Assembly (NCBI GenBank): GCA_002701845.1
Contig: NZXG01000001.1
Span: 1-63,253, forward strand
Length of the DNA stretch: 63,253 nucleotides
Reading direction: 5' to 3'
Source: Pseudomonadales bacterium
Lineage (GTDB): Bacteria; Pseudomonadota; Gammaproteobacteria; Pseudomonadales; Ketobacteraceae
Shown here: positions 1 through 63,253 of the stretch, piece after piece
Layout: each line of letters begins with the position of its first letter
Numbering within the stretch: the stretch's first letter is position 1
Position numbers and translations under genes: made by a program
Notes under the pieces: model-generated
What the model was told of the DNA's origin: nothing
Database searches by the model: none
The model's input: only the letters and a program-made list of their open reading frames with translations

Positions 1-1
1 A

Positions 2-1306
2 CAGCCCGCCAGTAAAACGGAAGCCACGGAACCGGGATCTGCCGCTTCCGCAAACCCGACACTTTCCGCAACCTCTACTCCTTCAACAAACTCTGCTCCT
101 TCAGCCACAACAGCCAGCGCCGGGCCCATCGCCCCCGTTATGCCCATGGGCCCTCTGTCTTTATGGGGCTTTGCTTTGGTCTGGAATCTGATTGCCTGGC
201 CCGCCTGCTGGCTGGCCGGGGATGAGCTGGCGGCCATGCACCAGCCCCGGGATTATCTGCTCCTGCTGATCGTTCTGTTTCCAGTGGTGGGTCTGTTCCT
301 GCTTTGGCAGGCTATCAAGGGCAGCATCCTGCACCGCCGCTATGGCCGGTCCCGGTTGCGGCTTGATCCGGACCCGGGGCAGGCCGGCGGTCAGGTGGGC
401 GGTGAAATCCGGCTGAGCCGGCCCCTGCCCACGGGGACCCGGTTTCAGGTTCAATTGCAGTGTCTGCGCTCCCGGGAGGAGCGGGGCGCCAAGGGGCAGC
501 GGCGGCTGGCCACCAGCGTGGAATGGCAGGATCAGACGGAGGGGGAGGGGCGGCTCAGCAATGGGCGTACCCGGGTACCCTTTGTGTTTGATGTGCCGGC
601 GGCGCTGCCGGCCACCGAGCCCCGGGCCCGCCAGTGGCATCACTGGCAGATGCATCTGGCCGCGGAACTGCCGGGGTTGGATCTGGCGCTGGATTTTCCC
701 CTGCCAGTGGTCAAGGGTACCGACCGCAGTGGTATTAGTATTGCCGGCCGGGAACGGCGCCAGCAATTACAGCGGGCCCAACAATTGACCCAGGTGCTGA
801 ATCTGGAGCAACAGGGCAAGACACTGTACCTGCAGTCCCGCTACGGCAGGGAGGTGGTGGGCTCCCTGCTGGCGGCTCTGTTCGGCGCCCTATTTCTGGG
901 GGTGGCCGTGGGTATCGGTTGGGCGGATCTGGCATCGGGCTGGCTCGCCATCCCCGTCAAGCTGCTGTTCTGTACGGTGTTTGGGGGGCTGGGTCTGTTG
1001 ATCTTTCTGCTGGGGGCCACCACGCCATTGTCGCGTCTGGAAACCGCCATCGACCCGGAAAACCTCCATGTGCGCCGGTTCCTCGCCGGTTGGGAAGTCT
1101 ATCGGCGTCGTATTCCCCTGGCGGACATCCGCCAGCTACAGGCCCATAAAAACAGCAGTTACGGCCAGGGTCAGCGGATACGCAACTGGTATCAGCTGCG
1201 GGTACGCCACGGGGGCCGTACCCAGACCATCGCCGAGTCCATTCCCGGCCGGGTGCTGGCGGATGCGGCGCTGACCTTTCTGCGGGATCATACCGGCCTG
1301 CCCTGA
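2..1306 (+). CDS. DUF3592-like membrane protein, 5' partial
   Basis: The frame is open to the left edge of the window, so the gene begins outside it; the first internal ATG is at 140. The upstream 46 residues are Ala/Ser/Thr/Pro-rich low complexity, like a linker. From 140 there are four hydrophobic stretches, two near residues 5-55 and two near residues 235-295. Between them lies a soluble beta-rich region of about 180 residues (around 60-230), and a basic cytoplasmic tail follows. This layout and the segment after the second helix resemble DUF3592 membrane proteins, whose function is unknown. It ends 71 bases before leuA and could share a transcript with an unseen upstream gene. The family call is from memory of the fold pattern and is only moderately secure. 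Confidence 0.65.
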   Translation, partial: QPASKTEATEPGSAASANPTLSATSTPSTNSAPSATTASAGPIAPVMPMGPLSLWGFALVWNLIAWPACWLAGDELAAMHQPRDYLLLLIVLFPVVGLFLLWQAIKGSILHRRYGRSRLRLDPDPGQAGGQVGGEIRLSRPLPTGTRFQVQLQCLRSREERGAKGQRRLATSVEWQDQTEGEGRLSNGRTRVPFVFDVPAALPATEPRARQWHHWQMHLAAELPGLDLALDFPLPVVKGTDRSGISIAGRERRQQLQRAQQLTQVLNLEQQGKTLYLQSRYGREVVGSLLAALFGALFLGVAVGIGWADLASGWLAIPVKLLFCTVFGGLGLLIFLLGATTPLSRLETAIDPENLHVRRFLAGWEVYRRRIPLADIRQLQAHKNSSYGQGQRIRNWYQLRVRHGGRTQTIAESIPGRVLADAALTFLRDHTGLP

Positions 1307-1312
1307 ACCGGC

Positions 1313-1341
1313 TTTGCCTCACCGGGCGGGATTGGTATAGT
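1313..1341 (+). promoter_or_regulatory. candidate sigma-70 promoter for leuA
   Basis: TATAGT at 1336-1341 preceded by TTGG gives a good -10. The -35 at 1313-1318 (TTTGCC, 17-base spacer) is poor. Start of transcription would be near 1348, about 30 bases before the leuA ATG. No leucine-rich leader peptide or attenuator is visible. Confidence 0.35.
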
Positions 1342-1377
1342 TAGGCGCCCGACAGCGAGGCCAATCCGGAGATCAGC

Positions 1378-2928
1378 ATGAGCAGCAGCGATACCCTCAT
1401 TATCTTTGATACCACCTTGCGGGACGGCGAGCAGAGCCCCGGGGCGTCCATGACCCAGGAGGAAAAGCTGCGTATCGCCAAGGCCCTGGAACGGATGCGG
1501 GTGGATGTGATCGAGGCCGGCTTCGCCATTGCCAGCCAGGGGGATTTTGCCGCGGTCAAGGCGGTGGCCGACAACATCAAGGACAGCCGGGTCTGTTCCC
1601 TGGCGCGGTCGGTGGACGCCGATATTGAGCGCGCGGCGGAAGCCCTGAAGAACGCCAACGCGGCCCGTATCCACACCTTCATCGCCACCTCCCCCATCCA
1701 TATGGAATACAAACTGCGGTTGACTCCGGACCAGGTGCTGGAGCAGGCGGTGCGGGCGGTGACCCGGGCCCGCAACCTGTGTGAGGACGTGGAGTTTTCC
1801 TGCGAGGATGCCGGCCGCTCCGATCTGGATTTTCTTTGCCGCGTCATCGAAGCGGCCATCGACGCCGGCGCCCGTACCATTAATATCCCCGATACCGTGG
1901 GTTATGCGGTGCCGGAGCAGTTCGGCGATACTATCCGACGTTTGCTGGAACGGGTGCCCAACGCGGACAAGGCGGTGTTTTCCGTGCATTGTCACAACGA
2001 CCTGGGGCTGGCGGTGGCCAACTCGCTGGCGGCGGTGGCCTGCGGCGCCCGTCAGGTGGAATGCACTATCAATGGTCTGGGGGAACGGGCCGGTAATGCG
2101 GCGTTGGAGGAGATTGTCATGGCCATCCGCACCCGGGCGGATTTCTACCATATTGAAACCAATCTCAATCCTCAGGAAATCGTTCCCGCCTCCCGGCTGG
2201 TGTCCTCGGTGACCGGTTTTCCGGTGCAACCTAATAAAGCCATTGTGGGCGCCAATGCATTTGCTCACGAGTCCGGTATTCACCAGGATGGTGTCATCAA
2301 GTATCGGGAAACTTACGAAATCATGCGGGCCGAAGATGTGGGCTGGAACGCCAACCGCATGGTGCTGGGCAAGCATTCCGGTCGCAATGCCTTCCGCGCC
2401 CGGCTGGACGAGTTGGGAGTGCATCTGAACTCGGAGCAGGAACTGAATGAAGCGTTCCAGCGCTTCAAGGACCTGGCGGATAAGAAGCACGAAGTGTTCG
2501 ATGAGGATATTCAGGCCCTGGTCAGTGATACCCAGAAGGCCGCCGACAACGAACGTTTCGCGCTGGTGTCCCTCAGCGTCTGTTCCCAGACTGGCGAGGT
2601 ACCCACGGCCCAGGTGGTACTCTCCGTGAATGGGGAGGAACAACGGGCCAGCAGCCAGGGTGCCGGGCCGGTGGATGCCACCTTCAAGGCGATTGAAAGC
2701 ATTGTGGCCAGCGGTACCAGCCTGGAGTTGTATAACGTCAGCGCGATCACCAGTGGTACCGACTCCCAGGGTGAAGTCACGGTGCGACTGGAGCGGGGCG
2801 GCCGTATCGTTAACGGTCACGGCGCGGATATCGATATCGTGGCGGCTTCCGCCAAGGCCTATTTAAACGCCCTCAACCATCTCAGTATGGAAGCGTCCCG
2901 GGCCCACCCCCAGACCGACGGGGTTTAA
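1378..2928 (+). CDS. leuA: 2-isopropylmalate synthase
   Basis: Catalyses condensation of acetyl-CoA with 2-ketoisovalerate, the first committed step of leucine synthesis, in the cytoplasm. The 516-residue length fits the enterobacterial-type LeuA (about 520) rather than the longer Pseudomonas form. The N-terminal TIM barrel carries the [12 protein letters not shown] signature at residues 11-22 and the metal-binding HCHNDLG motif near residue 205. GLGERAGN follows near 240. The C-terminal third (from about 400) is the leucine-binding regulatory domain, so feedback inhibition is expected. The stop abuts the ATG of the next gene (TAAATG), implying translational coupling to the holD-like gene. 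Confidence 0.97.
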
Positions 2929-3714
2929 ATGTCTTTGCCGGAACCGCAAAGGCTGGCCTATTTGCAGGCCCTGGAGATCACTCAATATGTGCCCCGGGTG
3001 CCCATTGCCGGCGCCCTGGCGTTACCGGAAGCGCCAAAGACTCGGGAACCTGTGGGCCAGGAGGCAGCAGGAGCAGCCGACCCGCGGGAGACGACGGCTG
3101 ATGCGGGCGCGGCGACAGCCACTGACCGGGATCGCTCGGTGCCAGCCCCGGTGGTGCCGGAATTGGTTGCCGCGGGCAGGCAGGCCACGGCAGAACGCCA
3201 GCCGTTGGTGGAACCCGCAGCTGCCCCCGCCCCTAAACACTCCGGCCGGCAAGTGGCAGGAGACCGGCCCCGGTTTGCGGTCTGTGTATTGGATTTACCA
3301 CAACAGTGCCGGATTCTGCTGGAGCTGGGATCCGCCGATGCGGTGGGCCTGTCCGCCACTGAGCACCGCATGCTGGCGGATCTGGTGCTGGCTCTGCGCC
3401 AGCCGGACGCTTTGCAGCAGTTCTCCGGCCGGGCCTTTCGCTGGCCACTGGTGAATAATCCGCGAATTGATCAGGGCCCCGGTGCGGCCCGCGAAGCCCT
3501 GCGGGCGTTTCTTGCCGAGCCTGCTCCCGCGGGCTTGATTCTGTTGTTCGGCCAGGAGCTGGTGCAGCTGTTCGATCTGGCGCCCGGGGAGGTGCCGGTG
3601 CCCAGTGCCGAGTTGGCCGCCCGTTGCCTGTGTCTGCCGGGGCTAATGGCGTTGCAACAAGAGGTGGAGCTTAAACCCAGGGTCTGGCGGCTGATTCAAG
3701 CGGCCCTGGGATAA
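2929..3714 (+). CDS. holD: candidate DNA polymerase III psi subunit (HolD-like) with long Pro/Ala linker
   Basis: Residues 9-24 (LAYLQALEITQYVPRV) match the N-terminal chi-binding signature of E. coli psi (LQQLGITQWSLRRP). The C-terminal end (LPGLMALQQEVELKPRVW) resembles psi's terminal L-x2-L-x2-NP-x-AR-x2-LW helix. These parts are joined by a low-complexity Pro/Ala/Glu stretch, roughly residues 28-108, that E. coli psi lacks; total length is 261 versus 137. Psi links the clamp loader to chi and SSB in the replisome. In E. coli holD lies directly before rimI; here rimI is also on the same strand downstream, but two signalling genes sit between. Similarity is by eye and the family diverges fast. 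Confidence 0.65.
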   Translation: MSLPEPQRLAYLQALEITQYVPRVPIAGALALPEAPKTREPVGQEAAGAADPRETTADAGAATATDRDRSVPAPVVPELVAAGRQATAERQPLVEPAAAPAPKHSGRQVAGDRPRFAVCVLDLPQQCRILLELGSADAVGLSATEHRMLADLVLALRQPDALQQFSGRAFRWPLVNNPRIDQGPGAAREALRAFLAEPAPAGLILLFGQELVQLFDLAPGEVPVPSAELAARCLCLPGLMALQQEVELKPRVWRLIQAALG

Positions 3715-3867
3715 TTTCCTGACCGCCAGCATTCCCCAGTGCCGGCGCCGGGTTTGCACTGGACAAAAAAATCCTGCCTATTCCATCTTGATCCCATCTG
3801 TGTTGTGATTAATCGAAAGCAGTCAACAAATATAATTAGCTTCGCGGCCACTGACCAGGAAACCTCC

Positions 3868-5685
3868 GTGAATCCAAAGCTGCTGGTGGTGGATGACACC
3901 CCTGAAAACATTGACTTACTACGTCAGGTACTCCAGGCCATGGACTGCAAGATTCTGGTGGCCAATTCCGGCGAACGAGCGTTGGATATCATCGCCCGCA
4001 ATCCCCCGGAGCTGGTATTGCTCGATGTGATGATGCCGGGCCTGGATGGATTTGAAACCTGCCGCCGGATCAAAGCCTCCCCGTCCACCGCCGATATTCC
4101 GGTCATCTTTGTCACTGCCCGGCAGGACGATATCAGCCAGGGATTCCAGGCTGGTGGCAGCGATTATATCATCAAGCCCATTAACGCCGATGAGGTGCTG
4201 GCCCGGGTCAGGCATCACCTGGAACGTTTGCAATTGATGAACCAGTTGAGGGCGCTGAACGAGGAGCTGGAAACCAAGGTCCGTGAGCGCACTGCGCGGC
4301 TGGCCGTGGCCAACCGCCAGTTAAGGGAAGAAGTCAATGAGCGCCGCTTTATGCAGGATCGGCTGCGCTACCTGGCGGAGCACGATTTTATCACCCGGGT
4401 ATATAACCGCAATGCGCTGGACGCCCATGCCACTGAAGTGATTGAGCGTATCCAGCGGGAGCGCGGGCAGGCGATCTGTCTGTTGCTGGATATCGATCAC
4501 TTTCGCTTGGTTAACGAAACCTGTGGCTGCATTGCCGGGGACGAAATGTTACGGGAAGTGGGTGAGATGGTGGCGAACACTCTGGACGCCACTGATTTTC
4601 TGGCGCGTCTGGGGGGAGACCGGTTTGCGGTGGTGGGGGATCATCGCAATCGTGAGTCCGGCATGGCACTGGCGCGTTTGATTCAACAGCAAAGCGAGGC
4701 TTTCCGGTTCTATTGGGAGGGTCGGCAGTTTGAACTGACCCTGACCATTGCCCTGGTGGACATTGATGAGCACGTAACCAGTTTCGATCAACTGCTGATG
4801 ATGGCCGATGAGGTGATGTACCTGGCGAAACGTCAGGGGCGTAAATCCATTCGCTGCTACGATGAGAACACCCGCGATCAGACCGCCCATCGCTCCACCA
4901 TGAATTGGGCGCTGACCCTGGTGGACGCCTTAAAACTGGATCAGTTTCAGGTTCACGTGCAACAGATTGCGCCGCTGGCCCAACCAACCGATGGCCACCC
5001 TGGATTGAAAATGGAAGCCCTGGTGCGCCTGGTGGGGCAGGCCGGTGGACTGCTTTATCCGGATGCCTTTATTCCGGCGGCGGAACGGTTTCATCTGATC
5101 TCCCGCATCGACCGCTGGGTGATCCAGCAGGTGATGCAATTCCTGGGGCGTGAACAATCGCAGTTGCCGTCGATCCAGTCGGTGGCCGTTAATTTGTCGG
5201 CGGTATCCGTGCGGGAACCGGATCTGACCCATTTTATCGCAGCCCAGCTGGAGCGCAGTGGTATTGATCCAAGAGTGATAGTGTTTGAAATCACCGAGAC
5301 CGAAAATATTGTCAATGTGGAGGCCACTCGCCAGTTTATGCAGACGATTAAAGCCCTGGGTTGCCGCTTTGCCCTGGATGATTTTGGCAGTGGTTTCGCT
5401 TCCTTTAACTATTTGCGGGAATTGCCGTTCGATCTGGTGAAGATCGATGGGGTGTTTATCCGTGATCTGGATAAATCCGACACCCATGAATCCATGGTCA
5501 GATCCATCGTGGAAATTGCCGCCAAGATGCAGGTGGAGGTGGTGGCGGAGTTCGTTGAGCATCAGGGCATTGTAGACAAACTGCAGCAGCTCGGCGTGCA
5601 CTGGGCCCAGGGTTATTATTATCACAAACCGCAGCTGCTGTCGGTAAAAGCCCTGTCCCAGATGGCGGCAAGTGATTTGCGCTGA
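3868..5685 (+). CDS. response regulator with degenerate GGDEF and intact EAL domain (c-di-GMP phosphodiesterase)
   Basis: Start chosen at GTG 3868 with AGGAAA just upstream; the frame is open further up but the receiver domain begins here. Order: REC (1-120, phospho-acceptor Asp53 in LLDVMMPGLDG), a coiled coil (about 125-165), GGDEF domain, EAL domain (about 345-595). The GGDEF signature reads GGDRF (249-253); the fourth acidic residue is Arg, so cyclase activity is doubtful. The EAL motif at 383-385, NLS, ExTE, DDFGSG (504-509), VKID and AQGY are all present, so c-di-GMP hydrolysis is likely. It overlaps the hybrid kinase gene by one base (TGATG), so the two probably form one signalling pair. 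Confidence 0.9.
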   Translation: MNPKLLVVDDTPENIDLLRQVLQAMDCKILVANSGERALDIIARNPPELVLLDVMMPGLDGFETCRRIKASPSTADIPVIFVTARQDDISQGFQAGGSDYIIKPINADEVLARVRHHLERLQLMNQLRALNEELETKVRERTARLAVANRQLREEVNERRFMQDRLRYLAEHDFITRVYNRNALDAHATEVIERIQRERGQAICLLLDIDHFRLVNETCGCIAGDEMLREVGEMVANTLDATDFLARLGGDRFAVVGDHRNRESGMALARLIQQQSEAFRFYWEGRQFELTLTIALVDIDEHVTSFDQLLMMADEVMYLAKRQGRKSIRCYDENTRDQTAHRSTMNWALTLVDALKLDQFQVHVQQIAPLAQPTDGHPGLKMEALVRLVGQAGGLLYPDAFIPAAERFHLISRIDRWVIQQVMQFLGREQSQLPSIQSVAVNLSAVSVREPDLTHFIAAQLERSGIDPRVIVFEITETENIVNVEATRQFMQTIKALGCRFALDDFGSGFASFNYLRELPFDLVKIDGVFIRDLDKSDTHESMVRSIVEIAAKMQVEVVAEFVEHQGIVDKLQQLGVHWAQGYYYHKPQLLSVKALSQMAASDLR

Positions 5686-8600
5686 TGCGTTTGCGGGTAC
5701 TGGGCGCAATAACCTGGCTGATTTGCTGCGTTACCTTTGCAGAGCCAGCACCGGAGTTGTCATTAACCGAGGCCGAACGTCAATGGCTGGCGCAGCATCC
5801 CGTGGTGACCTTCACCGGTGACCCCAACTGGCTGCCATTCGAGGCGTTCACGGAGGACGGCCAGTACATTGGGATCGTGGCGGAGTTTCTGCGGGAATTC
5901 GAGCATCGTATCGGCATCCGCTTTAAAAAGATTCCCAGCCGTACCTGGAGCCACGCCGTGGAAATGGCAGTGCGTGGCGAAGTGGACGTGCTGTCCGATG
6001 ATCGCCAGAACCAGAGTGTTATGGGTACTCATCGCTTCACCGAGTCCTACAAAGAGCACCCGCTGGTGGTGGTGTCCCGGGAAGGTGGCAGTACCCTGAT
6101 CGAGAATCTGAACAGTATCAATGGCGCCACCATTGGCTACATCCGGGATTACGGCTACATCTGGGCTCTGCGGCAAACCTACCCCGAAGTGACCCTGACC
6201 GCAGTGGATGATATTCAGGATGGGCTGCGCAAGCTGGATCGGGGCGATCTGGATTACTTTGTTGCCACTTATACCCTCAGCAGTTTTCATATGGAAAAAA
6301 TGGGCCTGGAGCACCTGCACGTTCGGGGCCAGTTGCCGGTCACCATGAAGCTCGCCCTGGGGGTGAGAAAAGACTGGCCGGAGCTGCTCTCTATTCTCAA
6401 TAAAACCATCGCCAGCATGAGCTCCGTGGAACGTCACAGCGTGGCGGAAAGCTGGTTCATCAAGAACGCGGGGTATCTGCGTAACGATCGCTGGGTCTGG
6501 CAGTTAATGGGTCCGCTGCTGGTGATGCTGGCGGCGGTGCTGGGTGGGCTGGCGGTGACCCGGCTTCAGAAACGGCAGCTGCAAAAGAACCAAAACCGGT
6601 TTCGCAATGCGCTGGCGGCCATCAACGCCGGTGAATGGAACCTGCAGACCCAGAGCCTGCAGTTGCATATCTCGGCGCCGTTTATGCGCAGTCTGGGATT
6701 CAGTGGCGAGCGGGTGCCCCGCAGTCTTGCGGATTTTCTGGAGCTGGTGCATCCCGACGATCGTCCGGCGCTGGAGCGGCGCCTGGCCACCGGTACTGAT
6801 CCCGCTCACCCGGAGACCAGTTTTATTGATGAGCAATTCCGCCTGCGTACCGGAGAAGACTATCAATGGCTGCGGTTGCGGGCGGACGCAGTACCCGAGA
6901 CTCTACATAACGGCGGCGCCACCTACGCCGGTACGCTGGAAAATATTGACCGGCTGGTGCGCTCCGAGGCCCAGCTGGCGGCGCAGACCCGAGCTCTGCA
7001 GGAGCGGGAGAATTTTCTGCAAACCCTGGTGCAGAACATTCCGGATATGGTGGCGGTGAAAGATCTTGACGGGCACTACGTTTTCGCCAACAACGCCTTC
7101 CTGCACTTTTTTGGTCTCGATGAGCAGCGGCTGCATACGCAATCCCTGAGCGGTCTGGTGGATGCAACCACTGCGGATTATGTGGGCCAGCAGGAGCGAC
7201 GGGTGCTGGAGCAGGGGCAGACGGTGCGCCATGAGATTCAGCTGGCGCCTCACCCGGGGGCGCCCATGGCCCACTTCGAATCGTTGCGGGTTCCGTTACG
7301 GGACGCCAGCGGAGCCATCGCCGCAGTGCTCTCCATTTCCCGGGATTACACCCAGCTGCATGCACTGATGGGCGAGCTGCAGGCAGCCCGCGCCGCGGCG
7401 GATCAGGCCAACGAGTCAAAGAGCGTGTTTCTGGCCAACATGAGTCATGAAATCCGCACGCCGCTGAATGCCGTGTTGGGATACTCCCAGCTGTTGCTGA
7501 ATAACCGGGATATTGATAGCGAGAGTCAGCGTCAGGTTCAGCTCATTCATGCCGCCGGTGAACGCCTGCTGGCGCTGATTAACGACATTCTGGATCTTTC
7601 CAAGATCGAAGCGGGCAAACTGGTACTGGCCCGCGGGCCGGTGGATCTGGCCCGGGAACTGAAAGAGATTCTGGGGCTCATTCAGCAGCGGGCCGAAAAG
7701 AAAAACCTGATCCTGAATACCGATATCGCCCTGGGCAGTCACACCCGCATTGTCGGGGACGCCGTCAAACTGGGGCAGGTACTGATGAACTTACTGGGTA
7801 ACGCGGTGAAGTTTACCGAACACGGCAGCGTTTCAGTAAGAGTGTACTGGGAGGAAGACAGCCAGTTGCATATCGAGATCAGTGATACCGGATCCGGAAT
7901 CACCGCGACGGAACTGGAGCAGCTGTTTCAACCCTTTGCCCAGGGCAGCAGCGGCGCGATGCACGGTGGCACCGGCCTGGGTCTGGTACTGTCGCGGCGC
8001 CTGGTGGAGGCCATGGGCGGCCGGTTGAGTATTGACAGCCGGCCGCAACAGGGGACCCGGGTGACGGTGGTACTGCCTTGCGAACCGGAACCCGTATTGT
8101 CAGCGGACATGGCGCTGCCAACGCGACGCAAAGTGAGACTGCGGGAGGATAGTCCGGTCAAAGCGCTGGTGGTGGACGACGACCCCGCCAGCCGGGAAGT
8201 GCTGAGCTGCCATCTGCAATCGATTGGTGCCCAGGTGATGGCGGCGGACAACGGTGAGCAGGCGCTGGAGTCCATTCAGCGGCAGCGTCCGGATATTGTG
8301 TTTACGGATATTCGAATGCCGCGCCTGGGGGGGCTGGCGTTGCTGCAGACCCTGCGCCAGCGATTCGATGCCCACCAGTTACCGGTGGTGGCGGTCACCG
8401 CCTCCAGTCTCGAGCATGAGCGGCGTTATTATCTGCAGCAGGGATTTCAGGATTTCATCGGCAAACCCATTGAACTGTACAAAGTGAATCAGGTGCTGGA
8501 TTCCCTGTTCAGCCTTAATTGGCACAGTGAGTGGGAGCAGACCACTGCGGCCATACCCGGCGAACTCGAAGCGCTGCCGGCACCGGCGCGGGATACCGCG

Positions 8601-8792
8601 GCAGCGGTGTTGGCGGCGGCCCGGGCCGGTGACGTGGAGCTGATACAAACCACCATCAGCCCCTGGCAGGGGCAGGGGGTGCTGGATGACTGGCACCAGC
8701 GAATACAACAAAGTCTGCAACAGTATGATCTGGAGGCGGTCGTACGGCTGATTGAGCAGGGCCTGGGGGACATTCATCATGCAGCCGGATGA
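5685..8792 (+). CDS. BvgS-like hybrid sensor histidine kinase (periplasmic SBP3, PAS x2, HK, REC)
   Basis: Domains in order: signal peptide (1-20), a periplasmic solute-binding family 3 domain (about 28-260), one membrane helix (about 272-292), two PAS-like domains (about 300-420 and 430-565), HisKA with SHEIRTPLN (His588), HATPase with NAVKFT, DTGSGI and GGTGLGL, a C-terminal receiver with Asp875 in FTDIRMP, and a final helical segment of about 95 residues that is not a recognisable Hpt (no conserved HxxKG). The SBP domain suggests sensing of a small periplasmic ligand. The C-terminal REC without Hpt implies phosphorelay to a separate protein, plausibly the coupled REC-GGDEF-EAL protein just upstream. 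Its 3' end overlaps rimI. Confidence 0.92.
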   Translation: MRLRVLGAITWLICCVTFAEPAPELSLTEAERQWLAQHPVVTFTGDPNWLPFEAFTEDGQYIGIVAEFLREFEHRIGIRFKKIPSRTWSHAVEMAVRGEVDVLSDDRQNQSVMGTHRFTESYKEHPLVVVSREGGSTLIENLNSINGATIGYIRDYGYIWALRQTYPEVTLTAVDDIQDGLRKLDRGDLDYFVATYTLSSFHMEKMGLEHLHVRGQLPVTMKLALGVRKDWPELLSILNKTIASMSSVERHSVAESWFIKNAGYLRNDRWVWQLMGPLLVMLAAVLGGLAVTRLQKRQLQKNQNRFRNALAAINAGEWNLQTQSLQLHISAPFMRSLGFSGERVPRSLADFLELVHPDDRPALERRLATGTDPAHPETSFIDEQFRLRTGEDYQWLRLRADAVPETLHNGGATYAGTLENIDRLVRSEAQLAAQTRALQERENFLQTLVQNIPDMVAVKDLDGHYVFANNAFLHFFGLDEQRLHTQSLSGLVDATTADYVGQQERRVLEQGQTVRHEIQLAPHPGAPMAHFESLRVPLRDASGAIAAVLSISRDYTQLHALMGELQAARAAADQANESKSVFLANMSHEIRTPLNAVLGYSQLLLNNRDIDSESQRQVQLIHAAGERLLALINDILDLSKIEAGKLVLARGPVDLARELKEILGLIQQRAEKKNLILNTDIALGSHTRIVGDAVKLGQVLMNLLGNAVKFTEHGSVSVRVYWEEDSQLHIEISDTGSGITATELEQLFQPFAQGSSGAMHGGTGLGLVLSRRLVEAMGGRLSIDSRPQQGTRVTVVLPCEPEPVLSADMALPTRRKVRLREDSPVKALVVDDDPASREVLSCHLQSIGAQVMAADNGEQALESIQRQRPDIVFTDIRMPRLGGLALLQTLRQRFDAHQLPVVAVTASSLEHERRYYLQQGFQDFIGKPIELYKVNQVLDSLFSLNWHSEWEQTTAAIPGELEALPAPARDTAAAVLAAARAGDVELIQTTISPWQGQGVLDDWHQRIQQSLQQYDLEAVVRLIEQGLGDIHHAAG

Positions 8793-9261
8793 GGGTTCCC
8801 TGGGGTTTGACACCATGAGCTTTCGCCACCTGCCGGAGGTTATGGCCATCGAACAACGGGCTTACCCCTGGCCCTGGACCGAGGGCATGTTTGTGGACAG
8901 TCTGCGCAACGGCCACTGGTGTTATCTGGCCCGGCGGGGACAGCAGGTTCTGGGGTATGCCATTCTCAGCCTCGCCGTGGGTGACTGTCACCTGTTGAAT
9001 CTTTGTATCGACCCCGCGCAGCAGGGCCGGGGTTATGGCAGTCGGTTACTCCAGTATGCGATACGGCAGGTGACGGAGCAGGGTGCCTGCGACCTGTTTC
9101 TGGAAGTGCGGGTCAGTAATAAGGCCGCCATGGCCCTGTATACCAGTCAGGGTTTTCAGCAGGTGGGGCGCCGGCGCGACTACTACCCGGCGGGGGAAGC
9201 GCGGGAAGATGCCCTGGTCTATCACCGCGTGCTGACTCCACCGTCTTGTTCCCGGACCTGA
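8779..9261 (+). CDS. rimI: ribosomal protein S18-alanine N-acetyltransferase
   Basis: GNAT enzyme that acetylates the N-terminal alanine of ribosomal protein S18. The IEQRAYPWPW segment near the start matches E. coli RimI (IEQRAHAFPW). The acetyl-CoA loop IDPAQQGRGYGSRLL and the LEVRVSNKAAMALY and REDALVY segments are conserved. Start set at ATG 8779 (160 residues) with GGGGGA upstream, overlapping the kinase gene by 14 bases; ATG 8815 would also leave a full domain. It is the last gene of the leuA-to-rimI run. Confidence 0.93.
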   Translation: MQPDEGSLGFDTMSFRHLPEVMAIEQRAYPWPWTEGMFVDSLRNGHWCYLARRGQQVLGYAILSLAVGDCHLLNLCIDPAQQGRGYGSRLLQYAIRQVTEQGACDLFLEVRVSNKAAMALYTSQGFQQVGRRRDYYPAGEAREDALVYHRVLTPPSCSRT

Positions 9262-9298
9262 TCCGGTCCCTCTACTTTATCGTTCAGGAGTATCAGCC

Positions 9299-10147
9299 AT
9301 GGATTTAGATACCATCAAAATTGAGCAGCTGACCGACAAGGTCACCGAGATGACGCTGTTCTATGCGCCGAAACTGGTGCTCGCCATTATCACGTTGGTG
9401 GCGGGGCTCTGGCTTATCAGTGTCCTGGTGCGGGGTATGCAGTATGTGATGGAAAAACGGGATCTGGATCTTTCCCTGCGCCGCTGGCTCAGCAGTATCC
9501 TGGGCCTGGCCCTGAAGATCTGTCTGTTGATTTCGGTAATCTCCATGATCGGGGTACAGACCACGTCGTTTATCGCCATGCTGGGGGCGGCCGGACTGGC
9601 GGTGGGGCTGGCGCTGCAGGGCAGTTTATCCAACTTTGCCGGTGGAGTATTGATCCTTTTCTTCAAGCCCTACCGGGTCGGGGACTATATCAAAACCGAC
9701 GGCGAAGAAGGCTTTGTGGAGGTCATCGATATTTTTTATACCGTACTGCGCACCTTGGATAGCCGTCATGTCATTATGCCCAACGGACCGCTGGCCAACG
9801 GCAATCTGGTGAATTTTACCCGGGATCCCAACCGCCGCCTGGATCTGACGGTTGGCATCAGCTACCAGAATAAATTCGAGGATGCGGAAGCGGCGCTGCT
9901 GGCCATGGTACGGGAAGACCCTCGGGTATTGGCAGAGCCGGCGCCCTTTGTCGGCGTTACCGGCTATGGCGACAGCTCCATTGACCTGACCATCCGCACC
10001 TGGTGCCGTAACGAAGACTTCTGGACGTTGCGCTTCAGCCTCAACAAAGGCATCAAACCGGCACTGGATGCGGCGGGCGTCACCATCCCCTTTCCCCAGC
10101 GGGATGTGCATCTTATCCCACAGCCGCAATCCCCACAGTCACCCTGA
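9299..10147 (+). CDS. mscS: small-conductance mechanosensitive channel MscS
   Basis: A 282-residue MscS, close to E. coli's 286. It has an N-terminal periplasmic/TM1 part, TM2, and the pore helix with the Gly/Ala-packed MLGAAGLAVGLALQGSLSNF stretch. The beta domain contains PYRVGDYI and MPNGPLANGNLVNFTR, and an alpha/beta C-terminal domain follows. It opens on membrane stretch during hypo-osmotic shock to release solutes. A good Shine-Dalgarno (CAGGAG) sits 8 bases before ATG 9299. It is a single gene, separated by about 200 bases from the sulfide oxidoreductase. Confidence 0.96.
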   Translation: MDLDTIKIEQLTDKVTEMTLFYAPKLVLAIITLVAGLWLISVLVRGMQYVMEKRDLDLSLRRWLSSILGLALKICLLISVISMIGVQTTSFIAMLGAAGLAVGLALQGSLSNFAGGVLILFFKPYRVGDYIKTDGEEGFVEVIDIFYTVLRTLDSRHVIMPNGPLANGNLVNFTRDPNRRLDLTVGISYQNKFEDAEAALLAMVREDPRVLAEPAPFVGVTGYGDSSIDLTIRTWCRNEDFWTLRFSLNKGIKPALDAAGVTIPFPQRDVHLIPQPQSPQSP

Positions 10148-10198
10148 CCGGGACGGGCTGGCGTGGGTTCGCGATGCTTGCCGTGGCCCCCGGTTTCG

Positions 10199-10240
10199 AC
10201 TAAAGTATGAATTATTACTAAATTAGAATATACTAAAATA
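10199..10240. repeat. three ACTAAA(G/T/A)TA direct repeats upstream of SQR
   Basis: ACTAAAGTA at 10199-10207, ACTAAATTA at 10217-10225 and ACTAAAATA at 10232-10240 lie in an AT-rich island 110-150 bases before the SQR ATG. The start-to-start spacings are 18 and 15. ATTATT/AATAAT ends (10211-10216 and 10237-10242) also give a weak dyad. The position suits a regulator-binding site; which protein binds is unknown. Confidence 0.45.
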
Positions 10241-10349
10241 ATGTCGACACCAGCGATTGAGAGGTTGGGACTGGCCCGTAATCGGCGCCCAGGGTCGCAA
10301 CCAGCTGGCCAAACGCAGAGCCGGCATGGCCACAGGAGGGGATAAAAAC

Positions 10350-11621
10350 ATGGCTAAGATAGTGGTCATGGGTGCGGGTCTGGGCGGTATGCCCATGGCA
10401 TTCGAAATGCAGGATCTGGCGCGCAAGGAAGACAGCGTCACGGTGATCAGCGATAAGGACTACTTTCACTTCGTTCCTTCCAACCCCTGGGTGGCGGTGG
10501 ACTGGCGGCAACGGGAAGATATCGTGGTGCCCCTGGAAAAACCGCTGAAAAAGAAAAAGATCGATTTGCTGGTGGGCACGGTGACCGCGGTGGAACCGGA
10601 GCACAACCGGGTCCAACTGGCGGATGGGCAGACAGTGGACTACGACCATCTGATCATCGCCACCGGCCCCCGCCTGGCCTTTGACGAGATTCCCGGGCTG
10701 GGTCCCGCTGGCTTCACCCAGTCAATTTGTCACGTGGACCACGCTGAAACCGCCCGCGATCGCTGGCTTGATTTCGTGGAGCAGCCGGCCCCGGTGATTG
10801 TAGGGGCAGTGCAGGGGGCTTCCTGTTTCGGCCCTGCTTACGAATTTGCCTTTATCATGGATAAAGATTTACGCACCCGTAAGATCCGCGACCAGGTGCC
10901 CATGACTTTCGTGACCTCGGAACCCTATATCGGCCACCTGGGCCTGGATGGCGTGGGGGACAGTAAAACCATGCTGGAGTCGGAGTTGCGGTCCCGCCAC
11001 ATTGACTGGATCTGCAACGCCAAAGTGGAAAAAGTGGAAAACGGCACCATGACCGTCATAGAGTGCGATGACAGCGGCGCCGAGAAGAAACGCCACGAAT
11101 TACCGTTCGGCTATTCCATGATGCTGCCCGCATTCACCGGGATTGATGCGGTGCGGGAGGTGGAAGGCCTGGTGAATCCCCGGGGCTTTATCATGATCGA
11201 CGACCATCAGTGCAATCCCACCCATCGCAATATCTGGGGTATCGGCGTGGCGGTGGCCATCGCCCCCCGCAAGCCCACTCCGGTGCCCACCGGCGTGCCC
11301 AAAACCGGCTTTATGATCGAAAGCATGGTCACCGCCACCGCCCACAATATTCGCGCCCGCCTGGACGGCCAGCCGGAAACCGCCAAAGCCACCTGGAATG
11401 CGGTCTGTCTGGCGGATATGGGGGATACGGGGATTGCCTTCGTGGCCATGCCACAGATTCCACCACGGAATGTGAACTGGATGAAAGGCGGCAAATGGGT
11501 TCACCTGGCCAAAGTGGGATTCGAAAAATACTTTATGCACAAAGTGAAAACCGGCGTCAGCGAACCGTTGTACGAGAAGCTGATCATGAACTCACTGGGC
11601 ATCAAGAAACTCAAACCCTGA
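10350..11621 (+). CDS. sqr: sulfide:quinone oxidoreductase (type I)
   Basis: FAD-dependent membrane-associated enzyme that oxidises sulfide and passes electrons to the quinone pool. Start ATG 10350 follows AGGAGGGG and begins with the FAD-binding MAKIVVMGAGLGGMP. The three redox cysteines of bacterial SQR are present: Cys127 (SIC), Cys159 (GASCFGP) and Cys353 (NAVC). Other landmarks shared with the Acidithiobacillus ferrooxidans enzyme are FVPSNPWV, TSEPYIGHLG, VPTGVPKTGFMIESMV and the membrane-associating C-terminus WVHLAKVGFEKYF. Length is 423 residues. It is a single gene, convergent with the hydrolase. The cytochrome bd genes elsewhere in the window could take electrons from sulfide without being poisoned by it; that link is inference. 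Confidence 0.95.
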   Translation: MAKIVVMGAGLGGMPMAFEMQDLARKEDSVTVISDKDYFHFVPSNPWVAVDWRQREDIVVPLEKPLKKKKIDLLVGTVTAVEPEHNRVQLADGQTVDYDHLIIATGPRLAFDEIPGLGPAGFTQSICHVDHAETARDRWLDFVEQPAPVIVGAVQGASCFGPAYEFAFIMDKDLRTRKIRDQVPMTFVTSEPYIGHLGLDGVGDSKTMLESELRSRHIDWICNAKVEKVENGTMTVIECDDSGAEKKRHELPFGYSMMLPAFTGIDAVREVEGLVNPRGFIMIDDHQCNPTHRNIWGIGVAVAIAPRKPTPVPTGVPKTGFMIESMVTATAHNIRARLDGQPETAKATWNAVCLADMGDTGIAFVAMPQIPPRNVNWMKGGKWVHLAKVGFEKYFMHKVKTGVSEPLYEKLIMNSLGIKKLKP

Positions 11622-11639
11622 TGCCCAGTGGGCTGGCGC

Positions 11640-12491
11640 TCAGGCCGCCTTGGCGGCCTTAATCTGAAAGCGTTTCACGGTTTCCACCAGTTCGTCGGCC
11701 TGCTCCAGATAACGACTGTTATCGTGCATCCAGGGGTGGAAGCCGGGGCGGAAGAAATCCAGCCACTCAGGCAGAATCCGGCGTAGCACCCCAGGACGGC
11801 CGGCCACGAAATTGGTTACCCGGGCCCAGCCCTTGAGGTTGAACAGACCGCCACTTTTACTCAGCATGGTGGCGTAAAAGGGTACGTACAGGCTCCAGAA
11901 AATGATGTTGGCCATGATGAAGGCGAACACCCGCAGCGCATAGGCTTTGGCGTCAGTGCCCATGACGGATTCATAGGCATCAAAGCACACCGCTTTGTGT
12001 TCGGTTTCCTCCAAAGCGTGCCAGCGCCAGATGGCGGCATAATGGGGATCAGCATCCTTCAGTAGGTCATCATCCCGCAACAGGGTGTCCCCCAGCACCG
12101 CCGTCAGGTGCTCCAGCGCCACCGTGGTGTCCAGTTGCACAGGGTGGGGCAGCTTTTTCACCGTCTCCAGCACCCACACCACGATGGCATCCAGGCGCTC
12201 AATGGGCATATCCGCTTCCAGCAGTGCGGCGTTGTATTCCTCATGCTCCCGGGTGTGAAAGCCTTCCTGACCGATAAATGCCGAGATCTGCGCTTTCAGC
12301 TCGTCGTCGGTGATTTCACCCCGGTAGTTGCGAACGCTGTTAATGAAGAAGCGTTCACCGGCGGGAAAAAAGATCGACAGGGTGTTATAGAACTGGGTGA
12401 CGTGGAGCCCCATGGGATTCCAGTCCAGCGCCTTGTCATGGGGGAGGACGAATTTAAGATTGCGACGTATAGGGTCAATCCGGCTGGTCAT
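11640..12491 (-). CDS. predicted metal-dependent hydrolase (PF10118 / COG3687 family)
   Basis: The 283-residue protein carries acidic/His pairs typical of this family: EGFHTREHEEY near residue 92, ALEHL near 125 and ALEETEHKAV near 155. Their spacing suggests a helical di-metal site. Hydrophobic segments around 190-215 suggest membrane association. The substrate is unknown; family members are common in hydrocarbon- and lipid-using gammaproteobacteria and actinobacteria. Start ATG 12491 has GGAG 8 bases upstream. It is convergent with sqr. Its upstream region holds a 28-base palindrome and a perfect FNR/ANR box, so oxygen-responsive expression is likely. Confidence 0.85.
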   Translation of the reverse strand: MTSRIDPIRRNLKFVLPHDKALDWNPMGLHVTQFYNTLSIFFPAGERFFINSVRNYRGEITDDELKAQISAFIGQEGFHTREHEEYNAALLEADMPIERLDAIVVWVLETVKKLPHPVQLDTTVALEHLTAVLGDTLLRDDDLLKDADPHYAAIWRWHALEETEHKAVCFDAYESVMGTDAKAYALRVFAFIMANIIFWSLYVPFYATMLSKSGGLFNLKGWARVTNFVAGRPGVLRRILPEWLDFFRPGFHPWMHDNSRYLEQADELVETVKRFQIKAAKAA

Positions 12492-12553
12492 AAGGCTACT
12501 CCGATTGCTGGGGAATTGATGATCTTCCGGTTCTGATAGGTTCCAACAGTCAT

Positions 12554-12581
12554 CAATGTTACATTAATCACTGTAACATTG
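12554..12581. promoter_or_regulatory. 28-bp palindromic operator upstream of hydrolase
   Basis: CAATGTTACA and TGTAACATTG form a perfect 10-base inverted repeat around an 8-base spacer. It lies 63-90 bases before the hydrolase start. It overlaps the expected -10 position (TAACAT on the minus strand, 12561-12556) for a promoter activated from the adjacent FNR box. Size and symmetry suit a dimeric repressor such as TetR family. No regulator gene is adjacent. Confidence 0.65.
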
Positions 12582-12583
12582 TT

Positions 12584-12597
12584 TTGATCGGAATCAA
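12584..12597. promoter_or_regulatory. FNR/ANR box, perfect consensus
   Basis: TTGAT-CGGA-ATCAA matches the TTGAT-N4-ATCAA consensus of FNR/ANR regulators exactly. For the minus-strand hydrolase its centre is about 100 bases before the ATG. Class II spacing (-41.5) would place transcription start near 12549. Confidence 0.7.
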
Positions 12598-12676
12598 AGC
12601 AAGTGACTTAGGGGGTGTCCGTGGGGTAGAGCCCCATTATTGATGATGTGCACAGGCTCGCCGACTGCTATGCGGG

Positions 12677-13972
12677 TTAATCGCGGTGGGTCCCGCCGCC
12701 TTCTATTGGGTAATCCAGACCAGCGTAAAGCTTGGCACTTGCAATTGCAGCACAGTCCTTATCGCTTACGCCCGCTCTTCTGAGGTGTGCATCCCACTCT
12801 GAACCGACAATCGTTTTGATGTCTCTTGCGATTTTCTCGGCTTCGTCCTTTGCCAGTAAAAAGCGGCCATGGCCGGAAACGATATTGGCTATTTTTGCAG
12901 CGCGTCCATGGAGTCCGCAAGTCATGGCTAAATCGCGGTTATCAATGGCAATTGAAGGCATCGGCGTTAGGTCATAGGCAGGGCTCAACCGCCAATGTTG
13001 ATCTTTGGCCAATACGGCATGGTTACGTGGATGATCATCGAGATTGGATACACAGGCATTGAAGATGATACGTGAAAACAACTCTTTCAAATCCGCTTCA
13101 GGTTCGCTGCTTACGCGCCTGATCTCATCGGCCAGCACCAAATATGACCAGCCCGATTTGGCGGCAGGCTTTTTTTTGGATTTTAACAGTGTGAGGGCGC
13201 TGACCATGCGATGCCTGCGGTAGCCGGTCTCGCTTTTATCCCGATCAAATCGGCGGACCAGTAAAACGTCTTTACCAGCGACGGTGGTAAGTTTGCTATC
13301 AGCGGTGCTTAGCCTGCATGCTCTTGCCAGCGTTAAAAACGCATGTTCGACCTTGGGGTGATTCCAGTTATCGTGTGGTGTGGTGAATTTGGCAATCCAA
13401 AGGCTGTCCTCGTTTTCTACAACCGTCTTGGGGCGCGCGCCCCCCATGGATGTGCCATCAAGCATGAGTTCCTGAATTTGCTCATCTTCGGCATCCGCCT
13501 CTAGGTTCTCGTCATTGAGAATGGCCTCGGCCTTTGTTTGCAGGCGCTCAAGATCGAGGGTCTGGTTATATTCCCGCTTGGGAGCAGGGGGCGTGGCGTT
13601 ACGGCCGAAGCCTAGCGCTCCTGCGCGATCATCGGCGCCGAGCATGAGGTAATCAAACTCATCAAGACCGGTTTTTCCGAGGTGTTTCTCAATCACGCGC
13701 CGCCCCCAATAGTCGGGCATGGCATCTCGCAGCGCACCGAACATCCCGTTCATTCTCGCAGTTTCGTATTTCTGGTCACTGAGCTTGAGTTCAATCGGAT
13801 CGATCTCAACTGCATTGGGCAGGGCCAGATATTTTTTACCGTAGACCAGCTCGCCGATGGGCTCGCTGTCTCGGGTCTTTTCAATGCGAAGGCGCGCGGC
13901 GGTGATAAACTCGGTCTCGCCGGGCAGCACGATATACACGTAGCATTCTTTGGGGTGGGCGTCAGAAGTCAT
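12677..13972 (-). CDS. hipA: HipA-type serine/threonine kinase toxin
   Basis: HipA toxins phosphorylate a translation target (GltX in E. coli), causing growth arrest. This 431-residue protein has the Gly-rich/autophosphorylation loop DGTSMGGARPK, the catalytic segment NLDDHPRNH and the metal-binding SPAYDLTP. The N-terminal part has the MPDYWGRRVIE segment typical of the family. It overlaps hipB by 11 bases, toxin second, as in E. coli hipBA. Base composition over this gene pair is visibly less GC-rich than the flanking genes, which suggests horizontal acquisition. The target cannot be read from sequence. Confidence 0.93.
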   Translation of the reverse strand: MTSDAHPKECYVYIVLPGETEFITAARLRIEKTRDSEPIGELVYGKKYLALPNAVEIDPIELKLSDQKYETARMNGMFGALRDAMPDYWGRRVIEKHLGKTGLDEFDYLMLGADDRAGALGFGRNATPPAPKREYNQTLDLERLQTKAEAILNDENLEADAEDEQIQELMLDGTSMGGARPKTVVENEDSLWIAKFTTPHDNWNHPKVEHAFLTLARACRLSTADSKLTTVAGKDVLLVRRFDRDKSETGYRRHRMVSALTLLKSKKKPAAKSGWSYLVLADEIRRVSSEPEADLKELFSRIIFNACVSNLDDHPRNHAVLAKDQHWRLSPAYDLTPMPSIAIDNRDLAMTCGLHGRAAKIANIVSGHGRFLLAKDEAEKIARDIKTIVGSEWDAHLRRAGVSDKDCAAIASAKLYAGLDYPIEGGGTHRD

Positions 13973-14306
13973 TGTCTAGTTCCTTCTTGCGCTTGCCAGC
14001 CGTTTTAGGCGCACGCGCTTTTTCCAGTATCTTGCCTTCTGTATCATTGTCAGGGCTGGCAACATCTTTCATGTCTTCGAGTAGCCCCAGCGCCCATAAT
14101 GCGCCCATATAAGTCGCTATCGCTGTACTCGGCTTGCCTTTTTCTATGTCTGAGAGCACGTAGCGCGATACCCCGACCTTCTTGGCCAGGTCCTCAAGAC
14201 GTAGCTTGCGGCGCAGGCGGGCGGTGCGTATGTTTGCGCCCAGCTTGCGCAAAGTCGCTTCGACAGCCGCAGGGGGGGCTTTGATGATGCTATTGGTTTG
14301 TGGCAT
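13962..14306 (-). CDS. hipB: HipB-like Xre-family antitoxin
   Basis: The 114-residue protein has an Xre helix-turn-helix at residues 22-75 (LRLEDLAKKVGVSRYVLSDIEKG) followed by a Lys/Asp-rich, probably disordered tail. In E. coli the HipB tail is the degradation signal. It should neutralise HipA and repress the operon through the four dyads just upstream. No clear Shine-Dalgarno precedes ATG 14306; operator O1 occupies the sequence from 5 bases upstream, so repression could also affect translation initiation. Confidence 0.9.
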   Translation of the reverse strand: MPQTNSIIKAPPAAVEATLRKLGANIRTARLRRKLRLEDLAKKVGVSRYVLSDIEKGKPSTAIATYMGALWALGLLEDMKDVASPDNDTEGKILEKARAPKTAGKRKKELDNDF

Positions 14307-14357
14307 GGTCTATGTTGCTTTCAGTCAACCTATTTAGGTTATATGTTGATTCAAAAC

Positions 14358-14387
14358 AACATAGCATTGACAGATTTATTCTGTCAA
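14358..14387 (-). promoter_or_regulatory. hipBA promoter
   Basis: On the minus strand TTGACA (14387-14382), an 18-base spacer and TATGTT (14363-14358) form a promoter whose -10 lies inside operator O2. Its -35 is one arm of the dyad TTGACAGA-TTTAT-TCTGTCAA (14367-14387), whose other arm is the -35 of the opposing promoter. Confidence 0.6.
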
Positions 14388-14396
14388 ATGTAGAAT
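14367..14396 (+). promoter_or_regulatory. outward promoter toward prfC
   Basis: TTGACA (14367-14372), an 18-base spacer and TAGAAT (14391-14396) form a good sigma-70 promoter reading toward prfC. Operator O3 begins 6 bases after its -10, so HipB binding should affect it. The leader to prfC would be about 140 bases. Confidence 0.55.
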
Positions 14397-14506
14397 GGCC
14401 CATATGTTGTTTTAGATAAACTTATAAAAGATTTATGTTGATTGAAACCAACATAAGTGGCGGTCTGGACCATGGTGTTGTAACGGCCGGATACAGATTT
14501 AAAGAT

Positions 14507-14526
14507 GTGTACATTGCTGTGTACAC
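14507..14526. promoter_or_regulatory. GTGTACA-N6-TGTACAC dyad in prfC leader
   Basis: A perfect 7-base inverted repeat around TTGCTG ends 18 bases before the prfC ATG and 5 bases before its GAGGAAA ribosome site. It could be a repressor operator or a weak RNA hairpin near the ribosome site. Confidence 0.4.
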
Positions 14527-14544
14527 CAATGAGGAAACAGAAGA

Positions 14545-16131
14545 ATGTCATCACGCTCTATGGCCGATGAAATAGGCAAAAGACGCACTTTTGCTATCAT
14601 CTCGCACCCGGACGCCGGTAAAACCACCATTACCGAAAAGCTGTTGCTGTACGGGCACCAGATTCAGGTGGCCGGCACGGTGAAAGGCCGGGGCTCTGAC
14701 CGCCATGCCACCTCCGACTGGATGGAGATGGAGAAGGAGCGGGGAATTTCCGTGACCACCTCCGTCATGCAGTTCCCCTATGCTGAGTGCACCGTCAATC
14801 TGCTGGACACCCCCGGTCACGAAGACTTTTCCGAGGACACCTATCGCACCCTGACGGCGGTGGATTCCGCACTCATGGTAATTGATGGCGCCAAGGGGGT
14901 GGAGCCCCGCACCATCAAGCTGATGGAAGTGTGCCGGTTGCGGGATACGCCGATTCTGTCCTTTATCAACAAACTGGATCGGGATATCCGGGATCCCATT
15001 GAGCTGCTGGACGAGATCGAAAGTATCCTGAAAATCGACTGTGCCCCCATCACCTGGCCCATCGGCATGGGCAAGTTGTTCAAGGGGGTTTACAACCTGT
15101 ATGAAGACACCACCTATCTCTACCAAAGCGGCCAGGGCCATACCATTCAGGAGGTGCGTACCATTCAGGGGCTGGATAATCCGGAGTTGGACCAGGCAGT
15201 GGGGGATCTGGCCAACGATCTGCGGGAGGAGCTGGAACTGGTAAAAGGCGCCAGCCACGAGTTTGATCAGACCGCGTTTCTGGAGGGCAGGTTGACCCCG
15301 GTGTTTTTCGGCACTGCCCTGGGCAACTTCGGGGTGGACCACCTGCTTGACGGCCTGGTGCGGTGGGCACCGCCGCCTCAGGGTCGGGAGGCTGACAGCC
15401 GCACAGTGCTGGCCACCGAGGAGGCGTTCTCCGGTTTCGTGTTTAAGATTCAGGCCAATATGGATCCCAAACACCGGGACCGGATCGCCTTCTTGCGGGT
15501 CTGCTCCGGTCGGTACGACAAAGGCATGAAGATGCGTCATGTGCGCCTGGGCAAGGATATCCGCATTGCCGATGCGCTCACGTTCCGGGCCGGGGAGCGG
15601 GCCCATCTGGAGTCCGCCTGGCCCGGTGACATTATCGGCCTGCACAACCATGGCACCATTCAGATCGGGGATACCTTCACCAGTGGCGAAGACATCAATT
15701 TTCAAGGCATTCCCCACTTCGCCCCGGAGCTGTTCCGGCGGGGGCAGCTGCGGGATCCGCTCAAGAGCAAGCAACTGCATAAAGGCATCACCCAGTTATC
15801 GGAGGAGGGGGCCACCCAGGTGTTTATGCCCCTGCGCAACAACGATATCATTGTCGGGGCGGTGGGAGTGCTGCAGTTTGATGTCGTGGCCTATCGGCTG
15901 AAGGATGAATACAAAGTGGAATGTTCCTACGACAATATCAACGTGGCCACTGCCCGCTGGGTGTATTGCAAGGACCCCCGCATGCTGGAGGATTTCAAAC
16001 GCAAGTGTCACGATAACCTGGCCCTGGACGGTGGGGGGTATCTCACCTATCTGGCCCCCACCCGGGTGAATCTGGAGCTCACCATGGAGCGCTGGCCCGA
16101 CGTGGAATTCAAACAGACCCGGGAGCACTGA
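14545..16131 (+). CDS. prfC: peptide chain release factor 3
   Basis: GTPase that recycles RF1 and RF2 from the ribosome after termination. At 528 residues it matches E. coli RF3 (529). The G1 P-loop SHPDAGKTT (near residue 21), [22 protein letters not shown] switch region, [14 protein letters not shown] (G3), [10 protein letters not shown] (G4) and the C-terminal KTREH end are all conserved. GAGGAAA lies 8 bases before ATG 14545. The stop overlaps the ATG of the small membrane protein by one base. Its upstream region is shared with the hipBA operators. Confidence 0.97.
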
Positions 16132-16445
16132 TGGCCGGTTTTTTGGTGGGATCCCTGCTGTTAACCTGGGTGCTGTGCAGCGCCCTCAACAGTGTCATTG
16201 AGTATGCCGCCATCCGTGAATGGTTGAACCGGGGGCGGGCGTTTTTGGGAATGGTGGTGGGGGTGTTTGTCATCGCTGGTATTATGGCCGCCCTGGCGCT
16301 GTGGGGGCTGCCCCAGTCCACTCTGGCCCGGGACCTGATGACCCCACATCAGCTCAGCAATACCAGCTATACCAGTGTGGCGGTTAATATCCTGTTCGCC
16401 CTCAGTTACTGTGCCTTCCAATTGCGGCGGTTCTGGGAAGAATAA
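16131..16445 (+). CDS. small membrane protein, unknown function
   Basis: A 104-residue protein whose ATG overlaps the prfC stop (TGATG), so it is probably translated by coupling. It has three predicted membrane helices: about 2-22, 38-62 and 80-98. No recognised family or catalytic motif is visible. It ends 12 bases before the convergent pentapeptide gene. Confidence 0.7.
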   Translation: MAGFLVGSLLLTWVLCSALNSVIEYAAIREWLNRGRAFLGMVVGVFVIAGIMAALALWGLPQSTLARDLMTPHQLSNTSYTSVAVNILFALSYCAFQLRRFWEE

Positions 16446-16457
16446 GCGGAGCCCTGC

Positions 16458-16793
16458 CTACTCGGAATAGCGCAGCCGGGTGCCCTTCTCCTGGGACAGG
16501 CGGATTTCCTCCGCCCGCAGGCGGGAGGGAAAGTAGCAACCGGAGATTTTCGCTTCACAGATACTGGCACCCTCCAGCCGGGTCTCGCGCAGGTCCACGC
16601 CCCGCAGGTCGGCCCCCCGCAGATAGGCATTACTCATATCCAGTCCCGCGGCATTCATATTGCGCAGGTCGATGCCGCGGAACTGGGCCCCCTGCAGATC
16701 CACCGTTTTGCCCGCCGCCCGGGCCTCGTTAAAAGCCTTGATGTTCTCATCCAGCAATAACTGGTACAGAGGGTCTTTGGGGTCGTATGCCAT
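16458..16793 (-). CDS. pentapeptide repeat protein
   Basis: Start set at ATG 16793 with GAAGGAGG 10 bases upstream, giving 111 residues; a longer open frame upstream is non-conserved sequence. Residues 37-90 carry about ten A(D/N)LXX-type repeats (GAQFRGIDLRNMNAAGLDM...), which form a right-handed beta helix. The N-terminal 35 residues are helical and the last 15 are charged. Function of such short cytoplasmic pentapeptide proteins is generally unknown. It is convergent with the small membrane protein and divergent from the reductase. Confidence 0.82.
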   Translation of the reverse strand: MAYDPKDPLYQLLLDENIKAFNEARAAGKTVDLQGAQFRGIDLRNMNAAGLDMSNAYLRGADLRGVDLRETRLEGASICEAKISGCYFPSRLRAEEIRLSQEKGTRLRYSE

Positions 16794-16928
16794 AGTGTCC
16801 GTGCCTCCTTCGTACACTACAGTTATAGCCGAAAGCTGCCATCTTTGCCCCGGTGGCGTAGTAATTGACCACGGGTTTTGCTTTAATAGCCCGGTGTCGG
16901 GAGCCCTTGCCCCCCCCGGGGAAGTACT

Positions 16929-18083
16929 GTGAACAGAATCGCCAAAACCCTGAACCAAACTGTGCCGGGCAGATTGCTGCAGCGGGTATCCCGGGTTTTG
17001 CCTGGGCTGCGGTCCCGCGGCCCCACGCCACGGGCCAATTCCACTCTGTTACTGAACGCTTATGAGGCGGTGGTCACCAAAATCCAACGGGAAACCTCCC
17101 GGGCAGTCACTGTGGAATTTGAACTGCTGGAAGGGTTCCGCCTTAATTACAAAGCCGGCCAGTGCGTCACCCTGTCGCTGCCGGTGGGCCCCACGTTGTT
17201 TGAACGTTGTTACTCATTTTCCAGCGCGCCTCACGAGGAGCGCTACGCCATTACGGTGCAGCGTATTTTCAATGGCCGGGTTTCCAGCTACCTCAACACC
17301 GGCCTGGCGGTGGGGGATCATTTTTATATTGATGACCCCATGGGTGACTTTATTTTGCCCGCTACCCATCCGGAGGATCAACGCTATGTGATGGTGGCGG
17401 CGGGAGCGGGGATCGTGCCCATCTTTTCCCTGATCAATGATCTGCTGGGAAAAAATCCGCTGGCGGATATTCAACTGGTGTATGCCAGTCGCAATCAGGA
17501 GCAGGCAATCTTCTTTCGGCAGTTGCAGCGGTTGGAGCGGGAGCACCCCGGGTTTTCCGTGCGCTTCCAGTTCACCCGTAAGGATGGCGACGGCCACGAT
17601 CCTTACCGACGTTTAAATGGCGAGAAGATACTTTCGCGGCTGGCGGACCCCACCAGTGCCCGCTTCTATATTTGCGGGCCCTACGGGCTGGTGAGCAAAT
17701 GCACCGAGGCCTTTCAAAAGGCCGGCATCCCCGAAAGCCGTATCTTTATTGAAACCTTTACCAAAGCCCCGGCTCATCTTATCTCCGAACAACTAAAACC
17801 CCGCGCCATTACCTTCTTGCCGGCCACGGTGCTGGGGAAAACGGTTCAGGTGCGACAGCGGCAGGTGGAAACCATTCTGGAAACCGCCCGCCGCAGCGGC
17901 GTGGCCATTCCCCAGCAGTGTACGGTGGGTAACTGCCAAACCTGCAAAATCAGGATTCGTTCCGGTATGGTGATTATGGACGAGCCCAACAGTCTGTCGC
18001 TGGAGGATGCCCGCCAGGGCTACGTGCTGGGTTGTGTTTCCTACCCCTGTGAATCGGTGGTGGTGAAACTGCCCGGGGGCTGA
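16929..18083 (+). CDS. FNR-family flavin reductase fused to C-terminal 2Fe-2S ferredoxin
   Basis: A 384-residue hybrid-cluster-reductase/PaaE-like protein. The FAD domain (about 45-145) has RCYSFSSAP, the NAD(P)-binding domain (about 150-265) has AAGAGIVPIFSLI and YICGPYGLV, and the ferredoxin domain (about 295-384) has CTVGNCQTC plus a fourth Cys in VLGC. Start is GTG 16929 after GGGGAA. It passes electrons from NAD(P)H to an oxygenase, desaturase or hybrid-cluster protein; the partner is not next to it. The first 40 residues are basic and hydrophobic, perhaps a membrane contact. Similar proteins serve fatty-acid desaturases and alkane monooxygenases in lipid-rich bacteria. Confidence 0.88.
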   Translation: MNRIAKTLNQTVPGRLLQRVSRVLPGLRSRGPTPRANSTLLLNAYEAVVTKIQRETSRAVTVEFELLEGFRLNYKAGQCVTLSLPVGPTLFERCYSFSSAPHEERYAITVQRIFNGRVSSYLNTGLAVGDHFYIDDPMGDFILPATHPEDQRYVMVAAGAGIVPIFSLINDLLGKNPLADIQLVYASRNQEQAIFFRQLQRLEREHPGFSVRFQFTRKDGDGHDPYRRLNGEKILSRLADPTSARFYICGPYGLVSKCTEAFQKAGIPESRIFIETFTKAPAHLISEQLKPRAITFLPATVLGKTVQVRQRQVETILETARRSGVAIPQQCTVGNCQTCKIRIRSGMVIMDEPNSLSLEDARQGYVLGCVSYPCESVVVKLPGG

Positions 18084-18090
18084 AGCCGGG

Positions 18091-18309
18091 TCAGATCTGG
18101 GTAAACAGGGTATGGGCAGGCAGCGCTACCGAGGGTGAAGCGGCGGCGGGGCGTTGTAGGGTTTCGGCGTCGTTAGTGCGTTCCATGGCAGGTACCGAAA
18201 TAATTCGATCCCGGGATTCCATGGTCTCCATGGGTTGTTTTATCAGGCTGAACAGCAATAACAATCCCAGGGCCATGGCCCAGCTCAGGGTGATCGATTT
18301 CCAGCTCAT
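18091..18309 (-). CDS. small single-pass membrane protein, unknown
   Basis: A 72-residue frame with one N-terminal membrane helix (about 6-24) and a polar, periplasm-facing tail. ATG 18309 has a strong GGGGGAG 7 bases upstream, which supports it as real. It resembles no family I know. It is convergent with the reductase, 8 bases away. Confidence 0.5.
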   Translation of the reverse strand: MSWKSITLSWAMALGLLLLFSLIKQPMETMESRDRIISVPAMERTNDAETLQRPAAASPSVALPAHTLFTQI

Positions 18310-18424
18310 AAGCTCTCCCCCATTATTTAACGGATACCAGCGGTGGCCCCGTGTTGTTGTGGTACAAGGCTATTATCAACCCAAACCGGGGGGTGAATAC
18401 CATTGGTGTATTTGGTGGAAAAAC

Positions 18425-18440
18425 TGTGACATGTGCCACA
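18425..18440. promoter_or_regulatory. CRP/Vfr-like site
   Basis: TGTGA-CATGTG-CCACA matches TGTGA-N6-TCACA at 9 of 10 positions. It is about 120 bases before the cytochrome b561 start and 120 bases upstream of the divergent small membrane protein. Short sites like this occur by chance, so confidence is modest. Confidence 0.35.
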
Positions 18441-18553
18441 TTTTGTTTGGTGTCGTTGGGTGAGCCACGCATAACCTACTGAAAAACCGAGACATTCAAA
18501 TTTTAGGTTGCAATAGAACCCAGTTCTGATAAACCCGGTCTAAGGATGGATCA

Positions 18554-19120
18554 GTGTTGCCACGGGGGTGGATGGTGCAACTGCGTAATGATGAGCGGGC
18601 TTACGGCTGGATCAGCATCGGGCTGCACTGGCTGTCATTCCTGATGGCGGTGGGGCTGTTTGCGGTGGGCTTGTACATGGTGGGTCTCACCTATTACGAC
18701 CCCTTGTACCATCAGCTGCCGGAGTGGCATAAACTGGCGGGCGCGGTATTGGCATTGCTGACGCTGTTGCGCCTGGGCTGGGTTCTGCTGAACCGGCCAC
18801 CACCCTTGCTGGCGGATTCCCCCTGGCAGCGACTCATGGCCCGTGGCGTTCACGGTGTCCTGTACCTGCTGTTACTGGCATTACCGATTACCGGTTATCT
18901 CATTACCACCGCCGAAGGGGACGCCCTCGCTGCCTTTAACCTGACCCTGCTCCCTGCCATAACGACCTTTGATCCGCACACGGTGGACTGGGCCGGTCGG
19001 CTGCATCTGTGGAGTGGATGGGCATTGATACTGGTGGCGGCAGTACATGGCCTGGCGGCTCTCAAGCATCATTTTCTGGATCGGGATACCACTCTGATCC
19101 GCATGTTGAAAAGCAGTTAA
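18554..19120 (+). CDS. yceJ: cytochrome b561 family protein (YceJ-like)
   Basis: A 188-residue protein with four membrane helices and heme-ligating histidines: His in SIGLHWLSF near residue 25, His in PEWHKLAGAV near 61, and the pair around GRLHLWSGWALILVAAVHG near 155-173. It probably transfers electrons between quinol and a periplasmic partner. Start GTG 18554 has AAGGA 7 bases upstream; ATG 18572 is an alternative. It precedes yceI by 27 bases, the same order as yceJ-yceI in E. coli. Confidence 0.88.
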   Translation: MLPRGWMVQLRNDERAYGWISIGLHWLSFLMAVGLFAVGLYMVGLTYYDPLYHQLPEWHKLAGAVLALLTLLRLGWVLLNRPPPLLADSPWQRLMARGVHGVLYLLLLALPITGYLITTAEGDALAAFNLTLLPAITTFDPHTVDWAGRLHLWSGWALILVAAVHGLAALKHHFLDRDTTLIRMLKSS

Positions 19121-19147
19121 TCCCTTAAACCTGAAGGAGCAAGTCCC

Positions 19148-19738
19148 ATGAATGTTAAACCCTATGCGATCGTGAGCGCTGGCCTGCTGGCGCTGTTGCT
19201 GGCGGCCAGCCTGCCGGCCCGGGCGGCGGAGACCTACGTGATGGATACTAAAGGCAGTCATGCCTTTATTCAGTTTAAGATCCAGCACCTGGGGTTCAGC
19301 TGGCTGTTAGGCCGCTTTAATGATTTTGAGGGCCAGTTCGTACTGGATGAAGATAACCCGGAACACTCCAGTACCAAGGTCACCATCGACGTGGCCAGCG
19401 TGGACTCCAATCATGCCGAGCGGGACAAGCATCTGCGGGGCAAGGACTTCTTCCAAGTGGATAAATTCCCGGAGGCGTCTTTCGTCAGTACCAAGATTGA
19501 AAAGACCGGCGAAGAAACCGCGAAAATCACCGGTGATTTTACGCTGAAGGGGGTCACCAAACCCATCACCCTGGATGCCAAGTATGTCGGTGGCGGCAAA
19601 GACCCCTGGGGCGGGTTTCGCCAGGGTTTCGAGGCCACTACCCAGATCCGGCTCAAGGATTTTAATATAGATTACAACCTGGGCCCGGCGGCGGAAGTGG
19701 CGGATATCTATATTTCGGTGGAAGGTATTCGGCAGTAA
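19148..19738 (+). CDS. yceI: YceI-family periplasmic lipid-binding protein
   Basis: 196 residues with a signal peptide (cleavage after the ALLLAASLPARAA segment, about residue 26). The YceI lipocalin-like barrel is recognisable: YVMDTKGSHAFIQFKIQHLG at the start of the mature protein, then HLRGKDFF, FTLKGVTKP and a C-terminal VEGIRQ. YceI proteins bind isoprenoid lipids in a beta barrel. AAGGAG is 9 bases before the ATG. It is coupled to cytochrome b561. Confidence 0.95.
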   Translation: MNVKPYAIVSAGLLALLLAASLPARAAETYVMDTKGSHAFIQFKIQHLGFSWLLGRFNDFEGQFVLDEDNPEHSSTKVTIDVASVDSNHAERDKHLRGKDFFQVDKFPEASFVSTKIEKTGEETAKITGDFTLKGVTKPITLDAKYVGGGKDPWGGFRQGFEATTQIRLKDFNIDYNLGPAAEVADIYISVEGIRQ

Positions 19739-19756
19739 GCCGAGACCGGCAGTGAT

Positions 19757-19796
19757 CAGTGGCGGGGTCCGGCGCGACCCCCGCCACTGTTTACAA
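19757..19796 (+). terminator. candidate intrinsic terminator after yceI
   Basis: CAGTGGCGGGG (19757-19767) pairs with CCCCGCCACTG (19779-19789) across an 11-base loop, followed by TTTACAAA. The stem is strong but the T-tract is short. It lies between convergent genes. Confidence 0.55.
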
Positions 19797-19813
19797 ACTT
19801 ATTCAGAGGTCGC

Positions 19814-20584
19814 TTAACGGAACCTGGAAAAATCCGGTTTACGCTTTTCCAGGAAGGCATTGAACGCCTCTTTGGCCTCGGCGCCCTGCAGCATGTCAGT
19901 AAAGTACTGCTGCTCCAGCTCCATAACAGTCCGCAGCTGCTCAGTGTTGCTCTTGCGCAGCAGCTGCTTGGTGGTGCGAATGGAATTGGGGGGCAGGGCG
20001 GCCAACTGGCCTGCTTTGGTCAGAGCATGCTCCAGGTAATCCTTTTCCGCCAGCACCTCATTGACGATCCCCAGCTCCACGGCGTCATCGGCGCCGAACC
20101 GCTCGCACAGCATCAGCAGTTGCGCGGCTTTGCGGTAGCCCACCATCTGCGGTAGCAGCAGGCTGGAGCCGGCTTCCGGACACAGGCCCAGATTGGCAAA
20201 CGGCATCTGGAACTTAGCCCCCGGCGCGGCGTACACCAGATCGCAATGCAACAGCAGGGTGGTGCCCACCCCCACGGCGGCGCCATTGACCGCGGCCACC
20301 AGGGGTTTGCTCAGGGCCGGCAGGGTGCGCAGAAACCGTCCCACCGGAGAGTCGCCGCCGATCCCGGGGCTGTCGAGAAAGTCCACCAGATCGTTGCCGG
20401 CGGTGAAGCAATCCCGGGTACCGGTAATCACCGCCACCCGCAGCTGAGAATCCTGTTCCAACTGATCAAAGGCATCGCAAATGCCGTTGTACATGGCGCC
20501 GGTGAGGGCGTTTTTCTTATCCGGCCTGTTCAGCCGGATGAGTAATGTATGGTCCAGAATCTCGGTAAGTATCTGTTCGGTCAT
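19814..20584 (-). CDS. enoyl-CoA hydratase/isomerase family protein
   Basis: A 256-residue crotonase-fold enzyme. The oxyanion-hole segments are TGTRDCFTAGNDLVDFL (near residue 55) and AAVNGAAVGVGTTLLLHCDLVYA (near 98-120). The second catalytic Glu region reads PFANLGLCPEAGSSLLL. The pattern resembles enoyl-CoA isomerase/hydratase members that act on fatty acyl-CoA. It overlaps the thioesterase gene by 4 bases (ATGA), so both are translated from one mRNA with the oxidoreductase upstream. Confidence 0.9.
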   Translation of the reverse strand: MTEQILTEILDHTLLIRLNRPDKKNALTGAMYNGICDAFDQLEQDSQLRVAVITGTRDCFTAGNDLVDFLDSPGIGGDSPVGRFLRTLPALSKPLVAAVNGAAVGVGTTLLLHCDLVYAAPGAKFQMPFANLGLCPEAGSSLLLPQMVGYRKAAQLLMLCERFGADDAVELGIVNEVLAEKDYLEHALTKAGQLAALPPNSIRTTKQLLRKSNTEQLRTVMELEQQYFTDMLQGAEAKEAFNAFLEKRKPDFSRFR

Positions 20585-21192
20585 TGTATGCGTTCCTGAT
20601 TGTTGTCGGCCTGAGTGCGCGCGACCGTCTGACTGGCTTCCCCGTGGTCGCCGGTGACCACCGGAGTTTCCCCCCGCTGGGCCTGCACCAGCAGGTTAAG
20701 GTGGCGGGCGCTGTCGAGCAAGGGGGGTGGCTGCAGCCCGGGGGCGATTTCGGCAAAGGCCAGCATGGGTGACTCCCGGCGCTTGGTTTTGCTGTTGACC
20801 ATGGCCATGCGGATTACCGCCGCGGTGAACACGGTTTGCCGGTGACTCATTACCTGCTCCATATAGATGTATTTTTCATCCCAGCTGCTGATGCGGGTGG
20901 ACACCTTGAAGCGTTGAAACGGGCGGATCTCCTTCACATAACTGATCTCTGTATTGGCGATCAGCGCTTTGTAACCACGCCCGTGCATATCCTGCAGCCA
21001 GGGCGTGTGGATCATGTTTTCCACCCGGCCCCGCTCCAGGTATTTGAGGTACTTCACGTTGTTCATGTGGATATTGGCATCCAGATCCCAGGGCATGCAG
21101 CGGTATTCCACGAACACCCAGTCCAGCAGGGATTTGCTGGGTTTGATTTTTTGGATGTGCAAAGCGATGAGAAAGCGAAGTAAAAACCACAT
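20581..21192 (-). CDS. hot-dog thioesterase-like protein (THEM6-like)
   Basis: Start at ATG 21192 (MWFLLRFLIAL...) with AGCAGG upstream gives 203 residues; the longer frame adds only unconserved sequence. After a short hydrophobic N-terminus the hot-dog domain (about 30-150) shows DLDANIHMNNVKYLKYLERGR, as in 4-hydroxybenzoyl-CoA-type thioesterases of the mesenchymal stem cell/THEM6 group. The last 45 residues are polar. Likely substrate is an acyl-CoA. It lies between enoyl-CoA hydratase and the quinone oxidoreductase. Confidence 0.82.
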   Translation of the reverse strand: MWFLLRFLIALHIQKIKPSKSLLDWVFVEYRCMPWDLDANIHMNNVKYLKYLERGRVENMIHTPWLQDMHGRGYKALIANTEISYVKEIRPFQRFKVSTRISSWDEKYIYMEQVMSHRQTVFTAAVIRMAMVNSKTKRRESPMLAFAEIAPGLQPPPLLDSARHLNLLVQAQRGETPVVTGDHGEASQTVARTQADNNQERIQ

Positions 21193-21232
21193 GGTACTGC
21201 CTGCTGTTAAGTGATGGCCCGGGCCGTTGTGT

Positions 21233-22210
21233 TTATTCGGTGGTGAGCACAACTTTGCCCACGGAGCGGCGTTGCAATAACAGATTCATGGCGTCGGCCA
21301 CCTGTTCCAAAGGGAAACTGGCGCAGACATAGGGGCTCAGCTGGCCCGCCATGGCCCATTGAAACAGTTGCTGAAAGTTATCCCGGTTGGCCTCCGGTTC
21401 CCGGGCGATGGAGTTGCCCCAGAACACGCCCACCACCGAGGAGCTTTTCAGCAACATCAGGTTCGCCGGGAGCGCCGGAATTTCGCCACTGGCAAAGCCC
21501 ACCACCAGCAGGCGGCCGTTCCAGTTAATGCAGCGCAGGGCGGTTTGGGTGTAATCGCCGCCCACCGCGTCATAAATCACGTCGGCCCCGTTGCCGCCGG
21601 TGAGCTGTTTGACCTGGTCCTTCCAGTCCGCTTCCGAGTAATTCACCAGGTGGTCGGCGCCGCGCTCTTTACACACCGCCAGCTTCTCCGGATTGCCGCC
21701 GGCGGCGATCACCGTGGCGCCCATCAGCTTGCCCAGCTCCACCGCCGCCAGACCCACACCCCCGGACGCGCCCAGCACCAGCAGGGTTTCGCCGGCCTGC
21801 AACCGGCCCCGTTGGTTGAGGGCGTAGTATGAAGTGCCATAAATCATGGTGAAGGCAGCCGCCTGCTCAAAACTGAGGGTTTCCGGCATGGGAAAACAGC
21901 TGGCTTCCGGCACCGCGATCTGTTCTGCAAATGCGCCGACAAAGGCAAAGCCCATAACCTTGTCACCGGGTTTGAACCGGCTGACCTTGTCCCCCACCGC
22001 CTGCACCACCCCGGCCACTTCATTGCCGGGTATAAAAGGCAGCGGCGGCTTGATTTGATACTGGTTCTGGATAATCAGGGTGTCGGGGAAGTTGACCCCG
22101 GCGGCTTTGACCTGAATCAGCACATCGCTGGCCCCGGGCTGGGGGGCGGGCACATCCGCCACCACCAGCTTTTCCGCCGGACCGTATTCTTGACACCGCA
22201 CCGCTCTCAT
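21233..22210 (-). CDS. NADPH:quinone oxidoreductase family (zinc-free MDR)
   Basis: A 325-residue medium-chain reductase. It starts with MRAVRCQEYGPAE and has VNFPDTLIIQN, PFIPGNEVAGVV, and the NADPH-binding LVLGASGGVGLAAVELGKLMGA near residue 145. Catalytic zinc ligands are absent, which fits quinone or enoyl reductase members. GGAG lies 8 bases before ATG 22210. First gene of a three-gene minus-strand set with acyl-CoA enzymes, so an acyl/enoyl substrate is possible. Confidence 0.9.
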   Translation of the reverse strand: MRAVRCQEYGPAEKLVVADVPAPQPGASDVLIQVKAAGVNFPDTLIIQNQYQIKPPLPFIPGNEVAGVVQAVGDKVSRFKPGDKVMGFAFVGAFAEQIAVPEASCFPMPETLSFEQAAAFTMIYGTSYYALNQRGRLQAGETLLVLGASGGVGLAAVELGKLMGATVIAAGGNPEKLAVCKERGADHLVNYSEADWKDQVKQLTGGNGADVIYDAVGGDYTQTALRCINWNGRLLVVGFASGEIPALPANLMLLKSSSVVGVFWGNSIAREPEANRDNFQQLFQWAMAGQLSPYVCASFPLEQVADAMNLLLQRRSVGKVVLTTE

Positions 22211-22286
22211 CGCACCGGCTCCTCAATCAGACTGTGGCAGGGAAGATTACGCAGGGTGGAATTTTGAGGTCAATCATTGGTGGGTG

Positions 22287-22328
22287 CACTGGCTGAAAAC
22301 GCTAATTAACTGTCAGTTTTGGCCAGTG
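22287..22328. repeat. long interrupted dyad between divergent lipid genes
   Basis: CACTGGC (22287-22293) pairs with GCCAGTG (22322-22328), and inside it AAAAC (22296-22300) pairs with GTTTT (22316-22320). The centre is near 22308 within the 246-base gap between the oxidoreductase (minus) and the SDR gene (plus). It could be a shared operator or an RNA hairpin. Confidence 0.4.
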
Positions 22329-22456
22329 GCGTGTTGAAACTGCCCTTATTATACTCCGGGCAAACCCGAAAAAATCCGCACAACCGCCCGCTGGCGATTG
22401 TGTTTGAGCTGAAACCCAGCATCAATCAACCGCTGGCAAGCAAATGAGGTGAGACT

Positions 22457-23227
22457 ATGGAACTGCAAAACCGCGTGGCTGTTGTAACCGGGGGTGCCTC
22501 CGGCCTGGGTCGCGCCACCGTGGAAGCCTTTCTGGCCCGGGGCGCCCGGGTGGTGATTTTTGATTTGAACCGGGATGCCGGCACCAAAACGGCGGCGGAA
22601 CTGGGGGGCCACTGTCAATTTGAGGCGGTGAACGTGGCCGAGGAAGCCTCGGTAAAGGCCGCCATTGAACGGGTGCTACAGCAGACTGGCGCCCTGCACA
22701 TTGCGGTGAACTGCGCCGGGATTGGCTCCGCCATCAAGACCTATGGTAGTAGGGGCCCGCACCCGCTGGCGGAGTTTCAGAAAGTCATTGGGGTCAACCT
22801 GGTGGGCACTTTTAACGTGGCCCGGCTGGCGGCGGAGGCCATGGCCGCCAACGATCCGGTTACCGCCGATGGTGAGCGGGGGGTGATTATCAATACCGCC
22901 TCGGTGGCGGCCTTTGATGGCCAGGTGGGGCAGGTGGCTTACTCCGCCTCCAAGGGCGGGGTGGTGGGCATGACCCTGCCCATGGCCCGGGACCTGGCAC
23001 CTCAGGGTATCCGGGTGAATGTGATCGCGCCGGGTATTTTCAACACCCCGCTGATGAACGCCGCGCCGGACGCGGTGAAGGGGCCGCTGATTCAAATGAC
23101 CCAGTTTCCCAAGCGCCTGGGGCAGCCCGCGGAATACGCCCGCCTGGCCTGTGAGATGGTGGAAAACGGCTTCTTTAATGGTGAGGTGGTGCGGCTGGAC
23201 GGCGGAATCCGGATGGCCGCCCGTTAG
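22457..23227 (+). CDS. SDR, 3-hydroxyacyl-CoA dehydrogenase type 2-like
   Basis: A 256-residue classical short-chain dehydrogenase. NAD site is [15 protein letters not shown] at residues 12-26, with Asp in FDLNRD selecting NAD. The NCAGIG motif is at about 87, Ser in NTASVAA and the YSASKGG catalytic Tyr/Lys follow. The insertion [17 protein letters not shown] and the C-terminal [12 protein letters not shown] are typical of HSD10-type 3-hydroxy-2-methylbutyryl-CoA/3-hydroxyacyl-CoA dehydrogenases. It is divergent from the acyl-CoA gene set, in keeping with a beta-oxidation role. Confidence 0.92.
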
Positions 23228-23322
23228 TACTCAGAGAGTGGCACCGGGCCGCCGGTCACGCCGCCATGGGCAGGGCGGCGGATTCCGGATGTGCTGAATG
23301 CTCGCAACCGGAGCTGACTGCC

Positions 23323-23445
23323 ATGACAAAAATACTGAGAAACCTGGCGCTGCTGATGTTGATAGGGGCGTCCCTGTCTGCCTGCACCACCTGCGATTTA
23401 TCCCTCTGGTTCGGCGACGATCTCTGCGCCATCGGTGAGCTTTGA
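23323..23445 (+). CDS. tiny lipoprotein, 40 residues
   Basis: ATG 23323 to TGA 23445 encodes a basic start (MTKILRN), a hydrophobic stretch and a lipobox LSAC with Cys21, then a 20-residue mature part containing Cys24 and Cys35. CCGGAG stands about 8 bases upstream. The lipobox position is textbook, and Ala rather than Asp at +2 side (CTT) would favour outer-membrane sorting. No family recognised. It lies alone between the SDR gene and the PaiB-like gene. Confidence 0.6.
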   Translation: MTKILRNLALLMLIGASLSACTTCDLSLWFGDDLCAIGEL

Positions 23446-23570
23446 CCGGAGCCGATGCGGGGGCAGGGCAATGAAGGCCGGTTGCCGGATTACCACCGGC
23501 CGCCTATTCTTTGCTTTATGGTTGTCACCTGCTACGAGGTGGCGGAGTTTTTCCGGGCCCGGGCCGCTGA

Positions 23571-24200
23571 ATGTATACCCCTAATTCGTTTTTGGTGTCG
23601 GATCAAAGCACCCTGTTCGACTGGGTTGAACGCTGGCCTTTCGGCAAACTGATCACCTGTCAGCGCGGCCAGTTGGACATCAATTCCTATCCGTTTCTGC
23701 TGGACCGCGACAACCGCATGCTGCTGAGCCATATGGCCCGGGCCAACCCCCAATGGCAGCGGTTGATGATGGCGGATGACTTGGCGGTGTGTTTTGAAGG
23801 CCCCCATGGTTATGTGTCCCCCCGCTGGTACAGTCAGCCCGACGGGGTGCCCACCTGGAATTATCTTTCCATTCAGGTTTCCGGCAGGGCGGAGCTGATC
23901 AAAACCGGTTCCGAGGCCAGATCCGTGCTGGAACGCCTGACGGAGATCAGTGAAGAGCACTATGGTGATGGCTGGCAGCTGCAGGAGCTGAATGAGTCGG
24001 TTCTGACTCAGTTATTGAAGTCACTGGTGTTCTTTCGCATTCATATCGAGGGGATCACCGGCAAGGCCAAACTCAGCCAGAATCGCAGCTCCATGGATCG
24101 GGTGGGTGTGATTCGCCAGCTTCAGCAGCAGCCGGATTCCCAGTTGCAACAGTTGGCCGCCCTGATGAAGGACGCCCTGCGCCAGACCCGGGGCGATTAA
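23571..24200 (+). CDS. PaiB/FMN-binding split-barrel protein
   Basis: 209 residues matching the PaiB-type family. MYTPNSFLVSD opens the protein, then GKLITCQRGQLDINSYPFLLD, LLSHMARANPQW (near 52-63), FEGPHGYVSPRWY (near 76), VPTWNYLSIQVSG and the C-terminal GKAKLSQNRS segment. PaiB relatives bind FMN or heme in a split barrel; some are called negative transcriptional regulators, but enzymatic roles are also possible. It stands as a single gene upstream of ilvD. Confidence 0.88.
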   Translation: MYTPNSFLVSDQSTLFDWVERWPFGKLITCQRGQLDINSYPFLLDRDNRMLLSHMARANPQWQRLMMADDLAVCFEGPHGYVSPRWYSQPDGVPTWNYLSIQVSGRAELIKTGSEARSVLERLTEISEEHYGDGWQLQELNESVLTQLLKSLVFFRIHIEGITGKAKLSQNRSSMDRVGVIRQLQQQPDSQLQQLAALMKDALRQTRGD

Positions 24201-24334
24201 CCGGCACCACCTCAAACCGGCTCCCGCCTGAAACCGGTTCCGGAACAGACCGGCTCCCTGTTGAAGACCGCCGCTTCCTGGTATTCTATTGGGCTCTGAA
24301 CTTCCCAGCATAGCGTGTACAAGCAGGAGGCATC

Positions 24335-26188
24335 ATGCCGGCGTATCGATCCAAGACGTCCACTCAGGGCCGCAATATGGCGGGCGCCCGTGCATTGTGG
24401 CGGGCCACGGGGATGCAGGACGACGATTTCAAGAAACCCATCATCGCGGTGGCTAATTCCTTTACCCAGTTCGTGCCCGGGCATGTGCACTTGAAGGATC
24501 TGGGGCAGCTGGTGTGCCGGGAAATCGAAAAAGCCGGCGGGGTGGCCAAGGAATTCAACACTATCGCCGTGGACGACGGCATCGCCATGGGCCATGACGG
24601 CATGCTCTACAGCCTGCCCTCCCGGGAGATTATTGCCGATTCCGTGGAATATATGGCCAATGCCCACTGCGCCGACGCCCTGGTCTGCATTTCCAACTGC
24701 GATAAGATCACCCCCGGGATGCTGATGGCGGCCATGCGCCTGAACATACCGGTGATCTTCGTATCCGGTGGCCCGATGGAGGCCGGCAAGACCAAACTGG
24801 CGGATAAGGTGGTGAAGCTGGATCTGGTGGATGCCATGGTGGCGGCGGCCGATCCCAATATCACCGATGAGCAGGCGGAAGCCTATGAGCGCAGTGCCTG
24901 CCCCACCTGTGGGTCCTGTTCCGGCATGTTTACCGCCAACTCCATGAACTGTCTCACCGAGGCTCTGGGCCTGGCCCTGCCGGGCAACGGCACCACCCTG
25001 GCCACCCACAAGGACCGCGAGCGTCTGTTTAAAGAAGCGGGCCGGCGCATCGTGGAAATCACCCAGCGCTATTATCTGCAGGACGACGAGAGCGTTTTGC
25101 CCCGGGCCATTGGCAGTGTTAAGGCCTTTGAAAACGCCATGACCCTGGACATCGCCATGGGCGGCTCCACCAACACCATTCTGCACTTGATGGCGGCGGC
25201 CCAGGAGGCGGAGGCGGATTTCGGCATGGACGATATCGACCGCCTGTCCCGTAAGGTACCGCAGTTGTGCAAAGTGGCTCCCAACACCCAGCAATACCAT
25301 ATCGAGGATGTGCACCGGGCCGGGGGTATCATGGGCATTTTGGGGGAGCTAAGTCGGGCCGGACTGCTGCACACTGATGTTTCCACGGTACACGCCCCCA
25401 GTATGGAAGAGGCGCTGGCACAATGGGATATCACCCTTACGGACGACGAGTCCATTCAAAATTTCTTTAAGGCGGGTCCCGCGGGCATCCCCTCCCAGGA
25501 GGCGTTCAGCCAGGATTGCCGTTGGGACAGCCTGGATACGGACCGCCAGCACGGTTGTATCCGCGCCCTTGAGTACGCCTATTCCCGGGAAGGCGGGCTG
25601 GCAGTATTGAAAGGCAATATTGCCCCTAATGGCTGTGTGGTAAAGACCGCCGGGGTGGATGAAAGTATTCTGGTGTTTGAGGGTCCGGCGCGTATTTTCG
25701 AAAGTCAGGATGCGGCGGTCGCTGGCATTCTGGGGGATGAGGTGCAACCGGGTGAGGTGGTGATCATCCGCTACGAAGGCCCCAAGGGCGGCCCCGGCAT
25801 GCAGGAGATGCTGTACCCCACCAGTTACCTCAAATCCAAGGGTCTGGGCAAGCAGTGCGCCCTGCTGACCGATGGCCGCTTTTCCGGCGGTACCTCCGGT
25901 CTGTCCATTGGCCATGTGTCGCCGGAAGCCGCGTCCGGCGGTGCCATTGCCCTGGTGGAGCCGGGGGACCGGATTCGCATTGACATTCCCGCCCGTACCA
26001 TCGACGTGCTGGTGAGCGACGCAGAGCTGCAACAGCGACGCCAGGCCATGGCTGCTAAAGGCAAAGCCGGCTGGAAGCCGGCGGCTCCCCGCCAGCGTAA
26101 AGTGAGCACGGCGCTGAAAGCCTATGCTGCCCTGGCCACCAGCGCCGATCGCGGTGGTGTGCGGGACCTGTCCCAGATCGAGGACTGA
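24335..26188 (+). CDS. ilvD: dihydroxy-acid dehydratase
   Basis: Fe-S enzyme that dehydrates dihydroxy acids in isoleucine and valine synthesis. The 617-residue length equals the E. coli enzyme. Cluster cysteines are in [12 protein letters not shown] (near 122) and [21 protein letters not shown] (near 188-208). SGMGGSTNT-type loop reads [10 protein letters not shown], and the C-terminal [20 protein letters not shown] is conserved. AGGAGG precedes ATG 24335. With leuA it shows intact branched-chain amino-acid synthesis, though not as one operon. Confidence 0.97.
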
Positions 26189-26198
26189 CGGCGGCTTC

Positions 26199-26786
26199 AT
26201 GGCATTGACTTTCACTACCGTGTTCGGGGCGGACTTTGAACGCTGGACCGATCCAGTGGCCCGCCTGCGAATACAGGTATTCCGCGAATTCCCTTATCTC
26301 TATGATGGTGACCTGGATTACGAGCGCCGCTATCTGGAACATTATCAGCAAACCGCCGGCAGTGTGCTGGTGCTGGCGCTGGATCAGCAGCAGGTAGTGG
26401 GTGCCGCCACCGCTTTGCCCATGGTGGACGCGGATGCTGCGTTTCAGGCCCCGTTTGTGGACCATGGCCGGGATCCAGGGCAGATCTACTATTTTGGTGA
26501 ATCGGTGCTGCTACCGGACTATCGGGGGCAGGGGGCCGGGCATCGGTTTTTCGATGAACGGGAACGGGCGGCCCGGGACCAGGGCTTTGCCACCACTGCC
26601 TTCTGCGCCGTGGTGAGGCCGGAAGATCATCCGGCCCGGCCCGCGGACTATCGCCCCCTGGACGACTTTTGGCGCAAGCGCGGCTACCGGAGCTATCCTG
26701 AACTGCGCTGCAGTTTCCCCTGGCGGGACCTGGGTGCGGACCGGGACACCGCGAAAACCATGCAGTTCTGGTTGCGGGAGTGGTAA
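26199..26786 (+). CDS. GNAT-family N-acetyltransferase
   Basis: Start at ATG 26199, 10 bases after ilvD, giving 195 residues. The acetyl-CoA binding segment ESVLLPDYRGQGAGHRFFDERE (near 95-115) is clear. The N-terminal MALTFTTVFGADFERWTDPVARLRIQVFREFPYLYDG is typical of a GNAT subgroup of unknown substrate. Its stop abuts rlmJ (TAAATG), so ilvD, this gene and rlmJ may share a transcript. Confidence 0.85.
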   Translation: MALTFTTVFGADFERWTDPVARLRIQVFREFPYLYDGDLDYERRYLEHYQQTAGSVLVLALDQQQVVGAATALPMVDADAAFQAPFVDHGRDPGQIYYFGESVLLPDYRGQGAGHRFFDERERAARDQGFATTAFCAVVRPEDHPARPADYRPLDDFWRKRGYRSYPELRCSFPWRDLGADRDTAKTMQFWLREW

Positions 26787-27629
26787 ATGCTCAGCTACCG
26801 CCACGGCTTCCATGCCGGTAATCACGCCGATGTGCTGAAACACTGGCTGCTGACCCTCTGTCTGCAGTATCTGATCCGCAAGGACAAGCCACTGTATTAT
26901 CTGGACACCCATGCCGGTGCCGGCAGCTACGACCTGCGGGCGGCCACGGCAGCCCGGACCGGGGAGGCGGCCCTGGGTATTGGCCGGCTTCAGGGGCAGG
27001 ATCTGCCTGCGGGGCTGGCGGCCTATCGCGAGTTGGTGGTTGCCGACGCGGCGCAGGGGTTGCGTTATTATCCCGGCTCACCCCAACTGGCGGCACGCCT
27101 GCTGCGACCCCAGGACCGGCTCCGGCTACTGGAACTGCATCCCACGGAACTGACCCAGCTGCGCAAGCGCCTGGGGAGCGATCCCCGGGTCAAAATACTG
27201 GACGGGGATGGCTTTACGCTGTTAAAGGGCCTGTTACCGCCCCCCTCCCGACGGGGTCTGGTGTTGCTGGATCCATCCTACGAACTGAAAGACGATTACC
27301 GGCGGGTGCAGGATACACTGCGGCAAGGGCTGGAGCGCTTCGCCACCGGGGTGTATCTGCTGTGGTACCCCCTGCTGAATCTGGCACCCTGCCGACGGCT
27401 GTCCCAGCAGCTGGAAAAATTACCCGCGGCGCAATGGCTACAGGTGCAGTTACAGGTACAACAGCCGCCCGCCGGCCATGGCATGTATGGCAGCGGCGTA
27501 TTTATTATCAACCCGCCCTGGACCCTGCGGGCGCAACTGGAACAGGAGCTGCCGGTATTGCTGTCGCTGCTGGCGCAGGATGACTCGGCGCAGTGGCGGC
27601 TGTGGGGTTCGGAACTTGGCTCCAAATAA
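26787..27629 (+). CDS. rlmJ: 23S rRNA (adenine(2030)-N6)-methyltransferase
   Basis: SAM-dependent methyltransferase acting on A2030 of 23S rRNA. 280 residues, as in E. coli RlmJ. MLSYRHGFHAGNHADVLKH at the start, YLDTHAGAGSYD (SAM motif I, near 41), RYYPGSP, ELHPTEL and LLWYP are conserved. The catalytic motif reads DPSYE (near 163) where E. coli has DPPYE; the Ser variant still leaves the first Pro and Tyr. It follows the GNAT gene directly. Confidence 0.95.
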   Translation: MLSYRHGFHAGNHADVLKHWLLTLCLQYLIRKDKPLYYLDTHAGAGSYDLRAATAARTGEAALGIGRLQGQDLPAGLAAYRELVVADAAQGLRYYPGSPQLAARLLRPQDRLRLLELHPTELTQLRKRLGSDPRVKILDGDGFTLLKGLLPPPSRRGLVLLDPSYELKDDYRRVQDTLRQGLERFATGVYLLWYPLLNLAPCRRLSQQLEKLPAAQWLQVQLQVQQPPAGHGMYGSGVFIINPPWTLRAQLEQELPVLLSLLAQDDSAQWRLWGSELGSK

Positions 27630-27683
27630 GACACTGGTGCGGCATCGGGCCGGCATCGGATACTGACGCAACAAGGCCTGAAG

Positions 27684-28163
27684 ATGAAGATAGAAAAAGA
27701 TACCGTGGTACAGTTTCACTACGTATTGCGGGAAGGGGACAGGGAACTGGAATCCACCCGCGACGGTGACCCCATGGCTTATCTGCATGGCCATGGCAAT
27801 ATTATTGCCGGCCTGGAACAGGCCATGGCGGGACGCCAGGCGGGGGAGCAGTTCAGTGTCACCGTGCCTCCGGAGCAGGGCTATGGCCAGCGGCGGGACA
27901 ATGCCAGCCAGCGCATACCCCTGAAACACCTGCAGGGGGCCAAAAAATGGCGCCCGGGCATGGTGGCCTGGGTGCGCACGGAGCAGGGTACCCGCCAGGT
28001 GACAGTGGTCAAGGTGGGTAAATTCAATGCGGACTGTGATCTCAACCATCCCCTGGCGGGCAAAAGCCTCGGTTTCGAGGTGGAAGTGGTCAGTGTCCGG
28101 CCCGCCAGCGCCGAGGAGGTGGCCCATGGTCACGCCCACGGCGTGGGGGGGCATCATCACTAA
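27684..28163 (+). CDS. slyD: FKBP-type peptidyl-prolyl isomerase, SlyD-like
   Basis: 159 residues. The FKBP domain is split by an insert-in-flap chaperone domain as in SlyD: DTVVQFHYVLREGDRELEST (5-24), LHGHGNIIAGLEQAMAGRQAGE (33-55), PPEQGYGQR, then DLNHPLAGKSLGFEVEVVSV. The C-terminus ends in a His-rich tail (HGHAHGVGGHHH), shorter than in E. coli, suggesting nickel binding. ATG 27684 follows AAGGCCTGAAG. Folding chaperone in the cytoplasm; another slyD could exist elsewhere in the genome. Confidence 0.9.
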   Translation: MKIEKDTVVQFHYVLREGDRELESTRDGDPMAYLHGHGNIIAGLEQAMAGRQAGEQFSVTVPPEQGYGQRRDNASQRIPLKHLQGAKKWRPGMVAWVRTEQGTRQVTVVKVGKFNADCDLNHPLAGKSLGFEVEVVSVRPASAEEVAHGHAHGVGGHHH

Positions 28164-28258
28164 GTGGTGGACAGCCCATGCAATCCTGATCCGATGAGCT
28201 AAGCTTGAAGCGAAGCGCTGTCAACGCGCCGCTTTTATTGGAATCGACTGTTTAACGG

Positions 28259-30802
28259 ATGAACCAAGCTTCCTCGCGCCGCTGGTATGCCGCGGCTGAT
28301 TTGTTGCACAACGCCTATACCGCTTGGGTGGTGTTGTTGTTGTCCCTGGTGGTCACGCTGGGGGCGTACCTGGTGTCGTCACGGATCATCGACCAGCGTC
28401 AACAGGAGCGGTTTCAATACGCGGTGGATCAGCTGGAAGAAGCCATCCACTCCCACCTCAGTGTTTACGAGCAGGTGCTGCGCTCCACCGTGGCCATGGT
28501 GTATGCCAGCGAGGAGCTGAAGCGGGAAGAGTTCGCCACCTATGTGCGCAGCCTGGAGCTGGACCGCTACTGGCCCGGCATTCAGGGCATCGGCTACAGT
28601 ATTCCCCTGCAACCGTCGCAACTGGCCGCCCATGAGGCGCAGATTCGCAGCGAGGGTTTCCCGGAGTATCAGGTGAAGCCCCCCGGAGCGCGGGAAGTTT
28701 ACACTGCTATTGTTTACCTGGAGCCTTTCGACTGGCGCAATCGGCGGGCATTTGGCTACGACATGTATTCCAACCCGGTACGGCGGGAAGCCATGGACCG
28801 GGCCCGCCGTACCGGCCGCGCTTCCACCTCCGGCAAAATCACTCTGGTGCAGGAAACCGACCAGGATGTGCAGGCCGGGTTTCTGACTTATCTTCCGGTA
28901 TACACCGGCGGCCGGACCCCCGCCACCGAAGAGCAGCGTCTGGAACAGTTTAGGGGCTGGATTTATGCGCCGTTCCGGGCCGGGAACCTGATGCAGGGGG
29001 TTCTGGGCAACCAGACGCTGCGGCTGCATTATAACATCTACGATGGGGATACCACGGCCGCGGAGGCCCTGTTGTTTTCCAATTACGTGGCGCCGCAGAA
29101 CGGGCGGCAGCCGGAGCTTATACTGGAGCGGCAGATTGAGCTGCAGGGGCGACCCTGGACTTTACAGGTCACCCCGGCTCCCGGCTTCGCCAACCAGGTG
29201 GAAAACGCGGATTTGCCCAAATACGTAGCCATTGGTGGCATTACCATAGATACCCTGTTGTTCTACGTGATCCTGTCCCTGCACTTTATCCGGCGGCGGG
29301 CGGAGCGCCTGGCCCAGGACCGGACCCGGGAATTACAGGCCACCCAGGCCGACCTGGAGCGGCAGCAGGCCTTCGCCAATGTGGTCATTGACAGTTTGCC
29401 GCTGGTGTTGGTGGTGAAGGATTATCAAACTGACGCGGTGATGCGGATCAATGTGCATGCCCGCCGCCTGTTCGGGGTGGAGGGCAGCCACCACAGCGAA
29501 TTGCTGAGCCGGTTTATGCGCCGGGTGGAAAACCACCGCCGGGTCAGTGGCATGGATCAGCGGGCGGACTACATGGCGCAACTGGACGTGGAAACCGAGG
29601 CCGGTATCCGCTGGTTTGCCGTCAACAGCACCACCATCTGCAATGCGGCGGGCGAGGCGGAATACGGGCTGTGTACCGCCATCGATAACACCGAGCGCCT
29701 GGAATCGGAGAAGCGCTTTACCACCCTGTTCGATTCGGCCCCCTCCGGCCTGATGCTGGTGCGCAGCGATCAGGTGATCCAACTGGCCAACCGCGCCCTG
29801 TGCGATCTGTTCGGTTACACCCCGGAGGAGATCACCGGTCAGCACATTGGCCTGCTGGTACCGCAAAGCCTTCGGGCCAGGCACGAACAACACGTGAAAA
29901 ACTATATCCACAGCCCTTACCTGAGAAAAATGTCCTCCCGCAGTAATTTGCGGGGCGTGGCCAAGGACGGCCGCGAATTGGTACTGGATATTGCTCTGCA
30001 GCCATTGCCGTTCAATGAGCACGACTACGTCCTGGTCTCGGTCAATGATATTACCGAGCAGCACCAACTGATGGAGGAATTGGCCCGGGCCAACCGCTAC
30101 AAATCCGAGTTTCTGGCCAGTATGTCCCACGAGCTGCGTACGCCCCTGAATTCGATTATCGGCTTTACCGAGCGCATTCACCGCAGCGCCGGCACGGCCC
30201 TGCTGGAACGTGATCGGGATGCCCTGGAAACCGTGCGGCGTAATGCCCACCATCTACTGGCGTTGATCAACGATATCCTGGATCTGTCCAAGGTGGAGTC
30301 CGGGCGCATGGAACTGGATCTGGAACAGCTGGATGTGGTGAAGCTGCTCGATGTGCAGCTGCAGGTACTGGCCCCTTCCGCCAAGGCCAAGGGGCTGCGG
30401 TTCGAAGTGCGGTTACCGGAGCAGCCCATCATGATGCTGACCGACCGCGCCAAGCTGATACAGATCATGAACAATCTGGTTTCCAACGCGGTGAAGTATA
30501 CCCACGAAGGCAAGGTGGAAGTGCGGCTGGCGCTGAACCCCCAGGCGGAAGACATTGAGCTGGAAGTAACGGATACCGGCATCGGTATCGCCGAAGTGGA
30601 TCTGCGCTCCCTGTTCAAGGAATTTGTCCGGGTCAAAGAGGCGCGCCTGCACAGTATCCAGGGCACCGGCCTGGGGCTGGCCATCAGTTCCCGCCTGGCT
30701 CGCCTGCTGGGAGGTGACATCGAGGCCCGCAGCCAGCATGGTATCGGCAGCACCTTCACCGTACGTCTGCCACTGCAACCGCCATTGCAGGACGAGACCT
30801 GA
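28259..30802 (+). CDS. CHASE-domain sensor histidine kinase
   Basis: 847 residues. One membrane helix (about 20-45), an extracellular CHASE ligand-binding domain (about 80-270, with GIQGIGYS and FGYDMYSNP landmarks), a second helix (about 320-342), a coiled linker, two PAS domains (about 370-490 and 497-610), HisKA with SHELRTPLN (His624), and HATPase with NLVSNAVKYT, DTGIGI and GTGLGL. CHASE domains sense small extracellular molecules, often linked to cytokinin-like or fatty signals. There is no receiver domain and no adjacent regulator, so it is an orphan kinase here. Upstream Shine-Dalgarno is weak (TTAACGG). Confidence 0.92.
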   Translation: MNQASSRRWYAAADLLHNAYTAWVVLLLSLVVTLGAYLVSSRIIDQRQQERFQYAVDQLEEAIHSHLSVYEQVLRSTVAMVYASEELKREEFATYVRSLELDRYWPGIQGIGYSIPLQPSQLAAHEAQIRSEGFPEYQVKPPGAREVYTAIVYLEPFDWRNRRAFGYDMYSNPVRREAMDRARRTGRASTSGKITLVQETDQDVQAGFLTYLPVYTGGRTPATEEQRLEQFRGWIYAPFRAGNLMQGVLGNQTLRLHYNIYDGDTTAAEALLFSNYVAPQNGRQPELILERQIELQGRPWTLQVTPAPGFANQVENADLPKYVAIGGITIDTLLFYVILSLHFIRRRAERLAQDRTRELQATQADLERQQAFANVVIDSLPLVLVVKDYQTDAVMRINVHARRLFGVEGSHHSELLSRFMRRVENHRRVSGMDQRADYMAQLDVETEAGIRWFAVNSTTICNAAGEAEYGLCTAIDNTERLESEKRFTTLFDSAPSGLMLVRSDQVIQLANRALCDLFGYTPEEITGQHIGLLVPQSLRARHEQHVKNYIHSPYLRKMSSRSNLRGVAKDGRELVLDIALQPLPFNEHDYVLVSVNDITEQHQLMEELARANRYKSEFLASMSHELRTPLNSIIGFTERIHRSAGTALLERDRDALETVRRNAHHLLALINDILDLSKVESGRMELDLEQLDVVKLLDVQLQVLAPSAKAKGLRFEVRLPEQPIMMLTDRAKLIQIMNNLVSNAVKYTHEGKVEVRLALNPQAEDIELEVTDTGIGIAEVDLRSLFKEFVRVKEARLHSIQGTGLGLAISSRLARLLGGDIEARSQHGIGSTFTVRLPLQPPLQDET

Positions 30803-30873
30803 CCCAGCGCATGGACAGGGCCCGCCAAACTCAGTAACGTAAGCGCTTTCGACGTAGTGCTTAAGAGGCAGGC

Positions 30874-31269
30874 ATGACCGACAACAATACCCACTCCAAA
30901 CTCATTGGCTACATTCTGTGGTTGTTTGGATTTACCGGATCCCATCGTTTCTATTACGGCAAACCGGTCACCGGCACCATCTGGTTTTTTACCTTTGGCT
31001 TATTTCTGATTGGCTGGATCATCGATCTGTTTCTGATTCCCGGGATGGACGACCGGGCCGATGCCAAATACACCGCGGGCCGGGTGGACTACACGGTGTG
31101 TTGGATCTTACTGACTTTTCTTGGTGTGTTCGGTGTGCACCGGTTTTATCAGGGCAAATGGATTACCGGCCTGATCTACCTGCTCACCGGAGGCCTCTTC
31201 CTGATCGGTTACCTCTACGACTACTGGACTCTGAACGGTCAGATCGATGCGGTGAACCGCGGGTTATAA
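30874..31269 (+). CDS. tandem TM2-domain membrane protein
   Basis: 131 residues made of two TM2-like units. Each has a helix, a G-x-H-R-F-Y-x-G-K turn (GSHRFYYGKP near residue 27, GVHRFYQGKW near 88) and a second helix. This gives four membrane helices with a short polar link (about 55-70). TM2 domains occur in eukaryotic and bacterial membrane proteins of largely unknown role. AGAGGCAGGC precedes ATG 30874. The internal duplication is visible by eye. Confidence 0.85.
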   Translation: MTDNNTHSKLIGYILWLFGFTGSHRFYYGKPVTGTIWFFTFGLFLIGWIIDLFLIPGMDDRADAKYTAGRVDYTVCWILLTFLGVFGVHRFYQGKWITGLIYLLTGGLFLIGYLYDYWTLNGQIDAVNRGL

Positions 31270-31306
31270 AAGAATAAAGTGTCCTGATGGTGGCCGTAGT
31301 TTTGGG

Positions 31307-32266
31307 TCAGGCCACCGCCGACTGGGATGGAAACGGGTAGACCACCCCGGTGAGCTGCTCTGAAGCCTGCCACAGCTGGCGCCCGATGTCCGGATTCCGG
31401 GCGCGACCGCTGCGATGGGCCGGGGCCGGATAACCAAATGCTTCGTAGGGGCCGTCGGGGCCGAAGTAGTCACCGCCTTTGACCGCTTGCGCCGTGGCCG
31501 CATACAGGCTGGGCAGAGCGCCCTTGGCGGCGCTTTGCAGTACCATTGGCGACACCTTACGGGCCAGGCGCATGGCTAATGGTTCGCGACCCTGCCCGGA
31601 GCGGGGCGCTCCCAGATTGGTATCGGTGATGCCGGGGTGGGCCGCCAGCGACAGTGTCTGGGACCCGGCCTGGTTCAGGCGCCGGTCCAGCTCCAGGGCA
31701 AATACCAGATTGGCCAGTTTGCTCTGGCAGTAGGCCCGGTGCTTGCCATAGGCATGGCGCTCAAAAAACAAATCGTCGAAGTTAAGGCGCCCGCCGCGAT
31801 GGGCCAGGCTGCTGACGGTGACCACCCGGGACCCCGGCTGCTTGAGCAGGGCCGGCAACAGCCGCCCGGTGAGGGCAAAATGTCCCAGATGATTGGTACC
31901 CAGCTGACGCTCAAAGCCATCCGCGGTGCGCCCTTCCGGCAGCCACATAACGCCGGCGTTGTTCACCAGGAGGTCCAGCCGGTCATAGTGCTCGAAAAAC
32001 AGCTCGGCCAGGTGTGCCACCGAACTCAGGTTGGCCAGATCCAGCTGCAGAAAGTGAAGCCTGGCGCGGGGATAATGCTCGCGGATGTCGGCCATGGCCT
32101 GGCGTGCCTTTTCCTCGCTACGGCAGGCCAGAATCACCTGGGCATCCCGGGCCGCCAGGGCCCGGGCCGTTGCCAGGCCGATGCCGCTGTTGGCGCCGGT
32201 GATCAATACTCGTTTTCCGTCCTGGGAGGGGATCTCCGCTTCGGTCCAGGGGTGACGCTTGGCCAT
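31307..32266 (-). CDS. short-chain dehydrogenase, retinol-dehydrogenase-like
   Basis: Start at ATG 32266 (MAKRHPWTEAEIPSQDG) with GAGGAG 8 bases upstream, giving 319 residues. NAD(P) site is TGANSGIGLATARALAARDA (near 22-41), then NNAGVMWLPEGRTADGFERQLGTNHLGHF, catalytic Ser in VTVSSLAHRGG, and YCQSKLANLVFA with Tyr and Lys. The HLGHFALTGRLLP and LNFDDLFFERHAYG segments fit the retinol dehydrogenase/oxidoreductase SDR group common in lipid-using bacteria. Substrate is unknown. It stands alone, convergent with the TM2 gene. Confidence 0.9.
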   Translation of the reverse strand: MAKRHPWTEAEIPSQDGKRVLITGANSGIGLATARALAARDAQVILACRSEEKARQAMADIREHYPRARLHFLQLDLANLSSVAHLAELFFEHYDRLDLLVNNAGVMWLPEGRTADGFERQLGTNHLGHFALTGRLLPALLKQPGSRVVTVSSLAHRGGRLNFDDLFFERHAYGKHRAYCQSKLANLVFALELDRRLNQAGSQTLSLAAHPGITDTNLGAPRSGQGREPLAMRLARKVSPMVLQSAAKGALPSLYAATAQAVKGGDYFGPDGPYEAFGYPAPAHRSGRARNPDIGRQLWQASEQLTGVVYPFPSQSAVA

Positions 32267-32398
32267 GTTGTGGCTCCTCAAGGGGTGATTCCAAGATGCT
32301 AGCAGGAGTCGAATCCGCGTTTCAAACCGCCTTTGGCGATAAAACAGTCAATTTGATCTACACTTTTAGAAACGATAACAAATCAGTCCCTTCCGCCC

Positions 32399-32674
32399 AT
32401 GACCAATAAAAGACGTTACTTGCGCACCAATCTGCGCTGCAAGTTCAAAATCTGGCAGGACGGCTCCACACCACTGATCGTCTATACCCGGGATGTGTCC
32501 GACGGCGGCCTGTTTCTGATCATGGACCCCGGCGAGCAGGAGGTGCCGCCAGTGGGAACAGTACTGCACGGTCAGGTGCAGGATATGATGGCGGACGCCC
32601 CCGTGGTCACCATGGAAGTGGTGCGCATGGCCCCGGAAGGAATCGGACTGCGCTTCGTCCAGGACACAAAATAG
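32399..32674 (+). CDS. PilZ domain protein (c-di-GMP receptor)
   Basis: 91 residues forming a stand-alone PilZ domain. The c-di-GMP binding motifs are KRRYLRTNL (RxxxR, residues 4-12) and DVSDGGLF (DxSxxG, near 38-45). C-terminal GIGLRFV completes the barrel. It could read the c-di-GMP pool controlled by the EAL protein at 3868-5685, though the two are 27 kb apart. Confidence 0.9.
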   Translation: MTNKRRYLRTNLRCKFKIWQDGSTPLIVYTRDVSDGGLFLIMDPGEQEVPPVGTVLHGQVQDMMADAPVVTMEVVRMAPEGIGLRFVQDTK

Positions 32675-32804
32675 GGCTTGTCATCTTCCCCCTCTCACGA
32701 TAGGTTAACACCTCCCTGAGCCAGGGTGGGCCGTTTGTTGCTTGTTGATAGGTTATTCAGTTTAAAAAACTTATAAAAAATCAATCGGTTTTGGAGTTTG
32801 TGGA

Positions 32805-33947
32805 ATGTTAGTGGGTATACCTAAAGAGATATACCCTGGGGAGAATCGTGTTGCCGTTATTCCCTCGGGTATTGAAAATCTGACCGGCGCCGGATTTGAC
32901 GTGGTGGTGCAAAGCGGTGCCGGTGCCGCCTCCCATTACGATGACGATGAGTATCGTAATGCCGGCGCCAGCATTGCTCCGGATGCCAAGTCCCTTTACG
33001 ACCAGGCCGATCTGATCCTGAAGGTACGGCAGCCGGTGGAGGATGAGCCCGAGCTCATCAAGCAGGGCAGCAGCCTGATCTGCATGCTGGATGCCTGGTT
33101 CAACCTGGAACTGGTGCAGGCGCTGGCGGCCAGACAGGTGCGGGTGTTTGCCCTGGAATTCATCCCCCGCATCACCCGTGCCCAGAGCATGGACGTGCTG
33201 AGCTCCATGGCCGCCATCTCCGGCTATCGCGCGGTGCTGGCCGGAGCCATGAGTCTGCCCCAGTACTTTCCCATGCTGATGACAGCGGCGGGCACCATTC
33301 ATCCGGCCAAGGTTTTTATCATCGGTGCCGGCGTGGCCGGTTTGATGGCCATTTCCACCGCCCGCCGCCTGGGCGCGGTGGTGGAAGCCTACGACACCCG
33401 GGTGGAAGTGCGCGAGCAGGTGGAAAGTCTGGGGGCCAAATTCGTGGAATTTGATCTGCCCCAGGAGGAAGGCACCGGCTCCGGCGGTTACGCCAAGCAG
33501 CAGTCCGAGGAATTCTACAAGGCCCAGCGGGAGCAGATGTCCGCCAAGGTGTCCCAGTCCGATCTGGTGATCACCACCGCCGCCATTCCCGGCAAACCCT
33601 CACCCCGGCTGATCACGGCAGATATGCTGCATTGCATGAAGAAAGGTTCCGTGCTGGTGGATCTGGCGGCAGAGCGGGGCGGTAACGTGGAAGGCACAGA
33701 AAAGAACAAAAAGGTGTATAAGGATGGTGTGACCATCATCGGCTACATCGATCACCCGTCCCGGGTACCGATCCACGCTTCCCAGCTGTTCACCAAAAAT
33801 ATCACCACTTTCCTGCTGAATATGGCTAAGGACGGTGAACTGACCGTGGACATGGAAGACGAGATCGTGGCCGCCACTCTGGTGAGCGATGGCGGAGAGA
33901 TCAAACACGCCGGCCTGAAAGAAGCCATCGACAAGGGGGCTAATTAA
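32805..33947 (+). CDS. pntAA: NAD(P) transhydrogenase subunit alpha, part 1
   Basis: Soluble NAD(H)-binding domain I of the proton-translocating transhydrogenase. The 380-residue gene encodes only this domain, as in split alpha subunits of Rhodospirillum and many marine gammaproteobacteria. It starts MLVGIPKEIYPGENRVAVIPSG, has IIGAGVAGLMAISTARRLGA (near 170) for NAD, and the RQDSLAARG-like and TTAAIPGKPSPRLITADM region. Its stop is followed directly by pntAB (TAAATG). The leader upstream contains a long AT-rich stretch (32755-32790) that may hold the promoter. Confidence 0.96.
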   Translation: MLVGIPKEIYPGENRVAVIPSGIENLTGAGFDVVVQSGAGAASHYDDDEYRNAGASIAPDAKSLYDQADLILKVRQPVEDEPELIKQGSSLICMLDAWFNLELVQALAARQVRVFALEFIPRITRAQSMDVLSSMAAISGYRAVLAGAMSLPQYFPMLMTAAGTIHPAKVFIIGAGVAGLMAISTARRLGAVVEAYDTRVEVREQVESLGAKFVEFDLPQEEGTGSGGYAKQQSEEFYKAQREQMSAKVSQSDLVITTAAIPGKPSPRLITADMLHCMKKGSVLVDLAAERGGNVEGTEKNKKVYKDGVTIIGYIDHPSRVPIHASQLFTKNITTFLLNMAKDGELTVDMEDEIVAATLVSDGGEIKHAGLKEAIDKGAN

Positions 33948-34238
33948 ATGGACGCAACCGTATTAATGCTAACCTTCACAATTTTTGTGTTGGCGATTTT
34001 CGTTGGGGTGGAGGTTATCAACAAAGTGCCTCCCACCCTGCACACACCGTTGATGAGTGGCACGAATGCCATTTCCGGTATCGTGGTGGTGGGTGCCATC
34101 ATCAGTTCCGGCGGCGGCGAACAGACGGACAGTTTGTCCACTTTCCTTGGCGTGCTGGCGATCATCCTGGCCTGTATCAATATATTTGGCGGGTTTATGG
34201 TGACCGATCGCATGTTGCACATGTTCAAGAAGAAATAA
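33948..34238 (+). CDS. pntAB: NAD(P) transhydrogenase subunit alpha, part 2
   Basis: 96 residues, membrane domain IIa of the split alpha subunit. Three membrane helices with the typical PPTLHTPLMSGTNAISGIVVVGA segment that forms part of the proton channel. It starts at the base after the pntAA stop and ends 18 bases before pntB. Confidence 0.95.
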   Translation: MDATVLMLTFTIFVLAIFVGVEVINKVPPTLHTPLMSGTNAISGIVVVGAIISSGGGEQTDSLSTFLGVLAIILACINIFGGFMVTDRMLHMFKKK

Positions 34239-34256
34239 GGGAAGTAAGGAAGGCTC

Positions 34257-35684
34257 ATGCAAGTATTTATTAATTTAGCGTATTTGGTCGCGGCCATACT
34301 GTTTATTTTCGGCATCAAGGGCATGACCACCCCCAAAACCGCGGTGCGCGGGAATCAGATGTCCGCGGTGGGGATGCTGATTGCGGTCATTGCCGCGTTA
34401 CTTGAGCATCATGTTGTTACTTACGGCTATATCATTATCGGTGTCATCATCGGCGCTGGTATCGGGACGTTCCTGGCCCGCAAGGTACAGATGACCTCCA
34501 TGCCGGAAATGGTGGCGGCGCTCAATGGCTTCGGCGGTGGCGCCTCACTGTTGGTGGCCTCCGCCAACTATCTGGAAATGCAACAGGCGGCGGCGTTGCC
34601 GGCGGGAACCCTGATGGGTATGCCTGAAGTCAGTCTGATGTGGAGTGTGGCACTGATCCTCAGTATTCTCATCGGCGCCGTGACCCTCACCGGCAGTTTC
34701 GTGGCGGTGGGCAAGCTGATGGGCAAGCTGGGGGATCCGTCCTCCATCGGCATGTTCAAAATGATCGTCAAGATCTGTTTTGCCCTGTTGATCGCCGGCG
34801 CCATTTATTTCGTGGCGGATGATCCCCTGGAACACTCCAATCTGTTGATCGTGATGGTGGTGATCTGCCTGCTGTTGGGGGTGGCGCTGGTGATTCCCAT
34901 CGGCGGCGCCGACATGCCCGTGGTGATCGCCCTGTTGAACTCTTACTCCGGCCTGGCGGGTTCCGCCACCGGTTTTGTGTTGGGCAACAACGGTCTGATT
35001 ATCACCGGTTCACTGGTGGGGGCCTCGGGCCTGATTCTGACTACCATCATGTGTAAAGCCATGAACCGTTCACTGACCAACGTGCTGTTCGGCGGCTCCA
35101 TGGCGGCGGAATCCGGGGTCAGCAAAGACGAAAATGATGCTTTCTATGAAGGCAAAGTCAAAGTCAGCAGCGCCGACGAAGTGGCCATGTTGCTGGACTC
35201 CGCCAAGAAAGTGATCTTCGTGCCCGGTTATGGTCTGGCGGTGGCCCAGGCCCAGCACGCCACCCGTGAACTGGCCTCCATGCTGCAGGACCACGGTATT
35301 GATGTGAAGTACGCCATCCACCCGGTGGCCGGTCGTATGCCCGGTCACATGAACGTACTGTTGGCGGAAGCCGAAGTGCCCTATGAGCAACTGGTGGAAA
35401 TGGACGTGATCAATCCGGAGTTCGCCCAGACCGACGTGGCCATTGTGTTGGGCGCCAACGACGTCACCAACCCGGCAGCTTCCAAGGATAAGAACTCTCC
35501 CATCTACGGTATGCCGATTCTCCAGGTGCAAAACGCCAAGAGTGTGGTGGTGGTGAAGCGGGGGCTGTCCCCCGGTTTTGCCGGTATCCCCAATGAGCTG
35601 TTCATTAACGAAAACAGCCTGATGGTGCATGGTGATGCCAAGCTGGTATTGCAGGAAATCATCAGTGCCATGAAGGATCTGTAA
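34257..35684 (+). CDS. pntB: NAD(P) transhydrogenase subunit beta
   Basis: 475 residues: eight to nine membrane helices (domain IIb, about 1-250) followed by NADP(H)-binding domain III. The domain III loops KKVIFVPGYGLAVAQAQH (near 310), HPVAGRMPGHMNVLLAEA, GANDVTNPAA and VVKRGLSPGFAGIPNELF are conserved. The complex uses the proton gradient to make NADPH from NADH, useful for lipid synthesis. AAGGAAGG precedes ATG 34257. It ends just before a strong terminator. Confidence 0.97.
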   Translation: MQVFINLAYLVAAILFIFGIKGMTTPKTAVRGNQMSAVGMLIAVIAALLEHHVVTYGYIIIGVIIGAGIGTFLARKVQMTSMPEMVAALNGFGGGASLLVASANYLEMQQAAALPAGTLMGMPEVSLMWSVALILSILIGAVTLTGSFVAVGKLMGKLGDPSSIGMFKMIVKICFALLIAGAIYFVADDPLEHSNLLIVMVVICLLLGVALVIPIGGADMPVVIALLNSYSGLAGSATGFVLGNNGLIITGSLVGASGLILTTIMCKAMNRSLTNVLFGGSMAAESGVSKDENDAFYEGKVKVSSADEVAMLLDSAKKVIFVPGYGLAVAQAQHATRELASMLQDHGIDVKYAIHPVAGRMPGHMNVLLAEAEVPYEQLVEMDVINPEFAQTDVAIVLGANDVTNPAASKDKNSPIYGMPILQVQNAKSVVVVKRGLSPGFAGIPNELFINENSLMVHGDAKLVLQEIISAMKDL

Positions 35685-35708
35685 TCACCGATCCCGCTGG
35701 CTGAAACC

Positions 35709-35738
35709 AAAAAAGCACGCCGCCGGGCGTGCTTTTTT
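35709..35738. terminator. bidirectional intrinsic terminator
   Basis: AAAAAAGCACGCC (35709-35721) pairs perfectly with GGCGTGCTTTTTT (35726-35738) across a 4-base loop. The A-run and T-run make it functional in both directions, between convergent pntB and the thioesterase. Confidence 0.92.
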
Positions 35739-35765
35739 ATTAAGGGGGATGGTGAGTAACGCGGC

Positions 35766-36548
35766 TTAGCCGAAAATCACCATATTCTGCCGGCTCAGGG
35801 CTATGGGCTTGCTGTCCGGGCTCCAGAGCATGATCGACTGGTGGGTATAGCCTTCTTCCGCCGCCATCAGCTCCGCGTCCAGCCGCCAGTGTTGCAGGCT
35901 CAGGCCACGGTACTCATGACTGAGAAACTCCAGCATCCAGGTGACCGAGCTGCCCATGGCGGGGTTGCGCAGATGACTCAGTGCCACCGGGGGAATGTAA
36001 TCCGCCAGGGCCACCACGTGATATTCGGTGCAGTACTTTTCCCCCGGCATGGACAGCTCCAGTACATTGGCCAGACTGTCATCCCCCATAAAGGGCAGTT
36101 TGCCCACCAGCCAGCGGGCATCGAAGTGGCGGGTAAAGCGCGGCGCCTTGGGGGAGTCGGGCATCACCAGGGCCTTGCCATGGCCCACCGCCGGCTGTAG
36201 CGGAGCAATTTCCACCTGCGACTGACGGGCCACCCCGAACACACCGGTCACCAGTGCCACCAGGTTGCCTTCATCGTCCTGCAGTCGGGCTTCCAGGTGG
36301 CTGACATTTTTACCCTCCCGCAGCAGGCTGGCGCGGGCGGTCACTCGCGAGCTGCGCGCCGGTTGCACAAAGGTTGTCTGCAGGGAGCGCAGCGGCGTTT
36401 TGGGGATCAAAGAGCGCATGGCATGCAGGCACACCACGGTCTGCAGGCCGCCGAACATGGCCCGGCCCTGCAGCCAGTCCTGGGGGTCTTCCAGTACGCT
36501 GATACCGGGCTCGCCGGTCAGACTTTTGAGCAGTTCACTGAATTGCAT
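35766..36548 (-). CDS. acyl-CoA thioesterase family protein (TesB-like double hot-dog)
   Basis: 260 residues with two hot-dog halves (about 5-115 and 145-258). RAMFGGLQTVVCLHAMRSL at the N-terminal side and LRSLQTTFVQPAR fit the TesB/4HBT_3 group; the C-terminal half has GSSVTWMLEFLSH and YTHQSIMLWSPDSKPIALSRQNM. Probably hydrolyses acyl-CoA. Weak Shine-Dalgarno upstream (GGAGAT). It ends at the bidirectional terminator shared with pntB. Confidence 0.82.
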   Translation of the reverse strand: MQFSELLKSLTGEPGISVLEDPQDWLQGRAMFGGLQTVVCLHAMRSLIPKTPLRSLQTTFVQPARSSRVTARASLLREGKNVSHLEARLQDDEGNLVALVTGVFGVARQSQVEIAPLQPAVGHGKALVMPDSPKAPRFTRHFDARWLVGKLPFMGDDSLANVLELSMPGEKYCTEYHVVALADYIPPVALSHLRNPAMGSSVTWMLEFLSHEYRGLSLQHWRLDAELMAAEEGYTHQSIMLWSPDSKPIALSRQNMVIFG

Positions 36549-36634
36549 GGTGATCTCCGCACTTCTTCAGGCAAATCACAATGTTATTGGGCTTTCGCCG
36601 GGGGTCAACCGGTTTTGGCTGTTAGTGAGCTTTG

Positions 36635-37948
36635 TTACTGATTGGCAGCGCCGTGGGTTTGTTTCAGTTTCGCCAGTTTGCGATACAGGGTGCGTTCGCT
36701 GATGCCCAGGCGTTGGGCCAGGGCCGCCGGAGTGCCCTGATGGATCGATTGGGCATGCTGCAAATACTGCAATTCCAGTTCCGCCAGACTCTGAATTTCC
36801 TCGGCGAAATGGCTGCGTTGGTGTGGGGACACCAGGTCGGTGATTTCCGCGGGCAGATGTTTGGTCTGAATCACATGATCATCCGCCAGCAGCGAGGCCC
36901 GGATCAGAATATTGCGCAGTTCGCGGATATTGCCGGGAAAGCGATAACGGGCAAGCTGCCGCAGAGCCGCCTGACTTACGTAAGTGTGGGCCGGCACTGG
37001 GGGCTTGGCCAGCAGGGCCTCACAGAGTACCGGCAGGTCCTCTTTGCGTTGCCTCAGTGGCGGCAGGTGGATGGGGAAGGTGGCCAGGCGGTAATACAGA
37101 TCTTCGCGGAAGGTACCCGCCGCCACCATGTCCTTGAGGTTTTTGTGGCTGGCGCAGATGAGCCGGAAGTCCGTGCGCTCCATTTCGGTGGCGCCCACCG
37201 GCCGGAACGAGCCGGTTTCCAGCAGTCGCAGTAACTTCACCTGCAGGCTCAGGGGAATGTCCCCCACTTCATCCAGAAACAGGGTGCCGCCGCTGGCGGC
37301 CGCCGCCAGCCCCTCGTGATCACTGCGGGCGCCGGTGAAGGCCCCCTTGCGGTAACCAAACAGCTCGCTCTCGAACAGGTTTTCATTCATGCCGCTGCAT
37401 TCCAGTACCACAAACTTACCCAGCCGGTGCTCGCTGGCATCGTGAATGGCCTTGGCAATCAGCTCTTTGCCAGTGCCGGATTCTCCCTCCAGCAGCACGC
37501 TGACATTGGTGGGGGCCACCCGGTGTACGCTTTCCATCAGCGCTTGAAACGCCGGCGATTCCCCCACCAGGGCCTTTTCCCCCGCCAGGGGGCTGGCGGA
37601 TTCGGACTCATTGATGATCTCGATGTAGCCCAGGTATCCGCCCCGGCCATCCGGTACCGGAGTCACTTCCACGCTGCAGTACTGGCGATGATCCTGCTGC
37701 TGGTGAATGTGCAGGCAGCGGGCCGGGCGACCGGAACTTTGCGCCTGCTGCAGGGGGCAGGATTCGCCATGGGTGTGGCAGGGGCTGTCGTACTGATGGG
37801 AGATCTGAAAACAGCGGCTGTTGGCGCCGGGGGTCCCATAGCGGGCCTCATAGGCTGGGTTGCTGGCCAGAATCCGATAAGCCTTGTCGATAAAAATCGC
37901 CGGCTGATGGAACAGGGAAACCAGGGTTTCCGGCTGTAGCTGCAACAT
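36635..37948 (-). CDS. sigma-54-dependent activator with Cys/His-rich PAS sensor
   Basis: Start at ATG 37948 gives 437 residues; the longer open frame upstream reads through the regulatory region. The N-terminal PAS-like domain (about 10-130) carries the cluster CFQISHQYDSPCHTHGESCP plus RCLHIHQQQ, suggesting a bound metal, Fe-S cluster or redox switch. The AAA+ domain has Walker A GESGTGKE, the sigma-54 contact loop GAFTGA, Walker B GGTLFLDEVGDI and arginine finger region FREDLYYRL. A Fis-type HTH ends the protein (ALAQRLGISERTLYRKLAKL). There is no receiver domain, so it senses directly. It is divergent from cydPABX, which has a -24/-12 promoter, so cytochrome bd is the likely target. Confidence 0.92.
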   Translation of the reverse strand: MLQLQPETLVSLFHQPAIFIDKAYRILASNPAYEARYGTPGANSRCFQISHQYDSPCHTHGESCPLQQAQSSGRPARCLHIHQQQDHRQYCSVEVTPVPDGRGGYLGYIEIINESESASPLAGEKALVGESPAFQALMESVHRVAPTNVSVLLEGESGTGKELIAKAIHDASEHRLGKFVVLECSGMNENLFESELFGYRKGAFTGARSDHEGLAAAASGGTLFLDEVGDIPLSLQVKLLRLLETGSFRPVGATEMERTDFRLICASHKNLKDMVAAGTFREDLYYRLATFPIHLPPLRQRKEDLPVLCEALLAKPPVPAHTYVSQAALRQLARYRFPGNIRELRNILIRASLLADDHVIQTKHLPAEITDLVSPHQRSHFAEEIQSLAELELQYLQHAQSIHQGTPAALAQRLGISERTLYRKLAKLKQTHGAANQ

Positions 37949-37962
37949 GATAGTTTGCCATT

Positions 37963-38006
37963 TTTGACATCGCTCGTCTGTCAAATATGACAAAGGGCGG
38001 TGACAG
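37963..38006. promoter_or_regulatory. dyad-rich upstream activator site
   Basis: TTTGACA (37963-37969) and TGTCAAA (37979-37985) form a perfect 7-base dyad with a 9-base spacer. It interlocks with TGTCA-AATA-TGACA (37979-37992), and another TGACA lies at 38001-38005. The cluster is centred about 125 bases before the predicted cyd transcription start and directly upstream of the activator gene, so it could serve both activation and autoregulation. An AT-rich stretch (38030-38072) separates it from the promoter. Confidence 0.6.
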
Positions 38007-38086
38007 ATGCAAGCATGGCCTCGGGAAGGAAAAATAAAATATATTAAAAACAATAGTTTAAATAATATTTTCTGACGGGGTTCTGC

Positions 38087-38102
38087 TGGCACAAGCAATG
38101 CT
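38087..38102 (+). promoter_or_regulatory. sigma-54 (-24/-12) promoter of cydPABX
   Basis: TGGCAC-AAGCA-ATGCT keeps GG (38088-38089) and GC (38100-38101) with exactly 10 bases between them, matching TGGCAC-N5-TTGCW except for one T. Transcription start would be near 38112, 40 bases before the first gene. Confidence 0.75.
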
Positions 38103-38151
38103 TCATAGTGCATGTAGACTGTTGTTTCTGTCATTATCCCAAGGAGAGGCC

Positions 38152-38331
38152 ATGCCCCAACGGACTCTTTCGCTGCGCAAACATATCTTCTGGATCTTGC
38201 TGGTGAAGCTGGTGCTGATTATTGGCCTGCGGCTGACATTCTTCCCCTCCCTGGAACAGCAGCACCAGCCTGCCGACTTGTATTCTGATTCGCCCGCGGA
38301 GCCCTCTTCGCTAAGGAGTACCCATGATTGA
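38152..38331 (+). CDS. cydP: small membrane protein CydP-like, first gene of cyd operon
   Basis: 59 residues from ATG 38152, with AAGGAG 5 bases upstream. It has a basic N-terminus (MPQRTLSLRKHIFW), one membrane helix (about 12-30) and a polar tail. It overlaps cydA by 8 bases. Position and size match the putative cytochrome oxidase small subunit CydP seen before cydA in other gammaproteobacteria; its sequence is too short for certainty. Confidence 0.7.
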   Translation: MPQRTLSLRKHIFWILLVKLVLIIGLRLTFFPSLEQQHQPADLYSDSPAEPSSLRSTHD

Positions 38332-39880
38332 CGCATCGGCCGTGGAAGTGGCGCGGCTGCAATTTGCACTGACCGCGCTGTTTCATTTTATTTTCGTGCC
38401 GCTGACGCTGGGCCTGTCGTTTTTGCTGGCCATTATGGAATCCGTCTACGTATTGACCCAGAAGCCGGTGTACAAGGACATGACCCGGTTTTGGGGCAAG
38501 CTGTTCGGTATTAATTTCGCGCTGGGGGTCACCACGGGTCTGACCCTGGAATTTCAGTTCGGCACCAACTGGGCTTACTACTCCCATTATGTGGGGGATA
38601 TTTTCGGAGTGCCCCTGGCTATCGAAGGTTTGATGGCGTTTTTTCTGGAAAGCACTTTGATCGGTCTGTTCTTTTTCGGCTGGGATCGCCTCAGTCAGCG
38701 CCAGCATTTGGCGGTAACCTGGCTGGTGGCCCTGGGCTCCAATCTCTCGGCCTTGTGGATTCTGATTGCCAACGGCTGGATGCAAAATCCGGTGGGCGCG
38801 GAATTCAATTACGAAACCATGCGCATGGAAATGACGTCCCTGGCCGAGGTGTTCTTCAATCCCGTGGCCCAGGTGAAATTCGTACATACGGTGGCGGCGG
38901 GGTATGTCACCGGAGCCATGTTCGTGTTGGGTATTTCCAGCTGGTATTTATTGAAGGGTCGGGACATCCCCTTTGCCCGCCGTTCTTTTGCCATTGCCGC
39001 CAGCTTTGGTACCGCATCCATTCTGTCGGTGATCGTGTTGGGCGACGAGTCCGGCTATGAATTGGGTGACGTGCAGAAGGTGAAACTGGCCGCGATTGAG
39101 GCGGAGTGGGAAACACACGAACCGCCGGCGGCGTTCACGGTCATCGGCTGGCCTGATGATGAGGCGGAAACCACGCACTTTGCGGTGCGTATTCCCTGGG
39201 CCTTGGGGCTGATTGCCACCCGCAGTCTGGATGAGCCCGTTTTGGGCATTGCAGAGCTGAAGTCACTGCATGAGCAGCGGATTCGCAATGGTATGGTCGC
39301 CTATGAACGGCTGCAGATCTTGCGGGAGGAGGGGGCCACCCCGGCCAACAAGGCGGCTTTTGAAGAAGTAAGAGAGGACCTGGGTTATGGATTGCTGCTG
39401 AAGCAGGATGTGCCCAATGTGGTGGATGCCACCGAGGCGGATATCCAGGCGGCGGTGGAGCGTTCCATTCCCAAAGTCTGGCCCCTGTTCTTCAGTTTTC
39501 GGGTAATGGTGGGTGCCGGCTTCTTTATGCTGCTGGTATTTTTGCTGGCCTTTTATCAGTCCACCCGCCACCGCAGCGCGGAACGGCGCTGGGTATTATG
39601 GCTGGCGGTATTCTCCATTCCCTTGCCCTGGATTGCGGCGGAGTGCGGCTGGATTGTGTCGGAATACGGCCGTCAGCCCTGGTCCATCGGTGAGATACTT
39701 CCCACTCATCTGTCGGCGTCGGACCTGGCGGCCGGGGATGTGTGGAGCAGTCTGATAGCGATTGTGCTGTTTTATCTGGCGCTGTTTGTGGTGGAGATGT
39801 TTCTGATGATTTATTTCGTGCGCAAGGGGCCCAGCAGCCTGGGCACCGGCCGTTACCACTTTGAGGGAGAGGCTCAATGA
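38324..39880 (+). CDS. cydA: cytochrome bd ubiquinol oxidase subunit I
   Basis: 518 residues, holding the three hemes and the quinol site of the high-affinity oxygen reductase. RLQFALTALFHFIFVPLTLG places the high-spin heme ligand at His21. The b558 ligands are His in VKFVHTVAAGY (near 186) and Met in FSFRVMVGAGFF (near 390). The long Q-loop (about 255-385) marks the E. coli-like L type. GRQPWSIGEILPT is conserved. It overlaps cydB by 4 bases (ATGA). Cytochrome bd tolerates sulfide and low oxygen, which fits the presence of SQR in this window. Confidence 0.97.
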   Translation: MIDASAVEVARLQFALTALFHFIFVPLTLGLSFLLAIMESVYVLTQKPVYKDMTRFWGKLFGINFALGVTTGLTLEFQFGTNWAYYSHYVGDIFGVPLAIEGLMAFFLESTLIGLFFFGWDRLSQRQHLAVTWLVALGSNLSALWILIANGWMQNPVGAEFNYETMRMEMTSLAEVFFNPVAQVKFVHTVAAGYVTGAMFVLGISSWYLLKGRDIPFARRSFAIAASFGTASILSVIVLGDESGYELGDVQKVKLAAIEAEWETHEPPAAFTVIGWPDDEAETTHFAVRIPWALGLIATRSLDEPVLGIAELKSLHEQRIRNGMVAYERLQILREEGATPANKAAFEEVREDLGYGLLLKQDVPNVVDATEADIQAAVERSIPKVWPLFFSFRVMVGAGFFMLLVFLLAFYQSTRHRSAERRWVLWLAVFSIPLPWIAAECGWIVSEYGRQPWSIGEILPTHLSASDLAAGDVWSSLIAIVLFYLALFVVEMFLMIYFVRKGPSSLGTGRYHFEGEAQ

Positions 39881-41019
39881 TCGCCGATTATGAAACCCTG
39901 AAACTGATCTGGTGGGGACTGGTGGGTGTGTTGCTGATCGGTTTCGCCCTCACCGATGGCTTTGATATGGGAGTGGGGGTGTTGCTGCCGTTTCTGGGCA
40001 AGAACGACGACCAGCGCCGGGTGATTATCAACACCGTGGGTCCGCATTGGGAAGGTAATCAGGTCTGGTTTGTCACCGCCGGTGGCGCGCTGTTTGCCGC
40101 CTGGCCCCTGGTGTACGCCAGTGCATTTTCCGGCATGTACGCGGCGATGATCATCACCCTGATGGCGTTGTTCCTGCGCCCGGTGGGTTTTGACTACCGC
40201 TCCAAGCAGGAATCAGCCCGCTGGCGTATGGGCTGGGACTGGGCGTTGTTTACCGGTTCCCTGATTCCGCCGCTTATTTTTGGAGTGGCCTTTGGCAATC
40301 TGTTTCTGGGCCTGCCGTTTCATTTCGATGAGTTGATGCGCCCCCAATACGAAGGCAATCTGTTCGGGCTGCTGACCCTGTTCCCGCTACTGGCCGGTCT
40401 GCTGAGCCTTTCCATGCTGGTGATGCACGGCGGTGTCTGGCTGGGGTTGAAGTCCGATGGCGTGGTGCGGCGGCGGGCAAATCGTGCGGCGTTTCACGCG
40501 GCGGTGATCACCGCGCTGGTATTCGGTGTCTGCGGCATTTGGGTGGCCACGGGGATGAATGGACTGACCATTGTGTCACAGCCGGATATCAACGGCGCCA
40601 TCAATCCTCTGGGTAAGCAGGTGGCGGTGGCGCCGGCGGGCTGGCTGGCCAATTATCAGCACTGGCCGTTGTTAATGCTGTTTCCCGCCCTGGGGCTGAC
40701 CATGCCATTCATGACTGCGTTCTTTTCACTGCGGCAGCGGGAGGGTCTGGCCTTTCTAACCAGCTGCCTGACGATTAGCGGTATCATCGCCACCGCCGGT
40801 GTGTCCCTGTTTCCCTTTGTCATGCCTTCCAGTGTGGAGCCCAGCCACAGCCTTACGCTATGGGATGCCACCTCCAGCGCACTGACCCTGAACGTAATGC
40901 TGATGGTGGCCTGCGTGTTTGTGCCCACGGTACTGGCATACACCTTCTGGAGTTACTACAAGATGTGGGGCCGCATGGATGAACAACAGATTCGCAGTGG
41001 CGGGCATTCGCTGTACTGA
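39877..41019 (+). CDS. cydB: cytochrome bd ubiquinol oxidase subunit II
   Basis: 380 residues with eight to nine membrane helices. It begins MIADYETLKLIWWGLVGVLLIGFALTDGFDMGVGVLLPFLG and contains the WEGNQVWFVTAGGALFAAWP segment and FLRPVGFDYRSK, both hallmarks of CydB. Translationally coupled to cydA. A 65-base gap with AAGAGAAA leads to cydX. Confidence 0.97.
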   Translation: MIADYETLKLIWWGLVGVLLIGFALTDGFDMGVGVLLPFLGKNDDQRRVIINTVGPHWEGNQVWFVTAGGALFAAWPLVYASAFSGMYAAMIITLMALFLRPVGFDYRSKQESARWRMGWDWALFTGSLIPPLIFGVAFGNLFLGLPFHFDELMRPQYEGNLFGLLTLFPLLAGLLSLSMLVMHGGVWLGLKSDGVVRRRANRAAFHAAVITALVFGVCGIWVATGMNGLTIVSQPDINGAINPLGKQVAVAPAGWLANYQHWPLLMLFPALGLTMPFMTAFFSLRQREGLAFLTSCLTISGIIATAGVSLFPFVMPSSVEPSHSLTLWDATSSALTLNVMLMVACVFVPTVLAYTFWSYYKMWGRMDEQQIRSGGHSLY

Positions 41020-41084
41020 GCTGAATTGAACCACTGGAAATGAATCAACTGACATTAAAGAACTGAAAGTAAGAGAAACGCAAT

Positions 41085-41195
41085 ATGTGGTATTTTACCT
41101 GGATTCTGGGCGTATTACTGGCCTGCGCCTTTGGCATCATCAACGTGATGTGGCTGGAGGTAAACGAGGATCTGGACCGGCCGGATCCGGATTAG
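41085..41195 (+). CDS. cydX: cytochrome bd small subunit CydX
   Basis: 36 residues, MWYFTWILGVLLACAFGIIN then VMWLEVNEDLD. The N-terminal MWYFxWILGxLLAC signature equals E. coli CydX. One membrane helix; required for stability of the oxidase. Preceded by AAGAGAAACG. Its stop overlaps the stop of the convergent esterase gene by 4 bases. Confidence 0.94.
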   Translation: MWYFTWILGVLLACAFGIINVMWLEVNEDLDRPDPD

Positions 41196-42253
41196 CCGGG
41201 CCGGGCCTGGTCCAGTAAAGTGCCCAGGGCCTGGGCCATGTCGCTCACCGCGTCCCGCGCCGACTGCGCGATCAGGATATTGGCAAAGCCGTGAACCATG
41301 CCCGGGAATTCCAACTGCCGCACGGCCACCCCGGCCTGCTGCAGTTTGTGGGCGTAATCCCGGCCCTCGTCCCGCAGCGGATCAAACCCGGCGGTGACCA
41401 CGATGGCCGGCGGCGAGTCCTGCAGGTCCTCCGCATACAGCGGTGAAATATCCGGATGGGTGTCGTCCTGATCCGGCGGAATATAACATTCCCGATAGAC
41501 CTGAATGCCCTCGTTCGTCAGCAGAAAACCATCGGCAAACAGTTGCCGGGAGCCGGCTTTACGGGGGCTGTCGGCGGAAGGGTAGATTAACAACTGCGCA
41601 TCCGCCTTGCGCAGTTCACCGTGACTCAGATGGCGGGCCAACACCGTGGCCAGTTTGCCGCCGGCACTGTCGCCGGCCAGGGCAATGGCGGGATCGGACA
41701 GGCCCAACTCCCGCAGGCGGCCGATAATATCGGCGTAGGCCCGGCTCACATCATTGACCGCCGTCGGCCAGGGATTTTCCGGTGCTTTCTGATATTCCAC
41801 CGATAGCAAACGGGCGCGACTGCCCGCGGCAAGTCGACGGCACAGAGTATCATGGGTGTCCAGATTGCCATGCACCCAGCCACCGCCATGGAAAAACACC
41901 ACCAGGCGATCATCCGCGTGGGCGGGCTCATACAGTCGCGCCGGTAAATACGGAGGTGATTGGCACAGAAACAACTCCCGGGTTTGCATGGGCAGTGGCT
42001 CGCCCTCCACCAGGCGCACGCTGGCATTGAAGGCGTCGCGGCTGGCCCGCAGGGTGGCCGGGTCCCGTGACGGGCGCAGGGGTTTTTCCAGCCGTGACAG
42101 CTTCACCAACAGCTGCATGTCCAGATCCAGTTCCAGTCCGTCCCGGCGGATGGGGGCCCCCACCAGTTTGCGCTTAACCGCGGCGGGCAGCCGCAACAGG
42201 GTACGCAGGGTGGTGGCTCGGGCGGTCGCAAGCAGGTTCATGATGGCAGTCAA
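41192..42253 (-). CDS. alpha/beta hydrolase, hormone-sensitive-lipase family
   Basis: 353 residues. Oxyanion motif HGGGWVHG (near 120), nucleophile GDSAGG (Ser near 195), and C-terminal Asp and His in VVTAGFDPLRDEG and EFPGMVHGFAN form the catalytic triad. HSL-family members hydrolyse short- to medium-chain esters. It overlaps the wax-ester synthase gene by 4 bases, so one enzyme of the pair makes and the other may cleave storage lipid esters. The N-terminal 60 residues have no catalytic motif. Confidence 0.92.
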   Translation of the reverse strand: MTAIMNLLATARATTLRTLLRLPAAVKRKLVGAPIRRDGLELDLDMQLLVKLSRLEKPLRPSRDPATLRASRDAFNASVRLVEGEPLPMQTRELFLCQSPPYLPARLYEPAHADDRLVVFFHGGGWVHGNLDTHDTLCRRLAAGSRARLLSVEYQKAPENPWPTAVNDVSRAYADIIGRLRELGLSDPAIALAGDSAGGKLATVLARHLSHGELRKADAQLLIYPSADSPRKAGSRQLFADGFLLTNEGIQVYRECYIPPDQDDTHPDISPLYAEDLQDSPPAIVVTAGFDPLRDEGRDYAHKLQQAGVAVRQLEFPGMVHGFANILIAQSARDAVSDMAQALGTLLDQARPG

Positions 42254-43626
42254 CTCTTATGAATGTCCGCGGCCACCTCCAGTTCGTGAATCCCGTTTTC
42301 CACAAAATCCAACAATCGTTGCATGGAGGGCAGGGTGCGGCGGCAGGCGGTGAAGCCAAACTCCAGCTGCTCCTGATAGCTGAGCAACGTAATATTCAGT
42401 GCGATACGGTCCAGAGCGATGGACACCGGGTACATGCCTTCCAGACGGGCCCGGTTCCAGTACATGGTTTTTTTCGGGCCGGGCACATTGGAAATGATCA
42501 CATTGAACGGCTGCCAGTTGGGAATCAACCCGGTGAGCATATTGAACCCGGCGGGCGCCATGGTCAGAGCGGTGTAATTGAGGGTTTCCTCCGGGGTCAT
42601 GCTCTTATAGCGTTGTTTGGCTTCGTGCACCGAGCCCTGAATGGTTTCGATCCGCAGCGCCGGATCGGCGATGTGGGTCCCCAGATTTACCAGAATCATG
42701 GCAATCTGATTGCCGTTATCACTGTCGTCCCGGCGGATGGAAACCGGCACCATGGCAATCAGCGGCTTATCCGGCAAAGCATGCTGACTGATCAGATAAT
42801 CCCGCAAAGCACTGCCGCAAATGGCCAGCACTACATCGTTCATGGTCCCCCGAAAAGCCTTGGCCACCCGGCGGATGCGTTCCACGGAATAGGACTGGGC
42901 GGCGAAGCGGCGGGAGCCGGTAATGGGTTCGTTCAGCAGACAATTGGGGGCCTGAAAAATGGAAACATGATTGGCATCCTTGCGCGCCTGACGGAACAGT
43001 TTGGCCATCTCGCCGGCCACCTTGGGCACCGTGCCCAGTTGTTTACCCACCTCACCAAACACCGCGCCAAACCCGGTGACCAAGTCCTGGGGCTTGATCA
43101 CCTTATTGCCTTTTTTCTTCGGCGGCATGGCCCACACCGGCGGCCGATCCAGTTCCTCGGGATCGTAAGACAGGAACTTCATACAGGTTTTCATGGCAGC
43201 GATGCCGTCCATCATACTGTGATGCACCTTGGAATACACCGCAAAGCGCCGGCCGCGCACCCCTTCAATCAGATGGAACTCCCACAGCGGGCGCTCCCGG
43301 TCCATCAGATTACTGTGCTCCGCTGACACCCGCGCCAGCAGTTCCCGGATCCGGCCGGGTTTGGGCAGGGCCTCATGACGGAAATGGTGCTCCAGATCAA
43401 AGTGGTCGTCCTCTTCCCAATAGTACTGCGCCAGACGCCGGGTCAGACGCTGGCCGTAGCGGCCCTCCGGATGCTGATAGGCGCGCAGGGATTCCGCCAG
43501 TTCCGATACATATTTGGGGCCGGCACCTTCCGGGAATGAGAACAGCATCAGCCCCCCCACGTGCATGGGTTGCTGGCGCTTCTCGAGCCAGAGAAAAAGC
43601 TGATCGGCGGGGCTCAGTGGGGTCAT
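42250..43626 (-). CDS. wax ester synthase/diacylglycerol acyltransferase (WS/DGAT)
   Basis: 458 residues, bifunctional acyltransferase making wax esters or triacylglycerol from acyl-CoA. The active-site HHxxxDG motif appears as KVHHSMMDGIAAM (near 132-140). MTPLSPADQLFLWLEKRQQPMHVGG at the start, PLWEFHLIEG, and the C-terminal NVIISNVPGPKKTMYWNRA are characteristic. Such genes mark lipid-storing Alcanivorax, Marinobacter and Acinetobacter. No Shine-Dalgarno better than AAGGAAT is visible upstream. Confidence 0.95.
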   Translation of the reverse strand: MTPLSPADQLFLWLEKRQQPMHVGGLMLFSFPEGAGPKYVSELAESLRAYQHPEGRYGQRLTRRLAQYYWEEDDHFDLEHHFRHEALPKPGRIRELLARVSAEHSNLMDRERPLWEFHLIEGVRGRRFAVYSKVHHSMMDGIAAMKTCMKFLSYDPEELDRPPVWAMPPKKKGNKVIKPQDLVTGFGAVFGEVGKQLGTVPKVAGEMAKLFRQARKDANHVSIFQAPNCLLNEPITGSRRFAAQSYSVERIRRVAKAFRGTMNDVVLAICGSALRDYLISQHALPDKPLIAMVPVSIRRDDSDNGNQIAMILVNLGTHIADPALRIETIQGSVHEAKQRYKSMTPEETLNYTALTMAPAGFNMLTGLIPNWQPFNVIISNVPGPKKTMYWNRARLEGMYPVSIALDRIALNITLLSYQEQLEFGFTACRRTLPSMQRLLDFVENGIHELEVAADIHKS

Positions 43627-43941
43627 TCAGGGGTATTCCTTCTACTATTGAGTGTTGCGGGCTCAGGCCTGAAAGGCCGGAGCAGCACCGCCGGCAGCAA
43701 AAAATATTGGTGTAACCAGTCCTGCCGGGGCTCTGACCGCTGTCATGATAGGGTAATAGTCAAAGCCAAGTCTATTGTTGGGGCAGAGTGGCGGTGAGGC
43801 AATGGCTGACTCGCCGGTCGACCATTCCCCCTCAGACATATTTTGTAGTGAATTAGATGGCCACCAACCGCCACCCAGGTGCAGTGCGAGGCGAACCGGG
43901 CTAAACTTGTTCCATGTTTAGAAAGAGTATTCATTAAGCCG
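43627..43941. other. 315-base divergent control region with a dyad
   Basis: No coding region is visible. CTAAAC (43901-43906) and GTTTAG (43916-43921) form a 6-base dyad with a 9-base spacer, ending 20 bases before the acyltransferase ATG, so it may be an operator or a leader hairpin. Promoters for both divergent lipid genes should lie here, but no convincing -35/-10 pair stands out. Confidence 0.4.
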
Positions 43942-45150
43942 ATGTCTTCTAGTTTGTTTGATCGCATCCGTCCCTACCGGGACCGTGAAGTGCCTGCCGT
44001 GGTTCAGCGTTTGGTGGAATCCGACGATCTGGTACAAGCCATGATCCATGTACAGTACCCCCTGGCCCAGCGTTATCTGGAAAAACCCTTGACCCGCTTC
44101 GTGCGTTATCGGATTGAAAAAAATCTGCGGGGAATTCAGACAGTTGAGGAATTCCAGCAGCGCATGCGCCGGTTTCTGGAAGGCACCATCGAAAAGTCCA
44201 TCACCGAATTTACCTTTGCCGGTCAGGAGCATCTGCAAGCCAGCGTGCCCTATGTTTTCATCAGTAATCATCGGGATATTACCCTGGATTCGGCGCTGCT
44301 GAATTACGCCCTGGTGCAGGCGGGACTGGATACCGCGGAGATCGCCATCGGCGATAACCTGCTGACTAACCCCCTGATTTCCGATCTGCTGCGGCTGAAT
44401 AAAAGTTTCGTGGTAAACCGCTCGGTGACCGGGGTCAAAGCCAAATATCAGGCGCTGACTGAGCTTTCCCACTATATCAATCAGGCCAGCGCCGAAGGCC
44501 GTTCCATCTGGATCGCGCAACGTGAAGGGCGGGCCAAGGACGGGTTTGATATTACCGATCCTGCAATCCTGAAAATGCTGCATCTGTGGCCCCGCAAGCA
44601 GGGGGTATCCTTTGCCGACACCATGGCCCGGCTCAATCTGGTACCGGTCTCAATTTCCTACGAATACGATCCCTGTGACGGCCTGAAGGCAGCGGAGTTA
44701 CAGGCCCGGGCCGAGGCGGACTACGTCAAACGGGATGGTGAGGACGTGGAAAGCATTCTGCGGGGTATTGCCCTGCCCAAGGGCCGGGTGCATATCGAGA
44801 TTGGCGCACCGCTGCAGGAGCGCTATGCGGATTCGGAGGCCCTGGCCCGGGCCCTGGACGCGCAGATCATCAAGAATTACCGGGTATTCCCCCCCGCGCT
44901 GCTGGCCATCGAGCATCTGCTGAATCTGGGCAAGGCCATGCAATCGTTGCGGGACGATTCCATGGCCCGGTTGCAGGCCGTGGCGCAGCAGGCTGGCGAG
45001 GCCCTGTCCGGGGTGGATTCCCAGGAACTGGCCCGGCAGGCGGCGGATTTTTCTTCGCGCCTGGCCCATTATCCGGCGCAACTGCAGCGCTATATGCTGG
45101 AAATGTACGCCAACCCGCTATTGAACAAATACGATTACGCCAGCAACTGA
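43942..45150 (+). CDS. 1-acylglycerol-3-phosphate acyltransferase-like protein
   Basis: Start at ATG 43942 (MSSSLFDRIRPYRDREVPAVV) gives 402 residues. The acyltransferase catalytic motif is NHRDITLDS (near 114-122), with IAIGDNLL, RLNKSFVVNRS and IWIAQREGRAKDG following, and a 120-residue helical tail after. It belongs to the 1-acyl-sn-glycerol-3-phosphate acyltransferase-related group of about 400 residues found in marine gammaproteobacteria. Exact acceptor is uncertain. It is divergent from the wax-ester synthase. Confidence 0.85.
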   Translation: MSSSLFDRIRPYRDREVPAVVQRLVESDDLVQAMIHVQYPLAQRYLEKPLTRFVRYRIEKNLRGIQTVEEFQQRMRRFLEGTIEKSITEFTFAGQEHLQASVPYVFISNHRDITLDSALLNYALVQAGLDTAEIAIGDNLLTNPLISDLLRLNKSFVVNRSVTGVKAKYQALTELSHYINQASAEGRSIWIAQREGRAKDGFDITDPAILKMLHLWPRKQGVSFADTMARLNLVPVSISYEYDPCDGLKAAELQARAEADYVKRDGEDVESILRGIALPKGRVHIEIGAPLQERYADSEALARALDAQIIKNYRVFPPALLAIEHLLNLGKAMQSLRDDSMARLQAVAQQAGEALSGVDSQELARQAADFSSRLAHYPAQLQRYMLEMYANPLLNKYDYASN

Positions 45151-45180
45151 TTGTCCGAATTGGTATGGATCGTGAATAAT

Positions 45181-45217
45181 CCCCGCAAAGCTGTTGTCCG
45201 CTGAGCGGACAGCGGGG
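45181..45217 (+). promoter_or_regulatory. structured leader hairpin before glucosylglycerate genes
   Basis: TGTCCGC-TGA-GCGGACA (45195-45211) forms a tight stem, extended outside by CCCCGC (45181-45186) with GCGGGG (45212-45217) across an 8-base bulge. No T-run follows, so it is not a plain terminator. It could be an operator or an mRNA structure in the leader of the kinase gene. Confidence 0.4.
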
Positions 45218-45246
45218 GTAACAACCAGTTAGGGAATCCGTCAGGG

Positions 45247-46182
45247 GTGGCTGTGTCCGATTCAGTTTGGCAATCCATTGAAACCGGCCTGGGTGATCTG
45301 ATTGCGAAGGAGGGCCTGCCCCCGGATTTCAGTGCCACCATCCAGCAGTACTACTATCCTCTGGCCCGCCAACTACAAGTGACCCAGCAGCGCCTGGGCC
45401 GCCCTTTACTGGTGGGCATCAATGGCGCTCAGGGCACTGGCAAATCGACCCTCGCCCTGTTTTTGCAGACTATGCTCAGCCAGGGGCTTGACCGCCCCTG
45501 CGTTCGCTTTTCCCTGGATGATATCTATCTGACCCGTGCCCAGCGGCAGTCGCTGGCGACCGAAGTGCATCCCCTGCTGCTGACCCGGGGCGTGCCCGGC
45601 ACCCACGATATAGACCTGGGCATGGGGCTGCTGGACCAATTGCTGGCCGCCGGCGAGGACGACAATGTGCCGATCCCCGCCTTTGACAAAGCCATCGATG
45701 ACCGGGCGCCCCAGGAGAGCTGGCCCCGGCACCGGGGGCCGGTATCGGTGATATTGCTGGAAGGCTGGTGCGTGGCGGCGCTGCCGGAAACCGACCTCGA
45801 TGTGCTGCGGCAACCCATCAATACCCTGGAGCAGTTGGAAGACCCCGATGGCCACTGGCGGCAGTACGTCAATCAACACCTGGCCACCGACTACAAGGAA
45901 CTCTTTGAGCGCCTGGATCTGCTGGTGATGCTCAAGGCCCCTTCCATGGAATGTATTCTGGAGTGGCGCACTCTTCAAGAGCAGAAGCTGGCAAACCGAA
46001 TTGGTCTGCACCAAAATAGTGCGGGCGAGCTGAAAATCATGACCCCTGAACAAATCAAGCGTTTCATCATGCACTACGAACGTCTCACCCGGGCGATGCT
46101 GGCGGAAATGCCGGCCCGGGCGGATGTGTTGTTTGATATCGACGCGCAGCACCGGATAACGGGAGTGAAGTACCGTGACTGA
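45247..46182 (+). CDS. D-glycerate 3-kinase-like P-loop kinase
   Basis: 311 residues of the plant/fungal-type glycerate kinase (GLYK) family. Walker A GINGAQGTGKSTLA (near 56-69), RFSLDDIYLTRAQR, RGVPGTHDIDLG and LLEGWCVAALPE are typical. Likely makes 3-phosphoglycerate from glycerate. Start is uncertain: GTG 45247 or GTG 45253, the latter with CAGGGG at better spacing. It overlaps the phosphatase gene by 8 bases. In this operon it would supply or recover the acceptor for glucosyl-3-phosphoglycerate synthesis. Confidence 0.8.
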   Translation: MAVSDSVWQSIETGLGDLIAKEGLPPDFSATIQQYYYPLARQLQVTQQRLGRPLLVGINGAQGTGKSTLALFLQTMLSQGLDRPCVRFSLDDIYLTRAQRQSLATEVHPLLLTRGVPGTHDIDLGMGLLDQLLAAGEDDNVPIPAFDKAIDDRAPQESWPRHRGPVSVILLEGWCVAALPETDLDVLRQPINTLEQLEDPDGHWRQYVNQHLATDYKELFERLDLLVMLKAPSMECILEWRTLQEQKLANRIGLHQNSAGELKIMTPEQIKRFIMHYERLTRAMLAEMPARADVLFDIDAQHRITGVKYRD

Positions 46183-46969
46183 GCGCCAAATACTGGTTTT
46201 TACCGATCTGGACGGCACCCTGCTGGATCATCACAGCTATGATCACGACGCGGCCCTGCCGGCCCTGGAGCGATTGCGGGAGGCGGAGATCCCGGTGATC
46301 CTCAACTCCAGCAAAACCCGGCCGGAAATGGAGGCCATCAAGGCCTGCATCGACAACCGTGATCCCTTTATTGTCGAAAACGGTGCGGCGGCCATTATTC
46401 CAGCGGGTAATCTGCGCAAAGATGCCGAGCTGGTGATCGCCTTTTGTGCGCCGCTGGATGAGGTCAACGAGCAGTTGTTGGCGCTAAGGGAAGCCGGTTT
46501 CCCGTTCCGCAGCTTTAACGATATGAGCGTCGCTGAGGTGGCCCAGGCCACCGGGCTGGATGAAGCTTCCGCGGCCAACGCCAAGCGGCGGATCGGTACC
46601 ATGCCCCTGCAATGGCAGGGGGATGACCGGCAACTGGAGGCCATGCGCAGCCGGCTGCGGGCGGTGGGCATGCAACTGCTCAAGGGCGGACGCTTTTACC
46701 ACGCCATGGGCCAGTACGACAAAGCCGATGCCATGGCGTATCTGATCAAGCGGTATCAGTCCTGTCAGCCCGACCGGGAGGTGGTCACCATCGCCCTGGG
46801 CGACAGCCATAACGACCGGCGCATGCTGGAAACCGCTGATTATCCGGTCATCATCAAGGGGGTGAATTCCGATAAACTGCATGTGGCGGGCGCCCTGCGC
46901 TCGGAGGGCTACGGGCCCGTTGGCTGGAATGAGTGTATCCAGTCGCTTTTGAATCAGTTACTGGAATGA
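46175..46969 (+). CDS. HAD phosphatase, glucosyl/mannosyl-3-phosphoglycerate phosphatase
   Basis: 264 residues. HAD motif I is FTDLDGTLLD (residues 9-18), motif II NSSKTRPEME, and motif III-IV ALGDSHNDRRML near 210. The cap segment MPLQWQGDD and LKGGRFYHAMGQYDKADA match the MPGP family. It should remove phosphate from glucosyl-3-phosphoglycerate, given GpgS next door, to release glucosylglycerate. Overlaps the kinase gene by 8 bases. Confidence 0.88.
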   Translation: MTERQILVFTDLDGTLLDHHSYDHDAALPALERLREAEIPVILNSSKTRPEMEAIKACIDNRDPFIVENGAAAIIPAGNLRKDAELVIAFCAPLDEVNEQLLALREAGFPFRSFNDMSVAEVAQATGLDEASAANAKRRIGTMPLQWQGDDRQLEAMRSRLRAVGMQLLKGGRFYHAMGQYDKADAMAYLIKRYQSCQPDREVVTIALGDSHNDRRMLETADYPVIIKGVNSDKLHVAGALRSEGYGPVGWNECIQSLLNQLLE

Positions 46970-47015
46970 CCAGTTGCTGAGTGGCAAATCCATAAGGAAA
47001 GCAAAAGGCAACACC

Positions 47016-48242
47016 ATGGGCGATTTCTATCAAAACGGGATCATCACCACGCTGCATAACCTGCGCAGTCGCAGCCTAGAGGATCTGGAAAAAGAATTAA
47101 TGAGTTTTAAAAAGCACCGGCCCATGTCGCTGGTGTTACCGTCATTGTATTCCGAGCTGGAAGGCCCGGCCCTGCAGAATATTGTCGATGAACTGAAACA
47201 GGTGCCGTATCTGGAGGAGATCGTGATCGGCCTGGATCGGGCCGACCGCAAGCAGTTTGAGTTTGCGGTGGATTATTTTTCGGCCCTGCCCCAGCGGCAC
47301 CGGATTCTGTGGAACGATGGCCCCCGGCTGAAGGCTCTGGATGAAGAGCTGCGCAAACACGATCTGGCGCCTTCGGAAATGGGTAAGGGCCGTAATGTCT
47401 GGTACTGCTTTGGTTACGTGCTGGCGGCGGACCGTTGTGAATCCGTGGCCCTGCACGATTGCGATATTCTCACTTACCAGCGGGATCTGGTGGCCCGGTT
47501 GATCTATCCGGTGGCCAATCCGAATTTCAATTACATGTTCTGTAAGGGTTATTACGCCCGGGTGGCCGATCAGAAGATGAATGGCCGGGTGAGCCGGCTG
47601 TTGGTAACCCCATTGATCCGGGCCCTGAAAAAAGTCTGTGGCCCCTCGGATTTTCTGGATTATCTGGACAGCTATCGCTATCCCCTGGCGGGGGAGTTCT
47701 CTTTTCGAACCGATGTGATCAGCGATCTGCGTATTCCCAGCGACTGGGGGCTGGAGGTGGGCGTGTTGTCGGAAATGAAGCGCAACTACGCCACCAATCG
47801 CCTGTGCCAGGTGGATATCGCCGACGCCTATGATCACAAGCATCAGGAATTATCGGCGGAGGACGCCAACGCCGGCCTGTCGAAAATGAGTACCGACATC
47901 TGCAAGGCGCTGTTCCGTAAACTGGCCACCAATGGTGAGGTATTCTCCAGCGAGAAGTTCCGCACCATCAAGGCCACCTATTACCGCATCGGCCTGGACT
48001 TTATCGAGAGCTACCAGAATGACGCCATCATTAACGGATTGCGGTTCGATCGCCACTCCGAGGAACAGGCGGTGGAACTGTTTGCCCAGAACCTGATGGC
48101 GGCGGGGGATTATTTTCTGAAAAACCCCATGGATACGCCGTTTATTCCCAGCTGGAATCGGGTGATCAGCGCCATCCCCGATATTATGGAGCGGTTGCAG
48201 GCGGCGGTGGAAGCAGACAATCAGGAGTTTGGCAGTGGCTAG
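47016..48242 (+). CDS. gpgS: glucosyl-3-phosphoglycerate synthase
   Basis: Start at ATG 47016 gives 408 residues. GT81-family retaining glucosyltransferase: [28 protein letters not shown], the metal-binding HDCDILTY (DxD, near 147-154), and [12 protein letters not shown] are conserved. It transfers glucose from NDP-glucose to 3-phosphoglycerate. The product glucosylglycerate is a compatible solute accumulated under salt stress with nitrogen limitation. It ends inside the alternative upstream frame of the phosphorylase gene. Confidence 0.93.
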
Positions 48243-48261
48243 CAAACAGAGTGGGGACAGT

Positions 48262-49998
48262 ATGCTTGACGAGTTACGCAGCAAATTAGCCGGTTCACTG
48301 GAATTTATCTATCCCGACATTGATACCCAATATCTGGCAACCCAGTTGATCGAAACCATGGGCCTGGACAAAGAATGCCACCGGCCCGGGGACCACCAGA
48401 ACAACTGGGACGAAGCCGAGGTGCTGCTGATCACCTATGCCGACACCATCCGCGACAATGGCAAGCCGGACGAAAAGCCCCTGGTGACTTTGCATCGCTT
48501 CCTGGAGGAAAAGCTCAAGGACAGCATCAGCTCGGTACACATCCTGCCGTTTTTCCCCTACAGTTCAGACGACGGTTTTTCGGTGATGGACTACCTGGCG
48601 GTGAATGAGTCCCATGGCGACTGGGACGACATTCGCCGGGTGGCAAAAGAATTTCGCCTGATGAGCGACCTGGTGATCAATCATATGTCCGCCCGCAGCC
48701 GCTGGTTCGACAACTTCAAAAAGCGCATTGACCCGGGCAAGGATTACTTTTTTGAGGCCAGTCCGGAAGACGATCTGAGTGCGGTGGTGCGCCCGCGAAC
48801 CTCACCCCTGCTCACCGAAGTGCAAACTGAGGATGGCGTGCGTCACGTTTGGTGTACCTTCAGTGAAGATCAGGTGGATCTTAATTTTAAAAATCCCCAG
48901 GTGTTGCTGGAGTTTGTGAATATTATTCGCCAATACATGGAAGTGGGGGTGGAAATATTTCGCCTGGATGCGGTGGCGTTTCTGTGGAAGGAGGTGGGCA
49001 CCCCCTGTATTCACCTGCAGCAGACCCACGAAATCATCAAGGTGCTGCGGCTTTTGATCGAGCATCGCAACCCCAGCGCCGTGATCATCACCGAAACCAA
49101 CGTACCCAACCGGGAAAACCTCACCTATTTCGGTAACGCCAACGAAGCCCATGTCATCTACAACTTCTCATTACCGCCCCTGGTAATCTATACCCTGATC
49201 TCCGGAGATTGCCGGCATTTGAAGACCTGGCTGATGAGCATGCCGCCCGCCCAGATGGGCACCACTTACCTGAATTTTATTGCCTCTCACGATGGCGTTG
49301 GCCTGCGTCCCACTGATGGTCTGCTGAATGAGGAGGAGAAGGGACAACTGGTGGGCGCCATGCAACAATTTGGTGGCCGGGTCACCTTTCGCCGCGCCCG
49401 GGAAGGCTTCGACAAACCCTATGAAATCAATATCAGCCTGTACGATGCCATGAAGGGCACCATCGAAGGCGGGGCTGACAAATGGCAACTGCAGCGTTTT
49501 GTCTGCGCCCATGCCATTATGCTGGGGCTGGAAGGGATACCGGCATTCTATATTCACAGCCTGCTGGGGTCGGAGAACGATTACGCCAAACTGGAAAATA
49601 CCGGCCGTAACCGCTCCATTAACCGCAGCCAGTGGGATATCAACCAGCTGCAGGAACAACTGGAAAACAAATTCAGTCACCACAGTAAGGTCTATCAGCA
49701 GCTTACCGAACTGATCGCCATCCGTCGCCGTCAGCCGGCGTTCCATCCCAACGCCACTCAGTTCACCCTGCACCTGGGTTTGCAGATCTTTGGCTTCTGG
49801 CGCCAGAGCATGCGGCGGGATCAATCCATTTTCTGTATCTACAACATCAGCCCGGAAACCCAGCAAGTGGCTCTGAGCGATATCAATCTGATTGGCACCG
49901 ATCACTGGCACGACCTGATCTCCGGCATGAAAATCGAAGATCAGAGTGGCAGCCTGACTCTGACCCCGTACCAGACACTCTGGCTATCCAACAAATAG
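48262..49998 (+). CDS. GH13_18 glycoside phosphorylase, probably glucosylglycerate phosphorylase
   Basis: Start at ATG 48262 ([11 protein letters not shown]) with GGGGA 4 bases upstream gives 578 residues. Sucrose-phosphorylase-type GH13: [19 protein letters not shown] (near 95), nucleophile Asp in [13 protein letters not shown] (near 236), acid/base Glu in VIITETNVP (near 277), and [12 protein letters not shown]. Acting next to GpgS, glycerate kinase and the phosphatase, glucosylglycerate is the most likely substrate; GH13_18 includes sucrose, sucrose-6-phosphate, glucosylglycerol and glucosylglycerate phosphorylases. It would recover glucose 1-phosphate and glycerate. Confidence 0.87.
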
Positions 49999-50078
49999 CC
50001 GCCCACCACCTGCCATGGGTGCGCTGACATGCTAGAATCGCCCCCGCGAAACCAGGGGGGGGTGGTCAGGAGTGTTAA

Positions 50079-51272
50079 GTGACAGCAAGTACAGCCTATG
50101 ATGTGGTGGTAATCGGCGGCGGCGCCGCGGGGCTGTTCTGTGCCGCCCAACTGGGGCAGCGGGGCCAGAGGGTGGCGGTGTTGGAACGCACCGCCAAGCC
50201 CGGCAAAAAGATTCTGATGTCCGGTGGCGGCCGCTGCAATTTCACCAATATGTATACCGAACCGGACAACTACCTGTCCGCCAATCCGCACTTTTGCAAA
50301 TCCGCCCTCAGCCGCTATACCCCCTGGGATTTTATTGGCCTGGTGAGCGATCACGGCATTCCCTATCACGAGAAAAAACTGGGGCAATTGTTCTGCGACC
50401 ATTCCGCCAAAGACATATTGAATATGCTGCTGCGGGAGTGCGAGCGGGGCGGGGTTAACCTGATCACCCACTGTGAAGTGGCGGAGTTGGAAGCGTCCGG
50501 GGGCTTCCGCCTGCGTACCAATCGCGGACTGATGACCGCCGCAGCCGTGGTCATCGCCACCGGCGGCCTGTCCATTCCCACCATGGGAGTAACGCCCTAC
50601 GGCTATGACGTGGCCCGCCAGTTCGGCCACCGGATTCAGCCCACCCGGGCCGGACTGGTACCCTTCGTTTTCACCGACACCCTGAAACAACTGTGTGCCG
50701 AATTGAGCGGCGTGGCGGTGGATACTCGTATCGCCACCGACAGCGCCGAATTTCGCGAAAACATTCTTTTTACTCACCGGGGGCTGTCCGGCCCCGCCGT
50801 GCTGCAGGTTTCATCCTACTGGGAGCCTGGTACCGCCATCAGTATCGACCTGTTGCCGGAAGCGGGCCCCCCAGGATGGCTGCAAAAGCAGAAAGCCAAA
50901 CAGGGAAAACAGCGGCTACGCTCGATACTCAGCCAGCACCTGCCGAAAAAACTGGTGGCGCAACTGGAAACTCTGTGGTGGCAACCCCGGGCGGAAACGC
51001 CTCTTGGGGAATGGCCGGATCAGGCCTTGCACGCGGTGGAAGCACAACTACATCGGTGGCAGCTAACCCCCGCCGGTACCGAGGGTTATCGCACCGCCGA
51101 GGTGACGCTGGGGGGCGTGGCCACCGATGACCTGTCCTCGCAAACCATGGAAAGCCGGCTGCAACCGGGGTTGTTTTTTATTGGGGAAGTGGTGGACGTG
51201 ACCGGACACCTGGGGGGATACAACTTTCAATGGGCCTGGGCTTCGGCGTTTGCGATGGCTAATGGGATTTGA
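50079..51272 (+). CDS. HI0933-family FAD-dependent oxidoreductase (YhiN/BaiN-like)
   Basis: 397 residues. FAD site VVIGGGAAGLFCAAQLGQRG (near 9-28), KKILMSGGGRCNFTN (near 46-60), and C-terminal GLFFIGEVVDVTGHLGGYNFQWAWASA. Start is GTG 50079 with CAGGAG 9 bases upstream. Family members are flavoproteins of mostly unknown substrate; BaiN of bile-acid metabolism is one. It stands alone after the glucosylglycerate genes. Confidence 0.92.
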   Translation: MTASTAYDVVVIGGGAAGLFCAAQLGQRGQRVAVLERTAKPGKKILMSGGGRCNFTNMYTEPDNYLSANPHFCKSALSRYTPWDFIGLVSDHGIPYHEKKLGQLFCDHSAKDILNMLLRECERGGVNLITHCEVAELEASGGFRLRTNRGLMTAAAVVIATGGLSIPTMGVTPYGYDVARQFGHRIQPTRAGLVPFVFTDTLKQLCAELSGVAVDTRIATDSAEFRENILFTHRGLSGPAVLQVSSYWEPGTAISIDLLPEAGPPGWLQKQKAKQGKQRLRSILSQHLPKKLVAQLETLWWQPRAETPLGEWPDQALHAVEAQLHRWQLTPAGTEGYRTAEVTLGGVATDDLSSQTMESRLQPGLFFIGEVVDVTGHLGGYNFQWAWASAFAMANGI

Positions 51273-51386
51273 GTGGATTCTACCGCGATTCCACGCTTCC
51301 TGATTCCAGTCTTGGCTCTCCAAAAAAGCGCCGACAGTTCCCCTAAAAACTTTTCTTATCAATGGCTTACCCTGTCAGAATTATGA

Positions 51387-51427
51387 CAACGAATATCGTT
51401 GACTGATGCTCGTTTGTCCGCTATAAA
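51387..51427 (+). promoter_or_regulatory. promoter and operator of doc toxin-antitoxin operon
   Basis: TTGACT (51399-51404), a 17-base spacer and TATAAA (51422-51427) form a strong promoter. The dyad CAACGA-ATA-TCGTTG (51387-51401) overlaps the -35, and TGTCA-N6-TGACA (51373-51388) lies just upstream. Both fit an autoregulated toxin-antitoxin promoter. Confidence 0.65.
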
Positions 51428-51499
51428 ATTTCGTCGCTAACCGTACTATGATTACAGAACCGACTTACGGATTTGCCGCCAACTTGTGAGGATATTTAT

Positions 51500-51652
51500 A
51501 TGAGCAAAAGTCGACCTGAAGCCACCGGCGAGCAGAGCGTCATCATCTCCGGCAGGAAAGTAAAACTGGCTGCCCCAGGGGCTGCCAAACGATCCGCGGA
51601 CAAGGTGAAACAGCAGTACGCCCAGGCCCTGGAGAACCTGAAGAACCGATGA
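51500..51652 (+). CDS. putative antitoxin partner of Doc
   Basis: 50 residues from ATG 51500 with GTGAGGA 7 bases upstream; the stop overlaps the doc ATG (ATGA). The protein is basic, starts with a short Ser/Glu-rich region and IISGRKVKLAAPG, then a helix (about 30-50) that could lie over Doc's active site as Phd does. It is not recognisably Phd. Position, size and coupling make an antitoxin the natural reading. Confidence 0.7.
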   Translation: MSKSRPEATGEQSVIISGRKVKLAAPGAAKRSADKVKQQYAQALENLKNR

Positions 51653-52047
51653 TTGACCTGGATGACCTGACTCATCTGACTGCCCTGGAGATACGAGCCA
51701 TCCACGATTCCATCTTGATGGGTAATCCCGGGCTCAAGGGCTCACGACCAGACCTGTCTGTTGATTCCCTGATAGGCCGGATCCACACCAACTTAGCTTA
51801 TCAGCCGGCCGCCTCCATCGCCGAAGTGGCTGCCCTATACGCAGAGGTCATCGCCAGGGGTCATGTGTTCAATGACGGCAACAAGCGAACCGCACTGGTT
51901 TGCATGCTGACTTTTCTGGATCTTAATGGCTACACGCTGAAAGCGGATCAAAATGCCGTTGCGGACCAGATGGTGGATCTGGCCGAAGGCAAGCTGGGGC
52001 GCCAGCTGTTCTCTACCTGGCTTGCGCCAAAGTTGCTTAGCCATTGA
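51649..52047 (+). CDS. doc: Doc-family Fic-domain toxin
   Basis: 132 residues. The Fic core motif reads HVFNDGNKRTAL (near 68-79), with the Doc-type Lys in NKR in place of the usual Gly, which in phage P1 Doc turns the enzyme into a kinase that phosphorylates EF-Tu. TNLAYQ and ALYAEVIARGH are also typical. It overlaps the antitoxin by 4 bases. With hipA this is the second kinase-type toxin in the window. Confidence 0.92.
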   Translation: MIDLDDLTHLTALEIRAIHDSILMGNPGLKGSRPDLSVDSLIGRIHTNLAYQPAASIAEVAALYAEVIARGHVFNDGNKRTALVCMLTFLDLNGYTLKADQNAVADQMVDLAEGKLGRQLFSTWLAPKLLSH

Positions 52048-52108
52048 ACGTCTCCGAAGAACTTTATGGCATGGAACAGTTCATGCTACAAGGTGTGAAT
52101 CGGGGTAG

Positions 52109-52232
52109 AACCACTTAATAGAAGCCCGGTGGGATGCGGCTCATACTGTAGACATCGATATGAGTCGTGCAACAGACCGAGAAATTATAGCTTACGCCCA
52201 AAAAGAAAAACGCATCTGTGTCACGCTCACCA
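52109..52232 (+). pseudogene. frameshifted remnant of a DUF5615/PIN-like toxin
   Basis: The frame after TAG 52106 reads LIEARWDAAHTVDIDMSRAT then DREIIAYAQK, closely resembling the DUF5615 PIN-like core (WDA-H-x-DI-x-MSRATDxEI). A run of six A (52200-52205) shifts the frame; removing one A continues as EKRICVTLT, the next conserved strand. Both ends of the protein are missing and the remnant runs into the end of the DASS transporter gene. It follows doc, so this is a toxin-gene graveyard. Confidence 0.55.
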
Positions 52233-53615
52233 AAACACCCAAGCATAAACAGTCACCAGAAGAATGCAGCTCATATTAATCCAGACTCCCGCTTTTATCA
52301 TATCTCTCTGCTGAATATAGCCGGAGCCGAACACAATGGCATTGGGTGGCGTGGCCACCGGCAGCATAAACGCGCAGGAGGCGGACACGGCAATAATAGT
52401 GGCGAGCATCACCGGCGACACGCCCAGGCTTTCCGCAATGGCGGCAAACACCGGCACCAGTAGGGCCGCGCTGGCGGTGTTGCTGGCGAATTCCGTGAGG
52501 AATACCACAAAGGCCACGATACTTAACAGTGAGAGAAATGGCCCCACCTGATGCAGAAAATCCCCAATGGAGTTGGCCAGAAATACGCTGGTACCGGTGG
52601 CTTTCAGCACGGCGCTTAAACACAGGCCGCCTCCAAACAGTAACAGCACACCCCAGTCAGCGGTGGCTTCGATATTCCGCCAGCGCACCACCCCAAACAG
52701 GGCCACCAGAATAATGGCATTGATGGCGATAATACTGTCCAGTTTGGGGATGCCACCCAGTAGCTTGTTCAGCACTCCGCTGAAGATCCAGCACAGTGCC
52801 GTGAACAGAAAAATAATCAGGGTGGCGATACGGGTGGAGGTCCATTGCATGGGTGTCACTTCCGCCTGGAAACGGTGGTTCAGGTCCGGTTTGACGATAA
52901 CGTACAGCACCAGCATTGCCACCGGCAGCAGGATCAGTGATACCGGCATGGCCAGTTGCATCCAGCCAATGAAGTTGAGGTTGGCCTGGGCGGCGGCAAT
53001 GGCGTTCGGCGGGCTGCCCACCATTGTGCCTATGCCACCGATACTGGCGCAGTAGGCGACCCCCAGCAGGACAAACACATAGGTGCGCCGGTGTTCCCGG
53101 GGATCGAGCTGGCTCAGCATGCCCAGCACCAGGGGCAGCATCATGGCGGTGGTGGCGGTATTGCTGATCCACATGGAGAGGCCGGCGGCCACCGCGAACA
53201 TCATCACCACCGCGTACTTAAGCTGGCCCCGGGCCAGTACCAGCACCTTGTTGGCGATGGCAACATCAAGCTTTTGCACATGCAGTGCCGCTGCCAGGGC
53301 AAAGCCCCCCAAAAACAGAAAGATAATCGGATTGGCAAAACTGGTAAGTGCTGCCGAGGTGTCAAAGACGTCAAGCGCCACCGCCAGCACGGGCACCAGT
53401 AACGCGGTAATCGTAACGTGCAGGGCCTCGGTCAGCCACAGAATGCCCACGAACACCAGGATGCTGAGGCCGGTCACTATTTCGGGCTCCATGGGTAGTG
53501 TCCGCATCAGGATCACGAACAGGGCAAGGTCCGCCAGGATAATCAGGTGTTTTCGATTCAACAGTGGAGCTGAGGGGGGCGGATCAGGCGTGGGCGGAGG
53601 TGCGGTTTGCGGCAT
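52227..53615 (-). CDS. DASS-family sodium/anion symporter (SLC13)
   Basis: 462 residues with about eleven membrane helices. Two Ser-Asn-Thr motifs, WISNTATTAMMLPL (near 155) and FASNTASAALLVPVFAA (near 390), form the sodium and carboxylate sites. GVAYCASIGGIGTMVGSPPNAI is the family signature. Probable substrates are dicarboxylates, sulfate or similar anions. The first 20 residues are Pro-rich and cytoplasmic. It lies over the toxin remnant at its 3' end. Confidence 0.93.
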   Translation of the reverse strand: MPQTAPPPTPDPPPSAPLLNRKHLIILADLALFVILMRTLPMEPEIVTGLSILVFVGILWLTEALHVTITALLVPVLAVALDVFDTSAALTSFANPIIFLFLGGFALAAALHVQKLDVAIANKVLVLARGQLKYAVVMMFAVAAGLSMWISNTATTAMMLPLVLGMLSQLDPREHRRTYVFVLLGVAYCASIGGIGTMVGSPPNAIAAAQANLNFIGWMQLAMPVSLILLPVAMLVLYVIVKPDLNHRFQAEVTPMQWTSTRIATLIIFLFTALCWIFSGVLNKLLGGIPKLDSIIAINAIILVALFGVVRWRNIEATADWGVLLLFGGGLCLSAVLKATGTSVFLANSIGDFLHQVGPFLSLLSIVAFVVFLTEFASNTASAALLVPVFAAIAESLGVSPVMLATIIAVSASCAFMLPVATPPNAIVFGSGYIQQRDMIKAGVWINMSCILLVTVYAWVFW

Positions 53616-54033
53616 GGGTTGTGAAGTTCCCGGTTATTCATGTTTGGCGACTTACGACATTACACCAATCACGCCTTTCTATACAGCCACACAGAGGTTC
53701 CCCAGAGTGATTGTTCCTTAGTATTGCCCACCATCAAAGCCTTTCACCGGGACTTGACCGTAGATAAAGTATCGCCCAACTAAAAAAACCCTGGCCGGAT
53801 TGTAAAAACACGCCACGACCGCGTCGCCAGCGGGTCTTAGCCTCCAAACCTTTCGGTACCCTGTCGGCTCGGCGTCGCCGCTATAATATGTCAGCAAGAT
53901 ATAGAATCAGGCAAGAAATTCAGCGGAACGCTCTAACAATAATCTGGTCCATGCGTCAGAATAGTCTCAAATAAGCCGGGTGTCGCCGGCCATAGCAAAG
54001 CTCATCCTGACAGACTGTAAAGGAGATACCGCA
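53616..54033. other. 418-base intergenic region, largely featureless
   Basis: No coding region is seen. TATAAT at 53882-53887 is a perfect -10 on the plus strand but lacks a clear -35. The aldo/keto reductase has AAAGGAG (54020-54026) before its ATG. No strong dyad was found. Confidence 0.4.
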
Positions 54034-54888
54034 ATGATTTTGGAAGAGACCTTCACCCTCGCCAACGGGGTGCTTATTCCCAAGCTGGGCCTGGGTACCT
54101 GGTTTATTAAAGATGACAAGGCCGCCGACGCGGTGCGGGAGGCGGTAAAGCTCGGATACCGGCATGTGGATACGGCCCAGGCCTATGGCAACGAGGCCGG
54201 AGTCGGCGAGGGCGTGCGCTCCAGCGCGGTACCCCGGGACGAGATTTTCCTCACCACCAAGCTGGATGCGGGTGTAAAAACCTATGACAAAGCCGTGGCT
54301 TCCATCGACAGCTCCCTGCAGACCCTGGGGCTGGATTACATTGATCTGATGATTATTCACAGCCCCCAGCCCTGGAAGGAGTTTGGCGGCGACGATCGGT
54401 ACTTTGCCGGTAACCTTGAAGCCTGGAAGGCGCTGGAGGAGGCCTATGAGGCGGGCAAGCTGAAGGCCATTGGGCTGTCAAACTTCCAGCAACAGGACGT
54501 GGATAACATCCTGCAGAATTGTAATGTAAAACCCATGGTGAACCAGATTCTGGCCCACATCAGTAACACCCCGCTGGAGCTGATTCAGTACTGCCAGCAA
54601 CAGGATATTCTGGTGGAGGCGTATTCCCCCATTGGCCACGGTGAACTGTTGAAGAATGACCAGATCACCACCATGGCGGAAAAGTACCAGGTGTCTGTGC
54701 CGCAATTATGCATTCGCTACACTCTGCAGCTGGGTCTGCTGCCGCTGCCGAAAACGGCGAATCCGGAACACATGAAGAGCAATGCCGAACTGGACTTTGA
54801 GATCTCCGACGCGGATATGGAGTCACTCAAACAGATGGAGCCCATCAAGGATTACGGTGAAGCCAGCAAGTGGCCGGTGTTTAAGTAG
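54034..54888 (+). CDS. aldo/keto reductase
   Basis: Start at ATG 54034 (MILEETFTLANGVLIPKLGLGTW) gives 284 residues. Catalytic tetrad: Asp and Tyr in HVDTAQAYGNE (near 48-58), Lys in LTTKLDA and His in DLMIIHSPQPW. NADPH-binding loops LSNFQQQDV and LPLPKTANPEHMKSNAE are conserved. TIM-barrel reductase of aldehydes or ketones with no clear substrate. A single gene with AAAGGAG upstream. Confidence 0.95.
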   Translation: MILEETFTLANGVLIPKLGLGTWFIKDDKAADAVREAVKLGYRHVDTAQAYGNEAGVGEGVRSSAVPRDEIFLTTKLDAGVKTYDKAVASIDSSLQTLGLDYIDLMIIHSPQPWKEFGGDDRYFAGNLEAWKALEEAYEAGKLKAIGLSNFQQQDVDNILQNCNVKPMVNQILAHISNTPLELIQYCQQQDILVEAYSPIGHGELLKNDQITTMAEKYQVSVPQLCIRYTLQLGLLPLPKTANPEHMKSNAELDFEISDADMESLKQMEPIKDYGEASKWPVFK

Positions 54889-54912
54889 ATTGGCCGGGTG
54901 GCTGGGTCCGGC

Positions 54913-55623
54913 TCAGTCGTCCCAGCGCCTATAACCGGGTATGGAAACATAGCGTTCGGAGAACTTTCCCTGCTCTGCCCGTTGATGACAGGCGCCACAG
55001 TTACTGAAGCTGCCCACTTCCGGATTGTTGGTCACCATGGATCTGGACAGCTCGTGGTGCTCATGTCTGAAATAGGGCAGTCCGGAAATCCGTAGCGGGA
55101 CCTCCCCTTTGGCGTAGCGGGCGAAACGGGATCGGTCCGGCGCGCTGTGGGTCACCAGATAACGGGCAATGTTGGCGGTGGTGACCGGTGCCAGTTCGGC
55201 GTTTTCGCCAAAGTGGTCTGCAAGGCCGGACATCAGAGTGGCCCAGGATACCGCGGGCAACAGCCGCGGTGGGTAAGCCAAATGGCAGCTGCCGCATTCG
55301 GCCTGATAGTTGATGGCAGCCAGGCGGTCGGCGGTAGTTTCCCTGGAGCCAGCGTTCGTGGCTGGCTGTTGGCTTTGGTATTGGTTCAGGTTTTGGTAGC
55401 TTTTCTCCGGTCGTCGTTCGTATGCCCTTGCTTCGTGCTCTCTTCGCTCGTGTTCCCGCCGCTCCCGATATTCCACTCTTTCCTCGTGTACGCCATACTC
55501 GGCTTTGGGTTCAAACCCGGAAGCCCATGAAGTCTGAATCAGGCCATAAAGACCCATCGCCATGGACATTGACAGTAGAGAAATTCCCAGAGCCCAGCGA
55601 ACGCCATTTGCAAAACGCAACAT
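54913..55623 (-). CDS. diheme cytochrome c with charged linker
   Basis: Start at ATG 55623 with AGGAGGAA 7 bases upstream gives 236 residues. An N-terminal membrane helix or signal (about 10-35) is followed by a strongly charged Glu/Arg segment (ERREHERREHEARAYERR, near 50-68) and a Gln/Asn-rich spacer. Two heme sites follow: CGSCH (near 110) and CGACH (near 211), with HLAYPPRLLP and the AEQGKF segment, matching the DHC diheme cytochrome family. It is periplasmic and probably takes electrons from a b-type cytochrome. The charged linker is not part of the family. Confidence 0.88.
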   Translation of the reverse strand: MLRFANGVRWALGISLLSMSMAMGLYGLIQTSWASGFEPKAEYGVHEERVEYRERREHERREHEARAYERRPEKSYQNLNQYQSQQPATNAGSRETTADRLAAINYQAECGSCHLAYPPRLLPAVSWATLMSGLADHFGENAELAPVTTANIARYLVTHSAPDRSRFARYAKGEVPLRISGLPYFRHEHHELSRSMVTNNPEVGSFSNCGACHQRAEQGKFSERYVSIPGYRRWDD

Positions 55624-55811
55624 AACTGATTCCTCCTGTAGACTGTGTTTGCAATTGATCCGGTAGGAGAAGGCGATTGATATACAAGTCACTGGCCAAT
55701 GCATTCCCCCGGATAGGCAGGGGCATTATTGATCCTGATGGCTTAACCAGAGCTTAAACGCGGAGCAGCCAGTAACAGGATCGCAGAAAGCCTTACACTG
55801 TCGTTGCTGAT

Positions 55812-56579
55812 TCAGCGCGCGGCGTCGTACCCGCCGTTCACCGGGTACACCTGGCCAGTGATCCAGGCATCCTCCGGCCGGCCAAAGCGGCGGATACTGT
55901 AGCGGGAGAGCAGAGCGCGCGCCTGGTCGCCGGCGAGAAACCGGCTTTTTTCCGGCTCCGGCAGATTGGGCTCCAGCATGGAAAGGGAGATGCAGTTGCA
56001 GGTGATGTTGTAGCGCCCCGTCTCTTTGGCCAGTGAGCGCATAAAGCCGGCGGTGCCGGCCTTGGCCGCGCTATAAACGCTGAGGCGGGCTTCCCCCACC
56101 CGCCCCGCATCGGAAGTGATGGTGATAATGCGGCCGCCGTTCTGCCGGATCATTCCCGGCAGGGTGAGGTGGCAGCAGTTCAGAACCCCATTCAGGTTGG
56201 TGTGAAAAAATTTTTCCCAGTCACCGGGGGCGGTCTCCCAAAATAAAGGCGGGCGCCCCATGGCCGCCTCCGGCCCAGCGTTACCGGCATTATTGACCAG
56301 AATGCCGATAGGACCACAGTGTTCTTCTACCTGCCGGATGGCCGCTGCCATGGCGGCGTAATCCCCCACGTCGCCGGGTACCGCCAAGGCGTTAACACCG
56401 GCGGCCTTGATTTCCTCCGCCACGGCGATAGCGCGGTCCGCCTGGAAGTCGTTAACCGCGATGGAGCCAATGCCCCGTTGCACCAGGGCCAGCGCAATGG
56501 CCCGGCCCACGCCCTGGCCCGCGCCGGTAATCAGAGCGGTTTTATGGCTGGGATGCCACGGCTGTGTTGTTTCGGTCAT
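55812..56579 (-). CDS. short-chain dehydrogenase (SDR)
   Basis: 255 residues. NAD site TGAGQGVGRAIALALVQRG (near 18-36), NNAGNAG, Ser in TITSDAGRVG and the catalytic YSAAKAG. It ends in VNGGYDAAR as in 2,3-dihydro or hydroxyacyl reductases. The substrate is unclear. It is divergent from a TetR gene and a matching dyad lies 19-39 bases before its start, so it is a probable TetR target. Confidence 0.92.
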   Translation of the reverse strand: MTETTQPWHPSHKTALITGAGQGVGRAIALALVQRGIGSIAVNDFQADRAIAVAEEIKAAGVNALAVPGDVGDYAAMAAAIRQVEEHCGPIGILVNNAGNAGPEAAMGRPPLFWETAPGDWEKFFHTNLNGVLNCCHLTLPGMIRQNGGRIITITSDAGRVGEARLSVYSAAKAGTAGFMRSLAKETGRYNITCNCISLSMLEPNLPEPEKSRFLAGDQARALLSRYSIRRFGRPEDAWITGQVYPVNGGYDAAR

Positions 56580-56597
56580 GGTGACTGTCCAGTTCAG

Positions 56598-56618
56598 ATT
56601 GATATATTTGATATCAAT
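56598..56618. promoter_or_regulatory. TetR-type operator, ATTGATAT-N5-ATATCAAT
   Basis: A perfect 8-base dyad with a 5-base spacer in the divergent promoter region. A related element TTGATATCA (56735-56743) sits immediately before the tetR ATG, in the position where the ribosome site would be. Together they suggest control of both genes by the TetR protein. Confidence 0.65.
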
Positions 56619-56744
56619 TATAATTTAAACTATACCCATAATTGCAAAGCATCGATTTTATAGAATAAAAAATGCTTTCAAAACAGATATTTAAGATTTT
56701 ATAACGGCTTGATGCGTTAGCCTGAATTAGACACTTGATATCAT

Positions 56745-57326
56745 ATGACTCTGTTATCTACCACCGGTGGCACTCCCGCCAGCAGTCGCGGCAAGAGCCG
56801 CAGAACCCGCATGGCATTGCGGGAGGCGCTGCTGGCTTTGATTGTGGAAAAGCCATTGGAGCAGATCACCATTCGGGAATTGACCGCTGCCGCCGGGGTG
56901 GCCTATGCCACCTATTTTCGCAATTACGCCGATAAGGAAGCTTTGCTGCACGACCTGGTGGCCGACGAGGTTGCCACGCTGCTAGCGCTTACCGTGCCTT
57001 TGTTTGTGACGGTGGACAGCCTGGCCTCCACCCGGGCCCTGTGCGCCTATGTCTGGGAGCGGCGGGATTTATGGCGCGCTCTGCTGACCGGCGGGGCTGC
57101 GGGCGCAATGAAAACTGAATATCAACGGCAGGCCCTTCTGATGCGGGAAAAGCAGCCTCTGGGAGAATCCTGGTTGCCGGCGGATCTAGCAGTGTCGTTT
57201 TGTGTGGCGGGTCTGGTGGAAATTCTCACCTGGTGGCTGAAGCACGAGGATCCGCCATCGGCCCACGACATGGCTGAGGTGATCAATCGTCTGGCGGTGA
57301 TGCCGTTAATGCAACCGGATGAGTAA
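56745..57326 (+). CDS. TetR-family transcriptional regulator
   Basis: 193 residues. HTH at about 25-70 (ALLALIVEKPLEQITIRELTAAAGVAYATYFRNYADKEALL) and a helical ligand-binding domain after. Start ATG 56745 lacks a Shine-Dalgarno, so it may be translated leaderless, or start at ATG 56811. The gene is divergent from the SDR it probably represses; the inducer may be that enzyme's substrate. Confidence 0.92.
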   Translation: MTLLSTTGGTPASSRGKSRRTRMALREALLALIVEKPLEQITIRELTAAAGVAYATYFRNYADKEALLHDLVADEVATLLALTVPLFVTVDSLASTRALCAYVWERRDLWRALLTGGAAGAMKTEYQRQALLMREKQPLGESWLPADLAVSFCVAGLVEILTWWLKHEDPPSAHDMAEVINRLAVMPLMQPDE

Positions 57327-57354
57327 ATGAACATCGAAGCTGTGGACAGGGCGT

Positions 57355-58014
57355 ATGTGTGGATTCGTTCGTCGGGTTACTGATCACCCGTCAGTGCTGG
57401 CGCTGTTGTTGGAGTTGGGCCTGGAGCACCTGACCTTTAATGGCGGTGACTTTTATCCCGGCAGTGGGGTGGATATTTTATTGGCGGAGCCGGAACCCAG
57501 GGTGCAGCGGGCCACCTGGTGGTTTCTGTTGGAGCAGGACGGTCGCCCCAATTACCGCTACGCCACCTTCAATGCCCGGCACCTGGACAGCCAGTTGTGG
57601 CGCGAGCCCATACGTACCAGTCGCTGCCTGATTCCGGCCACGGCCTTTGGCGAATCCATCGGTGAGGGCAAACAGAAGCGTAGTTATCTGCTGGAATCGA
57701 AAACGGCTTTTCTGTTGGGGGGCGTGTACCGGCACTATGAGACCGCTGCCGGACCAGTGACGGCGTTTGCGGTGATTACCCGTGATCCTCACCCGCGACT
57801 TAAGACTTATCACGATAAGTCCTGCCCCTTGTTTATTCCGGCGCAGGCTTCGGTTGTTCAGCAATGGCTGGATCCAGGGCTGGAAGACCCGGCGGTGTTT
57901 TTCAATCTAATGGAGCCGCCGCGTCTGTCCACTGATTTTAAGGTGACGCCGGTGAAAAGTACGAAAAAGCTGGTGCCCGTGGGCGATCCCGATTGGGTTA
58001 GGGCGGACCAGTGA
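57355..58014 (+). CDS. SRAP-domain protein (SOS response-associated, HMCES/YedK-like)
   Basis: 219 residues starting MCGF, with Cys2 as the residue that forms the DNA crosslink after Met removal. FNARHLDSQLWREP (near 76-90) and PATAFGES, then TYHDKSCPLFI supply the Asn, Glu and His of the active site. SRAP proteins shield abasic sites in single-stranded DNA. ATG 57355 is 29 bases after the tetR stop. The PATAFGES segment differs from the usual PADGFYEW. Confidence 0.9.
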   Translation: MCGFVRRVTDHPSVLALLLELGLEHLTFNGGDFYPGSGVDILLAEPEPRVQRATWWFLLEQDGRPNYRYATFNARHLDSQLWREPIRTSRCLIPATAFGESIGEGKQKRSYLLESKTAFLLGGVYRHYETAAGPVTAFAVITRDPHPRLKTYHDKSCPLFIPAQASVVQQWLDPGLEDPAVFFNLMEPPRLSTDFKVTPVKSTKKLVPVGDPDWVRADQ

Positions 58015-58143
58015 CTGGAGCATTATTTCGCTGAACGGCTGTCTTGGGCGTTTGTATTGACGTTTGAAGACTGAACCTTGAACTTAAACCGTACCCAGTG
58101 CAATTGCGCAGGGTGCCTATAATAAAACGACGGATCGAATGCT

Positions 58144-60353
58144 ATGAATAATCTGGTGGATTTTCTTATCCGGCACGGGTGATTTTGTTTCTGGGGTCTA
58201 TCCTGTTGATGGGCTTTAGCGTGTTCGCGTTCAAGTATTTCAGCTTTGACTCCTCGCCCTATATCTTTTTTGAAGAGGGTAATGAGCATTTCAAACGGCT
58301 GGAGCGGATGGAAAACACCTACGGTCGGGATTTCAAAGTGTTCTTCATGATCAGTGCCCAAGAGGGTGATATGTTCACCCCGGAGAACTTAAGAGTGGTG
58401 GAGGAGGTCACCAAAAAGGCCTGGACCTATCCTTATGTGCGGCGGGTGGATTCTGTCATTAACTTCCAGCACATCGAAAGCCAAGACGATGTGGTGAATG
58501 TGGACAGCCTGGTCACGGATGAAGTGCTGGAAAACCCTGAATTGCTGGCGCAACGCAAGCAAATTGCGCTTACCAATCAGGATGTGGTGAAGCGACTGAT
58601 CTCCGAAGACGGCAAACACGTGGCCATTTCCATGGCGCTTACCATGGAGCCGGAAGAGACTCAGACTCCGGAAGCCATGGATCTGGTGGAGCAGATGTAT
58701 GCGCTAAAAGAGCGTATCAAGAAAGAGAATCCAAAGCTGGATGTGGCGCTGGTGGGCAATCTGATCAGCACCTACCACGGTACTTATGCCATCGGTATCG
58801 ATCTGATCACCCTGATACCGTTGATGTTCGTCCTGATGTTTGTCCTGTTGGCGGTTTTGTTGCGCAGCATTTCATCCATTGTTATTACCTTTTTGATAGC
58901 AATCGGTTGCACCCTGGGGGCGATTGGTTTCTCTTCGCTGTTCGGCATTGTGTTTTCCATGATTGCCATGAATACGGTGATTATTTGTCTGACCATTTCC
59001 ATCGCTCATTGCATTCATCTGTTCGTCGCGTTTGGCAAGGCTCTACGAACCAAGGACAAAGCGGCTGCACTGAGGGAGAGTCTGATGCTGAACTTCAAGG
59101 CCGTGTCGCTCACCAGTCTGATGACCGTCATTGGTTTCCTGAGCCTGAATACCAGTGATCTACCGCCGGCGGCCGCCCTGGGCGAGTTCGTGATCCGCCG
59201 GCGCTATCAGGTGTTGGTGGTGACCGGTCTCCTGGCTGTTATCGCCGGTGCCCTGAGCCTGAACAACCGGCTCAACGATCGCCTGGTGGAAACGCTGCGC
59301 GAACCCCATGTGTTTCGTACCGATACCCGGCTGGTGGATCAACACTTCGGGTCCATGTACATCAATAACTATGACATGGATTCCGGTGAGGAGTATGGCA
59401 TTACCGATCCGGAGTACCTGAACCACCTGGATCAATTCGCCGCTTTTCTACGGGCGCAGCCGGAAATCTCCAGCGTGCTGGTGTTTTCCGACATTATCAA
59501 ACAGCTCAATCAGAAGATGAACAACGATGACCCTGAATACTACCGGATTCCCGACAACCGGGAGCTGGTGTCTCAGTACATGTTGTTGTACGAGCTTTCC
59601 CTGCCCATGGGCCTGGACCTGTCGGAGCGGGTGACGCCGGATCGCAGTCGGACCTTGGTGATTGCCACCATGCCCACCATGGACACTCACCTGAATATCG
59701 AACTGGACCAGCGTATTAACCGCTGGCAGGAGGAAAACCTGCCAGCTTCCATGCGGGTTGGCACCTCGTCCATCTCCACTATCTGGTCGTACCTGACCCT
59801 GAACAGCTTGCGTAATTCCATAGAGGGCTCATTCGTGGCACTGGGGTTGATTTCCCTGGTACTGCTGTTTGTGCTGCGCTCCATTCGTTACGGGCTGATC
59901 AGCCTGGTACCCAATATGATGCCGGCGATATTCGGTCTTGGGTTTTGGTATTTGTACTCCGGCGAGATTGGCCTGGGGCTGATGTCGGTGACCATTATCA
60001 CCATCGGTATCGTGGTGGATGACACCGTGCACTTTCTGGTGAAGTATAAAAAGTCGCTCCACGATACCGGTAGCAAGGAAGAGGCCGTGCGAATGACCTT
60101 CCACTAGGTGGGGCCGGCGCTATTGATTACCACCATTGTGTTGGCGGTTGGTTTTTCCATACTCATGTTCTCCGGCATTACGCTGAACAGCAGCCTGGGA
60201 ATTATGACCGGGGTCATTCTGACGGCGGCGTTCCTGCTGGACGTGCTGTTATTGCCGGCGCTGTTGCTGGTGTTTGACCGGGACCCGGCTAAGGCGACGA
60301 AAACCGCTGAGACAGCTGATACACAGGCTGAGGAACCCCTGCCGGTTCGTTAG
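58144..60353 (+). pseudogene. RND-superfamily (MMPL-like) transporter, broken
   Basis: The reading begins MNNLVDFLIRH at 58144 and then shifts frame near 58176, continuing as VILFLGSILLMGFSV; one C missing from CAC-CGG-GTG would account for it. A large extracellular loop follows, then the first transmembrane bundle. Near 59165 the sequence jumps from LNTSDLPP to LGEFVIRRR where relatives carry a further membrane helix and linker of roughly 45-70 residues. At 60105 an in-frame TAG interrupts RMTFH-VGPALLITT; the rest runs to 60353. Two lesions (frameshift, stop) are visible directly and the deletion is inferred. A divided or recoded gene is possible but unlikely. Confidence 0.8.
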
Positions 60354-60392
60354 CAGGTTACAAACGGCCGGTTCACGCCAACCGGTGGTGGC

Positions 60393-61406
60393 CTATTGGC
60401 TCTGTACCAGAGCGCTGGTGACGGCGTTGGCGCAGGGCCTGCCCGCTTCCACCTCCCGGATGTTGCCCAGGGTGGTGCGGGCGATGGCATTCAGTGCCTC
60501 CCGGGTGAAGTAGGCCTGGTGACCGGTGATGACCACATTGGGGAAGGTCAGCAGGCGTTGAAACACGTCATCGTCCACCACGGTGTTGGACAGGTCACTG
60601 AAGAACAGGTCCCCCTCCTGCTCATACACATCCAGCCCCAGATAACCCAGTTGATGGGATTTCAAAGCCTCCACCACCGCCGCGGTATCCAGCAGGCCGC
60701 CACGGCTGGTATTGATCAGCATGGCGCCGGGCTTCATCTTCTGTAATGAATCCCGGTTGATCAGATAATGGGATTCTGGTGTCAACGGACAATGCAGGGA
60801 GAGAATATCCACCTTGGGCAGCAGTTGTTCCAGGGGCAGATATCGTACCCCTCTGGCGGTCAGTTCCCGGTTCTCGGCCTTGGGGTCAAAGGCAAACACT
60901 TCACAGCCGAAACCCAGCATGATCTGCGCGAATACACAGCCGATACGTCCGGTACCCACCACGCCCACGGCCTTGCCATAAAGATCAAAACCTTCCAGGC
61001 CGCTGAGACGAAAGTTGTTTTCCCGCACCCGGGCATAGGCACGGTGAAATTTTCGGTTCAGGGTCATGATCAGCCCCACGGCATGCTCGGCCACCGCATG
61101 GGGGGAGTAGGCTGGTACTCGCACCACACTGAAACCCAGCTCCTGGGCCGCCTCCAGATCCACCTGATTGAACCCCGCGCAACGCAGAGCGATCAGGCGG
61201 GTGCCGCCCTCCGCCAGCAGTGATAACGTGGCCCGGTCCAGAATATCGTTGACGAAGGTGCAGATGGCGGGATAGCCGTGGGCCAGGGGGGCCGTGGTGA
61301 GGGTGAGAGTGGCCTCGGTGAACTGCAATTCGTGATTAAAGTCCCCGTTGGCCGCGGCAAAATCCCGCCGGTCATAACTGTGGGCACTGAAGAAAAATAC
61401 TCGCAT
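60393..61406 (-). CDS. ldhA: D-lactate dehydrogenase (2-hydroxyacid dehydrogenase family)
   Basis: 337 residues. NAD site VGVVGTGRIGCVFAQIMLGFG (near 147-167), catalytic Arg in INTSRGGLLDT region, Glu in DVYEQEGDLFF (near 260) and His in ITGHQAYFT (near 296). CAGFNQVDL and the extended DVYEQEGDLFFSDLS loop mark the fermentative LdhA group. It converts pyruvate to D-lactate at low oxygen. It is convergent with the broken transporter, 39 bases away. Confidence 0.93.
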   Translation of the reverse strand: MRVFFFSAHSYDRRDFAAANGDFNHELQFTEATLTLTTAPLAHGYPAICTFVNDILDRATLSLLAEGGTRLIALRCAGFNQVDLEAAQELGFSVVRVPAYSPHAVAEHAVGLIMTLNRKFHRAYARVRENNFRLSGLEGFDLYGKAVGVVGTGRIGCVFAQIMLGFGCEVFAFDPKAENRELTARGVRYLPLEQLLPKVDILSLHCPLTPESHYLINRDSLQKMKPGAMLINTSRGGLLDTAAVVEALKSHQLGYLGLDVYEQEGDLFFSDLSNTVVDDDVFQRLLTFPNVVITGHQAYFTREALNAIARTTLGNIREVEAGRPCANAVTSALVQSQ

Positions 61407-61519
61407 ACCGATGGCTCCTGGTTACAATCCCGGGGCAGGGTTTCCCCGGGAGTATAAACGCCCCGGCGCCGCAGGCGCCAGGGCAGACAGGATGGTGACA
61501 GTAATGTGTCAGGAAGGCA

Positions 61520-61990
61520 CTACCAGTTTGAACGGACGGCCTGACCGGAATTCTTCCGCTCAATGTATTGCTGCAACTGGCGGTATTCACTGCAGCTGAA
61601 GAAACAGGCGTCATTCAGCCGGCTGAGCATCGCTTCGGCTTCCGCCATACGGTCGGTCTCTACATACAGCTCACCCAGATACTCCATGGCGCCCTTGTGG
61701 CCGGGATCCAGCTCCAGAGCACGACGGTAATAGGTTTCCGCCTTTTCGTAATATTTCAGTTTGCGGTTCGAGTACCCCAGCAGGTTGTAAGCATCGGCAT
61801 TGTTGGCGTCCTGCGCCACGATCCGCTCCAACTTGGCGACGGCGGCCCGATACTCTTTGGCATCCAGATGGTTTTGCACTGCGCTGAGTTTATCGGTACG
61901 GCTCCAGGAAGAGCCGCCGGGTGCCGCCATAACGGGCAAGGCCAGAATACTGCAAAGCAGGGCGGAAATAAGGGTTTGGGTATAACGCAT
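61520..61990 (-). CDS. secreted TPR-repeat protein
   Basis: Start at ATG 61990 with AAGGAG 6 bases upstream gives 156 residues. A signal peptide (about 1-22, MRYTQTLISALLCSILALPVMA) is followed by two to three TPR motifs, with KLERIVAQDANNADAYNLLGYSNRKLKYYEKAETYYRRALELDPG near 52-95. The conserved pair of Cys (ACFFSC) near the end may form a disulfide. It is periplasmic; partners unknown. It lies divergent from an ECF sigma gene, possibly a member of that regulon. Confidence 0.88.
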   Translation of the reverse strand: MRYTQTLISALLCSILALPVMAAPGGSSWSRTDKLSAVQNHLDAKEYRAAVAKLERIVAQDANNADAYNLLGYSNRKLKYYEKAETYYRRALELDPGHKGAMEYLGELYVETDRMAEAEAMLSRLNDACFFSCSEYRQLQQYIERKNSGQAVRSNW

Positions 61991-62281
61991 GATGATCTCC
62001 TTGATTTTAGTGTGATGGGTTTTCACTGTGATATACGGCGGGCTCGCGGAATAAGTTGCGGAGGGTGTTTGGTGAATATTCACATTTCGGGTCGGGGCGC
62101 TATCGTGGCAGGCAGCTGGCCGCAATCGGTTAATTGTAGCGCCTGGATTAACACCGGGCCCGCTGGCGCACCCCGGGCTGTTTGTGGAATACTTCACTCG
62201 TAGATGTTACTCGGGCCGCGGATTTTCCCTGCGCTCATGCATTCCTTCTGCGACAGCAGCCCGGCTAGTGGAACCGAGGTC

Positions 62282-62887
62282 ATGATGAAAGACAACCACA
62301 GACCATCCGATTCCCGGCCTGCGGAATCAGCGGATGAGGCGGATGTGCTGGAGCATCTGCTGGCCCGCATCGCACTGAAAGATCAGCAGGCGTTGCAACA
62401 GTTGTATGAGAAAGTGGCCGCCCGCCTGAACGGGGTGGCCATGCGGATTCTGCGCGATGCCGATTTGAGCAATGACGCCCTGCAGGAGGCCATGCTGCAG
62501 ATCTGGCACAACGCCGGGGAATACCGTCGCAGTCAAAGCGAACCCATGACCTGGATGACCTCTCTGATCCGGTACCGAACCCTGGACAAACTGAAGGCGG
62601 AGCAGCGGGAGCAGAAACGCCGGGATCAGTATGAAGCGGTGGAATCGCTACTGGGAGAAAGTAATGAAGCCTCGCCCGTCGCCGGGTTGTTGCAGGGGGA
62701 AATGGATCAACACCTGCGAGGCTGCCTGGACGCACTGGATACCATGAATCGCAATGCCATACTGATGGCGTACTACTATGGATACAGCCGCGAGGACATC
62801 GCCATTCACGTGGCGCAGCCGGTGAACACCATTAAATCCTGGTTAAAACGGGGCCTGACGAGGTTGGCAAAATGCCTGGACCACTGA
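62282..62887 (+). CDS. ECF-family RNA polymerase sigma factor
   Basis: Start at ATG 62282 (ATG 62285 also possible) with GAGG upstream gives 201 residues. Region 2 (about 35-105) has ILRDADLSNDALQEAMLQIWHNAGEY; region 4 (about 150-198) has LMAYYYGYSREDIAIHVAQPVNTIKSWLKRGLTRL. It is typical of SigK-like ECF factors paired with an anti-sigma gene. It overlaps that gene by 16 bases. Probably responds to redox or envelope stress. Confidence 0.9.
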   Translation: MMKDNHRPSDSRPAESADEADVLEHLLARIALKDQQALQQLYEKVAARLNGVAMRILRDADLSNDALQEAMLQIWHNAGEYRRSQSEPMTWMTSLIRYRTLDKLKAEQREQKRRDQYEAVESLLGESNEASPVAGLLQGEMDQHLRGCLDALDTMNRNAILMAYYYGYSREDIAIHVAQPVNTIKSWLKRGLTRLAKCLDH

Positions 62888-63253
62888 GATATCAAAACCC
62901 CGAATTACAGGAGCTGCTGGCATCACATTATGTAACCGGTGTGTTGCGGGGTCCCGCCAGGCGCAGGATGGAAGCATTGATGCGTGTGGAGCCTGGCCTC
63001 AACCGTCGGGTACACCAGTGGGAGCAGAAACTGCAACCGTTGCAACAGGCCACCACTCCGGTACCGCCCAAAGCCGCCACCTGGCAGGCCGTCAGTCGTG
63101 CCATCAATGGCCCCCCGGACCCGCTCCTGGGTCAGTTACTGCGACGTTTACGCTGGTACCGCTATTTAGAGCCTGCTCATAAAGTTACCGGCTCCCGATG
63201 TGTGGTGCCGGTACTTGCTGCTGGAATTCATGTGGCCACCACTTTTAAACACG
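62872..63253 (+). CDS. anti-sigma factor, RskA-like, 3' partial
   Basis: ATG 62872 overlaps the sigma gene; the frame is open to the window edge (127 residues). The N-terminal MPGPLRYQNPELQELLASHYVTGVLRGPARRRMEAL and VHQWEQKLQPL match the sigma-binding helices of RskA-type anti-sigma factors. After about residue 95 the sequence (LEPAHKVTGSRCVVPVLAAGIHV) lacks the usual long transmembrane helix, which may mean a family variant, an interruption or sequence beyond the window. Confidence 0.8.
   Translation, partial: MPGPLRYQNPELQELLASHYVTGVLRGPARRRMEALMRVEPGLNRRVHQWEQKLQPLQQATTPVPPKAATWQAVSRAINGPPDPLLGQLLRRLRWYRYLEPAHKVTGSRCVVPVLAAGIHVATTFKH

Follow-up and report, generated by a model that had tools for sequence, protein, structure and literature searches.

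A FisR-type sigma-54 activator divergent from a cytochrome bd operon: sequence evidence for a putative sulfur-responsive switch

The control of pdo-sqr by FisR has already been published, and cytochrome bd supports respiration when sulfide blocks other oxidases. According to the available part of one review, FisR detects reactive sulfur via three conserved cysteines (PMC9774590), and the accessible portions of this and three further reviews describe a response to sulfide or reactive sulfur (PMC9774590, PMC8148161, PMC12170894, PMC11211675). In the available excerpt on Acinetobacter baumannii, FisR activates an operon containing pdo and sqr and is reported to be without regulatory cysteines, and cydAB is induced by sulfide with no direct regulator named there (PMC7315123); FisR proteins need not, therefore, all sense via cysteines. 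For cytochrome bd itself, CydE of Alishewanella appears in the accessible part of its source as a GbsR-type repressor (PMC6096048). In the excerpts returned by an open-licence literature search, no FisR or other sigma-54 activator was described as controlling cytochrome bd, an absence from these sources that is not proof. The Desulfovibrio sigma-54 regulome was considered as a precedent and set aside, with no occurrence of 'cyd' in its text. C. necator cydA2B2 was likewise rejected: in the available part of the source, the authors' BPROM run predicts that the selected mutation creates a sigma-70 promoter, and rpoN mutations did not significantly raise the growth rate under CO (PMC10164946).

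The locus described here lies within a stretch of 63,253 nucleotides, the whole of which is referred to as the window. Two divergent genes are separated by a 203-bp region (37949..38151) that was read directly. On the minus strand lies the gene for a 437-residue sigma-54 activator (36635..37948), and on the plus strand cydP (38152..38331), cydA (38324..39880), cydB (39877..41019) and cydX (41085..41195) follow one another. The cydP product, a small putative oxidase subunit of 59 residues that is kept in five related genomes, scored 22.8 bits against the NCBIfam model small_CydP and so missed the cut-off of 29.6. The remaining assignments are firmer: subunit I of cytochrome bd (CydA, 518 residues) matches PF01654 with an E value of 4.5e-173, subunit II (CydB, 380 residues) matches PF02322 and passes TIGR00203 with 506.9 bits over a cut-off of 117.3, and the small subunit CydX (36 residues) passes TIGR02106 with 64.4 bits over a cut-off of 31.6. 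With cydA, cydB and the small subunit gene cydX, the operon is of the cytochrome bd-I type. The home genome of the window (4,895,318 bases) also encodes an RpoN-type gene.

The activator contains PAS_4, Sigma54_activat, AAA lid and HTH_8 (Fis-type helix-turn-helix) domains, and GAFTGA is present in the translation. The sequence-only reading had described the divergent gene as a complete sigma-54 activator with GAFTGA, and this is borne out by the full domain set, but the reading missed the family to which the protein belongs. Aligned with a protein of Cupriavidus pinatubonensis HN-2 (L092), whose gene is divergent from pdo and sqr, the activator is identical at 202 of 424 positions (48%), and its cysteines C46, C57 and C64 (C-X10-C-X6-C; 37757..37813, minus strand) align with C53, C64 and C71 of that protein, which we take to be the published FisR residue numbers. 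On the PAS-type sensor, the AAA+ domain with GAFTGA, the Fis-type helix-turn-helix and the register of the three sensor cysteines, the activator is, as far as sequence assigns it, a member of the FisR family of sulfane-sulfur sensors. Scanning species genomes yielded 212 confirmed homologues, of which the best 80 were analysed. The C-X10-C-X6-C spacing is present in all of these 80 and in all 20 rows of a separate comparison, and GAFTGA is exact in 74 of the 80; five of the others read GSFTGA in the sigma-54 contact loop (L062, L071, L078, L079 and L084), and the sixth is a truncated regulator (L097). In the home genome the sensor part matches once. In an AlphaFold2 model of the activator (mean pLDDT 88.2), strands and helices follow a PAS-like order over residues 17-114, and the best PDB matches to the model are NtrC-family activators such as FleQ, NtrX and ZraR (1ojl). 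NorR and other named activators were rejected as assignments, since the protein misses the cut-offs of all of the NCBIfam models listed (25 of the 26 matched).

Within the intergenic region, a near-consensus -24/-12 element, TGGCACAAGCAATGCT, is found on the plus strand at 38087..38102, ahead of cydP-cydA-cydB-cydX. Exactly 10 bases lie between its GG (38088-38089) and its GC (38100-38101), in agreement with TGGCAY-N6-TGC and the GG-N10-GC spacing of sigma-54 dependent promoters, and 49 bases separate its end from the cydP ATG at 38152; the sequence-only reading had placed such an element here, about 50 bases before cydP, and its position and spacing stand. From the element, transcription would be predicted to start near 38112. 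Against TGGCAC-N5-TTGCW the element has one mismatch, and one further one-mismatch site occurs in the window, at 59836. Matches with up to two mismatches number 40 in the window, against a mean of 46.1 in shuffled sequence, and since such matches are as common as in shuffles, the element by itself is weak evidence. A chance promoter is nevertheless rejected because of its conservation and because the composite of operator and promoter, TGTCA-N4-TGRCA-N70-100-TGGCAY-N6-TGC, has a single match in the home genome, at the cyd locus; the reversed composite, searched as a control, had no match in the home genome. Between the promoter and cydP, a 16-nucleotide block at 38118-38133, ACTGTTGTTTCTGTCA, is common to the window and three family members (L010, L011 and L012) and is absent in two others (L013 and L014).

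Two candidate operator dyads of one pattern, TGYCA-N4-TGRCA, stand in tandem 23 bp apart, TGCCATTTTTGACA at 37956..37969, found by pattern match, and TGTCAAATATGACA at 37979..37992, the longest well-conserved intergenic stretch. In the window, TGTCA-N4-TGACA is matched exactly only once. The second dyad is centred 101 bp ahead of the promoter element, and the first begins only 7 bases beyond the start codon of the regulator (37946-37948), so the regulator likely autoregulates. A dyad-rich site had been drawn earlier at 37963-38006; the site is real, but its limits have been redrawn as the two tandem dyads, which begin at 37956, to the left of 37963. The AT-rich stretch claimed between dyads and promoter was recovered as a spacer at 38026..38072, a possible bend, with 89% A+T compared to 42% for the window, a level that only 7.9e-5 of the window's 47-mers reach. 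Its base sequence is poorly conserved in an alignment of six regions. An IHF site in the spacer was considered and discarded, with no exact WATCAA-N4-TTR among the matches listed for 37949-38152.

To assess conservation, the N-terminal part of the regulator was searched in 96 genomes, of which 21 matched, the home genome among them. Five of the other matching genomes, all from the same family group, retain the regulator, cydP and cydA (L010-L014), and each of them has a TGGCAY-type GG-N10-GC element 138-140 bp from the start of the regulator. Conservation in relatives that keep the divergent pair had been proposed as a check for both elements; the promoter withstands it fully, at the same distance in all five, whereas the dyads do so in part, with an exact TGYCA-N4-TGRCA in four of the five and TGACAAATATGGCA in the fifth. 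The second dyad of L013, the same locus as L034, reads TGTCAAATATGACC. In the six-region alignment, in which the mean column identity is 64%, the second dyad and the promoter are among the invariant blocks.

A genome of the same genus, G003, provides a comparison. Its cyd locus shares the gene order of the window, running from pntB and a tesB-like gene through cydP, cydA and cydB to a WS/DGAT-like gene on the other side; between these same neighbours the regulator is absent, and the whole genome of G003 has no match to the N-terminal part of the regulator at E <= 0.001. The region upstream of cydP in G003 contains no TGGCA-type GG-N10-GC element and no full dyad. What it does contain (L115), 57 bases before cydP, is TGGCATAGTCAGTTTGCC, reading TGGCAT...TTTGCC with GG-N12-GC spacing. 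Sigma-54 promoters are not known to tolerate a spacer two bases longer. The G003 sequence looks, from its letters, like a broken promoter relic, perhaps after loss of the regulator, or like a chance occurrence, and the contrast with the window is thus one of intact against broken or chance, rather than of present against blank. The central claim of the sequence-only reading, sigma-54 control of the cyd operon by the divergent activator, gains support from the conserved promoter and from the joint absence of the regulator and of intact elements in G003.

We also considered cyd loci chosen by CydA alone, a sample of 39, each with up to ~1.5 kb of flank. The regulator lies within 11 of the 39 loci and is absent from 28; the 11 comprise the locus of the window, those of the five family members and five others. 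In this set dyads were found in 6/11 loci with the regulator and 0/28 without, and a strict promoter score was passed by 7/11 and 3/28, respectively. Outside the family, the promoter score was passed at one of the five regulator-bearing loci (L127) and an exact dyad within 500 bp was found at one of five (L132). Reading of the sequences after the count showed that L139 has a promoter and a dyad ahead of an intervening gene, that L132 and L144 carry GG-N10-GT and that L143 carries GG-N10-GA. The loci without an adjacent regulator that pass the promoter score are L133, L140 and L148, and a FisR-type gene with the cysteine spacing lies ~9 kb away from L133. By eye, GA stands for GC at -12 in both L092 (TGGCACGAGTTTTGAG) and L143 (TGGCACAGGATTTGAC).

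The same sample bears on another explanation, in which the -24/-12 element is minor or inactive and cyd depends mainly, as is usual, on a sigma-70 promoter controlled by ANR/FNR or ArcA. Among the CydA-chosen loci, FNR-type sites were listed for 9 of the 28 that lack the regulator and for 2 of the 11 that have it, which suggests that FNR control may be common, and a second promoter at cyd is possible. In the window, however, a search of 37700-38400 found no sigma-70 promoter-like site, and no FNR-type TTGA-N6-TCAA was among the matches listed for 37949-38152; moreover, the distance of the -24/-12 element is constant across six genomes, and in G003, where the regulator is missing, the element is not intact. 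We consider a mainly sigma-70 origin of the cyd transcript very unlikely, and retain control through the sigma-54 element as the reading of this promoter.

Among the 80 homologues, each locus was classed by the nearest recognised divergent gene, with small unrecognised genes possibly lying between; in L053 and L076 that gene is 540 and 919 bp away, respectively. The divergent gene is cydP or cydA in 28 of the best 80 of 212 (5 with cydP recognised, 15 of bd type and 8 of CIO type), a share that applies to the nearest homologues and not to the whole family, pdo in 34, sqr in one and another gene in 17. A strong promoter element, at a score threshold of 17.5 that was chosen after the scores were seen, is present at 26/28 cyd, 25/35 pdo/sqr and 7/17 other loci, against means of 1.4 (maximum 7), 1.5 and 0.9 in shuffled sequence, and a dyad is present at 19/28, 16/35 and 7/17, against means of 0.07 (maximum 1), 0.07 and 0.02; the loci are related to one another, so that these counts are not independent. 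Successive dyads are 21-23 bp apart in 22 of 30 pairs under a relaxed pattern, and the distance from dyad centre to promoter has a median of 115 bp (n = 34; a single outlier lies at -159). The operator and promoter are common to cyd-facing and pdo/sqr-facing loci, which argues for one regulatory code for both. A sigma-54 activator at cyd had been called an unusual mode of control; the control itself is supported by the comparison, but the arrangement recurs in other genera.

Several individual loci depart from the common arrangements. In L052, L069, L091, L093 and L104, pdo-sqr is divergent and cydAB lies just behind the regulator on the same strand. In L086 a FisR-type gene faces what by eye is a peroxiredoxin-like gene; both a strong promoter element and a dyad are present there, an arrangement that suggests further FisR targets. 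The FisR-type gene of L057, also with a strong promoter element, faces what by eye are cbb3-type oxidase-like genes after one ORF.

A quick tree of 81 rows, from which the truncated L097 was left out and which includes three long-branch rows, requires on its starred branches at least five label changes for bd-type cyd and at least six for CIO-type; the cyd-versus-pdo change count, in which gains and losses are indistinguishable, does not include the 17 loci with other genes. The CIO label is loosely clustered on this tree (5 of 500 shuffles were as low). These changes argue against the activator controlling other genes and standing beside cyd by accident. Enhancer-binding proteins can work from a distance, and in one genome (G130) ~9 kb separate a FisR-type gene from a cyd operon that has such a promoter element; both would fit an accidental position. 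The homologues, on the other hand, face cyd in 28 of the best 80 of 212, with the repeated label changes just given, and the composite pattern matches once in the home genome, precisely at cyd. An accidental position is, in our judgement, extremely improbable, and cyd is taken as the target of the divergent activator.

The identity of the signal is a separate question, on which the genes around the homologues are informative. Among the best 80 of 212, pdo and sqr follow cydB at all eight CIO-type cydAB loci, and the bd-type loci L044 and L054 carry pdo, which supports a link to sulfide; L068 has a weak match (30%). The pdo matches are partial at contig ends in L040 and L060 and weak in L105 (31%). 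In the home genome pdo is located away from the cyd locus, at G000:C3:149614-150459. There (L121, 1100-2361) the pdo-type gene and an ArsR-family gene diverge, and a TSUP-type match lies close by; the ArsR-family protein resembles BigR, below the BigR cut-off (96.1 versus 155 bits). With pdo elsewhere and beside an ArsR-type gene, the link of the cyd locus to sulfide oxidation is not direct in this genome, in which sulfide oxidation and the oxidase seem, from this gene order, to be under two different sensors.

It could be that the activator does exert sigma-54 control but answers to something other than sulfane sulfur, its PAS domain binding a metal or other ligand and reporting redox state, NO, cyanide or oxygen. 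H51, H80 and H82 are invariant alongside C46, C57 and C64 in comparisons of 20 and 30 rows, and the clade of the regulator sits on a long stem branch of the quick tree (1.32 changes per column), so that its ligand may have shifted; the location of pdo outside the cyd operon in the home genome points the same way, as do ties of cytochrome bd to sulfide and chromate (PMC6096048) and to CO (PMC10164946) in the available parts of these sources. Nonetheless, the cysteine register is identical to that of the C. pinatubonensis protein, and among the best 80 of 212, homologues with the same cysteines face pdo or sqr at 35 loci and stand at the head of CIO-pdo-sqr clusters at eight. A different ligand is possible but, on balance, unlikely.

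Sulfane sulfur is thus retained as the signal of the reading that we regard as probable, namely that the locus is a dedicated sulfur-responsive switch, in which reactive sulfur would activate the FisR-family regulator and bring about sigma-54 transcription of a sulfide-tolerant oxidase. Reactive sulfane sulfur, as persulfide or polysulfide derived from H2S, would modify C46, C57 and C64 of the PAS domain, and the activator, bound to the tandem TGYCA-N4-TGRCA dyads (37956-37992), would assemble on the DNA. The A+T-rich spacer may then permit looping to the sigma-54 RNA polymerase poised at 38087-38102, where GAFTGA-driven ATP hydrolysis would open the promoter and cydP-cydA-cydB-cydX would be transcribed. 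The resulting quinol oxidase would be expected to tolerate sulfide.

If true, this would explain how cells keep breathing with sulfide present, through a concrete mechanism with mapped parts in which a known class of sulfur sensor acts directly on an oxidase operon, and it links sigma-54 activators with sulfide-resistant respiration. It also leads to predictions of the genomes in which sulfide should induce the oxidase, and provides an operator pattern for searching, with G003, of the same genus and without the regulator, as a natural contrast. We lean slightly towards a wider proposal, that for bd-type oxidases of Gammaproteobacteria FNR/ArcA control has a widespread alternative in FisR-type sigma-54 control, one that has been rewired repeatedly and is triggered by reactive sulfur and not by low oxygen, and in which SQR/PDO and a sulfide-proof oxidase, in one operon or two, would share one operator code.

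With regard to known systems, the AAA+ domain and fold of the activator are those of NorR/NtrC/FleQ-type proteins, the nearest solved relatives being ZraR and FleQ by sequence and FleQ by fold, but the sensor domain differs, and the PDB sequence matches listed all start at residue 103 or later. CydE of Alishewanella, the MarR-family regulator of CioAB in Chromobacterium and YgaV of E. coli (SqrR/BigR type) likewise represent local or sulfide-linked control of cytochrome bd; unlike the activator of the window, CydE and the Chromobacterium regulator are repressors, and in the available parts of the sources neither they nor YgaV is described as a sigma-54 activator. The FisR of A. baumannii resembles it as a sigma-54 activator in a sulfide response that also induces cydAB, whereas it is divergent from pdo-sqr and reported to be without the cysteines, and direct control of cydAB is not described in the accessible portion of the source (PMC7315123). 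The window also has the divergent sigma-54 promoter with upstream operator dyads of the published FisR regulon, in which the adjacent targets are pdo/sqr; here the adjacent target is cydPABX, which places the locus outside that regulon and the protein alone in the family. Finally, the FisR of C. pinatubonensis (strain HN-2) shares with the activator the domain order, the three cysteines in register, the divergent orientation and 48% identity. No strong GG-N10-GC match was scored in the C. pinatubonensis region, where TGGCACGAGTTTTGAG (GG-N10-GA) is seen by eye, and that FisR faces pdo-sqr, whereas the activator of the window faces a terminal oxidase operon and pdo is found elsewhere.
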